Shown in pieces: positions 1-64,000 of a stretch of 64,000 bases of DNA. The number at the start of each line of letters is the position of its first letter. The stretch's first letter is position 1. A program made the position numbers and the translations under genes. The stretch is taken from the NCBI RefSeq assembly GCF_000981585.1, contig NZ_LN831776.1:5315187-5379186 (forward strand), given 5' to 3'. This DNA comes from Paenibacillus riograndensis SBR5 (GTDB lineage Bacteria; Bacillota; Bacilli; Paenibacillales; Paenibacillaceae). The notes under the pieces were generated by a model, which saw only the letters and a program-made list of their open reading frames with translations, ran no database searches and had not been told where the DNA came from.

Positions 1-575
1 GGTTCGGCACTCCAAAAGCCGCCGTTTGTACATAATGCCCAAGAGGTTGAGCTTTTCTTGTTCTCAAACTGCTTCTCAGTGAAAACATCCAATATAAACA
101 ACCCGCCTGGTTTAAGAGCTTTATGGACCTTTTCCACAAGCGTTTTCCGCTCATCGGGCGTTAGCGCGGCATAGTCACCGTAAATCAGCGTAACAGCGTT
201 ATACATTGCGGTATACTCAATGTCCAGGTAGTTCTTATATATATATTCGGTTTTTGCGTCTTGACTTTTTGCATACGCGATAGAGCGTTTTGAAAAATCA
301 ACACCGGTTACGTCATACCACATACCCGAAAGTCTTTTTGCGTAAAGCCCCGGCCCGCAACCGAGGTCAAGGATTTTTCCATTTGCCGGGATGACGCCGG
401 AGAGCCATTTCACGGAGCGGTTTATATAACTCTGTTTACGGCTGGCTGCGTCCCAATCGGGATTCAAGTGGGCTTCAAGCATCCCCTTTGAGATATGCTC
501 GTCATCCCAAAAAGGTTCGTGGCTTCGCTGCCAAAGCGCGGGTTTTTGTAATAAGTGAAACCATTTATCCATCAT
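1..575 (-). CDS. Class I SAM-dependent methyltransferase, 3' end cut by window edge
   Basis: About 191 codons are visible on the minus strand and the frame is still open at base 1, so the C-terminus is missing. The glycine-rich SAM-binding motif I is plain (ILDLGCGPGLYAKRL, about residues 68-82). It is followed by an acidic motif (VTGVDFS) and a post-motif LKPGGLFILDVF, typical of ubiE/Methyltransf_11 small-molecule or peptide methyltransferases. The ATG at 575 overlaps the stop of the upstream phosphotransferase (ATGA), and a second ATG follows at once. The overlap implies translational coupling in one transcript, perhaps a resistance or modification pair. The substrate cannot be told from sequence. 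Confidence 0.85.
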   Translation of the reverse strand, partial: MMDKWFHLLQKPALWQRSHEPFWDDEHISKGMLEAHLNPDWDAASRKQSYINRSVKWLSGVIPANGKILDLGCGPGLYAKRLSGMWYDVTGVDFSKRSIAYAKSQDAKTEYIYKNYLDIEYTAMYNAVTLIYGDYAALTPDERKTLVEKVHKALKPGGLFILDVFTEKQFENKKSSTSWALCTNGGFWSAE

Positions 576-1603
576 TGATCATTTCTCATCTCATAGATTT
601 TTTGCAGGGTATGAATGTGCAGCGTTCTCTGATTATCCGTTTCTTGGAGTTTGTCTCCAGACCCTGCGTTCATATACCACTCTACAAGCCTGTACCCGAA
701 CATAAGCAGAATCATCTCATAAACGCAGTTATCCGTTATGTGTGAAATATCCGCAGATTCCGAAAAGCCCTTGTAATACGCCGGGATACATCTGCGGTAG
801 TATTCAACCATGTGTTCAATATCGGCTTCGTCCGCGATAAGACTTGCCAAATCTTCACCTAAATAGCCCCACCCGGCGGTATCCCAGTCGATGAGTATGG
901 TTTTACCGTCTGAATAGAATAGGTTTGCTACCCAAAAATCCCTGTGGCACAGCACGATGGGCAGCTTTTCAATACGGTTGAATATTTCGTCTGCGCTTTC
1001 ATCAATGTCGATGAGCATTTTACATAAGTGTTTCGGGATTTCGCAATCGTCTGAGCGTATATAATCGTACACTCTTTTCCATGACCGGTAATGAAGATAG
1101 AAGTTCTTCATATACTCCACTTTGCTCAGGTTGGTCAAATTCTGTAAAAAAGCCGGCTGTTCGGCATATACCTTGCCTTGAAACCGTCCTAATTCCTCGG
1201 CTGCACGTTCATACATATCGCCGGTTAAGTCTAAACCCGATATGCCGTCGATATATTCCATCCATATCTGCGTTTCGTTTTCTTCTTCGTTCATTTCGGC
1301 GTGATAACATTCAGGCCATCGGAATGATTCAGACAACAGAGCGCCGAAATCGGATTTATAAAAATCATATTCCCTGCGCCATGAATCGGGATCGCTGAAG
1401 CGTTCCCATTTCTTCTGCGTTTTTGAAACGATTGTATAGGGTAATTTCCCGCCGTCAGCGGTTTCGGCATAGCCCGTTACAAGCTGTACATCACCCAGTG
1501 TACCACCATGTAATGGTTTGGTTTGAAAATCGGCGCAGATTATTTTTGTACCGAGTATTTTGCTTAAAACCTGCGTCAGAGTTTCGGCTTTTATTTCGCT
1601 CAT
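572..1603 (-). CDS. APH-family phosphotransferase (aminoglycoside/choline kinase fold)
   Basis: 343 residues with the protein-kinase-like APH fold. The catalytic loop CHRDFWVANLF carries the HxD base and the Asn metal ligand, and ILIDWDTAGWG supplies the DxD-type metal-binding aspartate. The start at 1603 has GGAGGA 7 bases upstream; the longer open frame to 1801 has no such site and would overlap the regulator. Such enzymes phosphorylate a small hydroxyl or amine substrate (antibiotic, choline or sugar). The neighbouring MerR-type regulator and coupled methyltransferase suggest drug or metabolite response, but no specific substrate motif is recognised. Resistance is an inference only. Confidence 0.8.
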   Translation of the reverse strand: MSEIKAETLTQVLSKILGTKIICADFQTKPLHGGTLGDVQLVTGYAETADGGKLPYTIVSKTQKKWERFSDPDSWRREYDFYKSDFGALLSESFRWPECYHAEMNEEENETQIWMEYIDGISGLDLTGDMYERAAEELGRFQGKVYAEQPAFLQNLTNLSKVEYMKNFYLHYRSWKRVYDYIRSDDCEIPKHLCKMLIDIDESADEIFNRIEKLPIVLCHRDFWVANLFYSDGKTILIDWDTAGWGYLGEDLASLIADEADIEHMVEYYRRCIPAYYKGFSESADISHITDNCVYEMILLMFGYRLVEWYMNAGSGDKLQETDNQRTLHIHTLQKIYEMRNDQ

Positions 1604-1794
1604 TATGAAGTCCTCCAATCTAAATACCGCGAACAAGCAGCCTCCTAAGAAGCTGCTGTTTCGCGGCGAAAAGCCAAAAAGCTGGCTTCTATCATAGGAA
1701 AAAAGTAGAAATACAATTTCACAACTACAGTGTGGCATAACCCATTGTGAGGATTCAAAAGAAAGTTTGATTATAAGCAAGTTTTCTCGGTCAG
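1604..1794 (-). promoter_or_regulatory. Structured leader of the phosphotransferase-methyltransferase pair
   Basis: This 191-base gap precedes the phosphotransferase start. On the minus strand it holds one hairpin near 1674-1688 (GCCAGC, T-rich loop, then GGCTTTT) and another near 1635-1655 (AGCAGC paired with GCTGCT). A hairpin plus a T tract before a possible resistance gene is the layout of an attenuator. This is inferred from visible inverted repeats only. Confidence 0.3.
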
Positions 1795-2508
1795 TTAACA
1801 CTCCAACGATTTACAAAATTGTATATATCTCATCAGTTCCGCTATGCCGTTCATTTGCTTTTCCAATTGCTCATTCAGCTTTTGCAGAGCCACTTTGAAG
1901 GAACGTTCAATTGTAGTAAGATCATGGATCTCTAAAGCTTCAAGCAACTGCTTCATGCTTTCAATGAAAAAGACGGTTTTCCTTAAGCTGCTTAGCACAA
2001 TAATCTTTTTTAATTCCCGGGATGTAAAGACTCTATATCCGTTTTCCGGATTCCGCTTGGCGCGGATAAGCCCCTCCTTTTCCCAATGCCGGATAGCGGA
2101 CGGGTTTACACCAGTGATAGCGGCAACCTCCCCGATTTTCATTTCTTCCGTTACCTGCACATTTTTGTACTTGGAGAAATCGGTTTTTTGAATTAAGCTC
2201 ATGACCTCTTCAACCCGTTGCTTCTCCATTTGGATGTTGTATTGATGTGAATTGATTTTCCAAAGTGCCTGTTCGACGTGACCTTTTTTTAACAGACTCA
2301 TGACATCGTAGCTGACAGGAATACCGAATCCTTGTATCAAGGTACGTAAAGCAATGAATGCTTGAACATGGACCGGTGAATAAAATCTTCTATTACTGGC
2401 TGTTCGAGGTACGTCAGGTACCAAATCGAGATCTTCATATCTTCGCAAGGTTGTGGTGCTGACCTGAAGTCTCTTAGCTATCTGTTTTGGCGTAAAGGTT
2501 TTGTCCAC
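1795..2508 (-). CDS. MerR-family regulator with two tandem MerR-type HTH domains
   Basis: About 237 residues. The N-terminal part (FTPKQIAKRLQVSTTTLRRYEDLDLV) is a MerR winged helix-turn-helix with a following wing. A second complete MerR HTH starts near residue 125 (MKIGEVAAITGVNPSAIRHW, then EKEGLI and an NGYR wing). A coiled-coil dimerisation helix rich in Leu, Lys and Glu ends the protein. I chose GTG at 2508 because AAGGAAGG lies 8 bases upstream; the frame can extend to a TTG at 2532. Normal MerR proteins have one HTH, so the tandem form is unusual. It probably regulates the downstream phosphotransferase and methyltransferase or the divergent gene at 2652. No effector-binding domain is recognised. 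Confidence 0.8.
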   Translation of the reverse strand: MDKTFTPKQIAKRLQVSTTTLRRYEDLDLVPDVPRTASNRRFYSPVHVQAFIALRTLIQGFGIPVSYDVMSLLKKGHVEQALWKINSHQYNIQMEKQRVEEVMSLIQKTDFSKYKNVQVTEEMKIGEVAAITGVNPSAIRHWEKEGLIRAKRNPENGYRVFTSRELKKIIVLSSLRKTVFFIESMKQLLEALEIHDLTTIERSFKVALQKLNEQLEKQMNGIAELMRYIQFCKSLEC

Positions 2509-2651
2509 CTGCGACACCTTCCTTAAAGTCAAACTCTAAAGTACAGCAACAATATTGTAAGAGACAATGGCTGTCCACACAAGGATTCCTGGTACAACAA
2601 ACGAAATATTGCATGAATGTTGTATGATCGAAGCAGGAGGGTGAATTGTTC

Positions 2652-3023
2652 ATGGAAAATTTGACAGCAGAAGAAAAGCAGCAGTCGGTTGAAGCGTTTA
2701 AGTCGATTATTCGTAAATCGGAAAAGGCGCTCTCGCATATGAAAACAGATGCACCACAGACGAGGTTGCTTGAGAAGCGAATGAAGGCTGCCCGGATTGG
2801 CGCAGAAACGCTTCTTGCCCGTTGGGAAGGCCGGGAATTGGATGTCTGCAAAACAGATTTAATCGAAGCAAAAAAGGAGCTGGCGAGTTTGCTGTTGACA
2901 CTTCCTTCATTTCTTAAGAGATCAAAAGAGGGCAGCGGGCAGCGTACCTACATTATGAGAAGGATAGAGGCTATAAAAGTTGCAGTTTTCTATTTGGACG
3001 ATTTGATTGAAAAGATCGAATAA
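2652..3023 (+). CDS. Hypothetical helical protein, 123 residues
   Basis: A small, charged, mostly helical protein (many Lys, Glu and Leu). No family is recognised. It starts at ATG 2652, preceded by AGGAGG at 2635-2640; a TTG at 2646 is an alternative start at closer spacing. It is divergent from the double-HTH MerR gene, sharing a 143-base promoter region, and lies 19 bases upstream of the RCC1-repeat gene, so the two are probably cotranscribed. It has no signal peptide, membrane segment or cysteine pair, and may be cytoplasmic. Confidence 0.6.
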   Translation: MENLTAEEKQQSVEAFKSIIRKSEKALSHMKTDAPQTRLLEKRMKAARIGAETLLARWEGRELDVCKTDLIEAKKELASLLLTLPSFLKRSKEGSGQRTYIMRRIEAIKVAVFYLDDLIEKIE

Positions 3024-3042
3024 GCGTAATCGGAGGTATGAC

Positions 3043-3939
3043 ATGGATTTCATTACACCAAACGAAGCGGTGCTAAAGGCGAAACAGTACCCTAAAAATA
3101 CCATAACGGCGGGTCGCCGCCATACCGCACTGCTTAAATCCGACGGCACAGTGACAGCTGTGGGTGATAATAAATATGGCCAATGTGATGTGAGCGGCTG
3201 GCGCAATATTGTAGCGGTTGCGGCGGGTAATGTTCATATGGCAAAGAACACGGGTAATGCCCATACCATCGGGCTTAAATCGGACGGTACGGTGACGGCT
3301 GTCGGTTGGAATAAGCATAACCAATGCGATGTAAACGACTGGCGCGATATTGTAGCGGTTGCGGCAGGCTGGTGCCGTACCATTGGGCTTAAATCGGACG
3401 GCACGGTGGTAGCAGCGGGCCGAAATAATGAAGGTGAATGTAATGTAAGCGGCTGGCATGATATTGTGGCGGTCGCAGCGGGTGACTGGCATACCATCGG
3501 GCTTAAATCGGATGGCACGGTGACGGCTGCGGGAAATAACCGGTATCGCCAATGCGATGTAAACGGTTGGGGCGACATAGTGGCGGTAGCTGCGGGTTAC
3601 CTTCATACCGCCCTGCTTCAATCGGACGGCTCGGTGGCGGCTGCGGGCTGGAATAAACATAACCAATGCGATTTAAGCGGCTGGCGCGGTATTGTGGCGA
3701 TTGCGGCGGGTAGCAGTCATACCATCGGGCTTAAATCGGACGGTACTGTGGCAGCTGCGGGCTGGAATGAGTATGGCCAATGTAATGTAAGTGATTGGCG
3801 CGATATTGTAGCGATTGCGGCGGGTTGTGCCCATACCGTGGGGCTTAAAGCGGACGGCACAGTGGTTGCTGTAGGTGATAATGAATATGGACAGTGCGAT
3901 GTAAGCGCCTGGCGCGGCATCCGACTGCCCGGTAAATAG
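3043..3939 (+). CDS. RCC1-like beta-propeller repeat protein
   Basis: 298 residues built almost entirely from seven repeats of about 38 residues. Each has the pattern HTIGLKSDGTV, an A(A/V)G step, QCDVSGW and a DIVAVAAG close, the hallmark of RCC1/UVR8-type seven-bladed propellers. It starts at ATG 3043 behind CGGAGG. There is no signal peptide, transmembrane segment or fused catalytic domain. Bacterial proteins of this kind are usually binding scaffolds, and no partner is evident. The repeats are also similar at DNA level (about 114-base period), which suggests recent expansion and instability. Confidence 0.85.
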   Translation: MDFITPNEAVLKAKQYPKNTITAGRRHTALLKSDGTVTAVGDNKYGQCDVSGWRNIVAVAAGNVHMAKNTGNAHTIGLKSDGTVTAVGWNKHNQCDVNDWRDIVAVAAGWCRTIGLKSDGTVVAAGRNNEGECNVSGWHDIVAVAAGDWHTIGLKSDGTVTAAGNNRYRQCDVNGWGDIVAVAAGYLHTALLQSDGSVAAAGWNKHNQCDLSGWRGIVAIAAGSSHTIGLKSDGTVAAAGWNEYGQCNVSDWRDIVAIAAGCAHTVGLKADGTVVAVGDNEYGQCDVSAWRGIRLPGK

Positions 3940-4219
3940 TATTCAATATTTATAACAACTTTCCAAGCAGATAAAAGGGCCGAATCGCTGATTTTACTTG
4001 CATAGGTTTTGCTCATGATGGATACAAAGCCGTATCGATCCCGTTTGATAAAGTTCTTGTGTGATTGATAAATGTAATTTTGCTGAAATTCTATTTGACC
4101 CTCGCATCATTCCAACTGAATGTTAACGGATTAGGGAATGTTATACGGGGGTGATGCGGGTTAAGCCATTACTATATGTGCCGCCCAATTCATTCGGCAT
4201 TGGGTGGGGGCAAAAGAAT

Positions 4220-4248
4220 GACCTTGAGGAACTTATACCCCCAAGGTC
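4220..4248 (-). terminator. Hairpin in the gap 3940-4351
   Basis: GACCTTG pairs perfectly with CAAGGTC around a 15-base loop. It lies downstream of the minus-strand gene ending at 4352 and may terminate it. The neighbouring bases (CATTCGGCATTGGGT) echo the repeats near 9040 and 12390. Nothing else is recognised between 3940 and 4351, except a short open stretch in frame with the gene at 4352. Confidence 0.45.
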
Positions 4249-4351
4249 AAATCTATTATTCTACTTGCTTTATTAAATCTTCAACATCATCAGTTACCCA
4301 GTTTTTAGCTTTCAACTCTTTAAGTACTTTTCTTGAAGCCTTTGCAATTGA

Positions 4352-4648
4352 TCATTGAGGTTTCAATGGAATCAACTCCTCCCGATTGCTCATAACCTCA
4401 ATGAGTAGGTTTGCTCCCAACCTGAACCCATGTAGAAAAGCAGCTTCCACATGCATACTATCCAATCTATCGCACAAGTCAAAATATTCCTCCAGTTCAC
4501 GAAACGCTTCCTCACCTAACCGTTCACGCCATTGCATCGTCTGCGCTGACACTTGTCGGCTTACAGAACGGTATTCCGGCTGAGACGGAATAATCACCTC
4601 GTCGGGGTTAATTTGTCCACGGTAGAGGGCTTCCAATATAGTTTTCAT
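4352..4648 (-). CDS. Small DUF6809-like protein
   Basis: 98 residues. The pattern (short N-terminal helix, YRGQINP, then a region ending in a hydrophobic HGFRLGANLLIEVM helix) resembles the DUF6809 family of small helical proteins, which I associate with mobile elements; the assignment is from memory. ATG 4648 is chosen because GGGAGG sits 6 bases before it, while the ATG at 4654 abuts the Shine-Dalgarno. After the TGA stop the same frame stays open for 31 codons. Function is unknown. Confidence 0.5.
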   Translation of the reverse strand: MKTILEALYRGQINPDEVIIPSQPEYRSVSRQVSAQTMQWRERLGEEAFRELEEYFDLCDRLDSMHVEAAFLHGFRLGANLLIEVMSNREELIPLKPQ

Positions 4649-4788
4649 GTTCATCCTCCCATTATTATCATCGCATCGCTTGAATGAGATTCCTGCACAT
4701 GGTAGGATATTTATGCAGTCTGCTTATCCAAGCGATTGCGGGATAGGAAGTAGCGGTGTTCTTCTCGGGACTCACGCTGCTTCCTTCT

Positions 4789-4968
4789 TTATTTTTGGAG
4801 CTCGTCATACACCTTTTCAATTCCTCTGCGAATTACATCGGAACGGGTCGTATTCAGCTTTTTGGTGCAAGCGTCCAGCTTACTCAAAATGGCTTGATCG
4901 ACACGTACGCGAATTAATTCGCTTTTGGGATTATCAGACGGTGGACGCCCCATCTTTTTGGACGACAT
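4789..4968 (-). CDS. Ribbon-helix-helix DNA-binding protein (CopG-like)
   Basis: 59 residues. A short basic N-terminus (MGRPPS) precedes a beta strand LIRVRVDQAI and two helices ending in TRSDVIRRGI, which matches the MetJ/Arc/CopG fold. Such proteins act as dimeric repressors, plasmid copy-control factors, antitoxins or relaxosome accessory proteins. A palindrome-rich, oriT-like stretch lies 140 bases upstream, which makes a relaxosome or plasmid-type regulator plausible. No toxin partner is apparent. The start at 4968 has GGGGTG upstream. Confidence 0.65.
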   Translation of the reverse strand: MSSKKMGRPPSDNPKSELIRVRVDQAILSKLDACTKKLNTTRSDVIRRGIEKVYDELQK

Positions 4969-5107
4969 CACTTCACCCCACTTTTTGTGTCCATAACAAG
5001 TATATTATTGTAGCAACAAAAAATCAACTCACTCATTAATCCTTGTGCTTGTTTTTTCTCGGCTGGTTAGGCATTTTACAACACAATGCTTCTGTCTTGT
5101 GTTACAG

Positions 5108-5166
5108 CAAGCACTGAATTTGGATATCCAAATTCGCTTGTTAGGGGCATCCGCCCTAAGACCCCT
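5108..5166. other. Palindrome cluster resembling a transfer origin (oriT) relic
   Basis: A perfect 20-base palindrome (GAATTTGGATATCCAAATTC, 5116-5135) is bracketed by CAAGC and GCTTG. A second inverted repeat follows (TTAGGG and CCCTAA, 5141-5159), then GACCCCTC. Nested inverted repeats ahead of a G/C-rich single-strand stretch, next to a ribbon-helix-helix gene, is the layout of MOB-type transfer origins. No relaxase gene is in the window, so this can only be a relic. Confidence 0.3.
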
Positions 5167-5249
5167 CTGCTTGTGTGATACTCAAAGCACCCGAACCTTG
5201 TCGATCACCACTTCAGCACATGTATCACCTCAAGTGAAAAAAGCCCTAA

Positions 5250-5592
5250 GTTGAATAAGCAAGGGGCTTTCCAGTGGGACACCTTTGACATGCGGGATAC
5301 ACTATAAAAGCAAACTTTTTGAAATTATGCCAACAATTATCCGTACCCGTCAGACAGACTCCTAAGATATAATATTCAATGTCCATCCTACATCTTCTAA
5401 CCTTTTCTTTATTTTCTCATCTACAAACTCTATCGGCATTCAAGACATAAAAGCGCTTTCACTCGTGTCATAGCTACATATTGACACTTGAGACGACTAT
5501 GATTAGCCCCGATGGATTTGGGTTTTCTTTTCCTTAAAGATACATTCAATCGTGACTGGGTAGGGATAAAAGAAAAAACCTTGAGGATTGCC
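5250..5592. other. Gene-poor decayed stretch
   Basis: I see no supportable gene. A minus-strand scrap near 5371-5445 reads MPIEFVDEKIKKRLEDVG and then stops after a few more codons, which looks like the tail of a lost accessory protein. A motif near 5550-5590 (ACTGGGTAGGG, then ACCTTGAGG) repeats elsewhere in the island. Confidence 0.3.
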
Positions 5593-5937
5593 TCATTCGT
5601 CAAATTTGTTAAGCCAATACATCGAATTTTCTGTACTAGACAAGGATTTAAGTAAATCTAATGTTTCTTCCTTTTTCAGTTCAAGTGCATCTTGTAGCTT
5701 TTCCGGAGCCATGTCTCGTATATCTTCCAACATACAGCATTCTTCAAACAATTCAATTATTTCTTTGTTGGCATTATTTTGTTTTAGAAGTTGTCCTACA
5801 TAAGGACGGTATAGATACGAATATGCATCTTCAAATGTTAATGCTCCTTCAAGCAAGGAATCAAGCATGCCAAGATTTAATATACATAAAAACTTTTGAA
5901 TTTCGCCTGAATGCTTCAATTCAATTTGTAAATTCAA
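5593..5937 (-). CDS. DUF3969-like protein, probable orphan immunity protein
   Basis: 114 residues, acidic and helical. The opening IELKHSGEIQKFLCILNLGM and the later YLYRPYV resemble DUF3969, a family of small proteins common in Bacillus and Paenibacillus accessory regions; the assignment is from memory. It starts at TTG 5937 with AAGGAGTGG upstream. It lies just downstream of a fragment of an Rhs core (about 6075-6345), as an immunity gene would, but the toxin tip between them has been lost. An immunity role is inferred from position only. Confidence 0.55.
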   Translation of the reverse strand: MNLQIELKHSGEIQKFLCILNLGMLDSLLEGALTFEDAYSYLYRPYVGQLLKQNNANKEIIELFEECCMLEDIRDMAPEKLQDALELKKEETLDLLKSLSSTENSMYWLNKFDE

Positions 5938-6074
5938 TATACCACTCCTTCATAAAGGCATTTGACTTGACGAGTTGCTCCATCCATTTTTCACCTTGAT
6001 ATTAAACACTTGTTTTACCAGATTCAATAGCAAGCTCGTAGTTCCGCAAGTAATCCTGAATCCCAACTCATATG

Positions 6075-6345
6075 TCTACTCCTTCATACGTATCCTCGCT
6101 GATAAACCGTCCAATACTGGAGTCAAAAATCCCGCGCCTGCGCATGGGAGTAGCCGCTGTAGTAATCACAGCCCAGGCTCGTGTAGCCTAACAAGTTCTC
6201 CGGGCCGGACCAGTTCAGGTCGAATTTCTCTGGAGCTTCGGCCACGCCGAATTCGTCGTAACGGTACCGTGCGGACATGTTGCCGCCTGGCCTTCCAGCC
6301 CGATGACGCTGCCCTGCGCATCACTGATAATTGAGTGTCTTCGGC
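6075..6345 (-). pseudogene. Rhs core fragment
   Basis: This stretch is closely similar to 10530-10800 inside the Rhs core, covering the codons for DAQGSVIGLEGQ, the YDEFGVAEAPEKF region and GRFISEDTYEG. Indels (for example an extra A in CAAAAATCCC) break the frame in several places, and both ends stop abruptly. It is a dead remnant of an older 3' rhs cassette. Confidence 0.85.
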
Positions 6346-6401
6346 TCTGCAGACTTGGCGCAAGCTCCGAATACATAAGACTTCCCCAGTACACAAAAAG
6401 A

Positions 6402-6432
6402 AACCACATATAGTTATAAACTACATATGGTT
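6402..6432 (-). terminator. Rho-independent terminator of the gene at 6445
   Basis: An imperfect inverted repeat (AACCATATGTAG and CTATATGTGGTT, read on the minus strand) is followed by TTTCTTTTTG. It lies 13 bases past the stop of the minus-strand gene. Confidence 0.6.
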
Positions 6433-6444
6433 AGATCCATACTT

Positions 6445-7023
6445 TTATAAATATTCTTTCCAGATATTATAAAGTTCAAATAGTTGATTTTCATTTGAAT
6501 TTTTTTCAACTATAGCTAGGGAACTATTATTGACTACTGAAATAGGATTTAACTCCATTTTCTTAAACCCTGTTATTACTGGTCGGTTAATATCCACATG
6601 ATTTTTAGGCTTGTGTATTATTCCCCATTCCAATGTACGCATTTCATTTAAAAACACTGATCCAAAATAGATACCCACATCAATGATTAATGAGCTCGTA
6701 AATTCACTAAACTTCAGGGTGTTGTTAGCGACTTCTTCTTTTAACCAATCAGGAGCAGCATCTACATCTTCTTCTAACTCTTCTTTCGTCTTAGGCACCA
6801 TCTCTATTCGTTGAATAAACCACTTCCATAGGTTAACTAATGATTCCTGAGATAAATCTAATTCCTCTTTTCCTCCCCCCAATGTTTCTACATAATGTGC
6901 GATTAATGTGTCTATTCTCGTTGGTATCTGTAAAACGAACCAATCAAAATATTGTTTGGCTTCTTTTTTTGTCATTATTTCAAAGGGTATAATTTCAAAT
7001 GGTGCTACTAGCTTCGGATACAA
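6445..7023 (-). CDS. Probable Rhs-type immunity protein (module D)
   Basis: 192 residues with no signal peptide. No family is recognised with confidence. It is acidic and has Trp-rich stretches (FDWFVLQIP, LWKWFIQRIE) and a C-terminal region beginning HVDINRPVITGF. It starts at TTG 7023 with AGGTGAT, which overlaps the stop codon of a toxin-tip remnant at 7035. Such tight toxin-to-immunity spacing is standard in polymorphic toxin loci. The toxin is reduced to about 37 codons while this gene is intact, which fits retention of immunity against kin that still carry the toxin. Function is inferred from context. Confidence 0.65.
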   Translation of the reverse strand: MYPKLVAPFEIIPFEIMTKKEAKQYFDWFVLQIPTRIDTLIAHYVETLGGGKEELDLSQESLVNLWKWFIQRIEMVPKTKEELEEDVDAAPDWLKEEVANNTLKFSEFTSSLIIDVGIYFGSVFLNEMRTLEWGIIHKPKNHVDINRPVITGFKKMELNPISVVNNSSLAIVEKNSNENQLFELYNIWKEYL

Positions 7024-7034
7024 AAGGGATCACC

Positions 7035-7147
7035 TCATATGTCATATATAATATATTTAATACCCCGTTTAGTTAATTCATCCATAAATCGTACATATTT
7101 CACATAACCTACTTTAGATTCGACCGATTCTTTAGGCACCGTATAGA
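7035..7147 (-). pseudogene. Orphan toxin tip D (last ~37 codons)
   Basis: The minus strand reads about 37 codons ending in FMDELTKRGIKYIIYDI and a TGA stop. An in-frame stop lies just upstream and there is no start codon. The stop overlaps the ribosome-binding site of the gene at 7023. I read it as the C-terminal end of a lost Rhs toxin domain; its family is not identified. Confidence 0.55.
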
Positions 7148-7165
7148 GCTATAACTAATAAAAGA

Positions 7166-7194
7166 AACCACATGGGCATTAATCACATGTGGTT
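7166..7194 (-). terminator. Terminator downstream of the small paralogue pair
   Basis: A perfect 9-base inverted repeat (AACCACATG and CATGTGGTT) is followed on the minus strand by TTCTTTTATT. It lies 38 bases past the stop at 7233. Confidence 0.7.
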
Positions 7195-7232
7195 CTAGCT
7201 ATATTATTTAAATCTAAATTCCAAACCTCACA

Positions 7233-7442
7233 TTAGTCAATCGGCCATGGCTCAATCGTTTTCACTGCGCTTAGCGGAATTAAAAGCCGTGTATCATCAT
7301 GGTCTTCCTCAGGCATTATCACGATAGTATTGTTGAATGAATAATAACTAATATACATTCCTATTACATGTAAATTATCAAGAAATGTTATCTTAATATA
7401 TTTATCTAAATAATTCTCCATAAAAATCTCTTGTTTTTCCAT
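7233..7442 (-). CDS. Small beta-rich protein, paralogue 1
   Basis: 69 residues. The centre (KYIKITFLDNLHVIGMYISY) and the end (DTRLLIPLSAVKTIEPW) alternate hydrophobic strands in a way that suggests a small barrel. It starts at ATG 7442 with AGGAGGGG upstream; the longer frame to 7538 lacks a site. It shares most of its positions with the gene at 7538, so the two arose by tandem duplication. They lie downstream of a decayed toxin tip (7909-8107), which suggests immunity proteins. No named family is recognised. Confidence 0.6.
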   Translation of the reverse strand: MEKQEIFMENYLDKYIKITFLDNLHVIGMYISYYSFNNTIVIMPEEDHDDTRLLIPLSAVKTIEPWPID

Positions 7443-7537
7443 GATACCCCTCCTAATACTACAAGTAAGTAATTTCCATCTTGCCATATCCAAAATTAAA
7501 GTAAAGTTATTAAAATTCTTTCTAGTAATCATATTCA

Positions 7538-7744
7538 TTAATGGATCCAGGGAGCTAAAGTTTTTATTGCACTTAGCGGAATTAAAAGCCGTGCATCATC
7601 ATGCCCGTCTTCAGGTACTAAAACTATGACATTATTAGAATAATAATAATCAACATACACTCCCGTTACATATAAGTTATCAAGAAATGTTATCTTGATA
7701 TCTTTGTTTATGTAACCCCTCATAAACACCTGTTTATCTTCCAT
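7538..7744 (-). CDS. Small beta-rich protein, paralogue 2
   Basis: 68 residues, closely similar to the gene at 7233 (shared ITFLDNL, LLIPLSA and a terminal PW). It starts at ATG 7744 behind AGGAGGG. The frame is open upstream to 7888, but that stretch lacks a start and may be coding debris. The pair probably encodes two versions of one immunity or accessory protein. Positions that differ are mostly in the middle strand (VDYYYSNN against ISYYSFNN), the kind of change expected if each copy tracks a different partner. Confidence 0.6.
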   Translation of the reverse strand: MEDKQVFMRGYINKDIKITFLDNLYVTGVYVDYYYSNNVIVLVPEDGHDDARLLIPLSAIKTLAPWIH

Positions 7745-7908
7745 TAAATCCCTCCTAAATAATCGTTGGTTTTCTATCGTCAAAAAAGATATTCCCTCAT
7801 TCGTCCAAACTTGAACATCATAACAGAAAGTTGTGTCTTTAAAATAATTGTATAAAATGGAAGGAGGATATTCCCCCGCCCTCCACAATATGAACTAATT
7901 CAGTTTTA

Positions 7909-8107
7909 TTACAGTACCTGTTTGACTCTTGTGCTTATCTGTAATCCAGTTACCGTACTAGGAGGACTAAATTTGATTCTCAATTTCCAACAGTAATAAG
8001 TTTATCATATTGGATGTCATTTCTTGTTGCCTGTTGTAACACACCCGAAAAGTCGTCTAGCAATAATTGCGAGTAATAATCAACCTGTGCAATGTAATTG
8101 TTAAGCA
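7909..8107 (-). pseudogene. Degraded copy of Rhs toxin tip A
   Basis: Minus-strand codons near 8060-7980 read DYYSQLLLDDFSGVLQQATR and then a VGN stretch. This closely parallels the LYSQQLLTDFQGSLQQAT tail of the orphan toxin ending at 9711. A stop (7980-7982) and a frameshift follow, after which KFSPPS matches KFSPPR of toxin A. So this is a diverged second copy of the same toxin family, now dead. Confidence 0.7.
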
Positions 8108-8111
8108 TCAT

Positions 8112-8624
8112 TTAGGATATTAATAATTTCTCGATTTCATTCTTACTTACTGGTAATATTACTACTTTATCTGCCTGCTCCCAAGATGTTCCATCAATAT
8201 TCTCAGTCCATCCACAGCTATTGCACTCTAAAATAATCTTTTTATTTTTCTTCGCTAATTCCTCTGCCAGAAGATATCTCATTTCATCGCCTTCACAATT
8301 AGGACATGCTTTTCCTCTAATGGTCACCATATCCCACAACCTATTTCCTAATATCATAGCAAAAACTTCTAAATTTTTTGGTTTATTTCTCTCGAATCTC
8401 TGCAGTTCGCTAGCAATCGGGAATCCTGGATCTTCAATGACATATATATTAGGGTTTAGATTCGTAAGTATATCCAATCGATTTTTTTTAAATAAAGCTT
8501 CCGAAAAATAATGTTTATTATTCCGTAACCATAAAGTTAATACTGAATAATAATTTATATAATTTTTTGTGCCCTCAGGATTCTCCAAACAATCCATGAA
8601 ACTTTCCCACAAAATAAAATTCAT
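8112..8624 (-). CDS. Probable immunity protein with zinc-ribbon-like cysteines (module C)
   Basis: 170 residues. Two CxxC pairs (ACPNCEG near residue 106 and ECNSCGW near residue 133) suggest a zinc ribbon in the C-terminal half; the N-terminal half is helical and aromatic. It starts at ATG 8624 behind AGGAGGGGG, which overlaps the TAG stop of toxin tip C. That arrangement marks it as the cognate immunity gene of a lost toxin. No family is recognised. A zinc-ribbon fold might instead mean nucleic-acid binding, so a regulatory role cannot be excluded. Confidence 0.6.
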   Translation of the reverse strand: MNFILWESFMDCLENPEGTKNYINYYSVLTLWLRNNKHYFSEALFKKNRLDILTNLNPNIYVIEDPGFPIASELQRFERNKPKNLEVFAMILGNRLWDMVTIRGKACPNCEGDEMRYLLAEELAKKNKKIILECNSCGWTENIDGTSWEQADKVVILPVSKNEIEKLLIS

Positions 8625-8635
8625 AGAGCCCCCTC

Positions 8636-8832
8636 CTATTTTGGTGCTGGTACAGGATAAGTTGTTATCAAATTACCAGCCTTATCAGTAAAAATTTTAA
8701 TCCAAGTAGTTTTCTTTCCACCAAACTTAAGAGCTGAATTCCCAACAACTTCGCCTGTATTTACAATTCTAACATACTGACCACCCTGTATAGCTGTAAC
8801 CGGAGATTTGACTACATTAGGTCTTTGTAGTA
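8636..8832 (-). pseudogene. Orphan toxin tip C
   Basis: About 65 minus-strand codons with no start end in TTWIKIFTDKAGNLITTYP plus a few residues and TAG. A W-x-K-x-F then G-x-L-I-T-x-Y-P ending is common at the C-termini of secreted nuclease toxins (EndoU-like and related tips), but the core of the domain is missing, so the class is uncertain. The stop lies inside the ribosome-binding site of the gene at 8624. Confidence 0.6.
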
Positions 8833-8861
8833 TACCTCGTAACGCAAGAAAGCGAAGATAA

Positions 8862-9073
8862 CAAAAAACAGGTCAATCATGGTAGTATCTGACCATAATC
8901 GACCTGTAGAGCGTAACGGTATAGCGTTATTTAGGTTATAAAATTCAAGCTTTGATGTGCGTACAAGCAAACTGACAAAATCTTCATACGGGTCTTACAT
9001 GGGTTATATGAGTTATTGGTTGAATGATGGGTTCATTCGGTACTGGGTAGCCCCACAAAATATAAACCTTGAG
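8862..9073. repeat. ~200 bp dispersed repeat, copy 1 (module boundary)
   Basis: Closely similar to 12214-12413 over about 200 bases. It opens with ACAGGTC, a near-palindromic middle (CATGGTAGTAT, then GACCATAATC) and GACCTGT. It continues through GGGTTATATG and TTGGTTGAAT and ends in CATTCGGTACTGGGTAGCCCC. It lies between toxin modules A and C. Confidence 0.85.
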
Positions 9074-9113
9074 AGGCACGAAGCCAATCAAGGGTACTTT
9101 GAAATTCGATCGT

Positions 9114-9641
9114 CTATATTTGATTTTGTCTAATCATATATTCAAGAGTATCTTTTACTTGCATCTCTTCTTCATCTGATAGCGTACATACACTTACTAA
9201 ACAAACATTCGAACAGCTATCCAGTCCAAAGCATACTCTACCTGAAATAACTTTCTTAACAATTGTATTTTTGGATAGTACCAGATTAACTTCAGTTTTG
9301 CTGAGCCAAATTTCAAATGCACCGTTTTCATCCAATCTTCCGTTTTCTGGCCAATTTGACACTTTAAATATTGGGGTACCTTCTTGAACTATATCAGGCC
9401 AATTAATACCTGTAGAATCGCTAATAATTTTATCTGAGTGTACAACTGTTACAGTACGAATTAAGCCTGATTCAGAAGAAATACCAATCTCAATTAGGGA
9501 CTTTTTAAAATCACCAGTTCTCCAGTAAATAGTTGGGTCGAGTATTTCATTCCATTTTCCCCACCTAATCTTTATTGGAATGTATGGGTCAATTTCTAAT
9601 AATTCTTCTACAATGTTTGCTAGTTTTCTTACGTTAAGCAT
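9114..9641 (-). CDS. Probable immunity protein of the orphan Rhs toxin A
   Basis: 175 residues, soluble, with Trp-rich beta segments (IRWGKWNEI, TIYWRTGDF) and a C-terminal VCFGLDSCSNVCLVSV strand pair. No named family is recognised. It starts at ATG 9641 with AGGTAGG upstream, 69 bases after the stop of the orphan Rhs core-plus-toxin segment ending at 9711. Position and size fit the immunity slot of that toxin. It appears fully intact although the toxin cassette upstream has lost its own start. Confidence 0.6.
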   Translation of the reverse strand: MLNVRKLANIVEELLEIDPYIPIKIRWGKWNEILDPTIYWRTGDFKKSLIEIGISSESGLIRTVTVVHSDKIISDSTGINWPDIVQEGTPIFKVSNWPENGRLDENGAFEIWLSKTEVNLVLSKNTIVKKVISGRVCFGLDSCSNVCLVSVCTLSDEEEMQVKDTLEYMIRQNQI

Positions 9642-9710
9642 TTTTATACCTACCTTTTAGTTAGTGGGGGACTTACATACTGTAAATCCCCTAGCACCCA
9701 GTTTAAATGA

Positions 9711-11283
9711 TTATTTTCCCCATCCATTGAACTGAGCATGTATTAGTGCTGGCAACTGCCCCTGCTCTCTCGGTGGAGAAAATTTAAACTCCCACTTGCC
9801 CACATTCATCAATTCTCCATACTTAATACCATTTTGTGTTGCCTGTTGTAATGAACCTTGAAAATCTGTCAGCAATTGCTGAGAGTATAACTTCGGGTCT
9901 ATTCCAGGAGTTTTCATAACTTTTGCAACGTCCTCATACATATGCTCTGTTGCATTCCCATGAACCCATACTTTTTGATTTCCGACACTAATCTCAAAAG
10001 ATTTCGGTATTTGTGTGCCTTCGTATAATGGCTGCGTAGCTTTCATTGAATCCCATACTGTACCAGTTTTACCCGTCCCCTTAGTAACTACCGCCTCACT
10101 ATCCGTCACCGTAGGACTTTTTATCTTAACGGTACTTACATGAGTTGACCCCTCCATTGCCATAGATGCAATATACGTTGCCAGATTTGCATCGAAAAAT
10201 GCTGAAACTAGCTCTTCTCTTGCTGCGTTTGCGTTACTCGCGTTGTTTTTGCCAGAACTGTTTCCTGTTAATAACTTAAAGTAGTAACTGTACTGACTCT
10301 TTTCCATAAAGTCTTCAAAGCCGTACCGTTCCCATATTTTATTATAATATGCATTATACAGGTCGCTTCCTTTATTCAGTTTATGCGCTATTGCATCATT
10401 CAGTAAGAGTCTTAGTTCGTTTACATCATAAGGCTCCCATGGCTTGTTCCCACTTGGATCCGTATACCGCAGCGGATTGTTCTTAACATACGCATACAAA
10501 TTCAAACTCAGCGGATCGTTCAGCTGGCCTTCATACGTATCCTCGCTGATAAACCGTCCAATGCTGGAGTCAAAATCCCGCGCCTGTGCATGGGAGTAGC
10601 CGCTGTAGTAATCATAGCCCAGGCTCGTGTAGCCGAACAAGTTGTCCGGGCCGGACCAGTTCAGGTCGAATTTCTCCGGAGCTTCGGCCACGCCGAATTC
10701 GTCGTAGCGGTATCGCGCGGACATGCTGCCGTCCTGGCCTTCCAGCCCGATGACACTGCCCTGCGCATCACTGAGATAAAAGAGTGTCTTCGGCGTGCCC
10801 GCCGCTGCGCTAGCACCGCTGGCCCCGGCCGCCGGTTCCCAATCGTTGCTCTTGTCTCCGCTGACCAGATAGCTCATGCTGATCCGCTCTTCACCAGCTC
10901 CGTAGACATAGGACTGCTTCCAGTTCTGTCCTGCAGCTCCAGTAGCCATCAATGGCTGCGGAATACTCATAGTGATATCATTGGTAAAATAAAGCTCGAG
11001 CTGCCGTTTCTTAAACTGCGGCTCCCAACCGTCACGGTTACCCGCAGGGTTGCCGGGCAGGTAAGCATCCTGAACCGCACCGTCACCGACGGTGGTCCGC
11101 ATGCTGACCCGGTTGCCGTCACCGTCATACTGGTATGTGGTGATGTCGCCGTACGTATTGGTGTTTTTGATCAGGCGGTTCGATGCATCCCAGCGGTTGC
11201 TCTCCAGCACCTGCGGACCTGCGGCCAGTGCAGCAGCCTGAAGCAGCACATCCAAGTTCAGGACATTGTCAGCTCCATAGACA
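9711..11283 (-). pseudogene. Orphan rhs 3' cassette: Rhs core plus toxin A, lacking a start
   Basis: An open frame of about 514 codons from 11255 carries the last YD repeats, the RHS-associated core (GRFISEDTYEG, DPLSLNLYAYVKNNPL, YTDPSG) and an intact C-terminal toxin domain (KGTGKTGTVWDSM, IPKSFEISVGNQKVWVHG, NATEHMYEDV). Stops and a frameshift lie just upstream near 11283-11300, so it cannot be expressed alone with a signal peptide. It nearly matches the main rhs over 10071-11240. This fits the orphan rhs-CT organisation known from enterobacteria: a displaced tip kept as a recombination donor. The toxin activity is not identified. Confidence 0.8.
10071..11240 (-). repeat. ~1.17 kb near-identical repeat shared with the main rhs gene (13189-14358)
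   Basis: The two blocks match base for base except for scattered substitutions and a few short indel or linker differences. They diverge sharply at TTTTACCCGTCCCC on the toxin side. This is the homology needed to swap toxin tips by recombination. Confidence 0.95.
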
Positions 11284-11560
11284 TCCTCTTAACTTCAGTG
11301 TCGGTAGCACCCTCAGCCTCAGGCAAAAGGGCGGAGGAGCCATCGTCAACGGATCTTGTTGGTACGTACAGAGAATTTTAAGAATATCATAAAGGAATGG
11401 ATATTGGTCGCCCTCCGCCCATTGTCCTGTCGGGTCGAGGAATCGGATCATTGTTCGCATAGGTGTACAAATTCAGACTTAAAGGATTATTGTCTTCTCC
11501 CCAATAACTATCTTCTGACTTGTTGGAGCATCGAGTTCCTTTCCATTGGTGCATGTTCCT
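11284..11560 (-). pseudogene. Second Rhs core remnant, frameshifted
   Basis: Minus-strand codons read SYWGEDNNPLSLNLYTYANN in one frame. They continue as RFLDPTGQWAEGDQYPF in another, and then a linker (SSALLPEAEGATDTEVK) runs into the orphan cassette in a third. NPLSLNLYTY and DPTG are diagnostic of the Rhs-associated core. At least two frameshifts are needed, so this is a dead 3' end of yet another rhs variant. Confidence 0.8.
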
Positions 11561-11623
11561 CCCTGTACGCGATAAAGTAAACAACTCTGATATGGGTAAC
11601 GGTATGTCAAAGGCTACATCGCA

Positions 11624-11935
11624 TCAAACAAACAATATGGCTGTGGCATTGTCCTTTAATGGCTTAAGCCAAGAATAGAAATGAACGAGACTATCAGGGT
11701 GACACTCGATTCTTAGCGTGTTCTTTCTCGACTTTGGAACGAAGGTTAATTGATAAGAGATATGCAGGTAATGCCCAACATCTCTTATATGCAAATGGTA
11801 CTTAACCCCCTTCTCCTTCAAGCGAAGACTAGCGTTTAATTGCTCACAAAGACGTAACCGAAAAGGATTAAAAAAATCCCAATACACGTCTGTAAACTCT
11901 ACTACAATACGGTCAATCGAATGTACTCCTTCCAT
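11624..11935 (-). CDS. Hypothetical protein, possible immunity gene
   Basis: 103 residues, basic, rich in His and aromatic residues (YWDFFNPFRLRLC, KYHLHIRDVGHYLHI). No family is recognised and there is no signal peptide. The ATG at 11935 has only a weak GGGGG upstream. It sits between Rhs remnants and just after a cysteine-rich scrap (12012-12210) that may be its lost toxin tip. An immunity role is a guess from position. Confidence 0.4.
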   Translation of the reverse strand: MEGVHSIDRIVVEFTDVYWDFFNPFRLRLCEQLNASLRLKEKGVKYHLHIRDVGHYLHISYQLTFVPKSRKNTLRIECHPDSLVHFYSWLKPLKDNATAILFV

Positions 11936-12011
11936 GTAGCCCCCAACCGAAATTATTTAACGAATTCCGGACTATATTAACGTATCCTTACCTGTATATG
12001 TTGACTGGTAG

Positions 12012-12210
12012 TCACCAGATTGTGCCTACACGATAACCATCGTTACAATGGCAGTTAAGTTGCGAACAAATTGCCACGCTTCGCCGAATGATCTTACTAT
12101 CAGTGGTCGTTCTATCCATCGTGAAAGTTGCAATCCAAGTTCCACCACCGCCAAGATAAGCACAATCTGTTACAGATGTGATAGATTTGGAAAAACTGCA
12201 AGAAATTGAA
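12012..12210 (-). pseudogene. Cysteine-rich open fragment, possible toxin tip
   Basis: About 65 minus-strand codons without a start, beginning at the edge of the repeat at 12214 and ending in CHCNDGYRVGTIW. Contents include DCAYLGGGGTWIATF. It may be the tail of a lost module or chance coding; I cannot place it in a family. Confidence 0.3.
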
Positions 12211-12213
12211 CCT

Positions 12214-12413
12214 AACAAAAAACAGGTCAATCATGGTAGTATCAGACCATAATCGACCTGTTTTTTGTAACTCTTTAGCGTTAAGTAGGTTATATTTTCA
12301 AGCATTACTATACGTACAAACGAAATGACTAAATCTTTATACGGGTATTACATGGGTTATATGTGTATTGGTTGAATGTTGGGCTCATTCGGCACTGGGT
12401 AGCCCCAAAACCT
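12214..12413. repeat. ~200 bp dispersed repeat, copy 2, with bidirectional terminator hairpin
   Basis: Second copy of the repeat at 8862. At 12214-12269 the arms AAAAAACAGGTC and GACCTGTTTTTT are perfectly complementary and flank an inner near-palindrome, so this end is a strong two-way transcription terminator. It lies 60 bases past the stop of the immunity gene at 12474 and would end the SLH-rhs-immunity transcript. Confidence 0.85.
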
Positions 12414-12473
12414 TAAAGAAATAAGAATTCCTTGTTTAACGCACACTCGATCAAGATTGAAAGTGATATAGAA

Positions 12474-12818
12474 TTAAGATACTATGAATTCCTCTATTGG
12501 TAATATATTCCCGTTATCATCATCAATATAGATGCCCCGTGGAAAATTGTCTTGGGATAATATTTGTTTCATCAATTTTCCATTCGTATACGTCATCATA
12601 ATGAAATGAGGATTTGGAAAAGGAATTCGCTTTATATCATCTTCTTCATAATCATTAATGATATCTTCCACACTCTCATAAAACACATGATCGTTACCAT
12701 AATCTACAACAAATCTATTCGTATTAAGACTGGTGATTGTATTCTCACCATCATGTTGCAGATCACGAATTAGTTTTAGATTAAAATGTTCATTGCCTAT
12801 TAGAATTATCCATTGCAC
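12474..12818 (-). CDS. Probable immunity protein for the main Rhs nuclease tip (module B)
   Basis: 114 residues, strongly acidic, with DYGNDHVFYESV, DYEEDDI, NPHFIMMTYT and GIYIDDDNG. I associate this pattern with immunity-type proteins encoded after CdiA- and Rhs-type nuclease tips in Bacillales; this is from memory. It starts at GTG 12818 with GGAAGGGAG upstream, 20 bases after the stop of the nuclease reading frame. High acidity suits a mimic that caps a basic nuclease active site. The gene is intact even though the toxin is out of frame with the body of the Rhs protein. Confidence 0.7.
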   Translation of the reverse strand: MQWIILIGNEHFNLKLIRDLQHDGENTITSLNTNRFVVDYGNDHVFYESVEDIINDYEEDDIKRIPFPNPHFIMMTYTNGKLMKQILSQDNFPRGIYIDDDNGNILPIEEFIVS

Positions 12819-12838
12819 GTCTCATGCTCCCTTCCTTG

Positions 12839-13192
12839 TTATCTACCAACATAATTAATTAATTCCTCTTGATTTGTAAACACACGGAATCCTTCTTTTT
12901 GAAGCCCTTTTACAACAGCGGAATTTGGACTCTGATCAGGTAAATAAACAACAACTTCTTTACTCGTACTTGTGGCAGTATTAATTGCTTGCCGCGTCGC
13001 ACCTTTTCCGCCACCTTGTTTAACTTGTATTATCGCATTATCAAGTTCAATATCATAATCAGTTAATGGAGTTCCATCCTGCCTATAAACTTTTTTATTA
13101 ACATCGACAACTTTTCCTGGGTATCTTGCTTCAATTGCATTTGCAGTTTCGCCTACATACTTGTCGGTTGAAGTAAAAGTCCTAACTTTTAC
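12839..13192 (-). pseudogene. Out-of-frame C-terminal nuclease toxin of the main Rhs protein (restriction-endonuclease-like)
   Basis: About 117 codons, open to a TAA at 12839-12841, lie +1 relative to the rhs frame. The translation has YPGKVVDVNKKVY, GTPLTDYDIELDNAIIQVKQ and GKGATRQAIN, then VVYLPDQSPNSAVVKGLQ. The D-x-E/D-x16-QVK pattern with GKG matches PD-(D/E)XK nucleases of the CdiA C-terminal type, which usually cut tRNA or DNA in the recipient. The rhs frame ends with a TAG at 13182-13184, just past a run of four A residues; removing one A would join the two frames. Confidence 0.8.
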
Positions 13193-16100
13193 CCGTCCCC
13201 TTAGTAACTACCGCCTCACTATCCGTCACCGTAGGACTTTTTATCTTAACGGTACTTACATGAGTTGACCCCTCCATTGCCATAGATGCAATATACGTTG
13301 CCAGATTTGCATCGAAAAATGCTGAAACTAGCTCTTCTCTTGCTGCGTTTGCGTTACTCGCGTTGTTTTTGCCAGAACTGTTTCCTGTTAATAACTTAAA
13401 GTAGTAACTGTACTGACTCTTTTCCATAAAGTCTTCAAAGCCGTACCGTTCCCATATTTTATTATAATATGCATTATACAGGTCGCTTCCTTTATTCAGT
13501 TTATGCGCTATTGCATCATTCAGTAAGAGTCTTAGTTCGTTTACATCATAAGGCTCCCATGGCTTGTTCCCACTTGGATCCGTATACCGCAGCGGATTGT
13601 TCTTAACATACGCATACAAATTCAAACTCAGCGGATCGATCAGCTGGCCTTCATACGTATCCTCACTGATAAACCGCCCAATGCTGGAGTCAAAATCCCG
13701 CGCCTGTGCATGGGAGTAGCCGCTGTAGTAATCATAGCCCAGGCTGGTATAGCCGAACAAGTTGTCCGGGCCGGACCAGTTCAGGTCGAATTTCTCCGGA
13801 GCTTCGGCCACGCCGAATTCGTCGTAGCGGTATCGCGCGGACATGCTGCCGTCCTGGCCTTCCAGCCCGATGACGCTGCCCTGCGCATCACTCAGATAAA
13901 AGAGTGTCTTCGGCGCACCCGCCGCCGTGCCAGCAGCGCTGGCTCCGGTCGCCGGTTCCCAATCGTTGCTCTTATCTCCGCTGACCAGATAGCTCATGCT
14001 GATCCGCTCTTCACCGGCTCCGTAGACATAGGACTGCTTCCAGTTCTGTCCTGCAGCTCCAGTAGCCATCAGAGGCTGCGGAATACTCATAGTGATATCA
14101 TTGGTAAAATAAAGCTCGAGCTGCCGTTTCTTATACTGCGGCTCCCAACCGTCACGGGTACCCGCAGGGTTTCCTGGCAGGTAGGCATCCTGAACCGCAC
14201 CGTCACCGAGGGTGGTCCGCATGCTGACCCGGTTGCCGTCACCGTCATACTGGTACGTGGTGATGTCGCCGTACGTATTGGTGTTTTTGATCAGGCGGTT
14301 CGATGCATCCCAGCGGTTGCTCTCCAGCACCTGCGGGCCTGCGGCCTGCGCAGCTTTCAAGAGCGCTTCGGGAGTTAGAGCCTTATCGCCGTAGACATCC
14401 CCTGTTACTCCTGCTTTAACATCCGCATCCGGCAGACCGGATAATGAAGCTCCTTCAACATCGGTTGGTATCGTTCCGGCAGGGCTTGAGGCTGGATCTG
14501 GAATCGATGACAACGGATCTAAAAGCTCAACCAACGGATCTGTAGCCGCGGTTGTGGCTGCATCATTTGCGTCCGCATTTGTAGCAACGGCTGCACCTGC
14601 ACTTGTACCTCCACCTGCGCTTGCACTTGGGTCTGCCTTGACCTTTGCATCCCCGCCCGCTTCCAGTCCGCTTGTCCCAGTATTCGAGTAGACACTGTCC
14701 GGCACTGTGGTCTTCTGCGCCCTCGTCTTCGCCGTGAACAGGCCCAGAGCCGCTTCGCTGTCGATACCGCTCACTTCCAGCAGATTGCCGCGCTTGTCGT
14801 AGGTGTAGTCCTTGTAGTCGCTGCCTTTTTCAAAATGGGTCAGCTTGTTCGCCGCATCGTAGGTGTATAGTTCCTTGATGGTGGTTCCGGCTCCGGTGGT
14901 TTCTTTCCCCAGCCGGTTGCCCACGGTGTCATAGGAGTAGACGACCCTGGAGCCGTTCTGCTTCTGCACTTGAACCAGCTGGTTCAGCGCATCGTAGGCA
15001 TAATCCGCAATGTCCGCCGGACGCGGCGTTCCAGCAGGATTGTCCTCATCGCTTCCGCCTTCTTGGCGTTCACTGCGGATTTTATTGCCTGCCGGATCGT
15101 ACACATAGGTCAGCTGCTCCAACAGTGCGCCGCCTGGGGCCGTATGCTTCATCTCCAGCAGTTGTCCCGCCCCGTCATAGCTGTAGGTGCTCTGACCTTT
15201 GTTCGGCAGCAGCTTCTCCTTCAGACGGCCGGCTGCATCATACAGGTAACTGGTGATCCCGTTCTGTGCATCCGTTACTTGCTTGATGCGGTCAAGCTTG
15301 TCATAGTCATAGCTGACCACGGTATTATCCGGATAAATGATCCGGCTGCGCTGTCCGGTTGCAGTCCACTCATAACGCACGTTGTTGCCCCGCGGATCTA
15401 TCACCGAGGTTGGCCGGTTGAGTGCGTCATAGGTGTACCGGGTGTCCCCGGTGCTGTCAGTCATCAGGGAGCGGCGTCCCGCGAGATCATATTTATATTT
15501 TACCGTGAGATCGTTGCCGTACTGAATCTGTTCCACTTGATTGCCCTTATTATAGGCATAGACGGTTGTATTGCTGTCCGGTTCTGTGACCTTCTGCAGA
15601 TTGCCGTTCTCATCATAGGCAAGGCTGGTTATCTCCTGCAGCGGATTCACCGATTCAATGACCCGGTTCAGTGTATCGTAGCGGTAGGATGTTACAGCTC
15701 CGAGGGCATTGGTTTTGTCCAGCAGGTTGCCGGAGGCGTCGTAGGAGTATTTAGTGGTACTGCCTTCCGCATTCTTTACTTCTGTTAATCTACCCAGCGG
15801 ATCATACGTAAAAGCCGTCTCGTGATGATTCGCATTCACGATCTTCTCTACATTGCCCTGCGCGTCGTAAGCGTAAATGGTTTCGTACCCCAGTGCATTG
15901 CGCACCCGTGTATTCCGTCCCAAAGCATCGTATTCGTAAGTAGTCTTCTGTCCTGCCGCATCCAGGAATTCGGTCATTAGTCCGCGCGCATTGCGTGTGA
16001 CTGCAGTTTCCTCTTTCAGCGGATTAATCGTTCCCGCATCCAGACTCCGGCTGTCATATTTGGTCGTCCAGATCGAATGGTTGGGATCAATCACTGCGAC

Positions 16101-19100
16101 CTGGTTGCCGTTCTTGTCATACTGGTATTCAGTTACCGCACCAAGTGCGTCCGTTACCTTCACCAGTTGTCCCAGCGCATTGTAGTCATAGTAGGTGCTG
16201 TTGCCGAGCGCATCAGTCTCTTTGATAGTATTGCCTGCTGCATCATAACGGTAACGCGTCTTGGCTCCAAGCGGATCGGTTACGCTCAGCAGTTCATTGC
16301 GCTTGCTGTACGTGTAGGAGGTGATGTTGCCCTTCGCATCCTTTTGGGTGAGCATATTTCCGTTATCATCGTAGGTATACGTGTTGGACTGGCCTTCGGC
16401 ATCTGTAACTTCCTCCAGCTGTCCGACGCTGTCATAGTTGTAAGCCGTGACTGCTCCCGCTTCGTCCTTCGCTTCTATGACGCGGCCGAGCGCATCATAG
16501 GTCTTGGTGGTGCTGTTTTGAAGCGCGTCCTCTGTGCTGCTCAGACGGTACACCTGATAATTGCTGACCGTCTTACTACCAGCTTCGTTAGTGTGTTCCA
16601 CAGGATTACCGTTCGCGTCGTAGGTAACGCTGCTTGTCTGGTCCAGCGCATTCGTAACCGCAACTGCACGGTCTTTCTGGTCATAGTCGACAGCCTGCAG
16701 CTTGCCTTCCGCATCCGTGATCTTAGTTGTCCGGTGCAGAGTATCGCGTTCAATAATTGTCGTGTATCCGCTCGGGTCTTTGATTTCCTTGGCGAATCCG
16801 TCAGCATCGTTAGTGTAGGCCGTTGTGTGTCCTTCGGCATCCGTAACGGAGACCGGGACCCCGGCACTGTCTCTGGCAATGGTGACCACACCGCCGAGGG
16901 CATCCGTGCTTTTGACAAGATTGCCTGCTGTGTCATATTCATAGGTGGCCCGGTTGCCCAGAGCATCGATCTCTTCAACCGGACGGTTCATTGCATTATA
17001 GCGGGTGAGTGAAGAGTATCCGCTCTCGTCTGTCGTCTGCGTCAGATTCCCGCTCTCGTCATAGGCAAATTTGCCTTTGTTGCCGTTAGCGTCTGTAATT
17101 GTCTTTACGCGGTCGCTGCTGTCATAACTGTATTTGACGACGGCGCCATTGGCCGCTTGCCGCTGAGCAATCTGGAAATGATTATTCCATATATATGAAG
17201 TATCCTGATGAAGCGCATTGGTCCATGTAGTCTTGTTCGCGGTAGTGGCGATTGAAGAGGCTAGTCCGGCAGGGCTCGCCGCTGCAGAAATTCCGGAACT
17301 GGCACTTCTCGCGTTTTCGGAGCTTGCACTGCCGGCTTTCTCCGGACTTGCACTGCTGACTTTCCCAAAACTAGCATTGTTGGTGTTCACGGAACCAGCA
17401 CTGCCGGCACTGCTCTGCGGATAAGTCAGAATCGTTTTGCCTGAGCCAACCCCGGTACGGACAACTGGAGTCTGGTTCGGGGTCATATCTCCCCCAAGCA
17501 CGAACAGCCCGCCCGTCTGCACCTTCAAATTATTATTAACACTGACGTTGTCGCGGACGAACAGGTCACCGCCGGTCACGGTCAGATTCGCCGTCTGGTT
17601 GTTGGACACAATTCCGCCAACGGTCATTTCCTGGGCAATGTTCATCTCTACGCGTGTATTGATCGACAAGTCCCCGGCAATAAGAATCCGCTGGGCATCA
17701 ATGGTCAGCCCGCCGCTGTTGTAGGTCAGGCTACCTGTTTGCAGCGTATCCCCCACTTTTACGGAAGAATCATTATTGAGATGGATGGTCCCCCCGGACC
17801 ACAGATTGCCGTATAAGCCCTGAACCTTTTGCACATCGAGCGCAAGCTTGGTGTTGGCGTTAAGTCCCTGCTTCAGAATCAGCGTGCCGTATACACGCAC
17901 GGTGATATCCTTGTTCGTATTCATCCCGTCCACGATCAGGACGACAGGCTTGCCCGGTGACCCGAACGTTACGCTCTCTTCAACATTCAAATGGCCCGAA
18001 CTCACAACAGCCGGTGATGCGCTGCTGGCCGCTATCGCACTTTGAATGTCAGCAATCCCGCCCGGAGCGGCAACCGCTGAGGCACTAAAAGCATTCCGTT
18101 TGCTCTCGATCGTTCCAATGCTGCCTGCCAAATAGTCAGCTATGAGCGGCTTCAGCCCTTCAACCTTCCGGTATGCAGGTGCATGGGCCAGATTATTCAT
18201 CGTCCCGGACAAAATCACCTCATTAGATTCCGGTATATCCCGTCCGTTCGCAGGATCAATTCCCGTCCCGCCGCCTTCAGGCTCTTCTCCCCGGACCACT
18301 GGGGCCACACGCCCCTCATAGGCGGAGGAACTCGTATTGCCATAGAAATCGGTGAAACTGGTCACGCGCTGATGGTCATCATAGGCAACACTCATCACCG
18401 CAGTTCCTTTGGCGTCGGTTACGCTCAGTACGTGATGGTTGTCATCATAGGTAAGCTTGGTTGTGGCCCCATCCACATCAGTAATCGAGGTCATGTCTCC
18501 GCTTGCCGGATCATAATGAAATGACATCTGTCGGCCGGTTAGATCACTTACAGCAATCAGTTTTCCTGCCCCGTCATAGCTTAAGCTTAGAGAAGCCCCG
18601 GCTGTACTGACTTCTTCCAGCTTCTTACCCTGATAAGCAAAAGCGATCTGATTCCCGTTTAAATCCGTGACCGATTGCAGCAGCCCTTCACCATTGAACC
18701 GGTAAAGATCGCCTTGCGGCGATGCAAGGGTATATTCCCCTGAAGAAGGGGCACTTAGCGTCCAGTCGGTACCTCGCGGTGTCAGATACTGGCCTCCCGC
18801 CAAAGGCACGTATTCAAAAAGCGAACCGTCCGGGCTCATGACTTCCACCTTGCCGCCGTTCAGCGGGTTCAGCTTCCATTCATAGCTGTGATGCCACCCC
18901 AGTCCATTAACCCCCTTGTAAGGGTCACGGCTTAAATAGCTCAGTCCGAATTGCAGCGGCATCAAGGCCTGCAGACTAATCGAATCGCTGGAGTAGACAA
19001 AATCCCCCCGGGCCGGATCAACCGGCGCCTGCCCCGACGGGTTCACGATCCGCAGCCGGTCCTGGATGGCCGCTTCCGTAAATTGCGTCAGATCCCCGCT

Positions 19101-20063
19101 GGAAATAGCACGGGCAGTTTGAGGATCTGTCAGCAGAATAGAGGTCAACCCGCTGATTGTTCCCGACGAGGCCGCAGACTGGTTCAGTACAGCGATGTCC
19201 TTGGCTTTTTCTTTCATTGCCTGAACAGAATCCAGCTTATAATAATAGGCAGCCAAGGCTTCCAAGCTCAGCGTAAAAGCGGGCATAGGCGCACGCAGCA
19301 CCGCAAGCGGCTCCGAATACCCGGAGAACTTACCGTCCTTCTTCGCTCTCGCCGTAATATGCGCCGTTACGCCCGGTGTGATCCCGAGCTGCTGACTCCA
19401 TTGTCCTGCGCTGTTGACTGCAACATTGGGGTACAGCTTGTCTTCTCCGCTGGAGGGATAGTAGAGCTCCACTTCCAGCAGCGTTCCGGGTTCAGCAGTC
19501 CCTGATACTACAGATTGTCCTGAGGCCGCAGGTCTGATCTGCAAGGCTGCCGGTGGCTGCACCTCGTCACCGCCAAGGATTTCGAAGCTGGCGATTTGGC
19601 CGTAATACACACCAGAGCCGTTATATTCAGCAGGAGAGATGCAGATGTTATAACGCCCTTCGTCCAGCGGCACGCCTCCGATCTTGCCATCCCAGACATA
19701 TTTATGAACGATATATTGCCCGTCCTTCTTCGTCGGATACACGCCGCTCGTAATCAGATCCCCAAGGAGCGGAGCAGAACCGTCTTTTTGCGGAGTACAC
19801 AGGTTGATGTTAGTCTCATGCTGGTCCTGGCCGTCATCCGCTGCGTTGAAGCTGAACGAAATTTCCACACTTTTACCGGGTCCCGGACTCAGCTCACTCG
19901 GTTCAATCCGCATATTGGTAGCCGCATAGGCAGACGATGTGAGCTTGGCAATTCCCGGAAGAACCGGGATGTAAGATATGACCAGCAGCAGCGCAAGCAT
20001 GAGGTTCACACGCGCCTTCAAGCTGCCGCTGCGCCATTTCCTTTTTAATACTCGGAATTTCAT
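13182..20063 (-). CDS. Giant secreted Rhs/YD-repeat protein with internal beta-helix insert
   Basis: 2293 residues. A long Sec signal peptide (cleavage near SAYA, residues 44-47) is followed by a FlgD-like Ig domain (~50-160). A DUF6531-type entry (GDFVYSSDSI, ~350) and a first YD-repeat set (~440-580) come next. Then there is a Gly/Asn/Val-rich beta-helix-like insert (~610-880), a Ser/Ala/Gly linker, a long YD-repeat shell (~950-1720), a variable linker, and the RHS core ending NPLRYTDPSG (~2160). A shared pretoxin region runs to the stop. YD shells encapsulate C-terminal toxins. ATG 20063 has AGGAGA upstream. It follows the SLH gene by 25 bases, so the SLH protein may tether it. The toxin frame is broken. 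Confidence 0.93.
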   Translation of the reverse strand: MKFRVLKRKWRSGSLKARVNLMLALLLVISYIPVLPGIAKLTSSAYAATNMRIEPSELSPGPGKSVEISFSFNAADDGQDQHETNINLCTPQKDGSAPLLGDLITSGVYPTKKDGQYIVHKYVWDGKIGGVPLDEGRYNICISPAEYNGSGVYYGQIASFEILGGDEVQPPAALQIRPAASGQSVVSGTAEPGTLLEVELYYPSSGEDKLYPNVAVNSAGQWSQQLGITPGVTAHITARAKKDGKFSGYSEPLAVLRAPMPAFTLSLEALAAYYYKLDSVQAMKEKAKDIAVLNQSAASSGTISGLTSILLTDPQTARAISSGDLTQFTEAAIQDRLRIVNPSGQAPVDPARGDFVYSSDSISLQALMPLQFGLSYLSRDPYKGVNGLGWHHSYEWKLNPLNGGKVEVMSPDGSLFEYVPLAGGQYLTPRGTDWTLSAPSSGEYTLASPQGDLYRFNGEGLLQSVTDLNGNQIAFAYQGKKLEEVSTAGASLSLSYDGAGKLIAVSDLTGRQMSFHYDPASGDMTSITDVDGATTKLTYDDNHHVLSVTDAKGTAVMSVAYDDHQRVTSFTDFYGNTSSSAYEGRVAPVVRGEEPEGGGTGIDPANGRDIPESNEVILSGTMNNLAHAPAYRKVEGLKPLIADYLAGSIGTIESKRNAFSASAVAAPGGIADIQSAIAASSASPAVVSSGHLNVEESVTFGSPGKPVVLIVDGMNTNKDITVRVYGTLILKQGLNANTKLALDVQKVQGLYGNLWSGGTIHLNNDSSVKVGDTLQTGSLTYNSGGLTIDAQRILIAGDLSINTRVEMNIAQEMTVGGIVSNNQTANLTVTGGDLFVRDNVSVNNNLKVQTGGLFVLGGDMTPNQTPVVRTGVGSGKTILTYPQSSAGSAGSVNTNNASFGKVSSASPEKAGSASSENARSASSGISAAASPAGLASSIATTANKTTWTNALHQDTSYIWNNHFQIAQRQAANGAVVKYSYDSSDRVKTITDANGNKGKFAYDESGNLTQTTDESGYSSLTRYNAMNRPVEEIDALGNRATYEYDTAGNLVKSTDALGGVVTIARDSAGVPVSVTDAEGHTTAYTNDADGFAKEIKDPSGYTTIIERDTLHRTTKITDAEGKLQAVDYDQKDRAVAVTNALDQTSSVTYDANGNPVEHTNEAGSKTVSNYQVYRLSSTEDALQNSTTKTYDALGRVIEAKDEAGAVTAYNYDSVGQLEEVTDAEGQSNTYTYDDNGNMLTQKDAKGNITSYTYSKRNELLSVTDPLGAKTRYRYDAAGNTIKETDALGNSTYYDYNALGQLVKVTDALGAVTEYQYDKNGNQVAVIDPNHSIWTTKYDSRSLDAGTINPLKEETAVTRNARGLMTEFLDAAGQKTTYEYDALGRNTRVRNALGYETIYAYDAQGNVEKIVNANHHETAFTYDPLGRLTEVKNAEGSTTKYSYDASGNLLDKTNALGAVTSYRYDTLNRVIESVNPLQEITSLAYDENGNLQKVTEPDSNTTVYAYNKGNQVEQIQYGNDLTVKYKYDLAGRRSLMTDSTGDTRYTYDALNRPTSVIDPRGNNVRYEWTATGQRSRIIYPDNTVVSYDYDKLDRIKQVTDAQNGITSYLYDAAGRLKEKLLPNKGQSTYSYDGAGQLLEMKHTAPGGALLEQLTYVYDPAGNKIRSERQEGGSDEDNPAGTPRPADIADYAYDALNQLVQVQKQNGSRVVYSYDTVGNRLGKETTGAGTTIKELYTYDAANKLTHFEKGSDYKDYTYDKRGNLLEVSGIDSEAALGLFTAKTRAQKTTVPDSVYSNTGTSGLEAGGDAKVKADPSASAGGGTSAGAAVATNADANDAATTAATDPLVELLDPLSSIPDPASSPAGTIPTDVEGASLSGLPDADVKAGVTGDVYGDKALTPEALLKAAQAAGPQVLESNRWDASNRLIKNTNTYGDITTYQYDGDGNRVSMRTTLGDGAVQDAYLPGNPAGTRDGWEPQYKKRQLELYFTNDITMSIPQPLMATGAAGQNWKQSYVYGAGEERISMSYLVSGDKSNDWEPATGASAAGTAAGAPKTLFYLSDAQGSVIGLEGQDGSMSARYRYDEFGVAEAPEKFDLNWSGPDNLFGYTSLGYDYYSGYSHAQARDFDSSIGRFISEDTYEGQLIDPLSLNLYAYVKNNPLRYTDPSGNKPWEPYDVNELRLLLNDAIAHKLNKGSDLYNAYYNKIWERYGFEDFMEKSQYSYYFKLLTGNSSGKNNASNANAAREELVSAFFDANLATYIASMAMEGSTHVSTVKIKSPTVTDSEAVVTKGTGKS

Positions 20064-20088
20064 AGACCGATCTCCTATCCGTGATAAG

Positions 20089-22188
20089 TTAGAGTAATTT
20101 CAGCTCAGCCAGCAGCTTGTACATAATGACTGCCGCTTCGGCTCTTGTGGAAGAATCCTTGGGCTTCAAAAACTGTCCGCTGCCCTGCACCAGCTTCTTG
20201 TCAACCGCCGCAGCTACGGATTCCCGTGCCCATTGGCTAATGGTGCCGTTGTCCTTAAATCCGGAGAGTACTGCCTGAAGCTTGACTGAGTCCGCAGCAG
20301 ATGCCGGGCTGTGGGCAGTAGTGCTGTCAATCGCCCGCATCAGCATCACCATCATCTGTTCACGGGTCAGCGGAGCATTGCCGTGGAAAAGCCCTGCGTC
20401 TCCGGTTACAATTCCTGCCGCCGCTGCTGCTTCCACATACGGGTAAGACCAGTGCGCAGCGGAAACATCACGGAAGGTTGGCTTATCCGTATGTACCGGT
20501 TGGAGTCCAAGAGCTGCTGTCAGCAGCTTGGTGAATTCAGCCCGGGTCAGTACAGCTTTTGGCGCAAATACGGTTCCGTTCATTCCGTTCACGATGCCTC
20601 TTGCTGCCAGGACCTCCACATCTTGCTGTGCCCAGTGGCCTGAAATATCCGTGAATTGTGCCTCGCGCAGCATGACCGCGTACAGCCCAGAGGCTGATAT
20701 CTTAGCCTGAACAAAACCGTCCTCCGCCGCAGTCACCCCGCCAATATAGCTCCAGATGCCTTTGTCCGGATTGTAGCTGTAGATTCCAAGCTTCTCCCGC
20801 TTGGACGTCCAAGGCTCCTCCTGCGGATACCGGACCGCCAACTTGGCCGGGATCAGGAATGGAGCGCTCGCTTGCACCTGCCAGGCGGAACCAGCCTTGA
20901 GCAGCTTTTTGCCGCTTGCATCCAGCAGTTCCTTCGTTTCCAGTTCAGCCTGGGCCAGGCTTACGCTGGTATTGTCCGGGAAGGTTCCAGCAGATATTTC
21001 CAGCCGTGCCCAACCATTCACTGCAGACAAGATGCCGCCTGAACTTCCAATAATCCGGCTGTCTTTGGCTCCGGTAATCACAGGGATCTTAGTCCCCGGA
21101 GCCGGACCCGGGTTAGCGTCTGGGCCTGGATTTGGGGTTGCACCTGGCGGTGGAGTCGTTTCCGGCCCAGGAGTCGGGTTGGGGTTTTCTTTTAAATCCA
21201 CTGATTCTATGTAATCGTCCTTCTTGCTGTACAGCAGCTTGTTCCCGCTAATTCCGATCAGCTTCACCCCGGCATCTATCGGCAGCGGTTTTACTGCATA
21301 TGTAGTGAGGTCTACCTGCTTCAGAGTGACAGCATCGTCAACCTCCTCCTGGAACACAGCTTGTTCTTCACCTATGGACATAAAGGCATATTCAGTTCCC
21401 CCGGCTTTCATCCCGGTGAGATCCACTGGCTGTGCCGTGAGGTCTTTGATGTTCAGTAGTACATATTTGCTTCCTGTGGCACTGTTTTTCTGCTTGTACA
21501 GCACGTGGCTGCCGTTAAAAACAAACCAGTCCACCGCATTCGCACCACCCAGGCTAACCAGTGGGCGGGTGACGCCACTGCTCACATCCAGCAGGCTAAG
21601 GCCCCCGTCACGGGCATTCTTGTAGACGACATTTCCGCCGGCCAGCACCGGGAAACGGCCTTCGCCCAGATCCGCTTCAACCCCGGTTGCCAGATCATGA
21701 TAGATCATGCTGCCGTAATTTTTGCGTTCATACCAGACCACACCTGCGCCGTCAGTTGTCGGATTGCCGTATTGGCCGGCCTGCTTGTTGAGCTTCATCT
21801 TCTTGCCTGTCTCCAGATCGGCAGTATAGATATCCCAGTGAAGTGAAGATCCCGGCTCACTTCCCTTGTCCGCCCACACCGCAACTGCTCCATGCACATA
21901 AGGCGCATCCTTGGCGGATGGACCGGATGTAAGCACCGTATTTGCGCCACTGCGTTGATTCAGCGCGTGCACCTGCTTAACTCCGTCTGCATCCGGTTCC
22001 AGCCATAACAGCCGATCACCCGATACGCTATAGTCCGTTCTGCCCGGGTTGGCCGCCGTCACAGCCGCAGCCGAAACCGATGCCTGCCCTATGCCCAGAC
22101 CACTGCCGGCAAGCCCCCCAAGCAAAATCACCGCCGCGCAAACAGCTGTAACCGTCTGCGTAAACTTCCTTTTCCTTCCGAACCTCAT
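20089..22188 (-). CDS. SLH-domain surface protein with N-terminal propeller
   Basis: 699 residues. A signal peptide (~1-41) leads into a TolB/WD-like propeller (~45-330; repeated LLWLEPD, AVWADKG and VVWYERK strands). A Pro/Gly/Asn linker (~333-366) and a beta-sandwich domain follow. Three S-layer homology repeats close the protein (FTDISGHWAQQDVEVLAARG at ~513, FRDVSAAHWSYPYV at ~571, FKDNGTISQWARESV at ~645), each ending in a TRAE or TRE-type motif. SLH domains bind pyruvylated wall polymer, so it is cell-wall attached. It is the first gene of the transcript that also carries rhs and is preceded by a cyclic di-GMP riboswitch. It probably presents or stabilises the Rhs protein at the surface. 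Confidence 0.92.
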   Translation of the reverse strand: MRFGRKRKFTQTVTAVCAAVILLGGLAGSGLGIGQASVSAAAVTAANPGRTDYSVSGDRLLWLEPDADGVKQVHALNQRSGANTVLTSGPSAKDAPYVHGAVAVWADKGSEPGSSLHWDIYTADLETGKKMKLNKQAGQYGNPTTDGAGVVWYERKNYGSMIYHDLATGVEADLGEGRFPVLAGGNVVYKNARDGGLSLLDVSSGVTRPLVSLGGANAVDWFVFNGSHVLYKQKNSATGSKYVLLNIKDLTAQPVDLTGMKAGGTEYAFMSIGEEQAVFQEEVDDAVTLKQVDLTTYAVKPLPIDAGVKLIGISGNKLLYSKKDDYIESVDLKENPNPTPGPETTPPPGATPNPGPDANPGPAPGTKIPVITGAKDSRIIGSSGGILSAVNGWARLEISAGTFPDNTSVSLAQAELETKELLDASGKKLLKAGSAWQVQASAPFLIPAKLAVRYPQEEPWTSKREKLGIYSYNPDKGIWSYIGGVTAAEDGFVQAKISASGLYAVMLREAQFTDISGHWAQQDVEVLAARGIVNGMNGTVFAPKAVLTRAEFTKLLTAALGLQPVHTDKPTFRDVSAAHWSYPYVEAAAAAGIVTGDAGLFHGNAPLTREQMMVMLMRAIDSTTAHSPASAADSVKLQAVLSGFKDNGTISQWARESVAAAVDKKLVQGSGQFLKPKDSSTRAEAAVIMYKLLAELKLL

Positions 22189-22242
22189 TCACTTCTCTCC
22201 CCCAGTGCTATTTGTAGGCACGTCAAAAAACCAAGTGCCTTG

Positions 22243-22336
22243 AGCGGCCCGGCTGCCCTGACATCCCTCCCGGATGAAGTAGGCCCGTGGCTTTGCGTCT
22301 CCGACTTTCGTACGGATTTGCCCTTGTTCCAAACTC
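22243..22336 (-). promoter_or_regulatory. Cyclic di-GMP-I (GEMM) riboswitch
   Basis: Read on the minus strand, the aptamer shows the conserved pieces in order: GGGCAAATCCG, a CGAAAG loop, GGAGACGCAAAGCC, ACGGGCCTA, and a downstream GGGAGGGATG and CAGGGCAGCCGGG arm. GACGCAAAGCC-ACGGGCCTA is the signature of class I c-di-GMP aptamers. It lies 55 bases upstream of the SLH gene. A short CAAG-GCA-CTTG hairpin followed by six T residues (~22228-22240) could be the terminator switch; an alternative AGGCAC/GTGCCT pairing spans it. Whether c-di-GMP turns the operon on or off cannot be read. Confidence 0.9.
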
Positions 22337-22900
22337 GGTTTTCTGTCCTTGTATGCTTATGTAAATGAGACTTTAGATGTAGAGGACACTCTTATTATCG
22401 GAATTTATTCCTATCGACTTAAGATGTTCTATTTTTTCCTTTTTCAGGGATGCGGACAGGAAATCCGTTAATGGAGCGGAGCACGCATGGAAACTAGTAG
22501 AACAACCCGGAAGGCTAGATTGACGGATTCCTCGCCATCCATCTTGTAGATAATCAGATGGGTGCTTTACACTCGAACCTAAAGGGAACCACGACCTTAC
22601 GGACTCCAGCGCCGTTATTTCAACAATCCGGGCTTTTTATTCAATCTAACGGACTCAGGAGACGCTAAGCTGGCATTTCCCGGAGCATAATGGTGGAATT
22701 GCATGAAATAGGGTCATCCGGGTCCGTAAGTGCCCGGCAAAAACCGATTTCAAGCAATTAACGGCATCTGGGTCCATTAGGGGAAGTCCCCCCTTTTTTT
22801 CAGGGGAGGCTGGGAGAACTCGATCCTCTGCTGTATGAGCCGTTTGGCTTTGTTCTCTCCTCTCTGTCCGATTCATTGCTGCGCCCCACCAAACCACACA
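22337..22900. repeat. Noncoding region with Paenibacillus-type dispersed repeats
   Basis: No gene is supported. Several related pieces recur: CTAACGGACTCAGGAGACGC, TTGACGGATTCC, TTACGGACTCCAG, TTAACGGCATCTGGGTCC. A matching element (GCGGACTCAGGAGAC) is present near 38157. The SLH-rhs promoter must lie at the low-coordinate end, but no convincing -35/-10 pair stands out. Confidence 0.55.
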
Positions 22901-22901
22901 C

Positions 22902-22926
22902 AAAAAGCCGCCTCTCCCGAGGCGGC
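22902..22926 (-). terminator. Terminator of the spoIIA operon
   Basis: On the minus strand GCCGCCTC and GAGGCGGC form a perfect 8-base stem, followed by TTTTTG. It lies about 200 bases past the sigF stop. The stretch between (22940-23110) is a low-complexity run of CTTACTTCCCGCTCG-like units. Confidence 0.8.
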
Positions 22927-23123
22927 CTCCTACAACCGTTTATTTCACCCGTCACATTCACTGCTCATACTTACTTGCAAAAGCTGGTAACGTACTGTTT
23001 TCCTTACTTGCCTCCGCTGCCTGCTGCCTTACTTCCTTGCTCGCCTTACTTCCCGCTCGCCTTACTTCCCGCTCGTCTTGCTTCCCCCTCGTCTAACTCC
23101 CCGCTTGTACCCTGCCAGCCCAT

Positions 23124-23879
23124 CTACTGCGCAATCTGCTCGCGGATGCTCGCGAGGATTTTCTTCTCCAGCCTCGACACCTGGACCTGCGAGATGCCGA
23201 GGCGGCTGGCGACTTCGGATTGGGTCTGGTCGCGGTAGTAGCGCAGGTAGACGATCAGGCGCTCGCGCTCGGTCAAGGCCCCGATGGCCTCATTGAGTGC
23301 GAGCTTGTCGAACCAGCGCTCCTGCGTCTCGTCGGCAATCTGGTCGATCAGCGTGATCGGATCGCCGTCGTTCTCGAAGACGGTCTCGTGGATCGAAGTC
23401 GGCGGCTTGTTGGCCTCCTGGGCGAACACGATTTCTTCGGGTGTGACCCCCAGCGCCTCCGCGACTTCGCCGATGGTCGGCAGCCGGTCCAGCGTTTTGG
23501 ACATTTCGTCCTTCATTTTGCGGACCCTGTTGGCCATCTCCTTGAGAGAACGGCTGACCTTGAGGGTGCCGTCGTCCCGGAGGAAACGCTGGATCTCGCC
23601 GATAATCATCGGCACGGCATAGGTGGAGAATTTGACCTCATAGCTGAGGTCGAATTTATCTACGGACTTCAACAGTCCGATACAGCCGATCTGGAACAAA
23701 TCGTCAGGCTCATACCCGCGGTTCATAAACCGCTGCACCACCGACCAGACGAGGCGGATATTGCAGTTGACCAGCGTGTCGCGGGCCAGATTATCTCCGG
23801 CTTGACTGAGTGCGATCAGACGTTTGACCTCCGCATCGTCCAAATAGGTCGGCGGAGCTTTTTTTGACTCTGCATCCAT
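23124..23879 (-). CDS. sigF: Forespore sigma factor F
   Basis: 251 residues. Sigma-70 regions are plain: region 2 (DDLFQIGCIGLLKSVDKFDL, near residue 60, then STYAVPMIIGEIQRFLRDDG), region 3 (RSLKEMANRVRKM) and region 4 with its HTH (YYRDQTQSEVASRLGISQVQ). Sigma F directs early forespore transcription and is held inactive by SpoIIAB until SpoIIAA is dephosphorylated. It is the last gene of the spoIIA operon, 11 bases after spoIIAB. ATG 23879 is preceded by TTGGAG. Length and gene order match the Bacillus homologue. Confidence 0.97.
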   Translation of the reverse strand: MDAESKKAPPTYLDDAEVKRLIALSQAGDNLARDTLVNCNIRLVWSVVQRFMNRGYEPDDLFQIGCIGLLKSVDKFDLSYEVKFSTYAVPMIIGEIQRFLRDDGTLKVSRSLKEMANRVRKMKDEMSKTLDRLPTIGEVAEALGVTPEEIVFAQEANKPPTSIHETVFENDGDPITLIDQIADETQERWFDKLALNEAIGALTERERLIVYLRYYRDQTQSEVASRLGISQVQVSRLEKKILASIREQIAQ

Positions 23880-23890
23880 GGCTCCAACCC

Positions 23891-24346
23891 CTAATTGTAT
23901 AAAGCTTTTTTCGAGACGATGGTTTTCTTCATTGAAATGGAGGTACCGCGCCCCGGTTCACTTGTGACTTCGAATTCATCCATGAAATTTTCCATAATCG
24001 TAAAACCCATGCCCGAGCGCTCCAGCTCCGGCTTGGACGTATACAGCGGCTGCTGGGCCAGCTCCAGATCCTCAATGCCCCGGCCCTTATCTTCAATCGT
24101 GAGATGCACAGTTTCATGCTCGATGGAGGCAGAGATGCTGACAATGCCTTCAGGATCACTGTCATACCCGTGGATAATACAGTTGGTGACCGCCTCCGAC
24201 ACAACCGTCTTCAGGTCATTCAGCTCCTCCATCGTCGGATCGAGCCGGGAGACAAAAGCCGCCACCACCACGCGCGCGAACGATTCGTTCTCCGACAATG
24301 CGGCAAACTGGACGTTCATGAAGTTACCCGCTTCGCTTTTAGTCAT
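23891..24346 (-). CDS. spoIIAB: Anti-sigma F factor and serine kinase
   Basis: 151 residues of the GHKL ATPase fold: N-box [12 protein letters not shown] (near residue 47), DKGRGIEDL (G1 box) and the [10 protein letters not shown]2 region. SpoIIAB binds sigma F with ATP, or phosphorylates SpoIIAA on serine. The ATG at 24346 overlaps the spoIIAA stop (ATGA), so the two are translationally coupled, which suits a stoichiometric partner switch. An internal ATG 10 codons in (MNVQFAALS) is the start used by shorter homologues and is possible here. Confidence 0.97.
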
Positions 24347-24696
24347 AACGCAACCTCCAAATCCGAGAGTGCAGCGCTCTCGTCGTCATATAGGGGCATG
24401 ATTTTGAACAAGCCCGACATTTCCAGCAGCCTTTGTACAGGCGGTGCAGCATCACAGACGACCATTTTCCCGCCTTTGCTGCGGATCAGCTTGTACCGCC
24501 CGAGAATGACGCCCAGCCCTGAGCTGTCCATAAACTGCAGTTCCTTCAGGCTGAGAATCAGATGCTCCACCTGGCCCCGCATAATGGCTTCATCCATATC
24601 CATTCGTACATATTCGGCTGCATGATGATCCAGCTCTCCAGACAGCCGGACAATCAGCACACCCCGGTGATGCTCCATCTCCACATGAGAATTCAT
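24343..24696 (-). CDS. spoIIAA: Anti-anti-sigma factor
   Basis: 117 residues of the STAS fold. The phosphorylatable serine lies in [17 protein letters not shown] (near residue 57). The unphosphorylated form frees sigma F from SpoIIAB; SpoIIE dephosphorylates it after septation. ATG 24696 is selected because GAGGAGAG precedes it by 8 bases and the length then equals the Bacillus protein. It is the first gene of the three-gene operon. Confidence 0.97.
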
Positions 24697-24767
24697 GCTT
24701 GCCACTCTCCTCTTCGTTGCTTTGAAAAACCGTCCTGCACATCAGTTCTTTCCCCTACAAGGACAAG

Positions 24768-24797
24768 GTTTTCTACGCGGGAAATCTATAATCCTGC
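24768..24797 (-). promoter_or_regulatory. Candidate sigma-H promoter of the spoIIA operon
   Basis: On the minus strand GCAGGATTA resembles the sigma-H -35 (AGGANNT). After 12-13 bases, GTAGAAAAC roughly fits the -10 (GAAT). It lies about 75 bases before spoIIAA, and spoIIA is sigma-H dependent in Bacillus. The -10 match is weak. Confidence 0.4.
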
Positions 24798-24870
24798 CTC
24801 ACGACAAAACTAGAAGAAAACCCCTACGAATCAACAGAAAGCCTGAGGCCAATCTACAAAAAAACCGAAT

Positions 24871-26073
24871 TTAATCCACCCTGAACATAGAGCCTGCGGT
24901 CCTTTTGAACAGCTTCCACCAGCCTGCCTTCGGCACATCCGTGTCTGCTTTCAGCTCATATTCCTTGATCTTGTCCGTGCCCTGATATACGACCAGCTTG
25001 CCGACGGCTTGTCCTGCCTTTACAGGAGCTTTTATGCTTTCGGGCACAACCAGCTCATGGCGGATGCCTTCCTGGGTGATTCCTTTTTTCAAAAGCACAC
25101 TATACGTTTCCTTTGCAGTCAGCGGCAGCTTTGTCTTTACACCTTTCTCAATCTTCACATTGCCAATGGCTTCTCCCGCTTTGTGGATCGTATGAACCTT
25201 GTACTGGGAAAAGAGATAATCGAACATCCCCGACACTTCGCTGTTGCGCGTTTTGGTGTTAGGTTCGCCTAAGACAACCGCGATGGCACGCAGTCCGTCT
25301 CTGGCAGCAGTTGCGGAGAGGCAAAACTTGGCTTCCGCCGTATAACCGGTTTTCAGACCGTCAGCCCCCGTATAAAAGCGCACCAGCTTGTTGGTATTCA
25401 CCAGCCAGAACGGCTTGGTCGTATCCTTGCGCAGATAATCCTGGTAGGAGCCGGTGTACTTGATAATCCGTTCATGCTTCAGCAGCTCCTTACTGATGAC
25501 GGCAATGTCATGCGCGGAGGAATAATGATTCTCGGCCGGCAGACCGTTGCAGTTGGCAAAATGCGTGTCCTTCAGGCCAAGCTCCCCGGCCCTTTGATTC
25601 ATAAGATCCACAAAAGCGCTCTCCGATCCGGCCAGCTTCTCGGCCATTGCCACAGAAGCGTCATTACCCGAGGCCATCGCAATGCCCTTGAGCATTTCAT
25701 CCACAGTCATTTCTTCGCCGGGCTCCAGAAAAATCTGCGACCCGCCCATCGACGCGGCATATTCGCTCGTCCGCACCTTATCAGTCAATTGCAGCTTGCC
25801 TTCATCCAGTGCTTCCACGGTCAGCAGCATGGTCATGATTTTGGTAATGCTTGCCGGCGGCAGCTTATCATGGCTGTTTTTCTCATAAACCACCGTGCCC
25901 GTGTTCGCATCCATCAGAATCGCGGAGCGCGCTCCGGGCGCGAGATTCACAACAGCGGCGTTTTTGCCGGTGTCCTTGGCTTTGGCTTTTTCCTCTGCAT
26001 ACGCGCCTGAAGCTGATCCCAGAACCGAAGCAGCAACACACAGCACGAGCAGTACATAACGCATTTTTCTCAC
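24871..26073 (-). CDS. dacF: D-alanyl-D-alanine carboxypeptidase, sporulation type
   Basis: About 400 residues. A signal peptide (MRYVLLVLCVAASVLGSAS, near residues 4-22) precedes the penicillin-binding domain. All three active-site motifs are present: SITK (SxxK), SGN and KTG (LKTGYTAEAK). A C-terminal PBP5-like beta domain follows (residues ~290-370). GTG 26073 is preferred because AGGAGG lies 9 bases upstream; the ATG at 26094 overlaps that site. DacF trims peptidoglycan cross-links during spore cortex formation and sits next to spoIIA as in Bacillus. In Bacillus pdp precedes it; here pdp is 24 kb away. Confidence 0.93.
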   Translation of the reverse strand: MRKMRYVLLVLCVAASVLGSASGAYAEEKAKAKDTGKNAAVVNLAPGARSAILMDANTGTVVYEKNSHDKLPPASITKIMTMLLTVEALDEGKLQLTDKVRTSEYAASMGGSQIFLEPGEEMTVDEMLKGIAMASGNDASVAMAEKLAGSESAFVDLMNQRAGELGLKDTHFANCNGLPAENHYSSAHDIAVISKELLKHERIIKYTGSYQDYLRKDTTKPFWLVNTNKLVRFYTGADGLKTGYTAEAKFCLSATAARDGLRAIAVVLGEPNTKTRNSEVSGMFDYLFSQYKVHTIHKAGEAIGNVKIEKGVKTKLPLTAKETYSVLLKKGITQEGIRHELVVPESIKAPVKAGQAVGKLVVYQGTDKIKEYELKADTDVPKAGWWKLFKRTAGSMFRVD

Positions 26074-26384
26074 GATGGTTCCCCTCCTGAACATTAACCT
26101 TCATTTCACAGGTACTGTGTTCCAGTCTGGTCAGAACGGGTGAAAATTATTCCATTTAACTGTAAAAATGCGCGGCAACATCGTTCAATCTGCTGGCGTG
26201 GAAATTTTGAAGGCTATTGTGCTTGTGTGATAAGCCAAGTGGAAACGGCTACGCCGGCCTTAAAAAAGCTTATGCTTCCGAAGCAGCGATACTTCGTATC
26301 GCTTTCAGGTACCCGTTTCAGCGAGAAATAGAAGGGTACTTTATGGCGCTCAGCATATAAAGCCTTATATTTTGAAAATGGCTG
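26074..26384. other. Gap with one perfect hairpin (26286-26304)
   Basis: No gene is seen. AGCGATAC and GTATCGCT pair perfectly around TTC near 26286-26304, 80 bases past the acyltransferase stop, and may act as a terminator although T tracts are weak. A run AAAAAAGCTTATGCTTCCGA precedes it. The dacF promoter should lie near 26080-26200 but is not recognised. Confidence 0.35.
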
Positions 26385-27425
26385 CTAGTCTCCGGGAGAA
26401 ACACTGCTCCGAACCGCGGTTCGTTCACTGTAGCTGACGGCAGGACGGCTGCCTCCATGATGTCCCAGGTACAATTTGGACAGCAGCGGGAAGCGGCTGA
26501 TCCACAGGGCGGCGAGCAGCGGGACACCTACGCCAACCAATGTAAAAGGCACGAGGCCGTAGTCTGCGCCGACCAGATATTTTAGCGCGTAATTGACCGG
26601 CAGATGCAGATACATGATGGCGATCGTATTGCGGCCCAAATTGCCCAGCCATTGCAGCTGAAAATGCCTGGATAACCAGTACACCCCGGCGCAAATGGTC
26701 AGGGAGACCAGCAGCGGAATGAAAAGATCCAGCACCACAGCATCATATTCCTTGTATTTCATATTCAGGCTATAGTGAATCATTCCGGCACGCTCCAGAG
26801 CAAAAACACCTGCACACAGCGGGAGCAGCAGCGGCAATGTAATCCGGCGGCGGATCAGCGCGGGGATCGCTTTTTTGCCATAATAGCCGACAGCATAATA
26901 AGTCACAGCCAATAGGGAAACGTCGATGTTCCAGGGAAGGTTGAAGGTGTGGAGCGAAGTGAGAGAGATCAGATGGGATAGTGAATAAGCGGCGGTGATC
27001 AGAAGGAGCTGTGTTCTCATCGGGTAACGGACGATATATCCAAACAGCAATTGGGTAAAAAGCAGACAGGTGATGAACCAGAATACACCGTACGGGCCGG
27101 TCAGCGACAATCCCCCGTAGAGCAGCCTGGCGATATTTTCGGCAAAGTCTCTAAAATTGAAGCTGAAGAGCAGCAGCACAGTGGCGATCAGCATTCCATA
27201 GGCTGCATAGGGTGTCATCAGACCTTTGGTCCGTTTGGCCGCCCAGCCCAGGTACCGGCAGGAATCTACCGGTTTGAAGACCAGCCCGCTGAGTATAAAG
27301 AACAACGGCATCCGGAACCAGGACAGATAATGGTTGGCTGCCGCATCGCCGGAGTGCCCCATGACCACAAAAATAATGCTGAAACCCTTGGCCGCGTCAA
27401 TCCACAGCTCTCGTTGTTTATTCAC
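26385..27425 (-). CDS. Membrane acyltransferase (acyltransferase 3 / OafA-like family)
   Basis: 346 residues with about ten hydrophobic helices. The N-terminal motif WIDAAKGFSIIFVVMGHSG contains the family's conserved HxG pair; FRMPLFFILSGLVF and WFITCLLFTQLLFG follow. The family transfers acyl groups to surface sugars or polymers at the membrane. GTG 27425 is selected because GGGAGGAG precedes it; the frame runs further to 27491 without a site. Monocistronic. It lies at the dacF edge of the 24-kb segment that separates dacF from pdp. The substrate is unknown. Confidence 0.85.
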   Translation of the reverse strand: MNKQRELWIDAAKGFSIIFVVMGHSGDAAANHYLSWFRMPLFFILSGLVFKPVDSCRYLGWAAKRTKGLMTPYAAYGMLIATVLLLFSFNFRDFAENIARLLYGGLSLTGPYGVFWFITCLLFTQLLFGYIVRYPMRTQLLLITAAYSLSHLISLTSLHTFNLPWNIDVSLLAVTYYAVGYYGKKAIPALIRRRITLPLLLPLCAGVFALERAGMIHYSLNMKYKEYDAVVLDLFIPLLVSLTICAGVYWLSRHFQLQWLGNLGRNTIAIMYLHLPVNYALKYLVGADYGLVPFTLVGVGVPLLAALWISRFPLLSKLYLGHHGGSRPAVSYSERTAVRSSVSPGD

Positions 27426-27686
27426 TTTTATTCCATCTCCTCCCAGTTCAGATTTATATTTATTGTAATTATAGGGGAGTTTACTTTTCATTTCAAACCA
27501 AAAGTTACTTTTTTGTCATAATTGAATCAGAAGTCGCAGATGGAACAGGGGTAGGACCTTTTGTAAAACAGCCGCTTCTGGGTGCTTCGGTTGAGGGGTT
27601 AGAAATAGGCCTGGAAGTGGTCTATATAGGAGCGTTGAACTAAGTTTTTCAAGTTGCGGGAAGTCTCGCGAGTAAGCTGTGTGGTA

Positions 27687-27945
27687 CAGACGGCGGGGTA
27701 TGTGGGGCAGACGGCGGGGTGTATGGGGCAGACGGCGGGGTGTATGGGGCAGACGGCGGGGTGTATGGGGCAGACGGCGGGGTGTGTGGGACAGACGGCG
27801 GGGTGTGGGGACAGACGGCGGGGTGTGTGGGACAGACGGCGGGGTGTGGGACACTCGGCGGGGTGTATGGGGCAAACGGCGGGGTGTGTGGGGCAGACGG
27901 CGGGGTGTGGGGGACAGACGGCGGGGTGTGTGGGAAGAAGGGGGG
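27687..27945. repeat. G-rich 20-21 bp tandem repeat (minisatellite), about 12 copies
   Basis: The unit is ACGGCGGGGTGTRTGGGGCAG with small variants (GGGACAG, GGGGACAG, a 20-base form, one ACACT). All G residues of interest are on the plus strand, which is thus very G-rich. It is open in several frames on both strands because unit length is near a multiple of three, but no start or ribosome site supports a gene. The GGGG runs could fold into quadruplexes. Confidence 0.9.
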
Positions 27946-28059
27946 ATCCTGGCGCCAGTGCGGGATAATCAAAGGTCGTTCGACCTTTGATTTGAGTCCC
28001 GGGTAGTGTCCAAAAAAAGTTGTGTAAGTGAATTACCTTCTTGGCGCTTCATAAGCTGG

Positions 28060-28262
28060 TTAAGTTAGCAAGTTAAGTGGAAAAAGTATCACTAATATGA
28101 CCGAGCATCAAGTAACTCGGTAGCTAAGTGGAAAAAGTATCACTAATTCACCCCAATTCGCCCCAGATAAAGGATTAGCGCTGAATTAAGTTCCCTTTTT
28201 CCACCTAACCCTCGCGATTTCTTGATTTTCGAGAAATTTAAGTTCCCTTTTTCCACTTGGCT
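28060..28262. repeat. Short repeat pairs in direct and inverted orientation
   Basis: AAGTGGAAAAAGTATCACTAA appears twice (near 28075 and 28127). AAGTTCCCTTTTTCCAC appears twice (near 28190 and 28240), with CCTTTTTCCAC as the inverted form of GTGGAAAAAG. No gene is supported in 27950-28285; AAAGGTCGTTCGACCTTT at 27970-27987 is a small perfect palindrome. Confidence 0.75.
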
Positions 28263-28288
28263 TGCCGCCGGGAGGCCCCCGTGCAGGG

Positions 28289-28700
28289 AAATCAAAGGTA
28301 TTTCTACCTTTGATTCTGTCCCTGGTGCCCCTACGGTGCATATCAAAGGTATTTTTACCTTTGATTCCGTCCCTGGCGCCACGGCGGTGCATATCAAAGG
28401 TATTTTACCTTTGATTCCGTCCCTGGCGCCCCGGCGGCGCAAATCAAAGGTATTTTTACCTTTGATTCTGTCCCTGGCGCCCCGGCGGCGCAAATCAAAG
28501 GTATTTTTACCTTTGATTCTGTCCCTGGTGCCCCTACGGTGCATATCAAAGGTATTTTTACCTTTGATTCTGTCCCTGGTGCCCCTACGGTGCATATCAA
28601 AGGTATTTTTACCTTTGATTCCGTCCCTGGCGCCACGGCGGCGCATATCAAAGGTATTTTTACCTTTGATTTCGTCCCTGGCGCCCCGGCGGCATTCAAT
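28289..28700. repeat. Array of eight ~51 bp units, each a perfect hairpin plus spacer
   Basis: Each unit has ATCAAAGGTA, a short T loop, TACCTTTGAT, then CTGTCCCTGGCGCC and CCGGCGGCGCA or a variant (CTACGGTGCAT). Spacers are nearly identical and merely alternate between two versions, so this is not a CRISPR. The hairpin is an RNA-level stem of 10 bp. A related array occurs at 57958-58190. It lies immediately after the ABC-transporter operon terminator. Confidence 0.95.
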
Positions 28701-28705
28701 TCAAA

Positions 28706-28731
28706 GAGCCACCCGTCTCCGGGTGGCTCCA
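28706..28731. terminator. Terminator of the peptide transporter operon
   Basis: GAGCCACCCG and CGGGTGGCTC form a perfect 10-base stem with a TCTC loop. On the minus strand TTTGAATTG follows. It lies 10 bases past the stop at 28741. Confidence 0.8.
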
Positions 28732-28740
28732 AACTTACTG

Positions 28741-29703
28741 CTAGTACAAATGGCAGGATACCTGATGTCCCGAGTCCAGCTGGCGCAGCACCGGCTCGTC
28801 CTTGCGGCATTTGTCCATGGCGAAGGGACAGCGGGGATGAAAAGCACAGCCGGAGGGCGGTGTCTCCGGGTTCGGCACGTCGCCGGTCAGCACAATCCGC
28901 GACTTTTTGAGTCCCGGATTCGGCACCGGCACGGCGGACATCAGGGCCTGCGTGTACGGATGCAGCGGCTTCGCGAACAGCTCCTTGGTCGGAGCAAGCT
29001 CTACGATGCGGCCCAGATACATCACCGCCACCCGGTCGCTGATAAATTTCACGACCGAGAGGTCATGGGAGATGAACATGTAGGTCAAACCGTACTGCTC
29101 CTGCAGATCCTGCATCAGATTGAGCACCTGTGCCTGAATCGATACATCCAGCGCGGAGACCGGCTCATCGCAGACGATGAACTTTGGATTCAGCGCCAGC
29201 GCGCGGGCAATACCGATCCGCTGCCGCTGGCCGCCTGAGAATTCATGCGGGAAGCGGTGGGCCTGATAAGGCGATAGACCCACGACTTGCATCAGCTCCT
29301 CGACACGGCTTTTCAGCTCATTGCTCTTGGCCGCTCCATGCGTCCGCAGCGGCTCCTCCAGGATGCGCTGCACGGTCCAACGCGGGTCCAGCGAAGCATA
29401 TGGGTCCTGGAACACCATCTGCATATCGGTGCGGAACCGTCGAAGCTGCTCGGTATCCAGGCTGCGGACATCTGTGCCGTCAAACAGAATCTCGCCGTCC
29501 GTCGGCTCAATCAGCCGCAGGATAGCCCGGCCCGTGGTGGACTTGCCGCAGCCGGATTCACCAACAACAGCAAGGGTTTCTCCCTTCTCTACAGAGAGGG
29601 TGATGCCATCCACTGCTTTTACAGCCCCCACCTGTTTGGCGAAAAAGCCTTTGCGGATCGGATAATGCTTCTTCAAATTGCGGACTTCCAGAATGGCGCT
29701 CAT
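28741..29703 (-). CDS. Peptide ABC transporter ATP-binding protein (OppF/DppF type)
   Basis: 320 residues. Walker [16 protein letters not shown], signature [14 protein letters not shown], Walker [13 protein letters not shown] and the H-loop ([10 protein letters not shown]) are all intact. The C-terminal oligopeptide extension ends with the [14 protein letters not shown] cysteine cluster typical of this family, which is reported to bind an iron-sulfur cluster in some members. ATG 29703 overlaps the upstream stop (ATGA) and has AGGAGGAGG before it. It forms a heterodimer with the product of the adjacent gene and is the last gene of the transporter operon. Confidence 0.93.
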
Positions 29704-30677
29704 GATACCTCCTCCTGCTGCAGCAGACATCGGCAGCTGTGTCCTGGCCGGATTTCAAGCAGCTCCGGGCGTTCTGCCCAGCAGCGGTCAACCGCCGCCG
29801 GGCAGCGTGGTGCGAACCGGCAGCCGGATGGCAGATTGGCCGGATTCGGGACCTGTCCCGGGATCGAGGTCAAGCGGTCATTCTCCCCGGCAAGCTGGGG
29901 CAGCGAAGCAAGCAGCCCTTGTGTGTAAGGATGCAGCGGCTTACCGAACAGTGTCGCCACATCCGCCTCCTCGACAATCTGGCCTGCGTACATGATCACG
30001 ACCCGGTCGCACATTTCGGCCACGACGCCCAGATCATGGGTAATCATCAGAATGGACATCCCTTCGGTCTGCTGCAGCTCGCGCATCAGATCGAGAATTT
30101 GCGCCTGGATCGTCACGTCCAAGGCTGTCGTCGGCTCATCGGCAATCAGCAGCTGCGGACTACAGACCATCGCCATGGCGATCATCACGCGCTGGCGCAT
30201 CCCGCCGGATAGCTGGTGGGCATACTGCTGGGCGATTTTTTCCGGACGGGGAATTCCGACCTTGCGCAGCATTTCAACCGCACGCTCGTCCGCTTCCTTC
30301 TTGCTCAGCTTCAGATGAAACCGGGCGGATTCGGAAATCTGCCGGCCAATCTTGAACACCGGATTCAGCGAGGTCATCGGCTCCTGAAAAATCATCGCAA
30401 TCCGGTTGCCGCGGATACCCCGCACTTCCTTCACCGGCATCTTCAGCATATCCTTGCCTTCAAAACGGATCTGCCCGGCGGCAATCCGGCTGATCCGCTT
30501 CGGCAGCAGCTGCATGATCGACAGCGAGGTGATGCTTTTACCGCAGCCGGATTCGCCGACGATGCCCAGCGTCTCCCCTTTGCGCACGGACAGGCTGATG
30601 CCGTCAACCGCACGGATCGTACCCGCAGCCGTTGAAAATTCGGTGCACAGCCCGGAGACTTCAAGCAGTTCTGTCAT
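29700..30677 (-). CDS. Peptide ABC transporter ATP-binding protein (OppD/DppD type)
   Basis: 325 residues. Walker [18 protein letters not shown], signature [14 protein letters not shown] and Walker [13 protein letters not shown] are present, with [15 protein letters not shown] at the C-terminus. ATG 30677 follows GGGAGGG; the frame extends upstream to 30758 without a site. It pairs with the next gene to power the two permeases encoded at 34.2-36.1 kb. A 400-base gap separates it from the upstream M20 peptidase, so a secondary promoter may exist. Confidence 0.93.
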
Positions 30678-31076
30678 CTTTATCCCTCCCGGCATTAGAT
30701 TTATATTAGTCTGTATTTGAGCAGGCGAGACACCTTCTATCCTGCAATTCATTTTCACGCTTCTATTCGCATTCTCAAGGGCGCCGCAGCGGCATGGAGA
30801 TTCTGTTGTATTTTCTACAGCAGATTCCCCCCCATTTAGCCAGAAAACAGATTCTATTGCACTTTGTACAGCAGAAAGCAGCGAAAAACGCGTTTTTACT
30901 TATAAATCGATAATTCTGTTGCACGAAATACAGCAGATGGCGATTTCACCCCAAACAATGAACTTTCTATTGCACCAAATGCAATCAGTTACACAAATCC
31001 CTTACCATATATATCGTAACATCAATCCCACTCAGACTTTCGGCGTAAAATTTGTCAGTAAACTTCACGTTCCGAA
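30678..31076. repeat. Noncoding gap with four degenerate TTGCAC-TACAGCAG repeats
   Basis: Units near 30802, 30857, 30912 and 30970 share CTRTTGCACNNNNTACAGCAGA, spaced about 55 bases apart. The same family occurs at 48046-48236, also at about 55-base spacing. No gene is supported. The repeats lie between the M20 peptidase and the transporter ATPase genes. Confidence 0.75.
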
Positions 31077-32360
31077 TTATTTTCCGCTCTCTTCGACTCC
31101 AAGATACTTCAGGGCGGTCAACGCATATACCTTGGCGCACTGGATGATCTGCCAGACCGGCGCTTTTTCATTGAAATTATGAATGGTGGACAGCTCAGCC
31201 GGGCCGTATTGCAGCACCGGAATCTGATGGGTCCGGAAATGGCGGGCATCGCTGGAGGCCCATTGCAGCACTCCGTAGGCTTCTTCGCCGCTTACCTCGC
31301 AGATACTCTCCACCAGATTGCTGACAATCGGCTCTTCCGTAGAAGTCCAGTTGGCATTGCCCTGGAAGCCGAAGCCTTTGACCTCGGACTCGATGCCCGC
31401 TTCAAGCAGCAGTGAACGCGCACGGTCCAGCACATCACGGTAATCGACGCCAAAAGGAACCCGCGAATCTACCTGCACCGTACACCGGTCAGCCACCACG
31501 TTCACTTTTGTCCCGCCCTGAATCGTTCCGATGTTGACCGTCACATGGTCGAACACCTGGTAAGCGATGGAGCCGTCCTGTTCACGTTCCTTCACATAAT
31601 CCTGGGAGATGCGGATGATCTCCTGAACCTCCTCCGGAATATCGGGCTTGATGTCCCATAAACGCTGCAGGGCTTCAATCCCTTTGGCCGCTTTGACAAT
31701 CGCGCTCTCGCCCACCACCGGGGCCAGGCTTCCATGTCCGGGAGTGCCTTCCACTGTGAATTCGAACCAGCAGCTGCCTTTCTGGCCAATGGTCGGATTC
31801 AGCGGGCCGGAAGGCTCAGCGATGACGGCAGCCGTTCCTGTGACCAGTTCACGCTCAAGCACCCACGGCACACCCAGGTGGCCGCCGGTTTCTTCATCCG
31901 GCACTACCAGCAGCGCCAGATCGCCGCGCAGGGGAACGCCCAGTCTGGACAGCAGCCCCATGGCATAGATCAGCCCGGCCAATCCGGCCTTCATGTCAGA
32001 GGCGCCTCTTCCCAGCAAGTAGCCATCGACGATGTCGCCGCAGAACGGATCGAAATCCCAGCGCGACCGGTCACCGGCGGGAACCACATCTGTATGTCCG
32101 CAAAAGATCAGTTTTTTATCCGAAGGCTCCGCAGCCCCGGTTTTCAGCGTTGAGACGAGGTTCAGCATCGTTTCGGTGGCCGGATGCACCTCTGTATCTA
32201 TCCCTGCCTGCTTCAGATACTCCATGATAAAGCTGCTGATGTCCCGCGAGTCGCCCGGAGGATTCTCAGAGGGAAAACGGATCAGCTGTGAACACAGCTC
32301 CAGCAATTGCTCCTGCTCCGCATCAATCGCGCTCAGCACCTTGCTTTTCCAGTCTGTCAT
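31077..32360 (-). CDS. M20 family metallopeptidase (ArgE/DapE-like)
   Basis: 427 residues. Zinc-site motifs are intact: CGHTDVVPAG (first His and Asp), GRGASDMKAG (bridging Asp), PDEETGG (catalytic and ligand Glu) and the final His in STIHNFNE. The dimerisation domain lies between. Members hydrolyse N-acyl amino acids or dipeptides. The gene sits inside the peptide-uptake operon, after the solute-binding protein, so it probably processes the imported compound in the cytoplasm. ATG 32360 is used since AGGAGA lies 9 bases before it; TTG 32369 is too close to that site. Confidence 0.9.
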   Translation of the reverse strand: MTDWKSKVLSAIDAEQEQLLELCSQLIRFPSENPPGDSRDISSFIMEYLKQAGIDTEVHPATETMLNLVSTLKTGAAEPSDKKLIFCGHTDVVPAGDRSRWDFDPFCGDIVDGYLLGRGASDMKAGLAGLIYAMGLLSRLGVPLRGDLALLVVPDEETGGHLGVPWVLERELVTGTAAVIAEPSGPLNPTIGQKGSCWFEFTVEGTPGHGSLAPVVGESAIVKAAKGIEALQRLWDIKPDIPEEVQEIIRISQDYVKEREQDGSIAYQVFDHVTVNIGTIQGGTKVNVVADRCTVQVDSRVPFGVDYRDVLDRARSLLLEAGIESEVKGFGFQGNANWTSTEEPIVSNLVESICEVSGEEAYGVLQWASSDARHFRTHQIPVLQYGPAELSTIHNFNEKAPVWQIIQCAKVYALTALKYLGVEESGK

Positions 32361-32503
32361 GAGTTCCAATCTCCTTTATGTCCGCTGTAATTTGGAAAAA
32401 GAGGGACCGCAGCCGCCAAGGCCCGTCCGCTCTTTTGTCAAAATATAAGTCTTGTTTGATCTGAAGTGCCGCTAATGAGCAGCATGGATGTCTGCTGTGC
32501 GTA

Positions 32504-34105
32504 TTACTCCTGAATCGACAGCGGGTAGAAGCGGATGACTTCATCCGGATAGAACGCGTAGCCGCTGATCTTGTTGCTCATGCCGACAATGCGGTTGTAT
32601 TCATACAGGTAAGCCCATGGTGCTTCCGTTGTAATGATCTCCTGAGCCTGCTTGTACAGCTCTGCGCGTTTGGCTGCGTCTGTCTCGGTATTGGCCTGCT
32701 CCCACAGCTTGTCTACTTCGGCATTCTGGTAATTGTTGTAGTTGGAAGAGCCTTTGCCGTACATCAGGAATCCGAGATGATAACCCGGATCGTTGACAAA
32801 AGAAGTCCATTTGGAGATATACGCGGTCAGGTTCTTTGTTTTCTGCTGCTCCAGGAACTGGGCGCGGGCCAGCTTGTTGATGTTCATGGTGACGCCGATT
32901 TTGGCCAGCTCTGCCTGAATCAGGACCGCATCATCTTCCCAGTCATCGAAGCCGGAGCCGAGCGTGAAGTCAAAGGTAAACCCTTTTTCGTAGCCCGCTT
33001 CCTTGAGCAGTGCCTTCGCTTTATCCAGATTATGCTCATAGACATAACCTGCATCCGAGAAGCCCGGCGTATTGCTGGCCACCGAACTCTTCATCTGCTT
33101 GGCCTGTCCGTACATTACACCAGTCAGCAGTTCGTCATAGGGAATCGCGTAGTTGATCGCCTGGCGGACTTTTTCATTGTCAAAAGGCTTCACTTTGTTG
33201 TTCATCGCAAAATAGAGAATCCGGTTGCTCGCATTGGAGGCTACAGTCAGATTGCTGTTGCTCTTCAGGGTATCAACATCCTTCGGCGGAATTTCAATCG
33301 CCATGTCAACATCGCCTTTGTTCAGCAGCAGCACACGGTTGGAAGCTTCCTTGGTGAACTTCATCGTCACCTTGCCGAGCTTCGGCGCACCCTGCCAGTA
33401 ATCATCGTTCGGTGTAAAAACGGCCTCGGTGGCCGGGTCCCATTTCTCAAGGGTGAACGGACCGGAGCCGGCCGCATGGGTCTTGAGGTAGTCGGCGCCT
33501 TGGGCTTCAACCGTCTTCTTGTCCACAATGGAGAAGGTATACATCGCCAGAATCTGCAGGAAATTATGATTGGCATTCGTCAGGGCGATTTCAACGGTGG
33601 AATCATCTTTGGCGGTTACGGTTTTAATGGCTGCCATTCCGTAGAGAAAACTGCCGGAGCTGGACTTCGCCACACGGTCAAGAGAATACACCACCGAATC
33701 TGCATCTACAGGATTGCCGCTCTGGAATTTCACGCCAGATTTCAGCTTAAAGGTATAGACGGTATTGTCGCTGGACACTTCCCAGCTCTCGGCAAGCATG
33801 GGCTTAATGTCTTCGGTGTTGGCGATATTTGCGCCATTGTCGGACTTGATGCCGTAGGTGACGAGCTGGTCGTATGCCGCCAGCACCAGGGTATCCGAGG
33901 TCAAATCGTTGGCTTCCGCCGGATCAAGCGTTGTACCGCCTTCAGAATAAGCGACCGTCAGAAAAGGCTTGGCTGCAGCCGCCGGTGCTGCGGTGCTCTC
34001 AGCAGCCGTAGTGGCAGCAGGCGTCTGTGGATTGGCGCTGCTTGCGCAGCCTGCCAGCAGGATTGAAAAAGCGGTGAGTGTGGACAGCAGTTTTACTCTT
34101 TTCAT
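32504..34105 (-). CDS. Peptide ABC transporter solute-binding lipoprotein
   Basis: 533 residues. A lipoprotein signal ends in the lipobox LLAGC (cysteine near residue 20), then a Ala/Thr/Pro linker. The SBP_bac_5 fold is visible (TLDPAEANDLTSDTLVLAAY, YTFKLKSGVKFQSGNPVDADSVVYSL). It captures peptides or a similar ligand at the outer face and delivers it to the permeases. ATG 34105 follows GGGAGG; a TTG directly before it gives the alternative MM start. Family members also bind nickel or opines, so the ligand is not fixed. Confidence 0.93.
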   Translation of the reverse strand: MKRVKLLSTLTAFSILLAGCASSANPQTPAATTAAESTAAPAAAAKPFLTVAYSEGGTTLDPAEANDLTSDTLVLAAYDQLVTYGIKSDNGANIANTEDIKPMLAESWEVSSDNTVYTFKLKSGVKFQSGNPVDADSVVYSLDRVAKSSSGSFLYGMAAIKTVTAKDDSTVEIALTNANHNFLQILAMYTFSIVDKKTVEAQGADYLKTHAAGSGPFTLEKWDPATEAVFTPNDDYWQGAPKLGKVTMKFTKEASNRVLLLNKGDVDMAIEIPPKDVDTLKSNSNLTVASNASNRILYFAMNNKVKPFDNEKVRQAINYAIPYDELLTGVMYGQAKQMKSSVASNTPGFSDAGYVYEHNLDKAKALLKEAGYEKGFTFDFTLGSGFDDWEDDAVLIQAELAKIGVTMNINKLARAQFLEQQKTKNLTAYISKWTSFVNDPGYHLGFLMYGKGSSNYNNYQNAEVDKLWEQANTETDAAKRAELYKQAQEIITTEAPWAYLYEYNRIVGMSNKISGYAFYPDEVIRFYPLSIQE

Positions 34106-34214
34106 CAATAATTCCTCCCTTTTCTATACACTGGCTACAAACAAGATGCTGCTGATTTATCTATACCGGGCTGTATATTCGGAGCACTGGCGGCACCGGC
34201 CACCGGCGCTCCTT

Positions 34215-35114
34215 TTATTTGCCCGAACGCAACCGTGGATCAAGCACATCCCGGAACCCGTCGCCGAGCAGATTAAAGCCAAGAATCGAGGTGGCAATCC
34301 CGAGGCCCGGGAAGGTGACCAGCCACCATTGGCCGGAGATAATATACTCCCGGCCTTCCGAGATCATCGCGCCCCACTCGGCGATCGGAGGTTTGACGCC
34401 TAGGCCGAGAAAGCTGAGGCTCGATGCCGTCAGGATGGCGAAGCCCATTCCCAGCGTGGCCTGTACCATCAGCGGGGCGAGGGCGTTTGGGAGAATATGC
34501 CGGTAAAGAATTACCGAGTTCTTCACCCCGATGGCCCGGCTCGCTTCCACATATTCCTTTTCCCGGAGCGAGACGGTCTGGCCGAACATCAGCCGCGCAA
34601 ACTCCGGAATGCCGACGATGCCCACGGCGATCATCGCACTGGTCAGGCCCGCCCCGATGGAAGCAGCGATCGCCATGGACAGTACAAGCGACGGAAAGGA
34701 GAGCAGAACATCCATCAGACGCATGATAATCGTTCCGGTCCTCCCACCGTAGTAGGCAGCTACCCCGCCAAGCGGGACCCCGATCAGAAACGAGATGGCT
34801 ACGGCGATGAGGCCGGTCCAGATGCTGATTCGTGCTCCGTAGAGCACCCGGCTGAAAATATCCCGTCCGAAGTTGTCCGTTCCGAACCAATGGCTGCCGG
34901 AAGGTGCCTGCAATTTGTTCGCCATGTCTGTCAGATAGGGATCATGCGGAGCAATCCATGGTGCGATCAGCGCGGTCACGGTCCAGATCACAATGAGGAC
35001 AAGGCCGATTGCGGCAAGCCGGTTATGCAGAAGCAGGCGGATCAGTGTTTTGGGTTTGTGAGCAGCTGCGGGCGCTGAAGGACTGCCCTGGGCTGAGTGT
35101 GCTGCCGTGCTCAA
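34215..35114 (-). CDS. Peptide ABC transporter permease (DppC/OppC type)
   Basis: 299 residues. A soluble N-terminus is followed by about six transmembrane helices. The HWFGTDNFGRDIFSRVLYGA motif and the EAA loop (EYVEASRAIGVKNSVILYRH) identify the DppC subfamily. It starts at TTG 35114 behind AGGAGGAG, 21 bases after the DppB-type permease, and forms the second half of the membrane channel. The C-terminus DGFRDVLDPRLR is typical and confirms full length. Confidence 0.93.
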   Translation of the reverse strand: MSTAAHSAQGSPSAPAAAHKPKTLIRLLLHNRLAAIGLVLIVIWTVTALIAPWIAPHDPYLTDMANKLQAPSGSHWFGTDNFGRDIFSRVLYGARISIWTGLIAVAISFLIGVPLGGVAAYYGGRTGTIIMRLMDVLLSFPSLVLSMAIAASIGAGLTSAMIAVGIVGIPEFARLMFGQTVSLREKEYVEASRAIGVKNSVILYRHILPNALAPLMVQATLGMGFAILTASSLSFLGLGVKPPIAEWGAMISEGREYIISGQWWLVTFPGLGIATSILGFNLLGDGFRDVLDPRLRSGK

Positions 35115-35135
35115 TCTAATCTCCTCCTTGTCTGT

Positions 35136-36146
35136 TTATTCATAGCGGATCCGCGGATCAATCAGGCCGTAGATCAGATCAACCGCCAGGTTGATGCCGC
35201 AGTAGAGGATGGCGCTGACCAGCGTAAAGGCTTGAATCGGCGCATAATCCGCAGCCAGAATGGAGTCCGTAACATAGCCGCCGATACCCGGCCAGGAAAA
35301 GATGGTCTCGGTGATCACCGCGCCTCCCATCAGATAACCAAACTGCAATCCGAGTACCGTCAGCGTTGGAATCAGAGCGTTGACCAGCGCGTGCTTGTAA
35401 ATAACGGCGGATTCCTTGAGTCCTTTGGCCCGGGCGGTACGGACGAAGTCCTGATCGACGACCTCCAGCATGCTGGAGCGGGTCATCCGGGCCACAATGG
35501 CCATCGTGCCTGTGCTAAGGCAAATCGCCGGAAGCACCAGGTGGACGATACTGCTTTTTAGCGCAACCATATCTCCCGATAAAATGCTGTCCAAAACATA
35601 CAATCCGGTAATATGCGACGGCGGATTCAAGTCCCCGCTGATTCGCCCCATCGGAGCAGGCGCCCAGCCAAGAATGGAATAAAAGATATAAATGAACATC
35701 AGACCGAGCCAGAAGATTGGTACACAAGCGCCTATCAGTGAAAAGACACGTGAGATATGGTCCAGAACCGACTCCTTGCGGGTAGCAGCGATAATGCCTA
35801 CAGGAATCGCCACCAGAATAGCGATCAGAATGCTCGCAATCGTCAGCTCCAGCGTCGCCGGGAACCGCGTGGCCAGATCACTTGCGACCGAATGCCCCGT
35901 ATGATAGGCGTAGCCGATATTCCCCTGGAACAGCTGTCCGAAATAACTGAAGAATTGAATGTACAGCGGCTTGTCCAGTCCCATGTCCTGGCGGATTTTG
36001 TTGACTGTCTCCTCCGGGGCCTGTTCCCCGGCCAGCATGATTGCAGGATCGCCCGGCAATACTCTGGAGAGAATGAACGTGATCACGATAATCCCGAGCA
36101 AGGCCGGAATCATCTGCGCCAGTCTTTTTAATGTGTAAGCAAACAA
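35136..36146 (-). CDS. Peptide ABC transporter permease (DppB/OppB type)
   Basis: 336 residues with six transmembrane segments. Family motifs include the N-terminal TLKRLAQMIPALLGIIVITF, LPGDPAIMLAG, and an EAA loop DFVRTARAKGLKESAVIYKH. It is the first gene of the uptake operon (permeases, binding protein, peptidase, two ATPases). It starts at TTG 36146 with GGGGGTTG upstream. It lies downstream of and in the same direction as the PucR-type regulator, from which a terminator separates it. Confidence 0.93.
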   Translation of the reverse strand: MFAYTLKRLAQMIPALLGIIVITFILSRVLPGDPAIMLAGEQAPEETVNKIRQDMGLDKPLYIQFFSYFGQLFQGNIGYAYHTGHSVASDLATRFPATLELTIASILIAILVAIPVGIIAATRKESVLDHISRVFSLIGACVPIFWLGLMFIYIFYSILGWAPAPMGRISGDLNPPSHITGLYVLDSILSGDMVALKSSIVHLVLPAICLSTGTMAIVARMTRSSMLEVVDQDFVRTARAKGLKESAVIYKHALVNALIPTLTVLGLQFGYLMGGAVITETIFSWPGIGGYVTDSILAADYAPIQAFTLVSAILYCGINLAVDLIYGLIDPRIRYE

Positions 36147-36308
36147 TGAATCAACCCCCTTAAGGCTCTGTTATCTTCATATTCTCAGCCGCACCTGTGC
36201 TGCTGCCGCAGGCTCCATGTCAGGTACCATGCGGTTTTTTGAATCTCTGTAGTAGTTGTGCTAATTCTACATAGATTTTGAACCCCTCACTACGTCCCGT
36301 TCAGCTAA

Positions 36309-36337
36309 AAAAAAGCACAACCGTTTGTCGATTGTGC
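36309..36337 (-). terminator. Terminator of the PucR-type regulator gene
   Basis: On the minus strand GCACAATCG and CGGTTGTGC form a stem, followed by eight T residues. It lies about 65 bases after the stop at 36400 and before the transporter operon, whose promoter should lie in 36150-36300. Confidence 0.8.
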
Positions 36338-36399
36338 ACTACAACCATGCTTATATGTCATCTTTTCTGACGCGAAAGCCATAAAAATGTCAATCCATT

Positions 36400-37926
36400 C
36401 TATTTTTCCTGCAGGTAGTAGTAGATCAGGCACAAATGACAGACAAACTGCTCGCGCGGATCATTCAGATCAAAGCCCGTAATGTCGCGGATGCGCTCCA
36501 GTCTGTATTTGACCGAATTGCGGTGGATATAGAGGCTGTTCGCCGTCTCAATCAGGCTCCCCCGGCATTCCAGATAATGATAAAAGGTCAGCAGCATGTT
36601 GCTGTCATGCTCCTGGTCATACTGCCGCAGCTTGCCCAGCTTGCGCTCGAACAAGGCGGCAAAGCCCTCTCCGCTCAGCCCCTCCAGCAGATGATATACC
36701 TCGATCTCTTCGTAGCGGGTCACCCCGCCCGTCCCCTGGCCCAGGCGTTTGGCGACGGACAGCGCTTTGCGGGCTTCATTGTAGCTGGTCTGAATATCCC
36801 AGAGGTATTCCGGTGTCCCCACTCCCGTCCGGTAGCCGCCCAGACCTTCCGCTTTGTCCGACAGCCAGCCTTCCAGTGTCACCGCCCACGATGTTCCCTT
36901 GTCGCCGGCAACGCCGAATTTGCGGCCTTCCGGCGTCGGCAGAAACAGCACCGCCCGGTTCGAACGGAATTCCGCATGGGGGGTGACGCCGCGTTTGCGC
37001 GCTTCCTGCTCCAGCAGCCGGTTCACCGTCTCTTCATTCGGCGCAGTCTCCCCTTCAATCACGGCTACCTCCCATTTATGCTCGGGATTCATGCCCAGCT
37101 GGCGCGCCCGGCGCTCCACCTCATGCCTGGAGGGCAAAGGAGGCGTAAGCAGCTCATCAATGAAGTTGCCGCGCAGCCGGAACTCCGTATCCTCGGCTAC
37201 TTTTTTCCGCATCAGCTCCAGGGCGAACACGAGCCGGGCCTGCTCAATCCCGACCTCCTCCATATCATCCAGCTGTTCTTTATCCACCAGCAGCCTGGCT
37301 ACCGTCCGCCGGTCGACATGAATATTCCAGCTCAGCGGCCGCTCCGCCAGCGACCAGTCGAACTGGGACGGCGAAGAAACGATGATGTTCCGCTCCGTAT
37401 CCAACAGAGCTACGGGCGCTTTTAAGAAATCAGCCACATTGTCACTCACCGCCTGTATCCCGCTATTCTCCAGCACCATCGTGGTCAGTGTCCGGTAGAC
37501 TTCCTCCGCACGGCGGAGCAGCATCGCCTGGCGGCCCAGCAGCAGCTCCATGACAGGCTGTGTAATATCCGTATAGGGGATTTCCGGCGGAATCTCCACA
37601 ATCGGCAGTCCGCAGTCATTGCTCGCCTCAATCGCCCCCTGCGGAATTTCCTTGAGGAAACGCGCCGGCTTAATCGCCAGCGCCGCTGCGCCTAATTGGT
37701 CCAAGGTGTAGATCAGCTCGGTCAGCAGCGAAGGATCATGGCGGATAGAATACGCTGTGGTCAGCAGCATCACGCCTTCGCTGATCCAGCCCTTCAAATC
37801 AGGAACCTCCATAACATCCACAAATCTCACCACCCGGTCCAGCCCCTGCATCCCGCTAATCACGGTCGCTTTGGACAGAATCGGAAGCTGCATCAGCTCT
37901 CTTAAGGTTATGCCCCGGGTATTCAT
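36400..37926 (-). CDS. PucR/CdaR-family transcriptional activator
   Basis: 508 residues. The N-terminal PucR domain (ITLRELMQLPILSKATVISG, DVMEVPDLKGWISEG, GLPIVEIPPEIPYTDITQPV) is followed by a central GGDEF-like region (~residues 290-400). A C-terminal PucR HTH ends the protein (ETANSLYIHRNSVKYRLERI). Relatives activate purine, amino-acid or sugar-acid catabolism when the substrate is present. It stands directly upstream of the peptide-uptake operon and is the best candidate to control it, and perhaps the DUF1177 operon at 44.2-47.6 kb. ATG 37926 follows AGGGGGAAGGG. Confidence 0.9.
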   Translation of the reverse strand: MNTRGITLRELMQLPILSKATVISGMQGLDRVVRFVDVMEVPDLKGWISEGVMLLTTAYSIRHDPSLLTELIYTLDQLGAAALAIKPARFLKEIPQGAIEASNDCGLPIVEIPPEIPYTDITQPVMELLLGRQAMLLRRAEEVYRTLTTMVLENSGIQAVSDNVADFLKAPVALLDTERNIIVSSPSQFDWSLAERPLSWNIHVDRRTVARLLVDKEQLDDMEEVGIEQARLVFALELMRKKVAEDTEFRLRGNFIDELLTPPLPSRHEVERRARQLGMNPEHKWEVAVIEGETAPNEETVNRLLEQEARKRGVTPHAEFRSNRAVLFLPTPEGRKFGVAGDKGTSWAVTLEGWLSDKAEGLGGYRTGVGTPEYLWDIQTSYNEARKALSVAKRLGQGTGGVTRYEEIEVYHLLEGLSGEGFAALFERKLGKLRQYDQEHDSNMLLTFYHYLECRGSLIETANSLYIHRNSVKYRLERIRDITGFDLNDPREQFVCHLCLIYYYLQEK

Positions 37927-38230
37927 TGGTCCCTTCCCCCTTCTGCTGTCTTCAGTATTTCATGAATTTTCATGGAATATGCCAAACTTCAACTTCCGAA
38001 TAGTTTATCAGAATTTGTCGAATTACCACAAGCAGAATCGGCTGTGCATTCCTCTGCAAGGGGAAATGTACGTTAAGAAGAGGAATATCAATCTATAATC
38101 GTGGTCGTGGTGGGAATACGAGGTATCAGATGGAGGCATAGGAAAACGATTAATGCGGACTCAGGAGACTATTTCGTTATTTCAAACCCGGAACGCGGCG
38201 CAAATCCTCAATTAACGGATTCTGAGTCGC

Positions 38231-38278
38231 AAAAACCCGCGAAAATCCTTTTAGAATCAAGGTTTTCCGCGGGTTTTT
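38231..38278. terminator. Long bidirectional terminator in gap 37927-38384
   Basis: AAAAACCCGCG-AAAA and TTTTCCGCGGGTTTTT pair with one bulge. The stem ends in a T tract on both strands and lies 107 bases past the stop of the gene at 38385. The rest of the 458-base gap holds a dispersed element near 38145-38215 (GCGGACTCAGGAGAC, then TTAACGGATTCTGAG) and no gene. Confidence 0.8.
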
Positions 38279-38384
38279 GTGTTGAATTCAGAGCCTGCCG
38301 GACTTCCCGACAATGATCAAAAAAGAAGCCATTTTTAGACGTTGGGAAGAACTCGGAAAGAACTACAGCAGAGCCAGCCCGCCC

Positions 38385-39086
38385 CTACCATTGACCAACT
38401 TCGCATCCATCCTCACCGCTTGATTGCTCCGTTTTCTCCAGCTCTTGTAATACCTTCTCTTTCTCCCAAATCGAGTTCAGAGCGTTCAAAAAAACTTCTT
38501 CAGACTGAGCACCTGAAATGACGTATTTATTATTAAACACAAAGGTAGGTAAGCTTGAAATATTCAAATTTCTTGCCTCGGCGATGTCTGCTTTAACCGA
38601 ATCTTTATACGCATCAGATTTAAGCATTTCCGCTACATACTGTTCATTCAGCCCCGCCTCACTACCCAAGGCTACAAGTACGTTGTGGTCAGCGATATTC
38701 ATGCGTTGTGAAAGGTAGGCGCGAAAAAGGCGTTCTGTTAACTCAGCTCCCTTTCCCGCTTTATCTGCAAAATGAACCAAACGATGACCATCAAAAGTAT
38801 TAGCAATAACAACTTGATCATAACTGACATCGAATCCGGCTTCTTTTTTTATCATATTGGCTACATGTGCCTGCTTGGCTTTCAATTGTTCGACATTCAT
38901 TCCCTTTTCCTGAGCAAGTTGTTCGTTACTAAGTGTCCTGTTCTCTGCATTAGGATCGAGTTGATAACTGCGATATACAACGTCTACTTTATCCTTCATC
39001 GTAAACATGCCCAGTGCATTCTCAAATTTTCTTTTACCTATCACGCAAAAGGGGCATCCAAAATCCGACCAAATATCGATTCTCAT
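38385..39086 (-). CDS. DsbA-family oxidoreductase (FrnE-like)
   Basis: 233 residues of the thioredoxin fold. The N-terminal IDIWSDFGCPFCVIGKRKFE carries the CPFC redox motif, and the cis-proline loop (ISSLPTFVFNNKYVISGAQ) lies near residue 175. FrnE-like proteins are cytoplasmic disulfide oxidoreductases or isomerases, some tied to oxidative stress or polyketide clusters. No signal peptide is present. ATG 39086 follows GAGAGGAA. It is the last gene of the same-strand set Rrf2 regulator, MFS pump, methyltransferase and this gene, which suggests a redox- or drug-response group. Confidence 0.9.
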   Translation of the reverse strand: MRIDIWSDFGCPFCVIGKRKFENALGMFTMKDKVDVVYRSYQLDPNAENRTLSNEQLAQEKGMNVEQLKAKQAHVANMIKKEAGFDVSYDQVVIANTFDGHRLVHFADKAGKGAELTERLFRAYLSQRMNIADHNVLVALGSEAGLNEQYVAEMLKSDAYKDSVKADIAEARNLNISSLPTFVFNNKYVISGAQSEEVFLNALNSIWEKEKVLQELEKTEQSSGEDGCEVGQW

Positions 39087-39168
39087 CGTCTATTCCTCTC
39101 AATCATTTAAGAATATTTCATCTCTTAAACCCAAAGCAATAATACATTCTTAAGCCGCTCTTCCAGCC

Positions 39169-40062
39169 TCAATTCTTTCTCGTATACATGTATTGATCTT
39201 GCAACCGAATCAGTACCTTGCCATAGCGTCCTCCCTCTTGAACGACAACTTTTCCTGATGGATAGGACTGCTCCAAATAGTTGGCTACAATTCGCATATT
39301 CCGCTCATCGGCAGGTAACCGGTGATGTCCTAGCCACGTCATGACTTCCTGCAAAGCCATCTCTCCAGGGATCTCCCTAGTTTTCCCTTCTGCAGTAACC
39401 AGCGTTTCGTAGGCATATCCTTTCAGATACAGTAGGTGTAGCAAATAACCCATCTCGGTAAGTTTCGATTGATAGGATTGACCGGTAACAAGCGGCCAAA
39501 TTTCTTTAACTAGACTGTGCTCCGTATGAAGAACCGGCATACTGATATAACAGAACTTTCGAGCACACTGGAGTATCTTCTCCACGCTTTCCCAATTGTG
39601 AATGATTGGAATCATTGAAGCGAAGACAAGATCAAAGGTCTGGTTCCAGCCCATGGACGCTACATCAATGTCTTCAAACGGTTCGGGTACAATTTTCACT
39701 TGGCCTTCGGCGAAGTTTGCAACGTTTTCTTCCAGCAGCTCGATTAACGGGGGAGAGGTCTCTACTGCTGTTACACGGGCTCCCTTCTCTGCAAATGGAA
39801 CCGAGAACACGCCCGACGCCGCGCCAATATCGAGTACTGAGGCATTTTCGAATTGTACTCCTTGTCCTTCGAGCCAGCTTATAATTCGTTTGGTTCGTTG
39901 TCTTCCTTTTTCGTTAAATGATTGTTCGTTGAATACCTTGGCTTTATGGTCAAATGACCGGGTAGGATCAATTCCGCTCTTTTTCATCCTATCGATTTTC
40001 AAATCTGACTCGTCTTTCCATACCTTTTCCCACATCGCTGCATTAAAAAAATCATCGTTCAT
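39169..40062 (-). CDS. Class I SAM-dependent methyltransferase
   Basis: 297 residues. Motif I (SVLDIGAASGVFSVPFAEKG, near residue 75) and motif II (VTAVETSPPLIELLEEN) are clear; the acidic DLVFASMIPIIHNW follows. The substrate is not known; related proteins methylate small molecules. ATG 40062 has CGAGGAGA upstream. It is 56 bases after the MFS pump gene and probably cotranscribed with it. Unrelated to the partial methyltransferase at the start of the window. Confidence 0.85.
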   Translation of the reverse strand: MNDDFFNAAMWEKVWKDESDLKIDRMKKSGIDPTRSFDHKAKVFNEQSFNEKGRQRTKRIISWLEGQGVQFENASVLDIGAASGVFSVPFAEKGARVTAVETSPPLIELLEENVANFAEGQVKIVPEPFEDIDVASMGWNQTFDLVFASMIPIIHNWESVEKILQCARKFCYISMPVLHTEHSLVKEIWPLVTGQSYQSKLTEMGYLLHLLYLKGYAYETLVTAEGKTREIPGEMALQEVMTWLGHHRLPADERNMRIVANYLEQSYPSGKVVVQEGGRYGKVLIRLQDQYMYTRKN

Positions 40063-40118
40063 GATTGTTCTCCTCGCTTTCCTTAAGATTTAGAGATTTC
40101 CCTAATGGATGTCCTGAT

Positions 40119-41552
40119 TCATTCTGCCAGCTGTTCATGTTCTGGAGACTTCCCTTTACGGAGAAAAAGACCGATTCCTAACGCGATAAGCGCGACGATG
40201 ACTCCAAACCAGAACGCATTGTTGATACCGGCTGCAAGTCCTTTGGTGATCTCTGACGAAGCCGATGGGTCACTTACTCCACTCAGGTACTGCTTCTGTC
40301 CTCCCGACATAATACTGATATACAGGGCCGTACCTATTGCACCGGCCACCTGCTGCAGCGTGTTCAAGATTGCTGTCCCGTGCGGGTGCAGATTCCGTGG
40401 CAGCTGGTTAAGCCCCGTTGTTTGTGCAGGCATCATGACCAGTGCGATACCAATCATCAGCGCAATATGAACGGAGACGATGAAACCCGTGCTTGTAGCT
40501 TCATTGAAACGGGTGAATTGCCACAACGAAATGACGGCAATAGTCAGCCCCGGAATGATCAAAATGCGTGGCCCGAACTTATCAAATAGCTTACCTGAAA
40601 TCGGAGCCATAACCCCGTTGACAATCCCACCGGGAAGGAGGATTAGACCAGACTTGAATGCCGTTATCAAGAGTACACCTTGCATAAACATCGGAAGCAT
40701 GATTGCCGATGAGAAAAATGTCATCATTAGCACAAATAGCAACACAGCGACTAGCGCAAATGTCGGGTAGCGGAACGCCCGTAAATCCATGATAGGTTGC
40801 TCTAATTTGAGCTGTCTCCAGACAAACAGCAGCAACGCAACACCGCCTACCGCGATCGTCCAGATGACTTCCGGAACCGCCCACCCATGTTCGCCAGCAC
40901 TACTGAATCCGTAGACGATTCCACCGAACCCTATCGTTGACAACACGATGGATAAGAAATCTATTCGCGGTTTGGTGACCTCCGACACGTTTTTCAAAAC
41001 TGCAGCTCCTACAAAAATGGAAATTAGTGCAAATGGTATAACGAGGTAAAACAGCCAGCGCCATGAAAGTCCGTCAACGATTAGCCCCGAGATAGTCGGG
41101 CCAATCGCTGGAGCAAACATGACAACGAGCCCTAACATCCCCATTGCGCCTCCCCGCTTTTCTGGCGGATAGATGGTCATAATAACATTCATGACAAGTG
41201 GCAGCAGCATACCCGTTCCCACTGCTTGAATAATCCGACCAATCAGCAATACACTGAATACCGGCGACACTGCGGAGATCACCGTACCAATAAAAAATAA
41301 ACCCATTGCTGACAAGAATAACTGTCGGGTAGTAAACCACTGCTGCAAAATGGCCGTTATCGGAACGAGCACACCAACGACGAGCATGTAGGCGGTGGAA
41401 AGCCACTGAACCGTTGCTGCGGATGCGTCAAACGACTGCATTAATGCGGGGAGAGCATTACCCATTAGTGTCTCGTTCAAAGCGGCAACAAACATTCCGA
41501 TGATCAGCGCAAGCATGATGGGACCGCGCCTGATGTTATTTAAATCAATCAT
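40119..41552 (-). CDS. MFS multidrug efflux transporter (DHA2, EmrB/QacA-like)
   Basis: 477 residues with about 14 hydrophobic helices, as in the drug:H+ antiporter-2 family. Motifs: FVAALNETLMGNALPALMQ in helix 1 (the DHA2 motif D1 position), WLSTAYMLVVGVLVPITAIL, and the antiporter motif C-like GPTISGLIVDGLSWRWLFYL. It exports structurally diverse drugs using the proton gradient. ATG 41552 follows GGAGGAG. The Rrf2 regulator gene lies 136 bases upstream on the same strand. Confidence 0.92.
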   Translation of the reverse strand: MIDLNNIRRGPIMLALIIGMFVAALNETLMGNALPALMQSFDASAATVQWLSTAYMLVVGVLVPITAILQQWFTTRQLFLSAMGLFFIGTVISAVSPVFSVLLIGRIIQAVGTGMLLPLVMNVIMTIYPPEKRGGAMGMLGLVVMFAPAIGPTISGLIVDGLSWRWLFYLVIPFALISIFVGAAVLKNVSEVTKPRIDFLSIVLSTIGFGGIVYGFSSAGEHGWAVPEVIWTIAVGGVALLLFVWRQLKLEQPIMDLRAFRYPTFALVAVLLFVLMMTFFSSAIMLPMFMQGVLLITAFKSGLILLPGGIVNGVMAPISGKLFDKFGPRILIIPGLTIAVISLWQFTRFNEATSTGFIVSVHIALMIGIALVMMPAQTTGLNQLPRNLHPHGTAILNTLQQVAGAIGTALYISIMSGGQKQYLSGVSDPSASSEITKGLAAGINNAFWFGVIVALIALGIGLFLRKGKSPEHEQLAE

Positions 41553-41688
41553 TTAATTCTCCTCCAATTTTCTGTGTCTAAATCATTAATCCTAACCGTC
41601 ATAATACGGGAGACGAAAGTGCCCTTCATTTTCTGAAACATATCCTTTATAGACTTATAATATCCATAATAAAAGCACAAGAAGCTTA

Positions 41689-42174
41689 TCACTTCTTGTT
41701 TGCCTCATGGTTACACCGTTTGAATGCCTCATCCAATAACGATTGTATTGTTTGTTCCCGCAAATATTGGTACAGATGTTGTTCTGCACCATACATCACT
41801 TTTTCAATCAGGCAACCATTTGTTCCTAAATTTTTCTGATCTTGCAGTGTAGCCTCATCTTCTGCTAACAACCGATGCTGCTGTGAACTTGAATTGGAAC
41901 ATCTGAATAACTGCTGTCTTCCTTCAATTGCTTGAATTACATCAAGAAACGTAATCTGATCCGCTGGCCTTGCAAGCTCATATCCTCCGTTCACTCCTGG
42001 CACAGCACGTAAGATTCCATCCTGCCTCAGTTTGGATAACGTTTTGGATAAGTAACTTTCGGAGACACTAAGCGCTGAAGATAATTCCTTAATGCCGACA
42101 TTGTGGCAACGCTCCGAGTGTCCCAGATGAACCAGGGCATGTAGTGCGTAATCTGTACTTTTGGAGAATTGCAT
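41689..42174 (-). CDS. Rrf2-family transcriptional regulator
   Basis: 161 residues. The N-terminal winged helix (STDYALHALVHLG, VGIKELSSALSVSESYLSK, GVNGGYELARP) is diagnostic of Rrf2. Cysteines occur at FRCSNSS, NGCLIEK and KRCNHE; the typical three-Cys Fe-S spacing of IscR/NsrR is not obvious, so it may sense by thiol chemistry instead. It starts at ATG 42174 behind GGGGGAGG. It lies upstream of an MFS pump, methyltransferase and DsbA-like enzyme and divergent to a MATE pump, the likely targets. Confidence 0.9.
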   Translation of the reverse strand: MQFSKSTDYALHALVHLGHSERCHNVGIKELSSALSVSESYLSKTLSKLRQDGILRAVPGVNGGYELARPADQITFLDVIQAIEGRQQLFRCSNSSSQQHRLLAEDEATLQDQKNLGTNGCLIEKVMYGAEQHLYQYLREQTIQSLLDEAFKRCNHEANKK

Positions 42175-42309
42175 GTAACCTCCCCCTTAAAAAATGAAAT
42201 TAATATAGATCTATGTTATCTACAATAGATGATTAAACACCAATTTGCAATATTTTTTTAATTCAGCATTACACCGCAGCAACTTCTTCGCTATTTTTTA
42301 AATCATCTA

Positions 42310-42338
42310 TTGACAAAAGCAAAGGAATACTGTTTATA
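42310..42338 (+). promoter_or_regulatory. Candidate sigma-A promoter ahead of the MATE gene
   Basis: TTGACA (42310-42315) and TTTATA (42333-42338) are separated by 17 bases in an AT-rich gap. The start would lie near 42345, leaving an unusually long (~245 base) untranslated leader before the gene. No riboswitch motif is recognised in the leader. Confidence 0.55.
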
Positions 42339-42590
42339 TAGATATGCAATATCTTTAATGTCTTTATTTTTTAGTCAGGGAGAGATAATATGAAGTAAAG
42401 AAGACATTTCTTTTGAAAATATGTAAAGAACAGTCTGTCATGCTTTGCTTAAGAAATATTACTATATCATAATTATGGATATTAAAAGCCTTTAATATAC
42501 TTATTTAAAAATCAAAAAAGAACATGATAACGAAAATTACTTTAGGAATTTATCTCTATTGAGTATAGGCAGAAAATAGGAGGACTTATC

Positions 42591-43970
42591 ATGAGTACAT
42601 TGAACGAACAACTGGGATCGGAACCAATCAGAAAACTGCTTCTTAAATTTTCGATTCCAGCTATTGCTGGAATGCTGGTGAGTTCGCTCTACAATCTACT
42701 AGATCGCATCTTTGTTGGCAGGCTTGGCGCTCTCGCAATGACTGGGATCGGTCTCACATTGCCATTTATGACATTGCTCACAGCCTTTACCTCATTGGTT
42801 GGCATCGGCACTTCGGCTATTGTTTCCATGCGACTGGGTCAAAACAGGAAAGAAGATGCGGAAAAGGTGCTGGGCAATGCCTTCTCTATGCTCACCGTCC
42901 TTATGCTAGTAGTTACTGCAATTGGATTGATATTTAAGGAGCCCATTTTAACATTGCTTGGAGCTAGCGAATTGACAATGGGTTATGCCTCGGACTATAT
43001 TACCATAATCCTAATAGGGAGTGTTTTCCAGGGGATTGGGGCGGGCCTCAGTAATGTGATTCGGGCGGAGGGACATCCAGCCAAAGCTACAATAGTACTA
43101 GTAATTGGTACCGTACTGGATATGATTCTTAACCCACTTTTCATTTTCACCTTTAATATGGGGATTGCCGGTGCAGCATGGACGACCGTCCTGTCGGCTA
43201 CTGTAACAACTATTTTAGTCATTGCCCATTTTGTTGGTAAGAAAAGTGTTCTAAAGCTTCGTATAGTGAATTTAAAACTCAGTTTACCAATTGTTAAAGA
43301 TATTTTGAGCATTGGGCTTTCCCCATTTTTCATGCAGATTTCTGCATTTATTGTCGGTATTATTTCAAATAACGCACTCAAAACCTATGGAGGAGATGTG
43401 GCAATCGGTGCTATGACTGTTGTCAATGCTGTTATGATTTTATTCCTAATGTCAGCTATGGGAATAACACAGGGAGCCCAGCCTATTCTCGGGTTCAACT
43501 ACGGCGCACAGCAGTATGATCGTGTTAAGAAGACTCTGAAGCTGGAGTTAGCTTTAGTAACAGCCATCTGTGTACTCACCTTTTTAATGGTACAAATTTT
43601 CCCCACTGGTCTTGCCCGTATTTTGAGTAATGACTTGGAGTTGATCAACGCAGCAAGCCATGGAATGAAAATCTTCTTGCTGATGCTCCCTATTATTGGT
43701 GCACAAATTGTAGGAGCAAGTTATTTTCAAGCTGTCGGAGCAGCAAAAAAAGCTATGTTTCTTGGCTTACTAAGACAAGTAATTACTCTAATTCCAATGC
43801 TAATTATCCTCCCCAATTTTTTTGGACTGACCGGAGTTTGGGCAGCAGCACCAACTTCAGATTTCATCTCATGCAGTGTTGCCATTGTTTTTGTCGCAAG
43901 AGAGATCAAAAGACTTGGTAAAGCTGAACAACATCAAGCTGAAGTAATAGAGCATAGATCACTTTCATGA
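42591..43970 (+). CDS. MATE family efflux transporter
   Basis: 459 residues with 12 hydrophobic helices in two MatE halves. Key segments: KFSIPAIAGMLVSSLYNLLD at the start, GIGAGLSNVIRAEGHPAKAT between helices, and SAMGITQGAQPILGFNYGAQ in the second half. The family exports cationic drugs or metabolites with Na+ or H+. ATG 42591 follows AGGAGG. Codon use is more AT-rich than in the flanking peptide operons. It is divergent from the Rrf2 regulator. Confidence 0.93.
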   Translation: MSTLNEQLGSEPIRKLLLKFSIPAIAGMLVSSLYNLLDRIFVGRLGALAMTGIGLTLPFMTLLTAFTSLVGIGTSAIVSMRLGQNRKEDAEKVLGNAFSMLTVLMLVVTAIGLIFKEPILTLLGASELTMGYASDYITIILIGSVFQGIGAGLSNVIRAEGHPAKATIVLVIGTVLDMILNPLFIFTFNMGIAGAAWTTVLSATVTTILVIAHFVGKKSVLKLRIVNLKLSLPIVKDILSIGLSPFFMQISAFIVGIISNNALKTYGGDVAIGAMTVVNAVMILFLMSAMGITQGAQPILGFNYGAQQYDRVKKTLKLELALVTAICVLTFLMVQIFPTGLARILSNDLELINAASHGMKIFLLMLPIIGAQIVGASYFQAVGAAKKAMFLGLLRQVITLIPMLIILPNFFGLTGVWAAAPTSDFISCSVAIVFVAREIKRLGKAEQHQAEVIEHRSLS

Positions 43971-44114
43971 TATGACCATGTGAAGACTGCTCAACTTGGA
44001 CTATTGCCAAGGAAGGATTTTATTCGGGTATTTCTGCCTTCAACCGTTTTTTCATTTCTTAATTTTCATTCCTCAGGTCTTAATAAGGAGAATATGATGT
44101 TCATCAAATAGTGT

Positions 44115-44153
44115 TTTCGAACCGCCACGGTCTCCCACTCGATTTTGAGTCCG
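44115..44153 (-). other. tRNA-Leu-like fragment, possible attachment-site relic
   Basis: On the minus strand GCGGACTCAAAATCGAG resembles a tRNA-Leu(CAA) anticodon arm, and GACCGTGGCGGTTCGAA resembles a variable arm joined to a T loop. The rest of a tRNA is absent and the anticodon stem does not pair properly, so this is no functional tRNA. Such 3' tRNA pieces are left by integrating elements; the reading is speculative. Gap 43971-44209 holds no gene. Confidence 0.25.
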
Positions 44154-44209
44154 CAAGCTTGAACATAGGCAGATCCCGCACAATAACGCTTCTCCAGTCC
44201 GCAACATTC

Positions 44210-44866
44210 TCATTGCCGCCGGAGAAGCTCCGGCAGTGAGGCCGCAGATGCGGCCATCGCGCCGAGCGACAGGATCGGGTCCAGCGCGCGGATGCCGAGC
44301 TTCTCTTCCAGTTCTGCCGCCAGCCCGATGGTAGCGAAGCCTGTGCAGGCGAGAACAATGGCCTCCGCTCCGCGCTCCTTGAGCCGCGTAGCCGCAGTAA
44401 GCGCACCGGCCCGTCCGCCGGGCGTGTTCAGATCCAGGGTCGCCCGTACTCCGTCCGGACGGTCCATCCCCACGTAAGCTTCCCTTAGTATGCTTCGGAT
44501 CAAGGGCGGAACCTCCTTCAGGATGGTCAGCACTCCCACCCGTGCGGAATAAGCCATCGCAACATGCGCGGCACAGGAGCCCGCACCCAGTACGGGCACC
44601 CGGACGGCGGCTCTGGCTTCCTCCAGCGCGGGATCAGCCGCGCAGCTGATCCCGATGGCCGTGCAGCCGCTACGCTCCAGCTCGCGGGCCAGTGCAATAA
44701 TTTTGGGGACCGATTGTGCTTCTGTCTCCTCATCAAATACCCCCAGGGGCTGATCCTGAATGCAGCGGCTCATGACGGGCAGCCCGAAGCGGCGCTCAAT
44801 CAGCGCGCCGTGCAGATGAACCGCCGCTTCCTCCTCCAGTGTAATGACGCGTATAATTCCCAGCAT
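44210..44866 (-). CDS. Aspartate/glutamate/hydantoin racemase family protein
   Basis: 218 residues. Two catalytic cysteines typical of the two-domain racemase fold are present, in AIGISCAADPA (near residue 74) and IVLACTGFATIG (near residue 175). The family interconverts D- and L-forms of amino acids or hydantoins without cofactor. ATG 44866 follows AGGAGGG. It is the last gene of a four-gene operon (DUF1177, AroM-like, M29 aminopeptidase, racemase), so it may convert a D-residue released by the peptidase. The substrate is inferred. Confidence 0.85.
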   Translation of the reverse strand: MLGIIRVITLEEEAAVHLHGALIERRFGLPVMSRCIQDQPLGVFDEETEAQSVPKIIALARELERSGCTAIGISCAADPALEEARAAVRVPVLGAGSCAAHVAMAYSARVGVLTILKEVPPLIRSILREAYVGMDRPDGVRATLDLNTPGGRAGALTAATRLKERGAEAIVLACTGFATIGLAAELEEKLGIRALDPILSLGAMAASAASLPELLRRQ

Positions 44867-44916
44867 CCTTATCCCTCCTGTCCGGCAGCTTTTAGCCGTT
44901 TGCCGCTATTTCCATC

Positions 44917-45861
44917 CTACAGCAGTTCTCCGCCGCGCATAATCAGCTTGTTATCCAGATAGACATCCGGCTTCATCACCACAGCATCGATGTGCACCCC
45001 TGCGGCTACCACTCCGCCAAAGGTATTGTTGCTGCCAAAAGCCACATGAATCGTCCCGTACACCTTCTCATCCTCCAGCACAACGCCTGTGATTCTCGCC
45101 TTGTTGTTCGTCCCGATCCCGAATTCGCCGAGCAGCCGGCCGTCGCCTGCGCCCAGCAGCTCCAGCAGCTTGTCCCCGCCTTCACCTTCGGCTGCGGTCA
45201 GACGGCCCTGCTCCACGGTAAGCACCATCGGACTGCTTAGGGCGCCGATTCCGGCAACGGAGCCGTCTACCTTGATGCGCCCCGAAGCCGTGCCTTCCAG
45301 CGGTGCGATATAGGCTTCACCCGAAGGCAGATTGCCGGATTCCCCGGGATTCAGATACAGGCCTGTGCTGAGGATGCCTTCCCGTCCCTTAGTGGAGAAG
45401 GATAAGCTTAATCCATCCTTCTCAATGCGGACACTGCGGCTGCCGGACAAAAGCGCGGCTACCCGCTCGGTCAAAACTTTTACCTGCCCGTAGTCCGCTG
45501 TTATCGCCCCTTGACTGAACATATCATCGGTCATCCCCGGCATGGTAGCTACCCGGGTGCCAGCGGCTGCCGCCTGCTTGCGTGCCGCCGTATGGGTCAT
45601 CGAATGAGCCGTAATGCATACTGCCACATCCGATTTGGCCATCGCTTCGGCAATAGCGGCCGGCGGCTCTTCGCCGGACCGGGTCCGTTCCTTCATAATC
45701 ATCAGCACTGTCTCGGCACCAAGCCGTTTGCCTGCTTCGTAGACCGATTCTGCAAGCTCCCGCTTGTCGTCATCCGCAACTACAACAAGCTGCTCATGGC
45801 TGCCAAGCCCCAGACAGTCCTTCAGGACATTCATACTGATTGTGATCCGTTGTTCACTCAT
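44917..45861 (-). CDS. M29-type aminopeptidase-like protein
   Basis: 314 residues. The layout (N-terminal Rossmann-like half, AVCITAHSMTHTAARKQA, then EFGIGTNNKAR and GTIHVAFGSNNTFGG) matches the thermophilic-type M29 aminopeptidase family. The conserved E-x-G-x-G-x-N pattern and His near the C-terminus are metal ligands in the family. It is shorter than classical AmpS (~400 residues), as are several homologues found with DUF1177. ATG 45861 follows AGGAGGAA. It probably cleaves the peptide imported by the neighbouring pathway. Confidence 0.75.
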   Translation of the reverse strand: MSEQRITISMNVLKDCLGLGSHEQLVVVADDDKRELAESVYEAGKRLGAETVLMIMKERTRSGEEPPAAIAEAMAKSDVAVCITAHSMTHTAARKQAAAAGTRVATMPGMTDDMFSQGAITADYGQVKVLTERVAALLSGSRSVRIEKDGLSLSFSTKGREGILSTGLYLNPGESGNLPSGEAYIAPLEGTASGRIKVDGSVAGIGALSSPMVLTVEQGRLTAAEGEGGDKLLELLGAGDGRLLGEFGIGTNNKARITGVVLEDEKVYGTIHVAFGSNNTFGGVVAAGVHIDAVVMKPDVYLDNKLIMRGGELL

Positions 45862-45877
45862 GTTAACTTCCTCCTGA

Positions 45878-46546
45878 TTACACCATTTCAGCGATCAGCT
45901 TCCCCATCAGCGCATTGGACAGCACGACAGGGACCCCGGCTGATGCCGCCCACTGTCTATGCTGCTCCAGATAGCCCATACAGTCAAGTACAATCACATC
46001 TGCCCGGTCCTTCAGCTTCTCTGCCGCCGCACGGAAATCGGCTTCGCTTCCGGTATATGGGGAGACGGCGGCAAAAGGAAGGGCACTGCCTGACGCGGCA
46101 AACTTCTCGTTCAGGTTCTGCTCCTGCTCGGGCAAGGGGCCGATCAGGCCCAGGCGGCGCTTGCCGGTCAAAGCCTGCACCACCGGAGGAATAATCCGGT
46201 CCGGCTCGATCAAATGCGCCCGGACTGTGCGCAGACCCGGGAACTCGCCGGTACAAAGCAGCAGAATCGTCTTAATTCCTGATGCTTCCATGGCATCAAT
46301 TTTCCCTTGGAGAACGGACTTTATCCGTTCTCTGGAGACAACAGCGGCCGAGCCGTCCCGCATCCGGGAGGTCAGGACATATTCTCCTTCACCGGGAGTG
46401 TAATATTCCCGGACCTGTGCCGGAGTGAAGCCGTCCAGCACCCCGGACTGAACCAGCTCCGCACGTCCCTCCAGGTATTTTTCCAGGATGGGTGCCACAT
46501 CGGTCCTCGGGGCTTGCCCAATGGTAATCAGCCCTATTTGCTTCAA
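45878..46546 (-). CDS. AroM-like protein
   Basis: 222 residues. The opening KQIGLITIGQAPRTDV with the following L-x-G-x-L-D pattern (VQSGVLDGFT), ILLLCTGEFPGL and IVLDCMGYLEQH match the AroM family, whose relatives share the Asp/Glu racemase fold with two cysteine sites. AroM was named from the E. coli aroL-aroM locus but its own activity is undefined. TTG 46546 is used since GGAGGGAG precedes it; the frame upstream to 46612 lacks a site. It is 16 bases from the downstream aminopeptidase gene. Confidence 0.85.
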   Translation of the reverse strand: MKQIGLITIGQAPRTDVAPILEKYLEGRAELVQSGVLDGFTPAQVREYYTPGEGEYVLTSRMRDGSAAVVSRERIKSVLQGKIDAMEASGIKTILLLCTGEFPGLRTVRAHLIEPDRIIPPVVQALTGKRRLGLIGPLPEQEQNLNEKFAASGSALPFAAVSPYTGSEADFRAAAEKLKDRADVIVLDCMGYLEQHRQWAASAGVPVVLSNALMGKLIAEMV

Positions 46547-46611
46547 CCTTGCTCCCTCCTTACGCCTCTGCTCCGGCCCCGTCTCATCGCTAAGAATGGA
46601 TGCGCACCACA

Positions 46612-47562
46612 TCAGGCAGTCGGGACCGCTGGCTTGCCGGAGGTCTGCAGTACTTTCATAGAGCCGTACAGCTCTGTAATGCGCTTGAATTCGGCAGGGT
46701 TATAGAACGAGCACAGGCCTTGGGTGAATTCCTTCGCCGTCTCAATGGCAAAACGGACCGCCGACGCGATATCGACCTCATGGCTGGCACCGGTTCCGCA
46801 GCCCGGAACCATGGACTCAGCGGTAATCGCCAGACCGACCACTGGAGCATCCGTAGCCACGGCAGGCTGAAGAATCGAATTAATATGGTAGAGGTCATTG
46901 CCGTATGGGGTGATGTCCTGGGTCGTCACCGGAAAGGTCACCGGAAGCCGGCCGGTCGTCATTTCCAGAAGCCGCAGCAGGTCTTCGCTCACCCGCAGGA
47001 TGTAGCCTTCCTTGACGGTAGGCGAAATCGCAATTCCTTTATGATTGATCACGCGGTTGCCTTTGGTGGTGTCAATGGACAGAACGGCTTCCATCTCCGG
47101 AAGCACCTCATGCTCATTCATCTGCAGAATATCGACCGGAGAGTCCATGAAATCCACCGGCTCATGCGGCAGGGTCGGCGCATCCGGGCAAATATGTGTC
47201 GTGACCAGCACATCGCCTTTCAGAACATCCCCTTTGGACTGCATGTCGGCCAGCTTCAGCGCCGAAGCTACCGCCGCCACCGCGCCGTCCGCATCCGAGA
47301 CAATCCCGATCCGCCCGGGACGCGCCCCGATCCCGCCTAGTCTGCCCACAATGCCGAACGTTGGCGCATTGCCGCCTGCTCCCTTGCCTTCACTGCCCGG
47401 GATTGTAATTTTCACGAATTCTGTGCTGCCTTTATCGCCTTCAACTTTCCTCACTTCTACCTGAACCGCAGGATACGCAGCGAACAGCTGCCTGATCTGC
47501 TCTCCATTCACAAAAGCGCTGTCCATCGTGTTCAAAACCGTAATCGTCTGATGAAGTGCCAT
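46612..47562 (-). CDS. DUF1177 family protein
   Basis: 316 residues. Long conserved stretches such as FGIVGRLGGIGARPGRIGIV, VLVTTHICPDAPTLPHEPV, DFMDSPVD and a GCGTGASHEVDIASAVRFAI end match DUF1177. The His, Asp and Glu placements recall a metal-dependent amidohydrolase or peptidase (M20/M42-like), but no function is established. ATG 47562 follows GGGGAGGAA. It is the first gene of the operon with AroM-like, M29 and racemase genes. Together they look like a catabolic route for an N-blocked or D-residue-containing peptide. Confidence 0.85.
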   Translation of the reverse strand: MALHQTITVLNTMDSAFVNGEQIRQLFAAYPAVQVEVRKVEGDKGSTEFVKITIPGSEGKGAGGNAPTFGIVGRLGGIGARPGRIGIVSDADGAVAAVASALKLADMQSKGDVLKGDVLVTTHICPDAPTLPHEPVDFMDSPVDILQMNEHEVLPEMEAVLSIDTTKGNRVINHKGIAISPTVKEGYILRVSEDLLRLLEMTTGRLPVTFPVTTQDITPYGNDLYHINSILQPAVATDAPVVGLAITAESMVPGCGTGASHEVDIASAVRFAIETAKEFTQGLCSFYNPAEFKRITELYGSMKVLQTSGKPAVPTA

Positions 47563-48281
47563 TTATAATTCCTCCCCGGATGTGCTTTCTCTCAATCTGT
47601 TAGAGTTATACTATCTTAAATTCCAAACGCTCCACAATGTACCGTCCTGCCAAAACTGCACTGCTTTTCTTGTCCTTTGCAGATAAACCTTACTCAAGGC
47701 GTACGCTCTGCCCCGGACGGCGTTTTCTTGGGAGCAAACAGGAAGCAATAGAGCCAAACGGAGAGCATACGGGGAAGGCCCATGGAATTACATGGTATTA
47801 CAGGCAGGAACTAGGTATACACTGGGGAGGCACTGAGTATAAACAAGGAATAAACCATTCTTAAAAGAAGTCGGTATATCTTATTCAGCAGGCAGCATGA
47901 TATCGTGAACAAGAAGTAAGCGGATAAACGGACACCGGATACTGGTCACGGAAAGTTAGCAGGAGCCCGGAATTGCAGATGCAGGGCTTTCGATGTTTTC
48001 CCCCAGAGACATACAGTCACATATTGAAACACATACAGACACACTCTATTGCACTTCATACAGCAGATTCCCCTTCAAATCACTTAATAACAGAAACTAT
48101 TGCACTCTCTGCAGCAGATCTCCGGGAAAGGGCGCTTTTAGCCCTCATTCGCGAAAATCAATTGCACAGAATACAACAGAAGGCGATTTCCCGCCGCAAA
48201 ATGAGCATTTTACTGCAGAGAATACAATCATGCCAGCTTTTTCAGGCAAGGAAGCGGAAGATTTATCAGGAGGACAACAAC
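47563..48281. repeat. Long gap with TTGCAC-type repeats (48046-48236)
   Basis: No gene is supported; the frame that runs into the serine hydrolase from 47973 has no ribosome site. Four units near 48047, 48093, 48157 and 48210 resemble the family at 30.8-31.0 kb (TTGCACTTCATACAGCAGA; TTGCACTCTCTGCAGCAGA). Region 47640-47980 shows nothing I can name. Confidence 0.6.
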
Positions 48282-49319
48282 ATGACGCAGGAACAACTTC
48301 ACACCATCATTCAAACTGAGGCTGAAGCAACGGGCTTTTCGGGAACTATATTAGTAAAAAGCGGCACCCATGCTGCAGTCTCCGGCGCATACGGCTATGC
48401 CAGCAAAGCAGACACAAGACCCAACCGTCCGGACACGCGGTATGGCCATGCTTCCGGCTCCAAGCTGTTCACAGCGATTGCCGTCTGCCAGCTGATGGAG
48501 CAGGGCAAGCTTGCACTCGACAGCAAAATCATGGATATTCTGGAGCAGGCAGAGTTTCCCCGGTTCAGCAGTGACATTACCGTTCATCACCTGCTGACCC
48601 ACAGCTCGGGCATTCCCGATTATTTTGATGAAGAGACGATGGATGATTTCGCCTCACTGTGGACCACACGGCCAATGTATCAGTTGCGGGAGCTTAAGGA
48701 CTTCCTGCCGATGTTCCAGGAGCTGCCGATGAAATTCACGCCAGGTACCAGGTTCCATTACAATAACGCGGGGTACATCCTGCTCGGCTTGCTGGTGGAG
48801 AAGCTTGGCGGGATGGCATTCACGGATTATGTGGAGCAGTTTATTTTCAAGGCTAGCGGGATGGCAGACTCGGGGTATTTTTCGTTGGATGCACTCCCCA
48901 CTAATACGGCCCATGGATATATTGAGAATGAAGACGGAACCTGGACCACCAACATCTACTCTATTCCGGTAAAAGGGGGCGCGGACGGCGGCGCGTTCGT
49001 CACTGCTCCTGATATGCTCCTGCTATGGGAAGGGCTGCTTCAGCATAAGCTGCTGGGACCGGAGCTGACTGCCTTGCTGCTTGCCCCTCATATTCATGAC
49101 GACAAAGAAGAATATTACGGCTACGGGGTGTGGATTACGAAGCGCGGCGGGGGGATTTATAAATATCATGTGATGGGCTACGATCCCGGCGTATCCTTCC
49201 ACTCCGCTTACTATCCGGCCAGCGGCGTTACCACAGCCGTTCTCTGCAACCACAGCCGGGGCGCATACCGGATGATGCGGGCGATAGAAGAGTGCCTGAA
49301 CTCCCATACGAATGTATGA
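48282..49319 (+). CDS. Serine hydrolase, class C beta-lactamase-like family
   Basis: 345 residues. The SxxK active site is SGSK (GHASGSKLFTAIA, near residue 60), the second motif is YNNAGY (YxN), and an HSG-type element is replaced by HVMGYDPG near the C-terminus. The family includes esterases, D-amino-acid peptidases and penicillin-binding-like proteins; few are true beta-lactamases. No signal peptide is seen, so it may be cytoplasmic. ATG 48282 follows AGGAGG by 8 bases. It points away from the DUF1177 operon and toward the GyrI-like gene. Confidence 0.88.
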   Translation: MTQEQLHTIIQTEAEATGFSGTILVKSGTHAAVSGAYGYASKADTRPNRPDTRYGHASGSKLFTAIAVCQLMEQGKLALDSKIMDILEQAEFPRFSSDITVHHLLTHSSGIPDYFDEETMDDFASLWTTRPMYQLRELKDFLPMFQELPMKFTPGTRFHYNNAGYILLGLLVEKLGGMAFTDYVEQFIFKASGMADSGYFSLDALPTNTAHGYIENEDGTWTTNIYSIPVKGGADGGAFVTAPDMLLLWEGLLQHKLLGPELTALLLAPHIHDDKEEYYGYGVWITKRGGGIYKYHVMGYDPGVSFHSAYYPASGVTTAVLCNHSRGAYRMMRAIEECLNSHTNV

Positions 49320-49440
49320 CACAGGTGAAACCTGGAGGCTGAGCTGACATTTTTTTTATAAAAAATGTGTTGTTTTTCATTTTAAAGCATCATAAGATGG
49401 GTTCAGGCATCGATGTACTCTATATGAAAGAGAAGATCAT

Positions 49441-49896
49441 ATGAACGTAACCGTTGAAGACATACCGTACTCTAAAATTGTATACATGAGACAGAAGGGT
49501 CCTTATGGAATGGCCAACTCACAGTTAATGGAGAAATTTAAAGGGTGGGTACAATCTAATTCCTTTACTGACAGTATGTCTGTTATCCTCGGGATTGCCC
49601 AAGACAATCCTGCCTTGGTGGAACCGGAAAATTGCCGGTACGATGCATGTCTGGTGGTACCTGAGGAATACAGTGTAAATTCTGATGAAGTCAGCGCGGG
49701 CAGTATTAGCGGAGGAAGTTATGCGGTATTTAAGATCCCTCATACTGCAGAAGCTGTTCAAAAGGCCTGGGTTGATATATTCACGGAGTTGGCGAATCAG
49801 GGGTTAACTCTGGACGAAACAAGACCCATCCTGGAGCGGTATACCGTTGAACTTGTTAATCGTCATTATTGCGAAATTTGTGTGCCTGTTCAATAA
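49441..49896 (+). CDS. GyrI-like small-molecule-binding protein
   Basis: 151 residues forming a SHS2/GyrI-like domain: MNVTVEDIPYSKIVYMRQKG opening, SVILGIAQDNPALVEPENCR, GGSYAVFKIPHTAEAVQKAW, and a glutamate-bearing C-terminal strand. The fold serves as the effector domain of AraC and MerR regulators, or alone as SbmC-like gyrase inhibitors and cyclopropanoid hydrolases. No HTH is attached here. ATG 49441 has AGAGAAGA upstream. It may bind or hydrolyse a toxic compound; nothing fixes which. Confidence 0.8.
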   Translation: MNVTVEDIPYSKIVYMRQKGPYGMANSQLMEKFKGWVQSNSFTDSMSVILGIAQDNPALVEPENCRYDACLVVPEEYSVNSDEVSAGSISGGSYAVFKIPHTAEAVQKAWVDIFTELANQGLTLDETRPILERYTVELVNRHYCEICVPVQ

Positions 49897-49899
49897 AAA

Positions 49900-49942
49900 C
49901 AGCGGCAGTCCCGGACGTTTTCCCGTCCAGGGCTGCCGCTGT
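49900..49942. terminator. Strong bidirectional terminator
   Basis: CAGCGGCAG and CTGCCGCTG pair and enclose a second stem (GGACG and CGTCC). On the minus strand TTTTTATTG follows, so it suits the pdp operon as well as the GyrI-like gene that ends 4 bases away. Confidence 0.85.
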
Positions 49943-49960
49943 TGATTATCTTCAGCTAAA

Positions 49961-50140
49961 TAGAGTGAACTTAAGATATTTACATTAGGGACTTCGTCGG
50001 GACTACGGAGAATGTTTGGACTTCCGGCCGCTGTTGTCTACAGATTTCTTGATTTGTACCGCTGTTCGCGGTGGAAATCCGCAGACAAAGGCGGACGCAT
50101 TCGCTCCTACAGTTCCAAACTTCCCCTCCATCCCTTTTGC
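49961..50140. repeat. ~180 bp dispersed repeat, copy 1
   Basis: Matches 52421-52600 in the same orientation with a few substitutions. It starts AGAGTGAACTTAAGATATTT and contains GGACTTCGTCGGGACTACGG, GTTTGGACTTC and a matching GTTCCAAAC near its end, giving inverted ends of GTTTGGA/TCCAAAC type. It holds no reading frame. It lies just past the pdp stop. Confidence 0.9.
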
Positions 50141-50173
50141 CTTTTGTTACTTTTTCATGTTCGCTTTTTATAA

Positions 50174-51505
50174 TTAATACCGCGTTACCCCATCCTTGGT
50201 TACCAGCGCGAACACCAGCGGCTGCGGCGGCACCGGCTCGGCGGAAATCAGGTAGGCTTCCAGCACCTTGGCTTCGGCCTCCTGCACCTTATCCGCTCCG
50301 GCGTCGTTCACATGCAGCACCGCTATCGTTTCACCTGCGGCTACGGCGTCGCCGACTTTTTTGGACAGCTGAATGCCTACAGCCAGATCAATAGCCGATT
50401 CCTTCGTTTCGCGTCCCGCCCCTAGCAGCATGGCTGCGATGCCGATGTTCTCGGCCTGGATGCTTTCCACGTACCCGGCAGTTACCGCCTTCACTTCAAT
50501 GAAGGTCCGCGCAGACGGCAGCGTGCCGGGAGACTCCACCTGAGTGATGTCCCCCCCCTGTGCCGCAACGATCTGCTTGAACTTGGCCAGCGCGCTGCCG
50601 TCCGCAATGTGGGACTTCAGAATCGCCCGTGCCTCCGTCTCGTCCTTTGCCTTGCCGCCGAGAACGAGCATCTGACTGCCCAGAATCAGGCAGACTTCCT
50701 CCAGGTCCGCTGGCCCTTGGCCCTTCAAGGTTTCGATGCCTTCCTTGATTTCCAGGGCATTGCCGATGCCGTATCCAAGCGGCTGGCCCATATCGCTGAT
50801 GACGGCCACCGTGTTGCGGCCAAGATGTGTGCCGATATCGACCATGGCCTGCGCCAGCGCAATGGAATCGTCCAGCGTTTTCATGAATGCGCCGCTGCCG
50901 GTTTTGACATCGAGGACAATGGCGTCTGCCCCGGCAGCGATTTTCTTGCTCATGACGGAGCTGGCAATCAGCGGAATCGATTCCACTGTCGCCGTCACAT
51001 CACGCAGCGCGTACAGCTTTTTGTCCGCTGGGGTGATGTTGCCCGATTGGCCGATCACAGCCGCTCCGATTTCGCCAACCTGAGTGAAGAAGCGTTCCCG
51101 GTCCATCTCTACCGAGAAGCCGCTGATGGATTCCAGCTTGTCGAGTGTGCCTCCGGTATGTCCCAGTCCGCGGCCGGACATTTTGGCGACCGGTACGCCG
51201 GCGGAGGCAACAAGCGGAGCAAGCACAACTGTAGTTTTGTCACCCACACCGCCGGTGGAGTGTTTATCCACCTTGATGCCCGCAATCGGGCTAAGGTCAA
51301 CCTGATCGCCGGACATGGCCATTTCCAGGGTCAGATCGCCGGTTTCGCGCGCATTCATCCCCTGGAAATAGACCGCCATCGCCCAGGCGGAGATCTGATA
51401 ATCGGGAATTTCGCCTTTGCTGTAGCCCTGGATCAGGTAGGCGATTTCTTCGCGGCTTAATTCCCCGCCGTCTCTTTTTTTCTGAATCAGGTCAACTGCC
51501 CGCAT
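50174..51505 (-). CDS. pdp: Pyrimidine-nucleoside phosphorylase
   Basis: 443 residues. The family signature is present ([19 protein letters not shown], near residue 108) with the phosphate-binding [11 protein letters not shown] loop before it and [13 protein letters not shown] in the centre. It splits uridine, thymidine and deoxyuridine to base plus (deoxy)ribose-1-phosphate. ATG 51505 shares one base with the stop of the upstream purine phosphorylase (TAATG), so the two are coupled. The phosphoribose products feed phosphopentomutase encoded upstream in the same block. In Bacillus dacF would come next. Confidence 0.96.
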
Positions 51506-52371
51506 TATGCCTGTACCTCACGCACAAAGGCACGCACCAGGCCGATAAATTTCGGTTTCGTGAGGTTCGCTACCTGTACCACCTGCTCATGCGTCAACGG
51601 CTCCAGCTCATCTCCAATCGCCATATCTGTAATACAGGTAATGCCGAGCACACGCAATCTGCTGTGCCTGGCAACAATCACTTCCGGCACAGTGGACATG
51701 CCCACGGCATCTCCCCCGAGGGCTGCGAGCATTTTCAGTTCAGCCGGTGTTTCGTAGGTTGGGCCGCTGATTCCGGCATAGACGCCTTCCTGCAGCACCA
51801 GCGTTTCGCCGTTCACGCCTTTTACTTCACCCGCCAGCTTTTTGGCCAGCGCAATATATTCAGGGTCATACGCCCGGGACATGTCCGGGAACCGCACACC
51901 CAGCTCCGGATCATTCGGTCCGATCAGCGGATTGTCGCCGGTCATGTTGAGATGGTCGGTAATCAGCATCAGATCGCCGGCCTTGAACGAACGGTTCATG
52001 CCGCCGCCCGCATTGGTAATCACCAGCGTACCTATGCCGAGCTTGGCCATTACATATACAGGCAATACAACCTTGCGCATGGCGTAGCCTTCATAGTAAT
52101 GGAACCGGCCTTGCATAATCATAACATCCTTGCCTTCCAGCTTTCCGATCACGAACCGTCCGGCATGGCCTTCCACCGTCGAACGCGGAAAGTGGGGAAT
52201 TTCCTCGTAGGGCAAGTACACCGCATCTTCAATCTGATCGCCCAGATCGCCAAGGCCGGAGCCCAGAATCAGACCGATTGTTGGCGCGTAGGCCCCCAAT
52301 TTGGCTTGAATATATTCAGCGGCTTCTTTCACCTGCATGCCGTAAGGGGTATTTGCATGTTGTTGTGTCAT
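51505..52371 (-). CDS. Purine nucleoside phosphorylase, copy 1 (Asp variant)
   Basis: 288 residues, trimeric class I PNP family: [12 protein letters not shown], phosphate-site [19 protein letters not shown], and [12 protein letters not shown]. Near the C-terminus the purine-site strand reads [10 protein letters not shown], with Asp where 6-oxopurine-specific PNPs carry Asn. ATG 52371 is chosen behind GGGAGG. It lies between the second PNP gene and pdp, separated from that PNP by a 180-base repeat. Asp at this position is seen in methylthioadenosine phosphorylases and suggests acceptance of adenine nucleosides; this is inferred. Confidence 0.92.
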
Positions 52372-52420
52372 CAGTAACATCCTCCCGGATCTCAATTGTG
52401 TATGGTTAATAGGTTATATA

Positions 52421-52600
52421 GAGCGAACTTAAGATATTTACATTAAGGACTTCGTCGGGACTACGGAGAATGTTTGGACTTCCAGCCGCTGTTGTCGTAA
52501 GAATTTCTTGATTGGAACCGCCTTTTGCGGTTGAAATCCGGTGACAAAGGCGGACGCTACCGCTCTTCCAGTTCCAAACTTCCCCTCCGCACTTTTACCC
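52421..52600. repeat. ~180 bp dispersed repeat, copy 2
   Basis: Second copy of the element at 49961, in the same orientation, between the two purine nucleoside phosphorylase genes. The pair flanks pdp plus PNP copy 1 as direct repeats, so recombination could delete that segment. Confidence 0.9.
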
Positions 52601-52652
52601 TATTTATGAAGTTCTCAAGTTCAACTTATATAGTTCAGCCGGATGTTCCGGC

Positions 52653-53477
52653 CTACATCTTCGGAATCAGCGCCAGCACCAGCTTCAAAAAGTGCTCACG
52701 CACTCGATCCGCCGTCTCCATAACCTCCGCATGGTTCAGCGGCTGATCCAGAATTCCGGCGGCCATGTTGGTGATGCAGGAAATTCCCAGCACTTCGATA
52801 CCGGCATGACGGGCTACAATCGTCTCCGAAACCGTGGACATTCCTACTGCGTCCGCTCCCTGGCGGCGCAGCATCACGATCTCGGCCGGGGTTTCATAGC
52901 AAGGCCCCAGCAGACCGGCATAGACGCCTTCCTTGAATTCAAAACCCTGTGCTGCCGCAGCTTCCTTGGCCACCGCAATCAGGCGGGGGCTGTAGGCGGT
53001 AGACATGTCAGGGAACCGCACGCCCAGCGCATTGTCATTCGGTCCGGTCAGCGGATTCCGTCCGGTGAGGTTCAGATGATCGGTAATCAGCATCAGATCG
53101 CCGGGTGTGAAGTCCGTATTCACGCCGCCAGCGGCATTGGTGACCAGCAGGCTGGCTACGCCCAGCTCCTTCATCACGCGAACCGGAAAAGCCGTCGTCT
53201 CCGGCCCATAGCCCTCATACATGTGGAAGCGGCCTTTCATCATCACTACACGGCGTCCCTCGATCATGCCGATCAGCAGTTCCCCTTCATGCCCTTCTAC
53301 CGTGGACACAGGAAAATGCGGGATTTCATGATAGGGAATAACCACCTCATCGGTGATCAGATCCGCCAGGACGCCAAGGCCGGAACCGAGAATCAGGCCA
53401 ATCTCCGGGGCGACGGGACATTTATCCTTGATATAGACGGCTGCTTCCTGAATGTTGCTCTGGGTTACTACGTTCAT
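52653..53477 (-). CDS. punA: Purine nucleoside phosphorylase, copy 2 (canonical)
   Basis: 274 residues, class I PNP: LGSGLGVLADLI, GRFHMYEGYG, TNAAGGVN, GPCYETPAEIVM, and ISCITNMAAG with the canonical Asn of inosine/guanosine-specific enzymes. It releases hypoxanthine or guanine plus ribose-1-phosphate. ATG 53477 follows AGGAGG; the longer frame to 53540 has no site. It follows deoB by 82 bases, the position of punA in the Bacillus drm-punA-pdp order. Confidence 0.93.
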   Translation of the reverse strand: MNVVTQSNIQEAAVYIKDKCPVAPEIGLILGSGLGVLADLITDEVVIPYHEIPHFPVSTVEGHEGELLIGMIEGRRVVMMKGRFHMYEGYGPETTAFPVRVMKELGVASLLVTNAAGGVNTDFTPGDLMLITDHLNLTGRNPLTGPNDNALGVRFPDMSTAYSPRLIAVAKEAAAAQGFEFKEGVYAGLLGPCYETPAEIVMLRRQGADAVGMSTVSETIVARHAGIEVLGISCITNMAAGILDQPLNHAEVMETADRVREHFLKLVLALIPKM

Positions 53478-53559
53478 GGTTATATTGCCTCCTAAAGAGT
53501 TGTCAGAACTTCTTCTCTGAACAGTATCGTACGAATTCACATCGCAAGCATCGGCTTGA

Positions 53560-54738
53560 TTACTTCAATTCCGCCAAAAAGCTTGTCCCGTACTGCGGCG
53601 CCTTCGCCCCGAAGTTGTCCGCAATCGTTGCGGCCACATCGGAGAAGGTCTGGCGGATACCCAGGCTGTCCGGATGCTTGAATCTTGGGCTATATACCAG
53701 CAGCGGCACATATTCACGCGTATGATCCGTTCCGCTGTGGATCGGATCGTTCCCATGGTCTGCCGAGATGATCAGGAGATCGTCCTCCGTCAGTGTGGAG
53801 AGCAGCTCCGGCAGCGCCTGGTCAAACACCTCCAGTGCATGTCCGTAACCCTCTGGATCGCGGCGGTGGCCGTACAGGGAATCGAAGTCGACCAGATTGG
53901 TGAATAAAAAGCCGTCAAACGGCTTGCGCAGCTCCGCAATCGTAGTTTCGATACCATGCTCATTGCTTTTGGTCGGGTAGGCTGCCGTAACCCCTTCACC
54001 CGTAAAAATATCGTTAATCTTGCCGACGGCAATCACGTCCTTGCCGATATCCTTCAGCGCGTTCATTACCGTTGGCTCCGGCGGCTTCACGGCATAGTCA
54101 TGACGGTTCGGCGTGCGCACGAATTTCCCCGGTTCGCCGATATAAGGGCGGGCGATCACGCGGCCTACTGAAAATTCGGGAGCCATTGTCAGCTCGCGGG
54201 CGATTGTGCAGGCGCGGTACAGCTCTTCCAGCGGGATAATATCTTCATGTGCGGCAAGCTGGAACACACTGTCTGCGGAGGTATATACAATCCAGGCGCC
54301 CGTCTTCATCTGTTCCTCGCCGTACTCCACCAGAATCTCGGTGCCGGAGGCCGGCTTGTTGCCGATGACCTTGCGGCCGGTAGCCGCTTCAAATTTCTCG
54401 ATCAGTTCGGCCGGGAAGCCGTCCGGGTAGGTATTGAAGGGAATCTCAATTTTGAGTCCCATCAGCTCCCAGTGGCCGGTCATCGTATCTTTGCCAACGG
54501 AAACCTCCTGCATTTTACCGTAATATCCGGTTGGGGCAGGCACGGGGGCAAGCGGCGGCAGCGGTGCGATATTCGCAAGGCCTAGCTGCTGCAGATTAGG
54601 AAGCTTCAGACCCGGCACCCGCTCCAAAATATGGCCCAGGGTATGGGCCCCTTTATCTCCAAAACCTTCAGCATCCGGCGCTTCACCGATACCTACACTG
54701 TCCAGTACAATAAATCCGATTCGTTTAAATGAGGACAT
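53560..54738 (-). CDS. deoB: Phosphopentomutase
   Basis: 392 residues of the alkaline-phosphatase superfamily. The metal site [14 protein letters not shown] opens the protein, the nucleophile Thr lies in [11 protein letters not shown] (near residue 85), and ISADHGNDP with HTREYVP completes the dimanganese site. It interconverts (deoxy)ribose-1- and 5-phosphate, joining nucleoside phosphorolysis to central metabolism. ATG 54738 follows AAAGGAG; the frame upstream to 54792 lacks a site. Also called drm in Bacillus. Confidence 0.96.
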
Positions 54739-54796
54739 TGCCGTCTTCACTCCTTTGATAGTATGCAAGTCTTTGGGGCACAGCTCAAACAAGAGA

Positions 54797-54813
54797 GCTC
54801 CACCAAGTGGAGC
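54797..54813 (-). terminator. Small hairpin between xerD and deoB
   Basis: GCTCCAC and GTGGAGC pair perfectly around TTG; TCTCTTGTTT follows on the minus strand. It may attenuate transcription from xerD into deoB. The gap 54739-54926 holds no gene. Confidence 0.5.
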
Positions 54814-54926
54814 CTTAGGTTTAAGTATGATTCCATCATAGCGATCTTACTCACAAAAAGCATCTTTTGCTTGCTCCTAAGCATAAATAGGGTTAAGGTA
54901 AGCTGCTATCTCTCCACTAAAACCGG

Positions 54927-55820
54927 CTATCTCGCCCGAGGATGATAGCTCTCATAGACTTCCTTCATATTCTTGCGGGCAATTCCGCTATAAATCTGGG
55001 TAGTCGAAATGTCGGAATGCCCAAGCATCTGCTGCACGGAACGCAGATCCGCTCCCCCCTCCAGCAGGTGAGCCGCAAACGAATGTCTTAAGGTATGCGG
55101 TGTAATATCCTGCTCAATCTGGGCTTCCCGGGCGTATTTCTTAATAATCTTCCAGAACCCCTGGCGGGTCAGCCTTCCGCCCAGACTGTTCAGGAACAAG
55201 GCCGGTTCATTCAGATTGCCGCGCAGCAGCTTGTCCCGCATGCCCGTGGTATACTGGGCTACACTTTCAGCGGCCATCGCGCCAATGGGAACGATCCGCT
55301 CCTTGCCGGAAGCCCCGGTGCAGCGGACATATTTCATTTCCGTATGCACATCCTCCACGTTCAGCGAGATCAGCTCGGAGACACGGATGCCCGTAGCATA
55401 GAGCAGCTCCAGCATCGCCTTATCGCGCTTGCCCTGGGGAGTGTCGTCGCCCGGTGCGTTCAGCAGCCGGTCCATCTCTTCCACACTCAGCACCATAGGC
55501 GGCTTGCTGCTTGGTTTGATTTTGTCCATATCCAGCGTCGGGTCCTGCCCGATCAAGCGTTCTCTCAGCAAATAATGAAAAAAAGCCCGGAGTGACACCG
55601 TATTACGGTTCACCGTTGCGGCTGCGCGCCCGGCTCCGCGCTGTGCCGCGAGATAGAGCATAATATGTGATCTTTTGATGTCTTCCGGAGAGGACAACCC
55701 CCGCTCATCGGCAAAATCCATAAACTGCGAGATATCCCGTCCGTAGGACTCAAGTGTGCTTGGCGATAAGCCTTTGTCCTCGGACAAATACTGCATAAAC
55801 GGCTGCAAATGTGACCTCAT
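54927..55820 (-). CDS. xerD: Site-specific tyrosine recombinase XerD
   Basis: 297 residues. The N-terminal SAM-like domain (LSEDKGLSPSTLESYGRDI) is followed by the catalytic domain with Arg in ATGIRVSELI, HTLRHSFAAH (H-x-x-R), LGHSDISTTQIYSGI (final His and the nucleophile Tyr). It resolves chromosome dimers at dif with XerC. ATG 55820 follows AGGAGCG; a TTG directly before it extends the frame by one codon. The position between the DUF4227 gene and deoB is the conserved chromosomal one, so this is the housekeeping enzyme, not an element integrase. Confidence 0.95.
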   Translation of the reverse strand: MRSHLQPFMQYLSEDKGLSPSTLESYGRDISQFMDFADERGLSSPEDIKRSHIMLYLAAQRGAGRAAATVNRNTVSLRAFFHYLLRERLIGQDPTLDMDKIKPSSKPPMVLSVEEMDRLLNAPGDDTPQGKRDKAMLELLYATGIRVSELISLNVEDVHTEMKYVRCTGASGKERIVPIGAMAAESVAQYTTGMRDKLLRGNLNEPALFLNSLGGRLTRQGFWKIIKKYAREAQIEQDITPHTLRHSFAAHLLEGGADLRSVQQMLGHSDISTTQIYSGIARKNMKEVYESYHPRAR

Positions 55821-55973
55821 CAATCCACGCTCCTGTCAGACTCAGGCTGCTCTCAGCATTCTGCTGCATATTTGATACGGGACCCAGGGCGGCTATGTAA
55901 AAGCAGGCCATGCCGGGCCCCGTCTTAGCATTTTCGACGGACTCACAGCCATTTCCTGCTTGCGGCACATTCC

Positions 55974-56207
55974 TTACTCTCCGTACCAGTAATAAAACCG
56001 CAGCCTCTCTCCGGCGCTCAGCCCTTCGGGGGAATGCGGAACCTCCCGGAATGCCCGGATGGCTGTGCCTTCGGGGATTTCGCTCTGTTCAAAAGGATTA
56101 ATCCAGCTGCTGATCCAGCTCATACCATAATAAGCAAGACAGCTCAAGGTCACCAGCATTGTCATAAAATACAGCCGGCGCATGGTTTTGGGCACCGAGA
56201 CGATCAT
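55974..56207 (-). CDS. DUF4227 small membrane protein (YqzK-like)
   Basis: 77 residues. A single N-terminal transmembrane helix (LYFMTMLVTLSCLAYYGM) precedes a short exposed domain ending in RLRFYYWYGE, typical of DUF4227. In Bacillus yqzK lies between fur and xerD, exactly as here. Function is unknown. ATG 56207 follows AGGAGGAA. Confidence 0.88.
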   Translation of the reverse strand: MIVSVPKTMRRLYFMTMLVTLSCLAYYGMSWISSWINPFEQSEIPEGTAIRAFREVPHSPEGLSAGERLRFYYWYGE

Positions 56208-56372
56208 GGGGATTCCTCCTAAAAAATAGTGGAATGAATATGAGTTTCAGACTGCTCCGTATGCTTGGACTACCCACGGCAAAAAACTGCAGCCGTCAGC
56301 TCTGCTGACTCGTCCTACACTGTATGCGCCGGCGGCTTCTATTATGTATGAAGACTAACTGAATCATTTAAA

Positions 56373-56406
56373 AAGCCCCCTCCGGTAACCGTACCGGGGA
56401 GAGCTT
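56373..56406 (-). terminator. Terminator of fur
   Basis: AAGCTCTCCCCGGTAC pairs with CCGGAGGGGGCTT on the minus strand, with TTTTTAAATG after it. It is about 50 bases past the fur stop and before the DUF4227 gene. Confidence 0.75.
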
Positions 56407-56456
56407 ATGCGGTAAATCCTCATCTACACAAGATGAACTTCTATTTCTATATAAGC

Positions 56457-56924
56457 TTATTCGGAAGGATTGCTGTCTGTGTTGTTCTTGTCCTTGCAAC
56501 GGTAGCAAATTCCGTGAAAATCAAGTCTATGATCAAGTACGGTAAAATTAAATTCCTTCTCAAGCCGTTCTTCCAGCGGCCCAAGCCAATCCTCGCGGAT
56601 CTCATCCATCGTGCCGCATTGCACGCAGATCAAATGGTGATGATGATGTTTCGCCGTATCTGTCCGCAGATCGTAACGGGCCACGCCGTCTCCGAAATTG
56701 ATCTTCTCCACGACATGAAGCTCGCTGAGCAGCTCCAAGGTACGATAGACAGTGGCAAGACCGATCTCCGGAGCTTTCTCCTTCACCAGCATGAAAACAT
56801 CTTCTGCGCTTAAATGATCTTCCTCATTCTCCAGCAGTACTCTTAACGTTGCTTCCCGTTGGGGTGTGAGCTTATATCCTTGGGATTGTAGCTGTTGCTT
56901 AATCTTATCTATCCGGGCTTCCAT
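56457..56924 (-). CDS. fur: Ferric uptake regulator
   Basis: 155 residues. The winged helix (YKLTPQREATLRVLLENEED, GLATVYRTLELLSEL) and the metal-binding HHHHHLICVQCGTMDEI with a second C-terminal CYRC pair are textbook Fur. It represses iron uptake genes when Fe(II) is plentiful, and the CxxC pairs hold structural zinc. The position upstream of the DUF4227 and xerD genes matches Bacillus fur and argues against the Zur or PerR paralogues. It starts at ATG 56924 with GGGGGAGG upstream. Confidence 0.94.
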   Translation of the reverse strand: MEARIDKIKQQLQSQGYKLTPQREATLRVLLENEEDHLSAEDVFMLVKEKAPEIGLATVYRTLELLSELHVVEKINFGDGVARYDLRTDTAKHHHHHLICVQCGTMDEIREDWLGPLEERLEKEFNFTVLDHRLDFHGICYRCKDKNNTDSNPSE

Positions 56925-56977
56925 TGTCTGCCTCCCCCTTGGAAAATTACCGCACCGGGCTTCAAATCACTTCTTCC

Positions 56978-57007
56978 ATTATAGGGTGAGTGCCTTTGAG
57001 AAGTCAA
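56978..57007 (-). promoter_or_regulatory. Sigma-A promoter of fur
   Basis: On the minus strand TTGACT and TATAAT are separated by 18 bases. Transcription would begin about 45 bases before the ATG at 56924. Confidence 0.75.
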
Positions 57008-57143
57008 ACGCTTTTGGAACAGGGCGGTCAGCAGAACCGGAGGAGCAAGCGAATGCGGCAGCAGGTCTTTTCTTGGGCACATTTCCCCTTATGTAAGCTG
57101 ATTTCCAATTTCTAAAATGACGGGATGCAGCGTTCCTTTTTTC

Positions 57144-57776
57144 TTAGCCTTTGGAAACCAGCAGGGGTGTAACCCAACGCATCATGGTCGGGGTCACCCA
57201 GGCCTCGAAGCCGGAAATCCCCAGCACAAGCACTGCCAGTCCAAAAGATAACACCGTGTACATGACAAAAGGACGGGTAACCGGAGAGCGCCGCTGGCCC
57301 AGCACCCGGCTGCGGATCATCAGCAGGGAAAAGGCAATCGCTGCCGCGCTGCCTACCAGGAGCACCGGGATCAGCACGAGATTATGCGGCGCAACCGAGA
57401 CCAGCGCGAACAGCATGCCGTGCCAGGAGTATTCGCTGACCATGCAGCCGACGGTGAAGCCGATCAGCACGCCTTTGAGAAAATCGAGGATCAGAATGCC
57501 CGGCAGGCCAATCACAGATAGTCCAAGAATCCAGATCAGAGCAATCCATTTCAGATTCAGCGCAGCAATGTCCCAGTAGGAGTCTGGCGCTGCAGGCAGT
57601 CCCTGCTGATCCACGGTGACAAAGAAATTCCCCAGGTAATCTCCAAGTTCCTGCTGCTGATCCAGCGTCAGCGCACTTACGATTAAGGCCCCGAAAACGA
57701 CCCCAACCAAAAACAATACCGCGACAAAAATATAAAGAGGCGTCTGTTCCTTCATCATCAGCCGCAAACTGCGCAT
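57144..57776 (-). CDS. spoIIM: Stage II sporulation protein M
   Basis: 210 residues with five or six transmembrane helices. SpoIIM-family stretches are visible (LYIFVAVLFLVGVVFGALIV, LNLKWIALIWILGLSVIGLP, FLKGVLIGFTVGCMVSEYSW). With SpoIID and SpoIIP it forms the DMP complex that drives peptidoglycan hydrolysis during engulfment of the forespore. ATG 57776 is chosen because AAAGGAGA lies 9 bases before it. It lies between fur and nudF as in Bacillus, and is expected to be sigma-E controlled, though no promoter was recognised. Confidence 0.94.
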   Translation of the reverse strand: MRSLRLMMKEQTPLYIFVAVLFLVGVVFGALIVSALTLDQQQELGDYLGNFFVTVDQQGLPAAPDSYWDIAALNLKWIALIWILGLSVIGLPGILILDFLKGVLIGFTVGCMVSEYSWHGMLFALVSVAPHNLVLIPVLLVGSAAAIAFSLLMIRSRVLGQRRSPVTRPFVMYTVLSFGLAVLVLGISGFEAWVTPTMMRWVTPLLVSKG

Positions 57777-57957
57777 CGGGACGTTCTCCTTTCCGGTCAT
57801 ATGTTACACCATATGAGAAAACGCCCCGCTCTATGACTTGTCCTTGCAGGCCTGAACAGCAGCCGGGCTTAGTGTGTGAGCCAACAGCGTCTATGCCGTT
57901 GCTTTGGGGCCGTCTATGCCGAATAACCATCTCCTCTGCAGGCAGACCGCTTACGGC

Positions 57958-58190
57958 GAAATCAAAGGTACTTTTACCTCTCATTCCCTCCCATAACTCG
58001 CTAACGGCGAAATCAAGGGTACTTTTACCTCTTATTCCCTCCCATTGCTCGCTTGCGGCCAAATCAAGGGTACTTTTACCTCTTATTCCCTCCTTTAGCT
58101 CGCTTGCGGCGAAATCAAGGGTACTTTTACCTCTCATTCCCTCCTTTAGCTCGCTTGCGGCCAAATCAAGGGTATTTTTACCTCTCATTG
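57958..58190. repeat. Five-copy ~49 bp array with hairpin units
   Basis: Units contain AATCAAGGGTACTTTTACCTC (first copy AAAGGTACTTTTACCT), TTATTCCCTCC and GCTCGCTTGCGGC. It resembles the array at 28289-28700 in its AATCAA-GGTA-loop-TACC design but has its own spacer. It lies between spoIIM and the endonuclease-Q-like gene and is noncoding despite open frames. Confidence 0.9.
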
Positions 58191-58341
58191 CACGTTCCCC
58201 TCCGGCAGTGTTTTAACAACGGAGTCTCCGCCGTTGTTTCGCCTAATTCCCGCCAGCGGCCTCAGCAACGGCATTTCTGCTGATGAAACAAAAAGCTGCC
58301 TCACCCGCAGCAGATACACCTGCTCATGAAACAGCTCCATC

Positions 58342-59535
58342 CTACCCTTTTACTACCTTGCCATAAGTCCCGCCGCCGCCGGAGGACAGCTCCAGCGTGC
58401 CGGAACGGGCTTTTACAATATGCGCGGCCAGCTCTGCTCCGGCGACAGCAGCCAGCTCCGCCTCACCGGCAGCGTGCAGGATTCTCATCTCCGTGCCAAA
58501 AGCCGCCAGCAGCGCCTCCAGCTTACGTTTGCCAAGCCCCGGAATAAATTCCAGCGGCACCTGGTAGTGATACGGTGGCCGGTGCGCCGGGATCAGAGGC
58601 TGCTCGCGGTCGGCGATGACCAGAATCCGGTCGAATACACCCTGAACCAGCTTCTGGCTGCCGCAATACGGGCAGCGCTCCGAAGTAGCATACGCTTCAT
58701 CGACTATGCTGCCGCAGCCCGCACAATAGGTGCGGTGATATTTGCCCAACCGGGGATTCAGCCCAAAGTTGCCGCTGACCCTACGTCCTTCCTGCCTCGC
58801 GAGGGCGAGCTTCAGCTCATTGAACGAAGGTTTTTCCATTTCGATTACATTATACTCACGGCCGATCTTCCCAAGGGAATGGGCATCCGAATTCGTCAGG
58901 AAGGTAAAAGGATCAAGCTCTGAGATATACCCGGCCATTTCCGAATCGGCGCTCAGCCCAAGCTCCACTGCAGCGATCCGCTCCAGGTCAAACAGCTCGG
59001 CCATCCGCTCGGCTGTACAGCCGTACAGTCCTTTATGCGGCGTAAAAATATGTGCCGGAATCAGAATGCCGCCCCGGCCGCAGATCTCATCCTGCAGGTC
59101 CCGGGCCGGAACATACAGCCGCTGGGAACTCAGATTAATGTTCCGCATATGCTTGCCCATCCAGCTGCTGAAATCCTCCATGGCTGCAAGGTCCGGCAGG
59201 AAGGCCAAGACATGGCACTCTTTTCGCCCAGGCTCGCGGATTTCAATTTCCGTCCCCAGCACAATGGTCGTTCCCTGGTAGGCAATACCGCCGCCTTCCG
59301 CTTCGCTCATCTCGCCGGAGGCGAGCAGAGCGCGGATATCCGCCAGCACTCCCGGCGCATGACTGTCGATGATGCCGATCAGCTCCATCCCCTTGCGCTG
59401 CGCAGCTTCCTTGGCGATTCCGGCGAAGGTAAGGCTGCTGCTGCCGCTGATTTTGACAGCTTGTCCTGCCGATGTCCGCCCGATATGCACATGCAGGTCG
59501 CAATAATAACTCCGCAGCTTAGCCCCTAGTGCCAT
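58342..59535 (-). CDS. Endonuclease Q-like PHP-domain protein
   Basis: 397 residues. A PHP metal domain (DLHVHIGRTSAG, IIDSHAPGVLADI, FLTNSDAHSLGKIG) is followed by a zinc ribbon (YCAGCGSIV, RCPYCGSQK) and a helix-hairpin-helix (FIPGLGKRKLEALL). This order matches the endonuclease Q family, which nicks 5' of deaminated bases such as uracil or hypoxanthine, known from Thermococcales and some Bacillus. The start at 59535 overlaps the end of nudF by 10 bases, so the two are coupled. That pairing is suggestive: both enzymes could deal with damaged nucleotides. Confidence 0.85.
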   Translation of the reverse strand: MALGAKLRSYYCDLHVHIGRTSAGQAVKISGSSSLTFAGIAKEAAQRKGMELIGIIDSHAPGVLADIRALLASGEMSEAEGGGIAYQGTTIVLGTEIEIREPGRKECHVLAFLPDLAAMEDFSSWMGKHMRNINLSSQRLYVPARDLQDEICGRGGILIPAHIFTPHKGLYGCTAERMAELFDLERIAAVELGLSADSEMAGYISELDPFTFLTNSDAHSLGKIGREYNVIEMEKPSFNELKLALARQEGRRVSGNFGLNPRLGKYHRTYCAGCGSIVDEAYATSERCPYCGSQKLVQGVFDRILVIADREQPLIPAHRPPYHYQVPLEFIPGLGKRKLEALLAAFGTEMRILHAAGEAELAAVAGAELAAHIVKARSGTLELSSGGGGTYGKVVKG

Positions 59536-60098
59536 TGGCCTGTAAGCGTAAATAGGTGCCAGGCGTAGACCGCCATCATTGTTTTGGCGTCGGCAATGCG
59601 CCCATCCGCAATGTATTGATACGCTTCCTCCAGTGTAAGCTCGGATACCTCCAGAAACTCATCCTCGTCCAGCGCCATATCCCCAGGCTGGGCATTATCC
59701 GTCACATATAAGTGAATGATTTCATCCGCAAAGCCGGGAGAGGTATAGAAGGACTTCAGCAGCTTCAGCTCCCCGCTGTGAAACCCGGTCTCTTCCTGAA
59801 GCTCACGCCCGGCCGCAGCCAGCGGGTCTTCGCCTGGATCGAGCTTGCCTGCGGGGATCTCTACTTCCGTGCGGTGCATCGGCTGGCGGTACTGCTCAAC
59901 GACCAGCATCTTGCCCTGGTTCAGCGCCAATACGGCCACAGCCCCCGGATGCTTCACGACCTCGCGCGTTGCCGTATTGCCGTCAGGCAGCTTCACCGTA
60001 TCCACCTGCAGTGAAATGATTTTGCCTACGAAAATCGGCTTAGTGGACAAGGTTTCTTCGTCCAGTGCGGGGTTGCGGGTAATTTCATCTTTTTTCAT
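59526..60098 (-). CDS. nudF: ADP-ribose pyrophosphatase (Nudix hydrolase)
   Basis: 190 residues. The Nudix box is complete (G-x5-E-x7-REL-x2-E-x-G, from GKLDPGEDPL to RELQEETGF, near residues 96-118). PGFADEIIHLY is the ADPRase subfamily element following the box. It cleaves ADP-ribose to AMP and ribose-5-phosphate. ATG 60098 follows AAAGGAG; the frame upstream to 60206 lacks a site and would overlap the divergent mciZ promoter. It is coupled to the endonuclease-Q-like gene. Confidence 0.93.
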   Translation of the reverse strand: MKKDEITRNPALDEETLSTKPIFVGKIISLQVDTVKLPDGNTATREVVKHPGAVAVLALNQGKMLVVEQYRQPMHRTEVEIPAGKLDPGEDPLAAAGRELQEETGFHSGELKLLKSFYTSPGFADEIIHLYVTDNAQPGDMALDEDEFLEVSELTLEEAYQYIADGRIADAKTMMAVYAWHLFTLTGQWH

Positions 60099-60175
60099 AG
60101 GTTTATGGTCTCCTTTAGCTTCGGTATGCATAGGGTGTATTATAGCAAACTTAAGAGGAAAGAAGGAATGCAGGC

Positions 60176-60349
60176 ATGAATGATATCCTTGTCCGTACAA
60201 GCTCATCCGCCGTCACAATGGTAGGTAAACCGGAACAAATAAGGGCCGTCATGGCCGGGTGGATCAAGCAATATGGGCGTGATATGCCTCTGGCCTACAT
60301 CCTGATGCTGCACTCTGAATCGCGGAACAGCGCCTCCAAAGCCGGATAG
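60176..60349 (+). CDS. mciZ: Probable FtsZ inhibitor MciZ
   Basis: 57 residues, starting at ATG 60176 behind GAGGAAAGAAGGAA. The core TMVGKPEQIRAVMAGWIKQY with GRDMPLAYIL parallels the Bacillus peptide's LVGKAWEIRAKLKEYGRT (quoted from memory): V-G-K-x3-I-R-A-x-(M/L) and Y-G-R are shared. In Bacillus the gene lies beside nudF and is made in the mother cell under sigma E, capping FtsZ filaments to stop cytokinesis. Here it is divergent from nudF. The protein has about 17 more residues than the Bacillus one, at both ends. No sigma-E promoter was recognised. Confidence 0.75.
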   Translation: MNDILVRTSSSAVTMVGKPEQIRAVMAGWIKQYGRDMPLAYILMLHSESRNSASKAG

Positions 60350-60396
60350 TCTCCCGCTTGGCAGCCGCCCTGATATGCATCAGGCCGCGTAAACAC

Positions 60397-60434
60397 AAGG
60401 AGCTGTTCCCGGGATCTACCGGAGACAGCTCCTT
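60397..60434 (+). terminator. Hairpin after mciZ
   Basis: AAGGAGCTGT and ACAGCTCCTT form a perfect 10-base stem with an 18-base loop. The T tract is short, so termination is probable but not certain. It lies between the convergent mciZ and M20 peptidase genes. Confidence 0.55.
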
Positions 60435-60476
60435 CATGCATTTCACAGCAGCAGCCAATGCTGTCGCCCGTGGGGG

Positions 60477-61604
60477 TTAGCCTTTTACACTTTCTTTTAC
60501 AATAGCTACAACGAGTTCGGCCACCTTGACGATATCCCCGGCTTTGATCCGCTCTTTGGTAGTATGAATATTTTCATAGCCGACCGCCAGGTTTACCGTT
60601 GGCACCTTCAATCCGTTGAACACGTTAGCATCGCTGCCGCCGCCCGACGGGAACCGCCGTGGGGTCAGCCCCATAGAGGTAATCGCACGTTCCGCCAGCT
60701 GCACCACAGGATCGTGCTCATTGAAGCTGAATGCCGGATAGATGATCTCACTGCGGAATTCGCTCTCTGCGCCGTATTCACGGGCCGTCGTCTCCAGCGC
60801 TTCACGCATGGAAGCGATCTGCAGCTCTACCTTCTCCTGCACAATGCTCCGCGCTTCCGCATCCAGCTGCACATGATCACAGACCACATTCGTCGGACCG
60901 CCGCCGGCAAATTTGCCGATATTGGCTGTTGTTTCATTGTCGATGCGTCCAAGCTTCATCGCCGAAATCGCCTTGCTGGCGACTTGAATGGCGCTGATTC
61001 CATCTTCAGGATTGACACCGGCATGAGCGGATTTGCCAAAAATCTGCATCGTTACCTTCGCCTGGGCCGGCGCTGCTACAGCAATGGCTCCAACCTCGCC
61101 GTTGGAATCCAGCGCAAAGCCAAACTCGGCATCCAGATGGGACGGGTCCATGTTCCGGGCACCCAGCAGCCCCGACTCTTCTCCTGCGGTAATGACAAAC
61201 TGAATTTGTCCGTGTGCCAGCTTCTGCTCCTGAATGACACGGATGGCTTCGAACAGGGCTGCAAGTCCGGCCTTGTCATCCGAGCCCAGAATCGTGCTGC
61301 CGTCGCTGGTAATCCAGCCGTCTTCACCAAGGGAAGGCTGAATATTTTTGCCGGGAACAACGGTGTCCATATGGCAGGTGAACAGCAGCTTGGGTGCAGC
61401 CGTTCCTTCCTCGGCAGGCCAGGTCACGAACAGATTGCCCGCCCCGTGTCCTGTGCGCTCCCTGGAATCATCTTCAATGGCGGTAAGGCCCAGGGCGCCG
61501 AATTTTTCAATCAGCACGTCGGCAATCTGCCGTTCGTTCCCAGTTTCACTGTCTACACGGACAAGCTCCATGAATTCCTGAATCAAGCGTTCTTGTGAGA
61601 TCAT
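60477..61604 (-). CDS. M20 peptidase, tripeptidase T-like (YqjE-like)
   Basis: 375 residues. Motifs: TCHMDTVVPG (first ligands), GSDDKAGLAAL (bridging Asp), AGEESGLLGAR (catalytic Glu), FALDSNGEVG, and the final His in YENIHTTKERI. GKSAHAGVNPEDG sits in the dimerisation domain. It is a cytosolic di-zinc exopeptidase resembling PepT and Bacillus YqjE. ATG 61604 has GAGAGGGAAG upstream. It is monocistronic and divergent from prli42. Not closely similar to the M20 enzyme at 31077. Confidence 0.88.
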   Translation of the reverse strand: MISQERLIQEFMELVRVDSETGNERQIADVLIEKFGALGLTAIEDDSRERTGHGAGNLFVTWPAEEGTAAPKLLFTCHMDTVVPGKNIQPSLGEDGWITSDGSTILGSDDKAGLAALFEAIRVIQEQKLAHGQIQFVITAGEESGLLGARNMDPSHLDAEFGFALDSNGEVGAIAVAAPAQAKVTMQIFGKSAHAGVNPEDGISAIQVASKAISAMKLGRIDNETTANIGKFAGGGPTNVVCDHVQLDAEARSIVQEKVELQIASMREALETTAREYGAESEFRSEIIYPAFSFNEHDPVVQLAERAITSMGLTPRRFPSGGGSDANVFNGLKVPTVNLAVGYENIHTTKERIKAGDIVKVAELVVAIVKESVKG

Positions 61605-61700
61605 CGGACTTCCCTCTCTTTCACGGATACGTTACAATGATAGTATTGTGCTAAACATTTCATATGCTTTTAACTTACACTAATTCCAAAGGAGTCACTC

Positions 61701-61802
61701 ATGCAACGTCAAAAATGGTTCCGCATCGTTATCTATGTTATGCTGCTCGCCATGATCGCCTCTACCGTGCTCTTCGTCCTGGAGCCTTTTCTGGCCGGTT
61801 AA
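61701..61802 (+). CDS. prli42: Prli42-like stressosome membrane anchor
   Basis: 33 residues: a basic start (MQRQKWFRI), a single transmembrane helix (VIYVMLLAMIASTVLFVL) and a short EPF tail. Size and pattern match Prli42, the miniprotein that anchors the stressosome to the membrane in Listeria, with homologues across Firmicutes. ATG 61701 follows AAAGGAG by 6 bases. No stressosome genes are in the window. It is too short for ordinary gene callers and is easily missed. Confidence 0.7.
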   Translation: MQRQKWFRIVIYVMLLAMIASTVLFVLEPFLAG

Positions 61803-61823
61803 TTGCCGCCATGGCCCGTTATT

Positions 61824-61853
61824 AATAGCGTCCGGATGCTCCGGGCGCTATTT
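61824..61853. terminator. Bidirectional terminator between prli42 and lipB
   Basis: AATAGCG-CCGGA pairs with TCCGG-CGCTATT, with a TTTGA tail on the plus side and a TTAATAACG tail on the minus side. The two genes converge here. Confidence 0.7.
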
Positions 61854-61881
61854 GACTTGACCGCACATGTCTGTACGCTTC

Positions 61882-62604
61882 TTAATCGGTCTGCAGCACA
61901 TCCGTCGGTTCCACAGCAGCCGCTGCTTCATAAGGAAAATGCTTAAGAAAACAAGGCACCAGCTCCCTGGCTACTTCCCCCAGCTCAAAGGAACGCCCGG
62001 CACATTCCTCCAGCGAGGTAACGCCGTATTCGGCAATCCCGCAGGGAATAATCCCCTGAAACCCCCGTTCTCCGATCCCTGCGGTGACATTGAACGCGAA
62101 CCCGTGGCTGGTGATGAACCCTCTGCGGTGTTTGCTCTTGTTGAATTTGACCCCGATCGCGCAGATTTTCTGATCCCCGACCCATACTCCGGTATACTCC
62201 GGCTTCCGGCTCCCCTCAATGCCATAGCTTGCCAAAAAATCAATAATGACAGCTTCCAGCCGCCGCAGATAGCCATGCAAATCCACCTTGCCGTCCATCC
62301 CCAGCTTCAGCAGCGGGTAGCCAACCAATTGACCGGGCCCATGATATGTAATATCTCCTCCCCGGTCAATTTCAAACAGTGCGATGCCTTTTTCCTTAAG
62401 CTGCTCAGCGCTGAGAAGCAGATGTTCGGGATGATGCTGTGAGCCGATGGTATAGGTCGGAGGATGCTGCAAAAGAATCAGCCGCTCCGGCCCTGTTCCG
62501 GCATCAATCGCCTGAACCGCAGCCTTTTGCAGCTCCCAGGCTGCTCCATATTCAATGAGAGGGAGATATGAAATTTCCAATAAGCTTAATTCTGTGCTGC
62601 TCAT
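61882..62604 (-). CDS. lipB: Octanoyl-(acyl carrier protein) transferase LipB
   Basis: 240 residues. The signature RGGDITYHGPGQLVGYPLL, the KICAIGVKF lysine and the THGFAFNV-like SHGFAFNVT segment identify LipB; IIPCGIAEYGVTSL carries the catalytic cysteine. It moves octanoate from ACP to lipoyl domains, the first step of lipoic acid synthesis. ATG 62604 follows AGGGGA. It lies 53 bases downstream of the E2 gene, whose lipoyl domain is an expected substrate. Confidence 0.94.
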   Translation of the reverse strand: MSSTELSLLEISYLPLIEYGAAWELQKAAVQAIDAGTGPERLILLQHPPTYTIGSQHHPEHLLLSAEQLKEKGIALFEIDRGGDITYHGPGQLVGYPLLKLGMDGKVDLHGYLRRLEAVIIDFLASYGIEGSRKPEYTGVWVGDQKICAIGVKFNKSKHRRGFITSHGFAFNVTAGIGERGFQGIIPCGIAEYGVTSLEECAGRSFELGEVARELVPCFLKHFPYEAAAAVEPTDVLQTD

Positions 62605-62657
62605 GCTCTCAGGTCCCCTTTGGATTACAGTCTCCTGTTACAGGGTGATACCATTCC

Positions 62658-64000
62658 TTAATACAGCTTCGTGTCCGGCGTATAGCCTTCCACATTATCC
62701 TTGATGCGCTGCAAAAAGCGGCCGCAAATCACGCCGTCCAGAATCCGGTGGTCCAGCGACAGGCAGATATTGGCCATGGAACGCACGGCGATCATATCGT
62801 TGATGACTACAGGCTTTTTGACGATGGATTCAAAGGTCAGAATGGCTGCCTGCGGATAGTTGATAATCGGGTAGGACAGAATTGAGCCAAAAGAACCGGT
62901 GTTATTGACTGTAAAGGTTCCGCCCTGCATATCCTCCAGGCGCAGCTTGCCTTCGCGGGTCTTCATCGCCAGCTCATCGATTTCGCGGGCAAGCCCCGCG
63001 ACATTCTTTTGGTCAGCTTTTTTGATGACCGGCGTCATAACGGAATCCTCGGTGCCGACGGCAAGCGAGATGTTAATGTCGCGTTTGACGATGATTTTGT
63101 CCACGGCCCAGACGGAGTTCATAATCGGATAATCCTTAATGGCACTGACGACAGCCTTCATCAGAAAAGCCAGATAAGTCAGGTTAATGCCTTCCTTGCG
63201 CTTGAACTCATCCTTCAGCTTGTTGCGCAGGATAACCAGATTGGTCACATCGACTTCAATCATCGTCCAGGCATGCGGAATCTCCGAGACACTCTGGCGC
63301 ATTCTTGTCGCAATGGTGTTGCGGATTGGCGTAACGTCAATCAGATATTCCGAGCTGCTGCCCCGTCCGCCCTCTACTTCTATTGTAGGGATACGCGGCG
63401 TTTCGCTGAGGTGCAGGCCGGAATGGCGAACCGGCTCCAGCGCTTCCTGCACTTCTTCCTGAATCACCTGGAAAGCAGGCTGCTGCAAAGCTTCCGGCGC
63501 CTGCTGTCCGGCAGATGCCGCCGGTACAGCGGCGGTCCCGGCTGCAGGAACAGGTGCAGCGGTAGCCACCGCTGCTGCTGCGCCGCCGTTATCCAGGAAC
63601 GTCAGCACGTCCTTGCGTGTGATGCGGCCGCCCAGACCGGTCCCCGGCACAGCCGTGAGCTCGATGCCATGCTCCGCGGCAAGCGACTGCACCGCCGGGG
63701 AATACCGCGAGCGCATCGGTGCCGATGCGTCAAAAGCAGCGGCAGGCGCCGCCGGTCTGCCCGCTGCCGGAGCCGGGCTTAGCGCCGCCGGGCGGGAAGC
63801 AGCCGGGCGGGACGAGGCCTGCGCCGTAGGCGCAGGAGCCGCTGCAGGTGCGCCTGCGGCCGTAGCTGCCGGAGCGCTTGGCGCGGCAGGAGCTGCTACC
63901 GCAATGCGGGCGATCACTTCGCCCACGCTGACGGTCTGGCCTTCTTCGGCCAGCAGCTCTACCAGTGTGCCGTCCACCGTGGCCGGCAGCTCCGCATTGA
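62658..64000 (-). CDS. 2-oxoacid dehydrogenase E2 (lipoamide acyltransferase), 5' end cut by window edge
   Basis: About 447 codons are visible; the N-terminus, including most of the lipoyl domain and its lysine, is outside the window. The visible end of the lipoyl domain (VDGTLVELLAEEGQTVSVG) is followed by an Ala/Pro linker, a peripheral subunit-binding domain (SPAVQSLAAEHGIEL, GTGLGGRITRKDVLTF) and a catalytic domain ending in SLDHRILDG (H-x3-DG active site). No E1/E3 genes are visible. Branched-chain or pyruvate-type specificity cannot be settled; branched-chain is more likely given the lipB neighbour and Bacillus bkd context. Confidence 0.93.
   Translation of the reverse strand, partial: NAELPATVDGTLVELLAEEGQTVSVGEVIARIAVAAPAAPSAPAATAAGAPAAAPAPTAQASSRPAASRPAALSPAPAAGRPAAPAAAFDASAPMRSRYSPAVQSLAAEHGIELTAVPGTGLGGRITRKDVLTFLDNGGAAAAVATAAPVPAAGTAAVPAASAGQQAPEALQQPAFQVIQEEVQEALEPVRHSGLHLSETPRIPTIEVEGGRGSSSEYLIDVTPIRNTIATRMRQSVSEIPHAWTMIEVDVTNLVILRNKLKDEFKRKEGINLTYLAFLMKAVVSAIKDYPIMNSVWAVDKIIVKRDINISLAVGTEDSVMTPVIKKADQKNVAGLAREIDELAMKTREGKLRLEDMQGGTFTVNNTGSFGSILSYPIINYPQAAILTFESIVKKPVVINDMIAVRSMANICLSLDHRILDGVICGRFLQRIKDNVEGYTPDTKLY

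Follow-up and report, generated by a model that had tools for sequence, protein, structure and literature searches.

The window analysed here, a stretch of 64,000 nt from Paenibacillus riograndensis SBR5 (NZ_LN831776.1, positions 5,315,187 to 5,379,186), carries on its minus strand a c-di-GMP class I aptamer (22239-22331) followed by two genes in an operon layout. The 3' end of the aptamer lies 50 nt ahead of the start codon (22188) of a gene encoding a 699-aa secreted-looking protein (20089-22188, minus strand) with three C-terminal SLH domains (PF00395, three stretches, E 1.3e-32); a Shine-Dalgarno-like GGGGGAGAG occurs at 22195-22203 on the same strand. The N-terminal part of this protein gave only weak beta-propeller matches and is possibly a beta-propeller. 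After its stop codon (20089), 25 nt separate the SLH gene from the start (20063) of a gene encoding a 2293-aa Rhs protein (13182-20063, minus strand). The initial annotation had described an SLH protein with a giant Rhs protein 25 bases later, and both are there as described; it had also placed the aptamer 55 bases upstream of the SLH gene, and the position holds, with a distance of 50 nt. Between the aptamer and the gene at 23879-23124, which from its protein sequence we take to be sigF of the spoIIA operon, there is a strong terminator-like site of 16 pairs (22899-22934, minus strand), and read-through from this upstream gene is unlikely because that site intervenes.

The 2293-aa protein consists of a delivery part and an RHS shell (PF05593, 18 stretches, E 6.5e-140) with a Rhs-associated core domain (Rhs_assc_core) and a tip that is short after the core; among proteins of solved structure, its shell matches T6SS Rhs effectors and bacterial teneurin-like ones. 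An orphan Rhs core with a different C-terminal tip lies at 9711-11255 on the minus strand. The DNA of the orphan and main genes is 97.5% identical over 1168 nt; this match stops before the tips, at 13187 and 10067, and the main ORF ends one residue past the end of the match (13187). The last 300 aa of the main Rhs protein matched no Pfam family and contain no recognisable toxin domain, and the last 300 aa of the orphan likewise had no Pfam match. From this comparison, the toxin tip of the main copy seems to have been lost or cut, and killing by the window copy is not established because its fused tip looks cut off. Candidate immunity genes, named as such by position, are a 114-aa ORF (12474-12818, minus strand) and a 175-aa ORF after the orphan tip (9114-9641, minus strand). 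The ORF at 12818-12474 and the orphan tip at 11255-9711 with its 175-aa ORF have the layout of toxin/immunity cassettes, which agrees with the toxin and immunity genes claimed earlier as far as arrangement goes; the small ORFs (searched against Pfam and NCBIfam) and the main tip are without a family match, and PADLOC returned no match for five window proteins. Between 5000 and 13300, the window holds an array of displaced toxin tips, in which the Rhs core is duplicated and intercassette DNA is repeated (12410-12194 and 9059-8841, 84%; 6345-6081 and 10794-10528, 94%).

cmscan identified a single Rfam match at gathering score in the window: RF03167 (c-di-GMP-I-GGC) at 22331-22239 on the minus strand, with 59.9 bits against a cut-off of 59 (E 1.3e-11), a margin of 0.9 bit. 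The parent model RF01051 (GEMM-I) matched the same place (22331-22239) with 61.1 bits against a cut-off of 35. The initial annotation had called a class I aptamer on the minus strand from signature motifs, which are present in the window sequence, and had suggested an Infernal search; the covariance-model matches are significant, and the aptamer sits about 5 nt away from the position first given for it (22243-22336). The alignment columns that we take to be G20, A47, and C92 were assigned by Vc2 numbering, and all three, read by eye off the alignments, are ordinary bases in the window aptamer. P2 is closed by a GNRA tetraloop (GAAA). Where the RF03167 consensus reads GACGCGAAgC, the aligned window sequence is GACGCAAAGC; the hallmark G at position 47 is absent and the window has A, and we dropped the c-di-GMP-I-GGC variant label. 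Because G20, A47, and C92 are ordinary and the RF03167 consensus G47 is absent, the window element is, judged from its sequence, an ordinary c-di-GMP-I aptamer. RF03167 is also the Rfam name kept in 18 of the 19 genus loci described below, and the aligned core there is also GCAAAG. Specificity for 3',3'-cGAMP (A20), prompted by AACAAAGGC in relatives, was ruled out; under the same numbering, the A presumably stands one position before the kept G20. The available part of one source names G20, A47, and C92 as ligand-contact bases (PMC11218506). The host genome has nine c-di-GMP-I sites and 26 GGDEF matches, and for these two reasons the host very likely makes the c-di-GMP signal.

We searched 100 genomes of the host genus with the N-terminal 500 aa of the SLH protein and found a homologue in 19 (E 1e-10 or better); at all 19 loci, a same-strand c-di-GMP-I aptamer lies upstream. 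The same leader ahead of SLH-Rhs operons in other Paenibacillus, for which the initial annotation had proposed to look, is therefore found. Fifteen of the 19 loci are full pairs with an Rhs ORF of 2037-2381 aa; in three (L074, L075, and L077), the first gene is truncated and Rhs is absent, and one (L078) is a decayed locus with an Rhs fragment. In the reverse test, the N-terminal 340 aa of the Rhs protein matched 10 of the 100 genus genomes at E 1e-20 or better, a threshold that does not reach the diverged branch, and all 10 loci are aptamer-led. For a random start in the host genome, the chance of a same-strand aptamer within 300 nt is ~1.7e-4.

A profile search of 394 family genomes gave matches in 42 genomes from 8 of 19 genera. 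Outside the host genus, 22 genomes matched, of which 20 were examined and 18 were strong (E 1e-60 or better); G048, G321, G323, and a second place in G018 were left out of the locus analysis, and G275 and G302, with weak SLH-profile matches only, were excluded as members of the SLH-Rhs operon. The aptamer is present in 11 of the 18 strong loci, and the other seven, all from one genus, have none even at E 0.5. An Rhs ORF comes next in 17 of the 18; in the remaining one, the contig ends inside the SLH gene. The window Rhs protein finds a relative (E 1e-10) in these 17 and in 14 other genus pairs, and RHS repeats occur in all eight full-length relative Rhs proteins scanned. Overall, within Paenibacillaceae, the aptamer lies upstream in 30 of 37 strong SLH-gene loci and in 26 of 32 strong loci with an adjacent Rhs gene, and the aptamer-bearing loci span six genera. 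In L132 (Thermobacillus xylanilyticus, as L139), two c-di-GMP-I aptamers (444-541 and 1243-1346) lie ~0.8 kb apart upstream of the SLH gene. A motif search, the only search made there, showed an SLH-Rhs pair without the aptamer core motif in Gorillibacterium timonense (L140).

Gene neighbourhoods of the unit differ between loci, and the leader therefore moves with its genes. In a first-gene tree of 33 sequences, the seven aptamer-less loci form one group (support 100/98), which corresponds to one change, and aptamer-bearing loci fall on both sides of the midpoint root; several branches are long, and finer placing is unsure. The simplest history would be that the aptamer was lost once, unless the true root lies on the aptamer-less branch. 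A plasmid search with the SLH protein returned 57 records, none covering 80%, and among the matches listed, the best 20 of the 57 match from residue 404 onward only; the leader gave one partial Alicyclobacillus match among plasmids. The second Rhs locus of the host genome (3.60 Mb) has no c-di-GMP-I site nearby and, by eye, no SLH-partner-like ORF ahead of it on its strand.

The tips vary between loci. We examined 16 of them (the main and orphan tips of the window and 14 from relatives); seven match a family at or above the cut-off and nine match none. The families are phage lysozyme (two), PlyCA_N, Tox-WTIP, lipase-like, HINT, and DUF7587, the last of which is borderline in L072 (29.9 bits for a 300-aa piece and 26.9 for the full protein, cut-off 27). 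Many loci have small ORFs after the Rhs gene. On the strength of these protein comparisons, we read the tip variation as the polymorphic-toxin pattern.

Ahead of the leader, a promoter-like element, TAAG-N15-TCCGATAA, lies at 22395-22421 on the minus strand. The sigma-D consensus is TAAA-N15-GCCGATAT, and the host flagellin leader has, by eye, TAAC-N15-GTCGATAT. The pattern TAAK-N15-TCCGATAW precedes the leader in all 10 loci of the window's clade, with both boxes 0.97 identical against 0.82-0.86 in the surrounding bases. Genome-wide, the pattern has 24 matches against 11 in a backward control, a mild enrichment, and most of the 24 lie inside ORFs; one match starts 67 nt ahead of a flagellar-rod-like ORF. 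For a sigma-D-like promoter before the window leader, the pattern is therefore no more than a hint. A sigma-A consensus scan of 22100-23200 found 0 sites (shuffles, 0.5). In the diverged branch and relatives, TATAAT with TTGTCA-like boxes appears in places (by eye). Sigma-D for all loci was rejected: the aptamer-less group has TCCGATAW upstream of the SLH gene in seven of seven loci (L124, L125, L127, L129, L130, L131, and L133) but no matching -35 by eye. Several of these aptamer-less leaders have a hairpin before the ribosome site with arms like AAGACATAG/CTATGTCTT (by eye), possibly another leader regulator.

Between promoter and aptamer, complementary hairpin arms, UGUCCU (22388-22383) and AGGACA (22349-22344), could form a 5' leader hairpin (22344-22388, minus strand); such arms are present by eye in ten clade leaders, and folding predicts them for some. 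Around the aptamer, the predicted terminator helix, P0, has a 5' arm, CCGAGU (22333-22338, minus strand), that pairs in the folded leader with a 3' arm, ACUUGG (22231-22236, minus strand), and directly after P0 comes a U6 tract (22225-22230, minus strand), by its position and conservation a putative intrinsic terminator tail. In the 19 genus leaders, the 5' arm YCRRGU immediately flanks the aptamer, and its partner RCUUGK is followed without a gap by a U-rich tract, which all 19 have at this place; by the tract rule, 29 of 30 aptamer-bearing leaders have it, L166 being the exception. An alignment of 18 distinct genus leaders gives 108 cells for the six P0 pairs, and the bases pair in 106 of them; when the partners are shifted by one to three columns as a control, no more than 49% of cells pair (whole structure). 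Covariation gave no two-sided change in P0/P1 (0 of 11 pairs, with one-sided changes only), and a conserved-structure score was not set apart from shuffles. In the window, 0.57 of shuffled 5' arms made an equally strong two-arm duplex; this fraction was at most 0.05 in 10 of 28 scored loci, none of them in the window's clade.

Taken as a whole, the locus is in our view best explained as a riboswitch that is OFF with c-di-GMP and controls transcription of the SLH-Rhs operon, an explanation that we hold with confidence slightly above even. Transcription would start upstream of the aptamer, in the window's clade probably at the sigma-D-like promoter. Bound c-di-GMP would fix P1, whereupon the adjoining P0 (CCGAGU/ACUUGG) would zip up and, ending at the U6 tract, would make RNA polymerase stop; at low c-di-GMP, the helix would close too late and the operon would be read. 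Motile, spreading cells, in which c-di-GMP is low, would then make the weapon, and settled ones would shut it off. We infer ligand binding and termination from this architecture, and OFF is predicted because the stem that encloses the aptamer also reaches the U tract, which makes it a terminator that the ligand should stabilise. The initial annotation had proposed that c-di-GMP ties contact-dependent killing to the sessile state; its idea of an Rhs system under a c-di-GMP aptamer survives in the linkage conserved at 30 of 37 loci, and its direction is probably the wrong way round, as the platform predicts termination with ligand.

Folding models make the OFF polarity probable, unevenly over loci and least firmly in the clade of the window itself. 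When the sampled sequence includes the U tract, 26 of 29 loci show pairing between the stem ahead of the tract and the 5' flank at a level of at least 0.7 (exceptions: L132, 0.51; L164, 0.34; and L134, 0.03). When the tract is trimmed to two and the leader is lengthened, nested pairing exceeds 0.5 in 24 of 30 loci and falls below it in L044, L045, L056, L122, L128, and L134. P1 is weak in the window's clade; in the window itself, it forms in 0.13 of samples. Because folding gives the nested stem already in the absence of ligand, the switch would have to be kinetic. In part of the diverged branch, a modelled upstream hairpin of the AAGCAC/GUGCUU type, which takes in the 5' strand of P1, could serve as an antiterminator. 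We count against the OFF model that seven strong loci keep the operon without the aptamer and that enrichment of the promoter pattern across the genome is no more than mild.

The same leaders could be read the other way, as an ON switch in which a ligand-free local stem (3' half of P3 plus CUUGG) terminates and the ligand holds P3/P1, so that sessile cells would make the toxin. In each of the 18 scored genus leaders, a local stem (-4.5 to -8.2 kcal/mol) does precede the U tract, and with the longer leader the local partner is likelier than the nested one in L044, L045, L122, L128, and L134 (not L056). Class I switches of both polarities are described in the available part of PMC6366702, where all seven functional ones of Clostridioides difficile are OFF and Bc2 of Bacillus thuringiensis is an ON switch before a collagen adhesion protein gene. 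However, the local stem borrows the 3' half of P3, and by eye it must break P3 to form; moreover, its 3' arm is the one that pairs with the conserved 5' arm at the U tract, itself making a terminator, and the nested stem dominates in the 26 of 29 loci noted above. A leader with ON-type layout elsewhere in the host genome (L007, 683861-683948), a c-di-GMP-I aptamer before a secreted-looking protein, looks different: its classical local terminator is complete (-18.6 kcal/mol) and overlaps P1 by eye, and sampling gave 0.00 nested and 1.00 local. The second comparison leader from this genome (L005) gave 0.04 and 0.96; it belongs to tandem c-di-GMP-I aptamers (L004/L005, 862520-862757) before a 269-aa secreted-looking protein, and the P1 flank of the downstream aptamer could, by eye, base-pair with the region of the ribosome site. 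On balance, we consider an ON switch unlikely.

We regard as improbable a reading in which the Rhs shell and its SLH partner form a surface adhesin or matrix module, with minor tips and an ordinary surface-protein switch. The cut-short tip of the window copy would fit it, as would the frequent control of motility and adherence genes by c-di-GMP switches (in the available part of PMC6366702) and the use of the same shell for adhesion by animal teneurins (likewise for PMC13018210); against it, relatives carry lysozyme, PlyCA-type, Tox-WTIP, lipase-like, and HINT tips, and the small ORFs after Rhs in many loci are as in polymorphic toxins. That the aptamer has lost its switching function or responds to a different ligand, and is kept for transcript stability, is very improbable: Bc1 of B. 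thuringiensis does bind c-di-GMP and hardly changes its targets (PMC11218506, available part), and Rfam assigns the window site to the variant RF03167, but G20, A47, and C92 are ordinary, the RF03167 consensus G47 is absent, and loci with first-gene proteins that are just 30-36% identical share the aptamer core.

The RNA class is known, and its use on a polymorphic toxin operon appears to be new. Among the papers listed by full-text searches of the open literature, a scope with subscription papers mostly outside, none connects by title or abstract start a riboswitch with a polymorphic toxin, Rhs or other, and this agrees with the initial annotation, which knew of no described example. The terms "riboswitch" and "polymorphic toxin" occur side by side in one listed paper, on tRNA queuosine (PMC10570037). 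A P. riograndensis transcriptome study names, in the part available, 11 expressed cis-elements, none for c-di-GMP, and predicts 98 motifs (PMC5670726). As a wider proposal, which we hold tentatively and with some doubt, a Paenibacillaceae c-di-GMP OFF switch that travels with the SLH-Rhs operon across several genera would restrict an exchangeable-tip toxin to motile cells with low c-di-GMP, with a motility sigma factor added in one branch. If this is true, contact killing would be a tool of spreading fronts rather than of the settled biofilm. Whether contact-dependent killing in Gram-positive soil bacteria belongs to moving or settled cells becomes a testable question, and the conserved leader offers a comparative series that includes one group with the weapon but without the aptamer.

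Compared with known systems, the window element resembles RF01051 in core bases, P2/P3 layout, and leader position; it differs in its target, an SLH-Rhs polymorphic toxin operon, and in its predicted terminator stem, which is P1 extended outward around the aptamer. Relative to RF03167, it reaches the gathering score, yet shares with RF01051 an A at position 47, where the RF03167 consensus has G. WapA/Rhs polymorphic toxins of Firmicutes have a secreted RHS shell, an Rhs core boundary, a variable tip, and orphan tips, all of which recur here; the SLH-anchored partner gene and the riboswitch are extra. In the part of the polymorphic-toxin compendium that was searched, the terms "SLH", "S-layer", and "riboswitch" are absent (PMC3482391). 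The predicted polarity is the same as that of Cd1 of C. difficile, a class I OFF switch before flgB; there, c-di-GMP represses toxin production via SigD (PMC6366702, available part), an indirect and host-directed link, whereas the window riboswitch leads the toxin operon itself and the toxin, presumably delivered to neighbouring cells, looks interbacterial. Bc2 of B. thuringiensis, like the window element, is a class I aptamer before a surface protein and acts on read-through (PMC6366702, available part); Bc2 is ON, whereas the window switch is predicted to be OFF.
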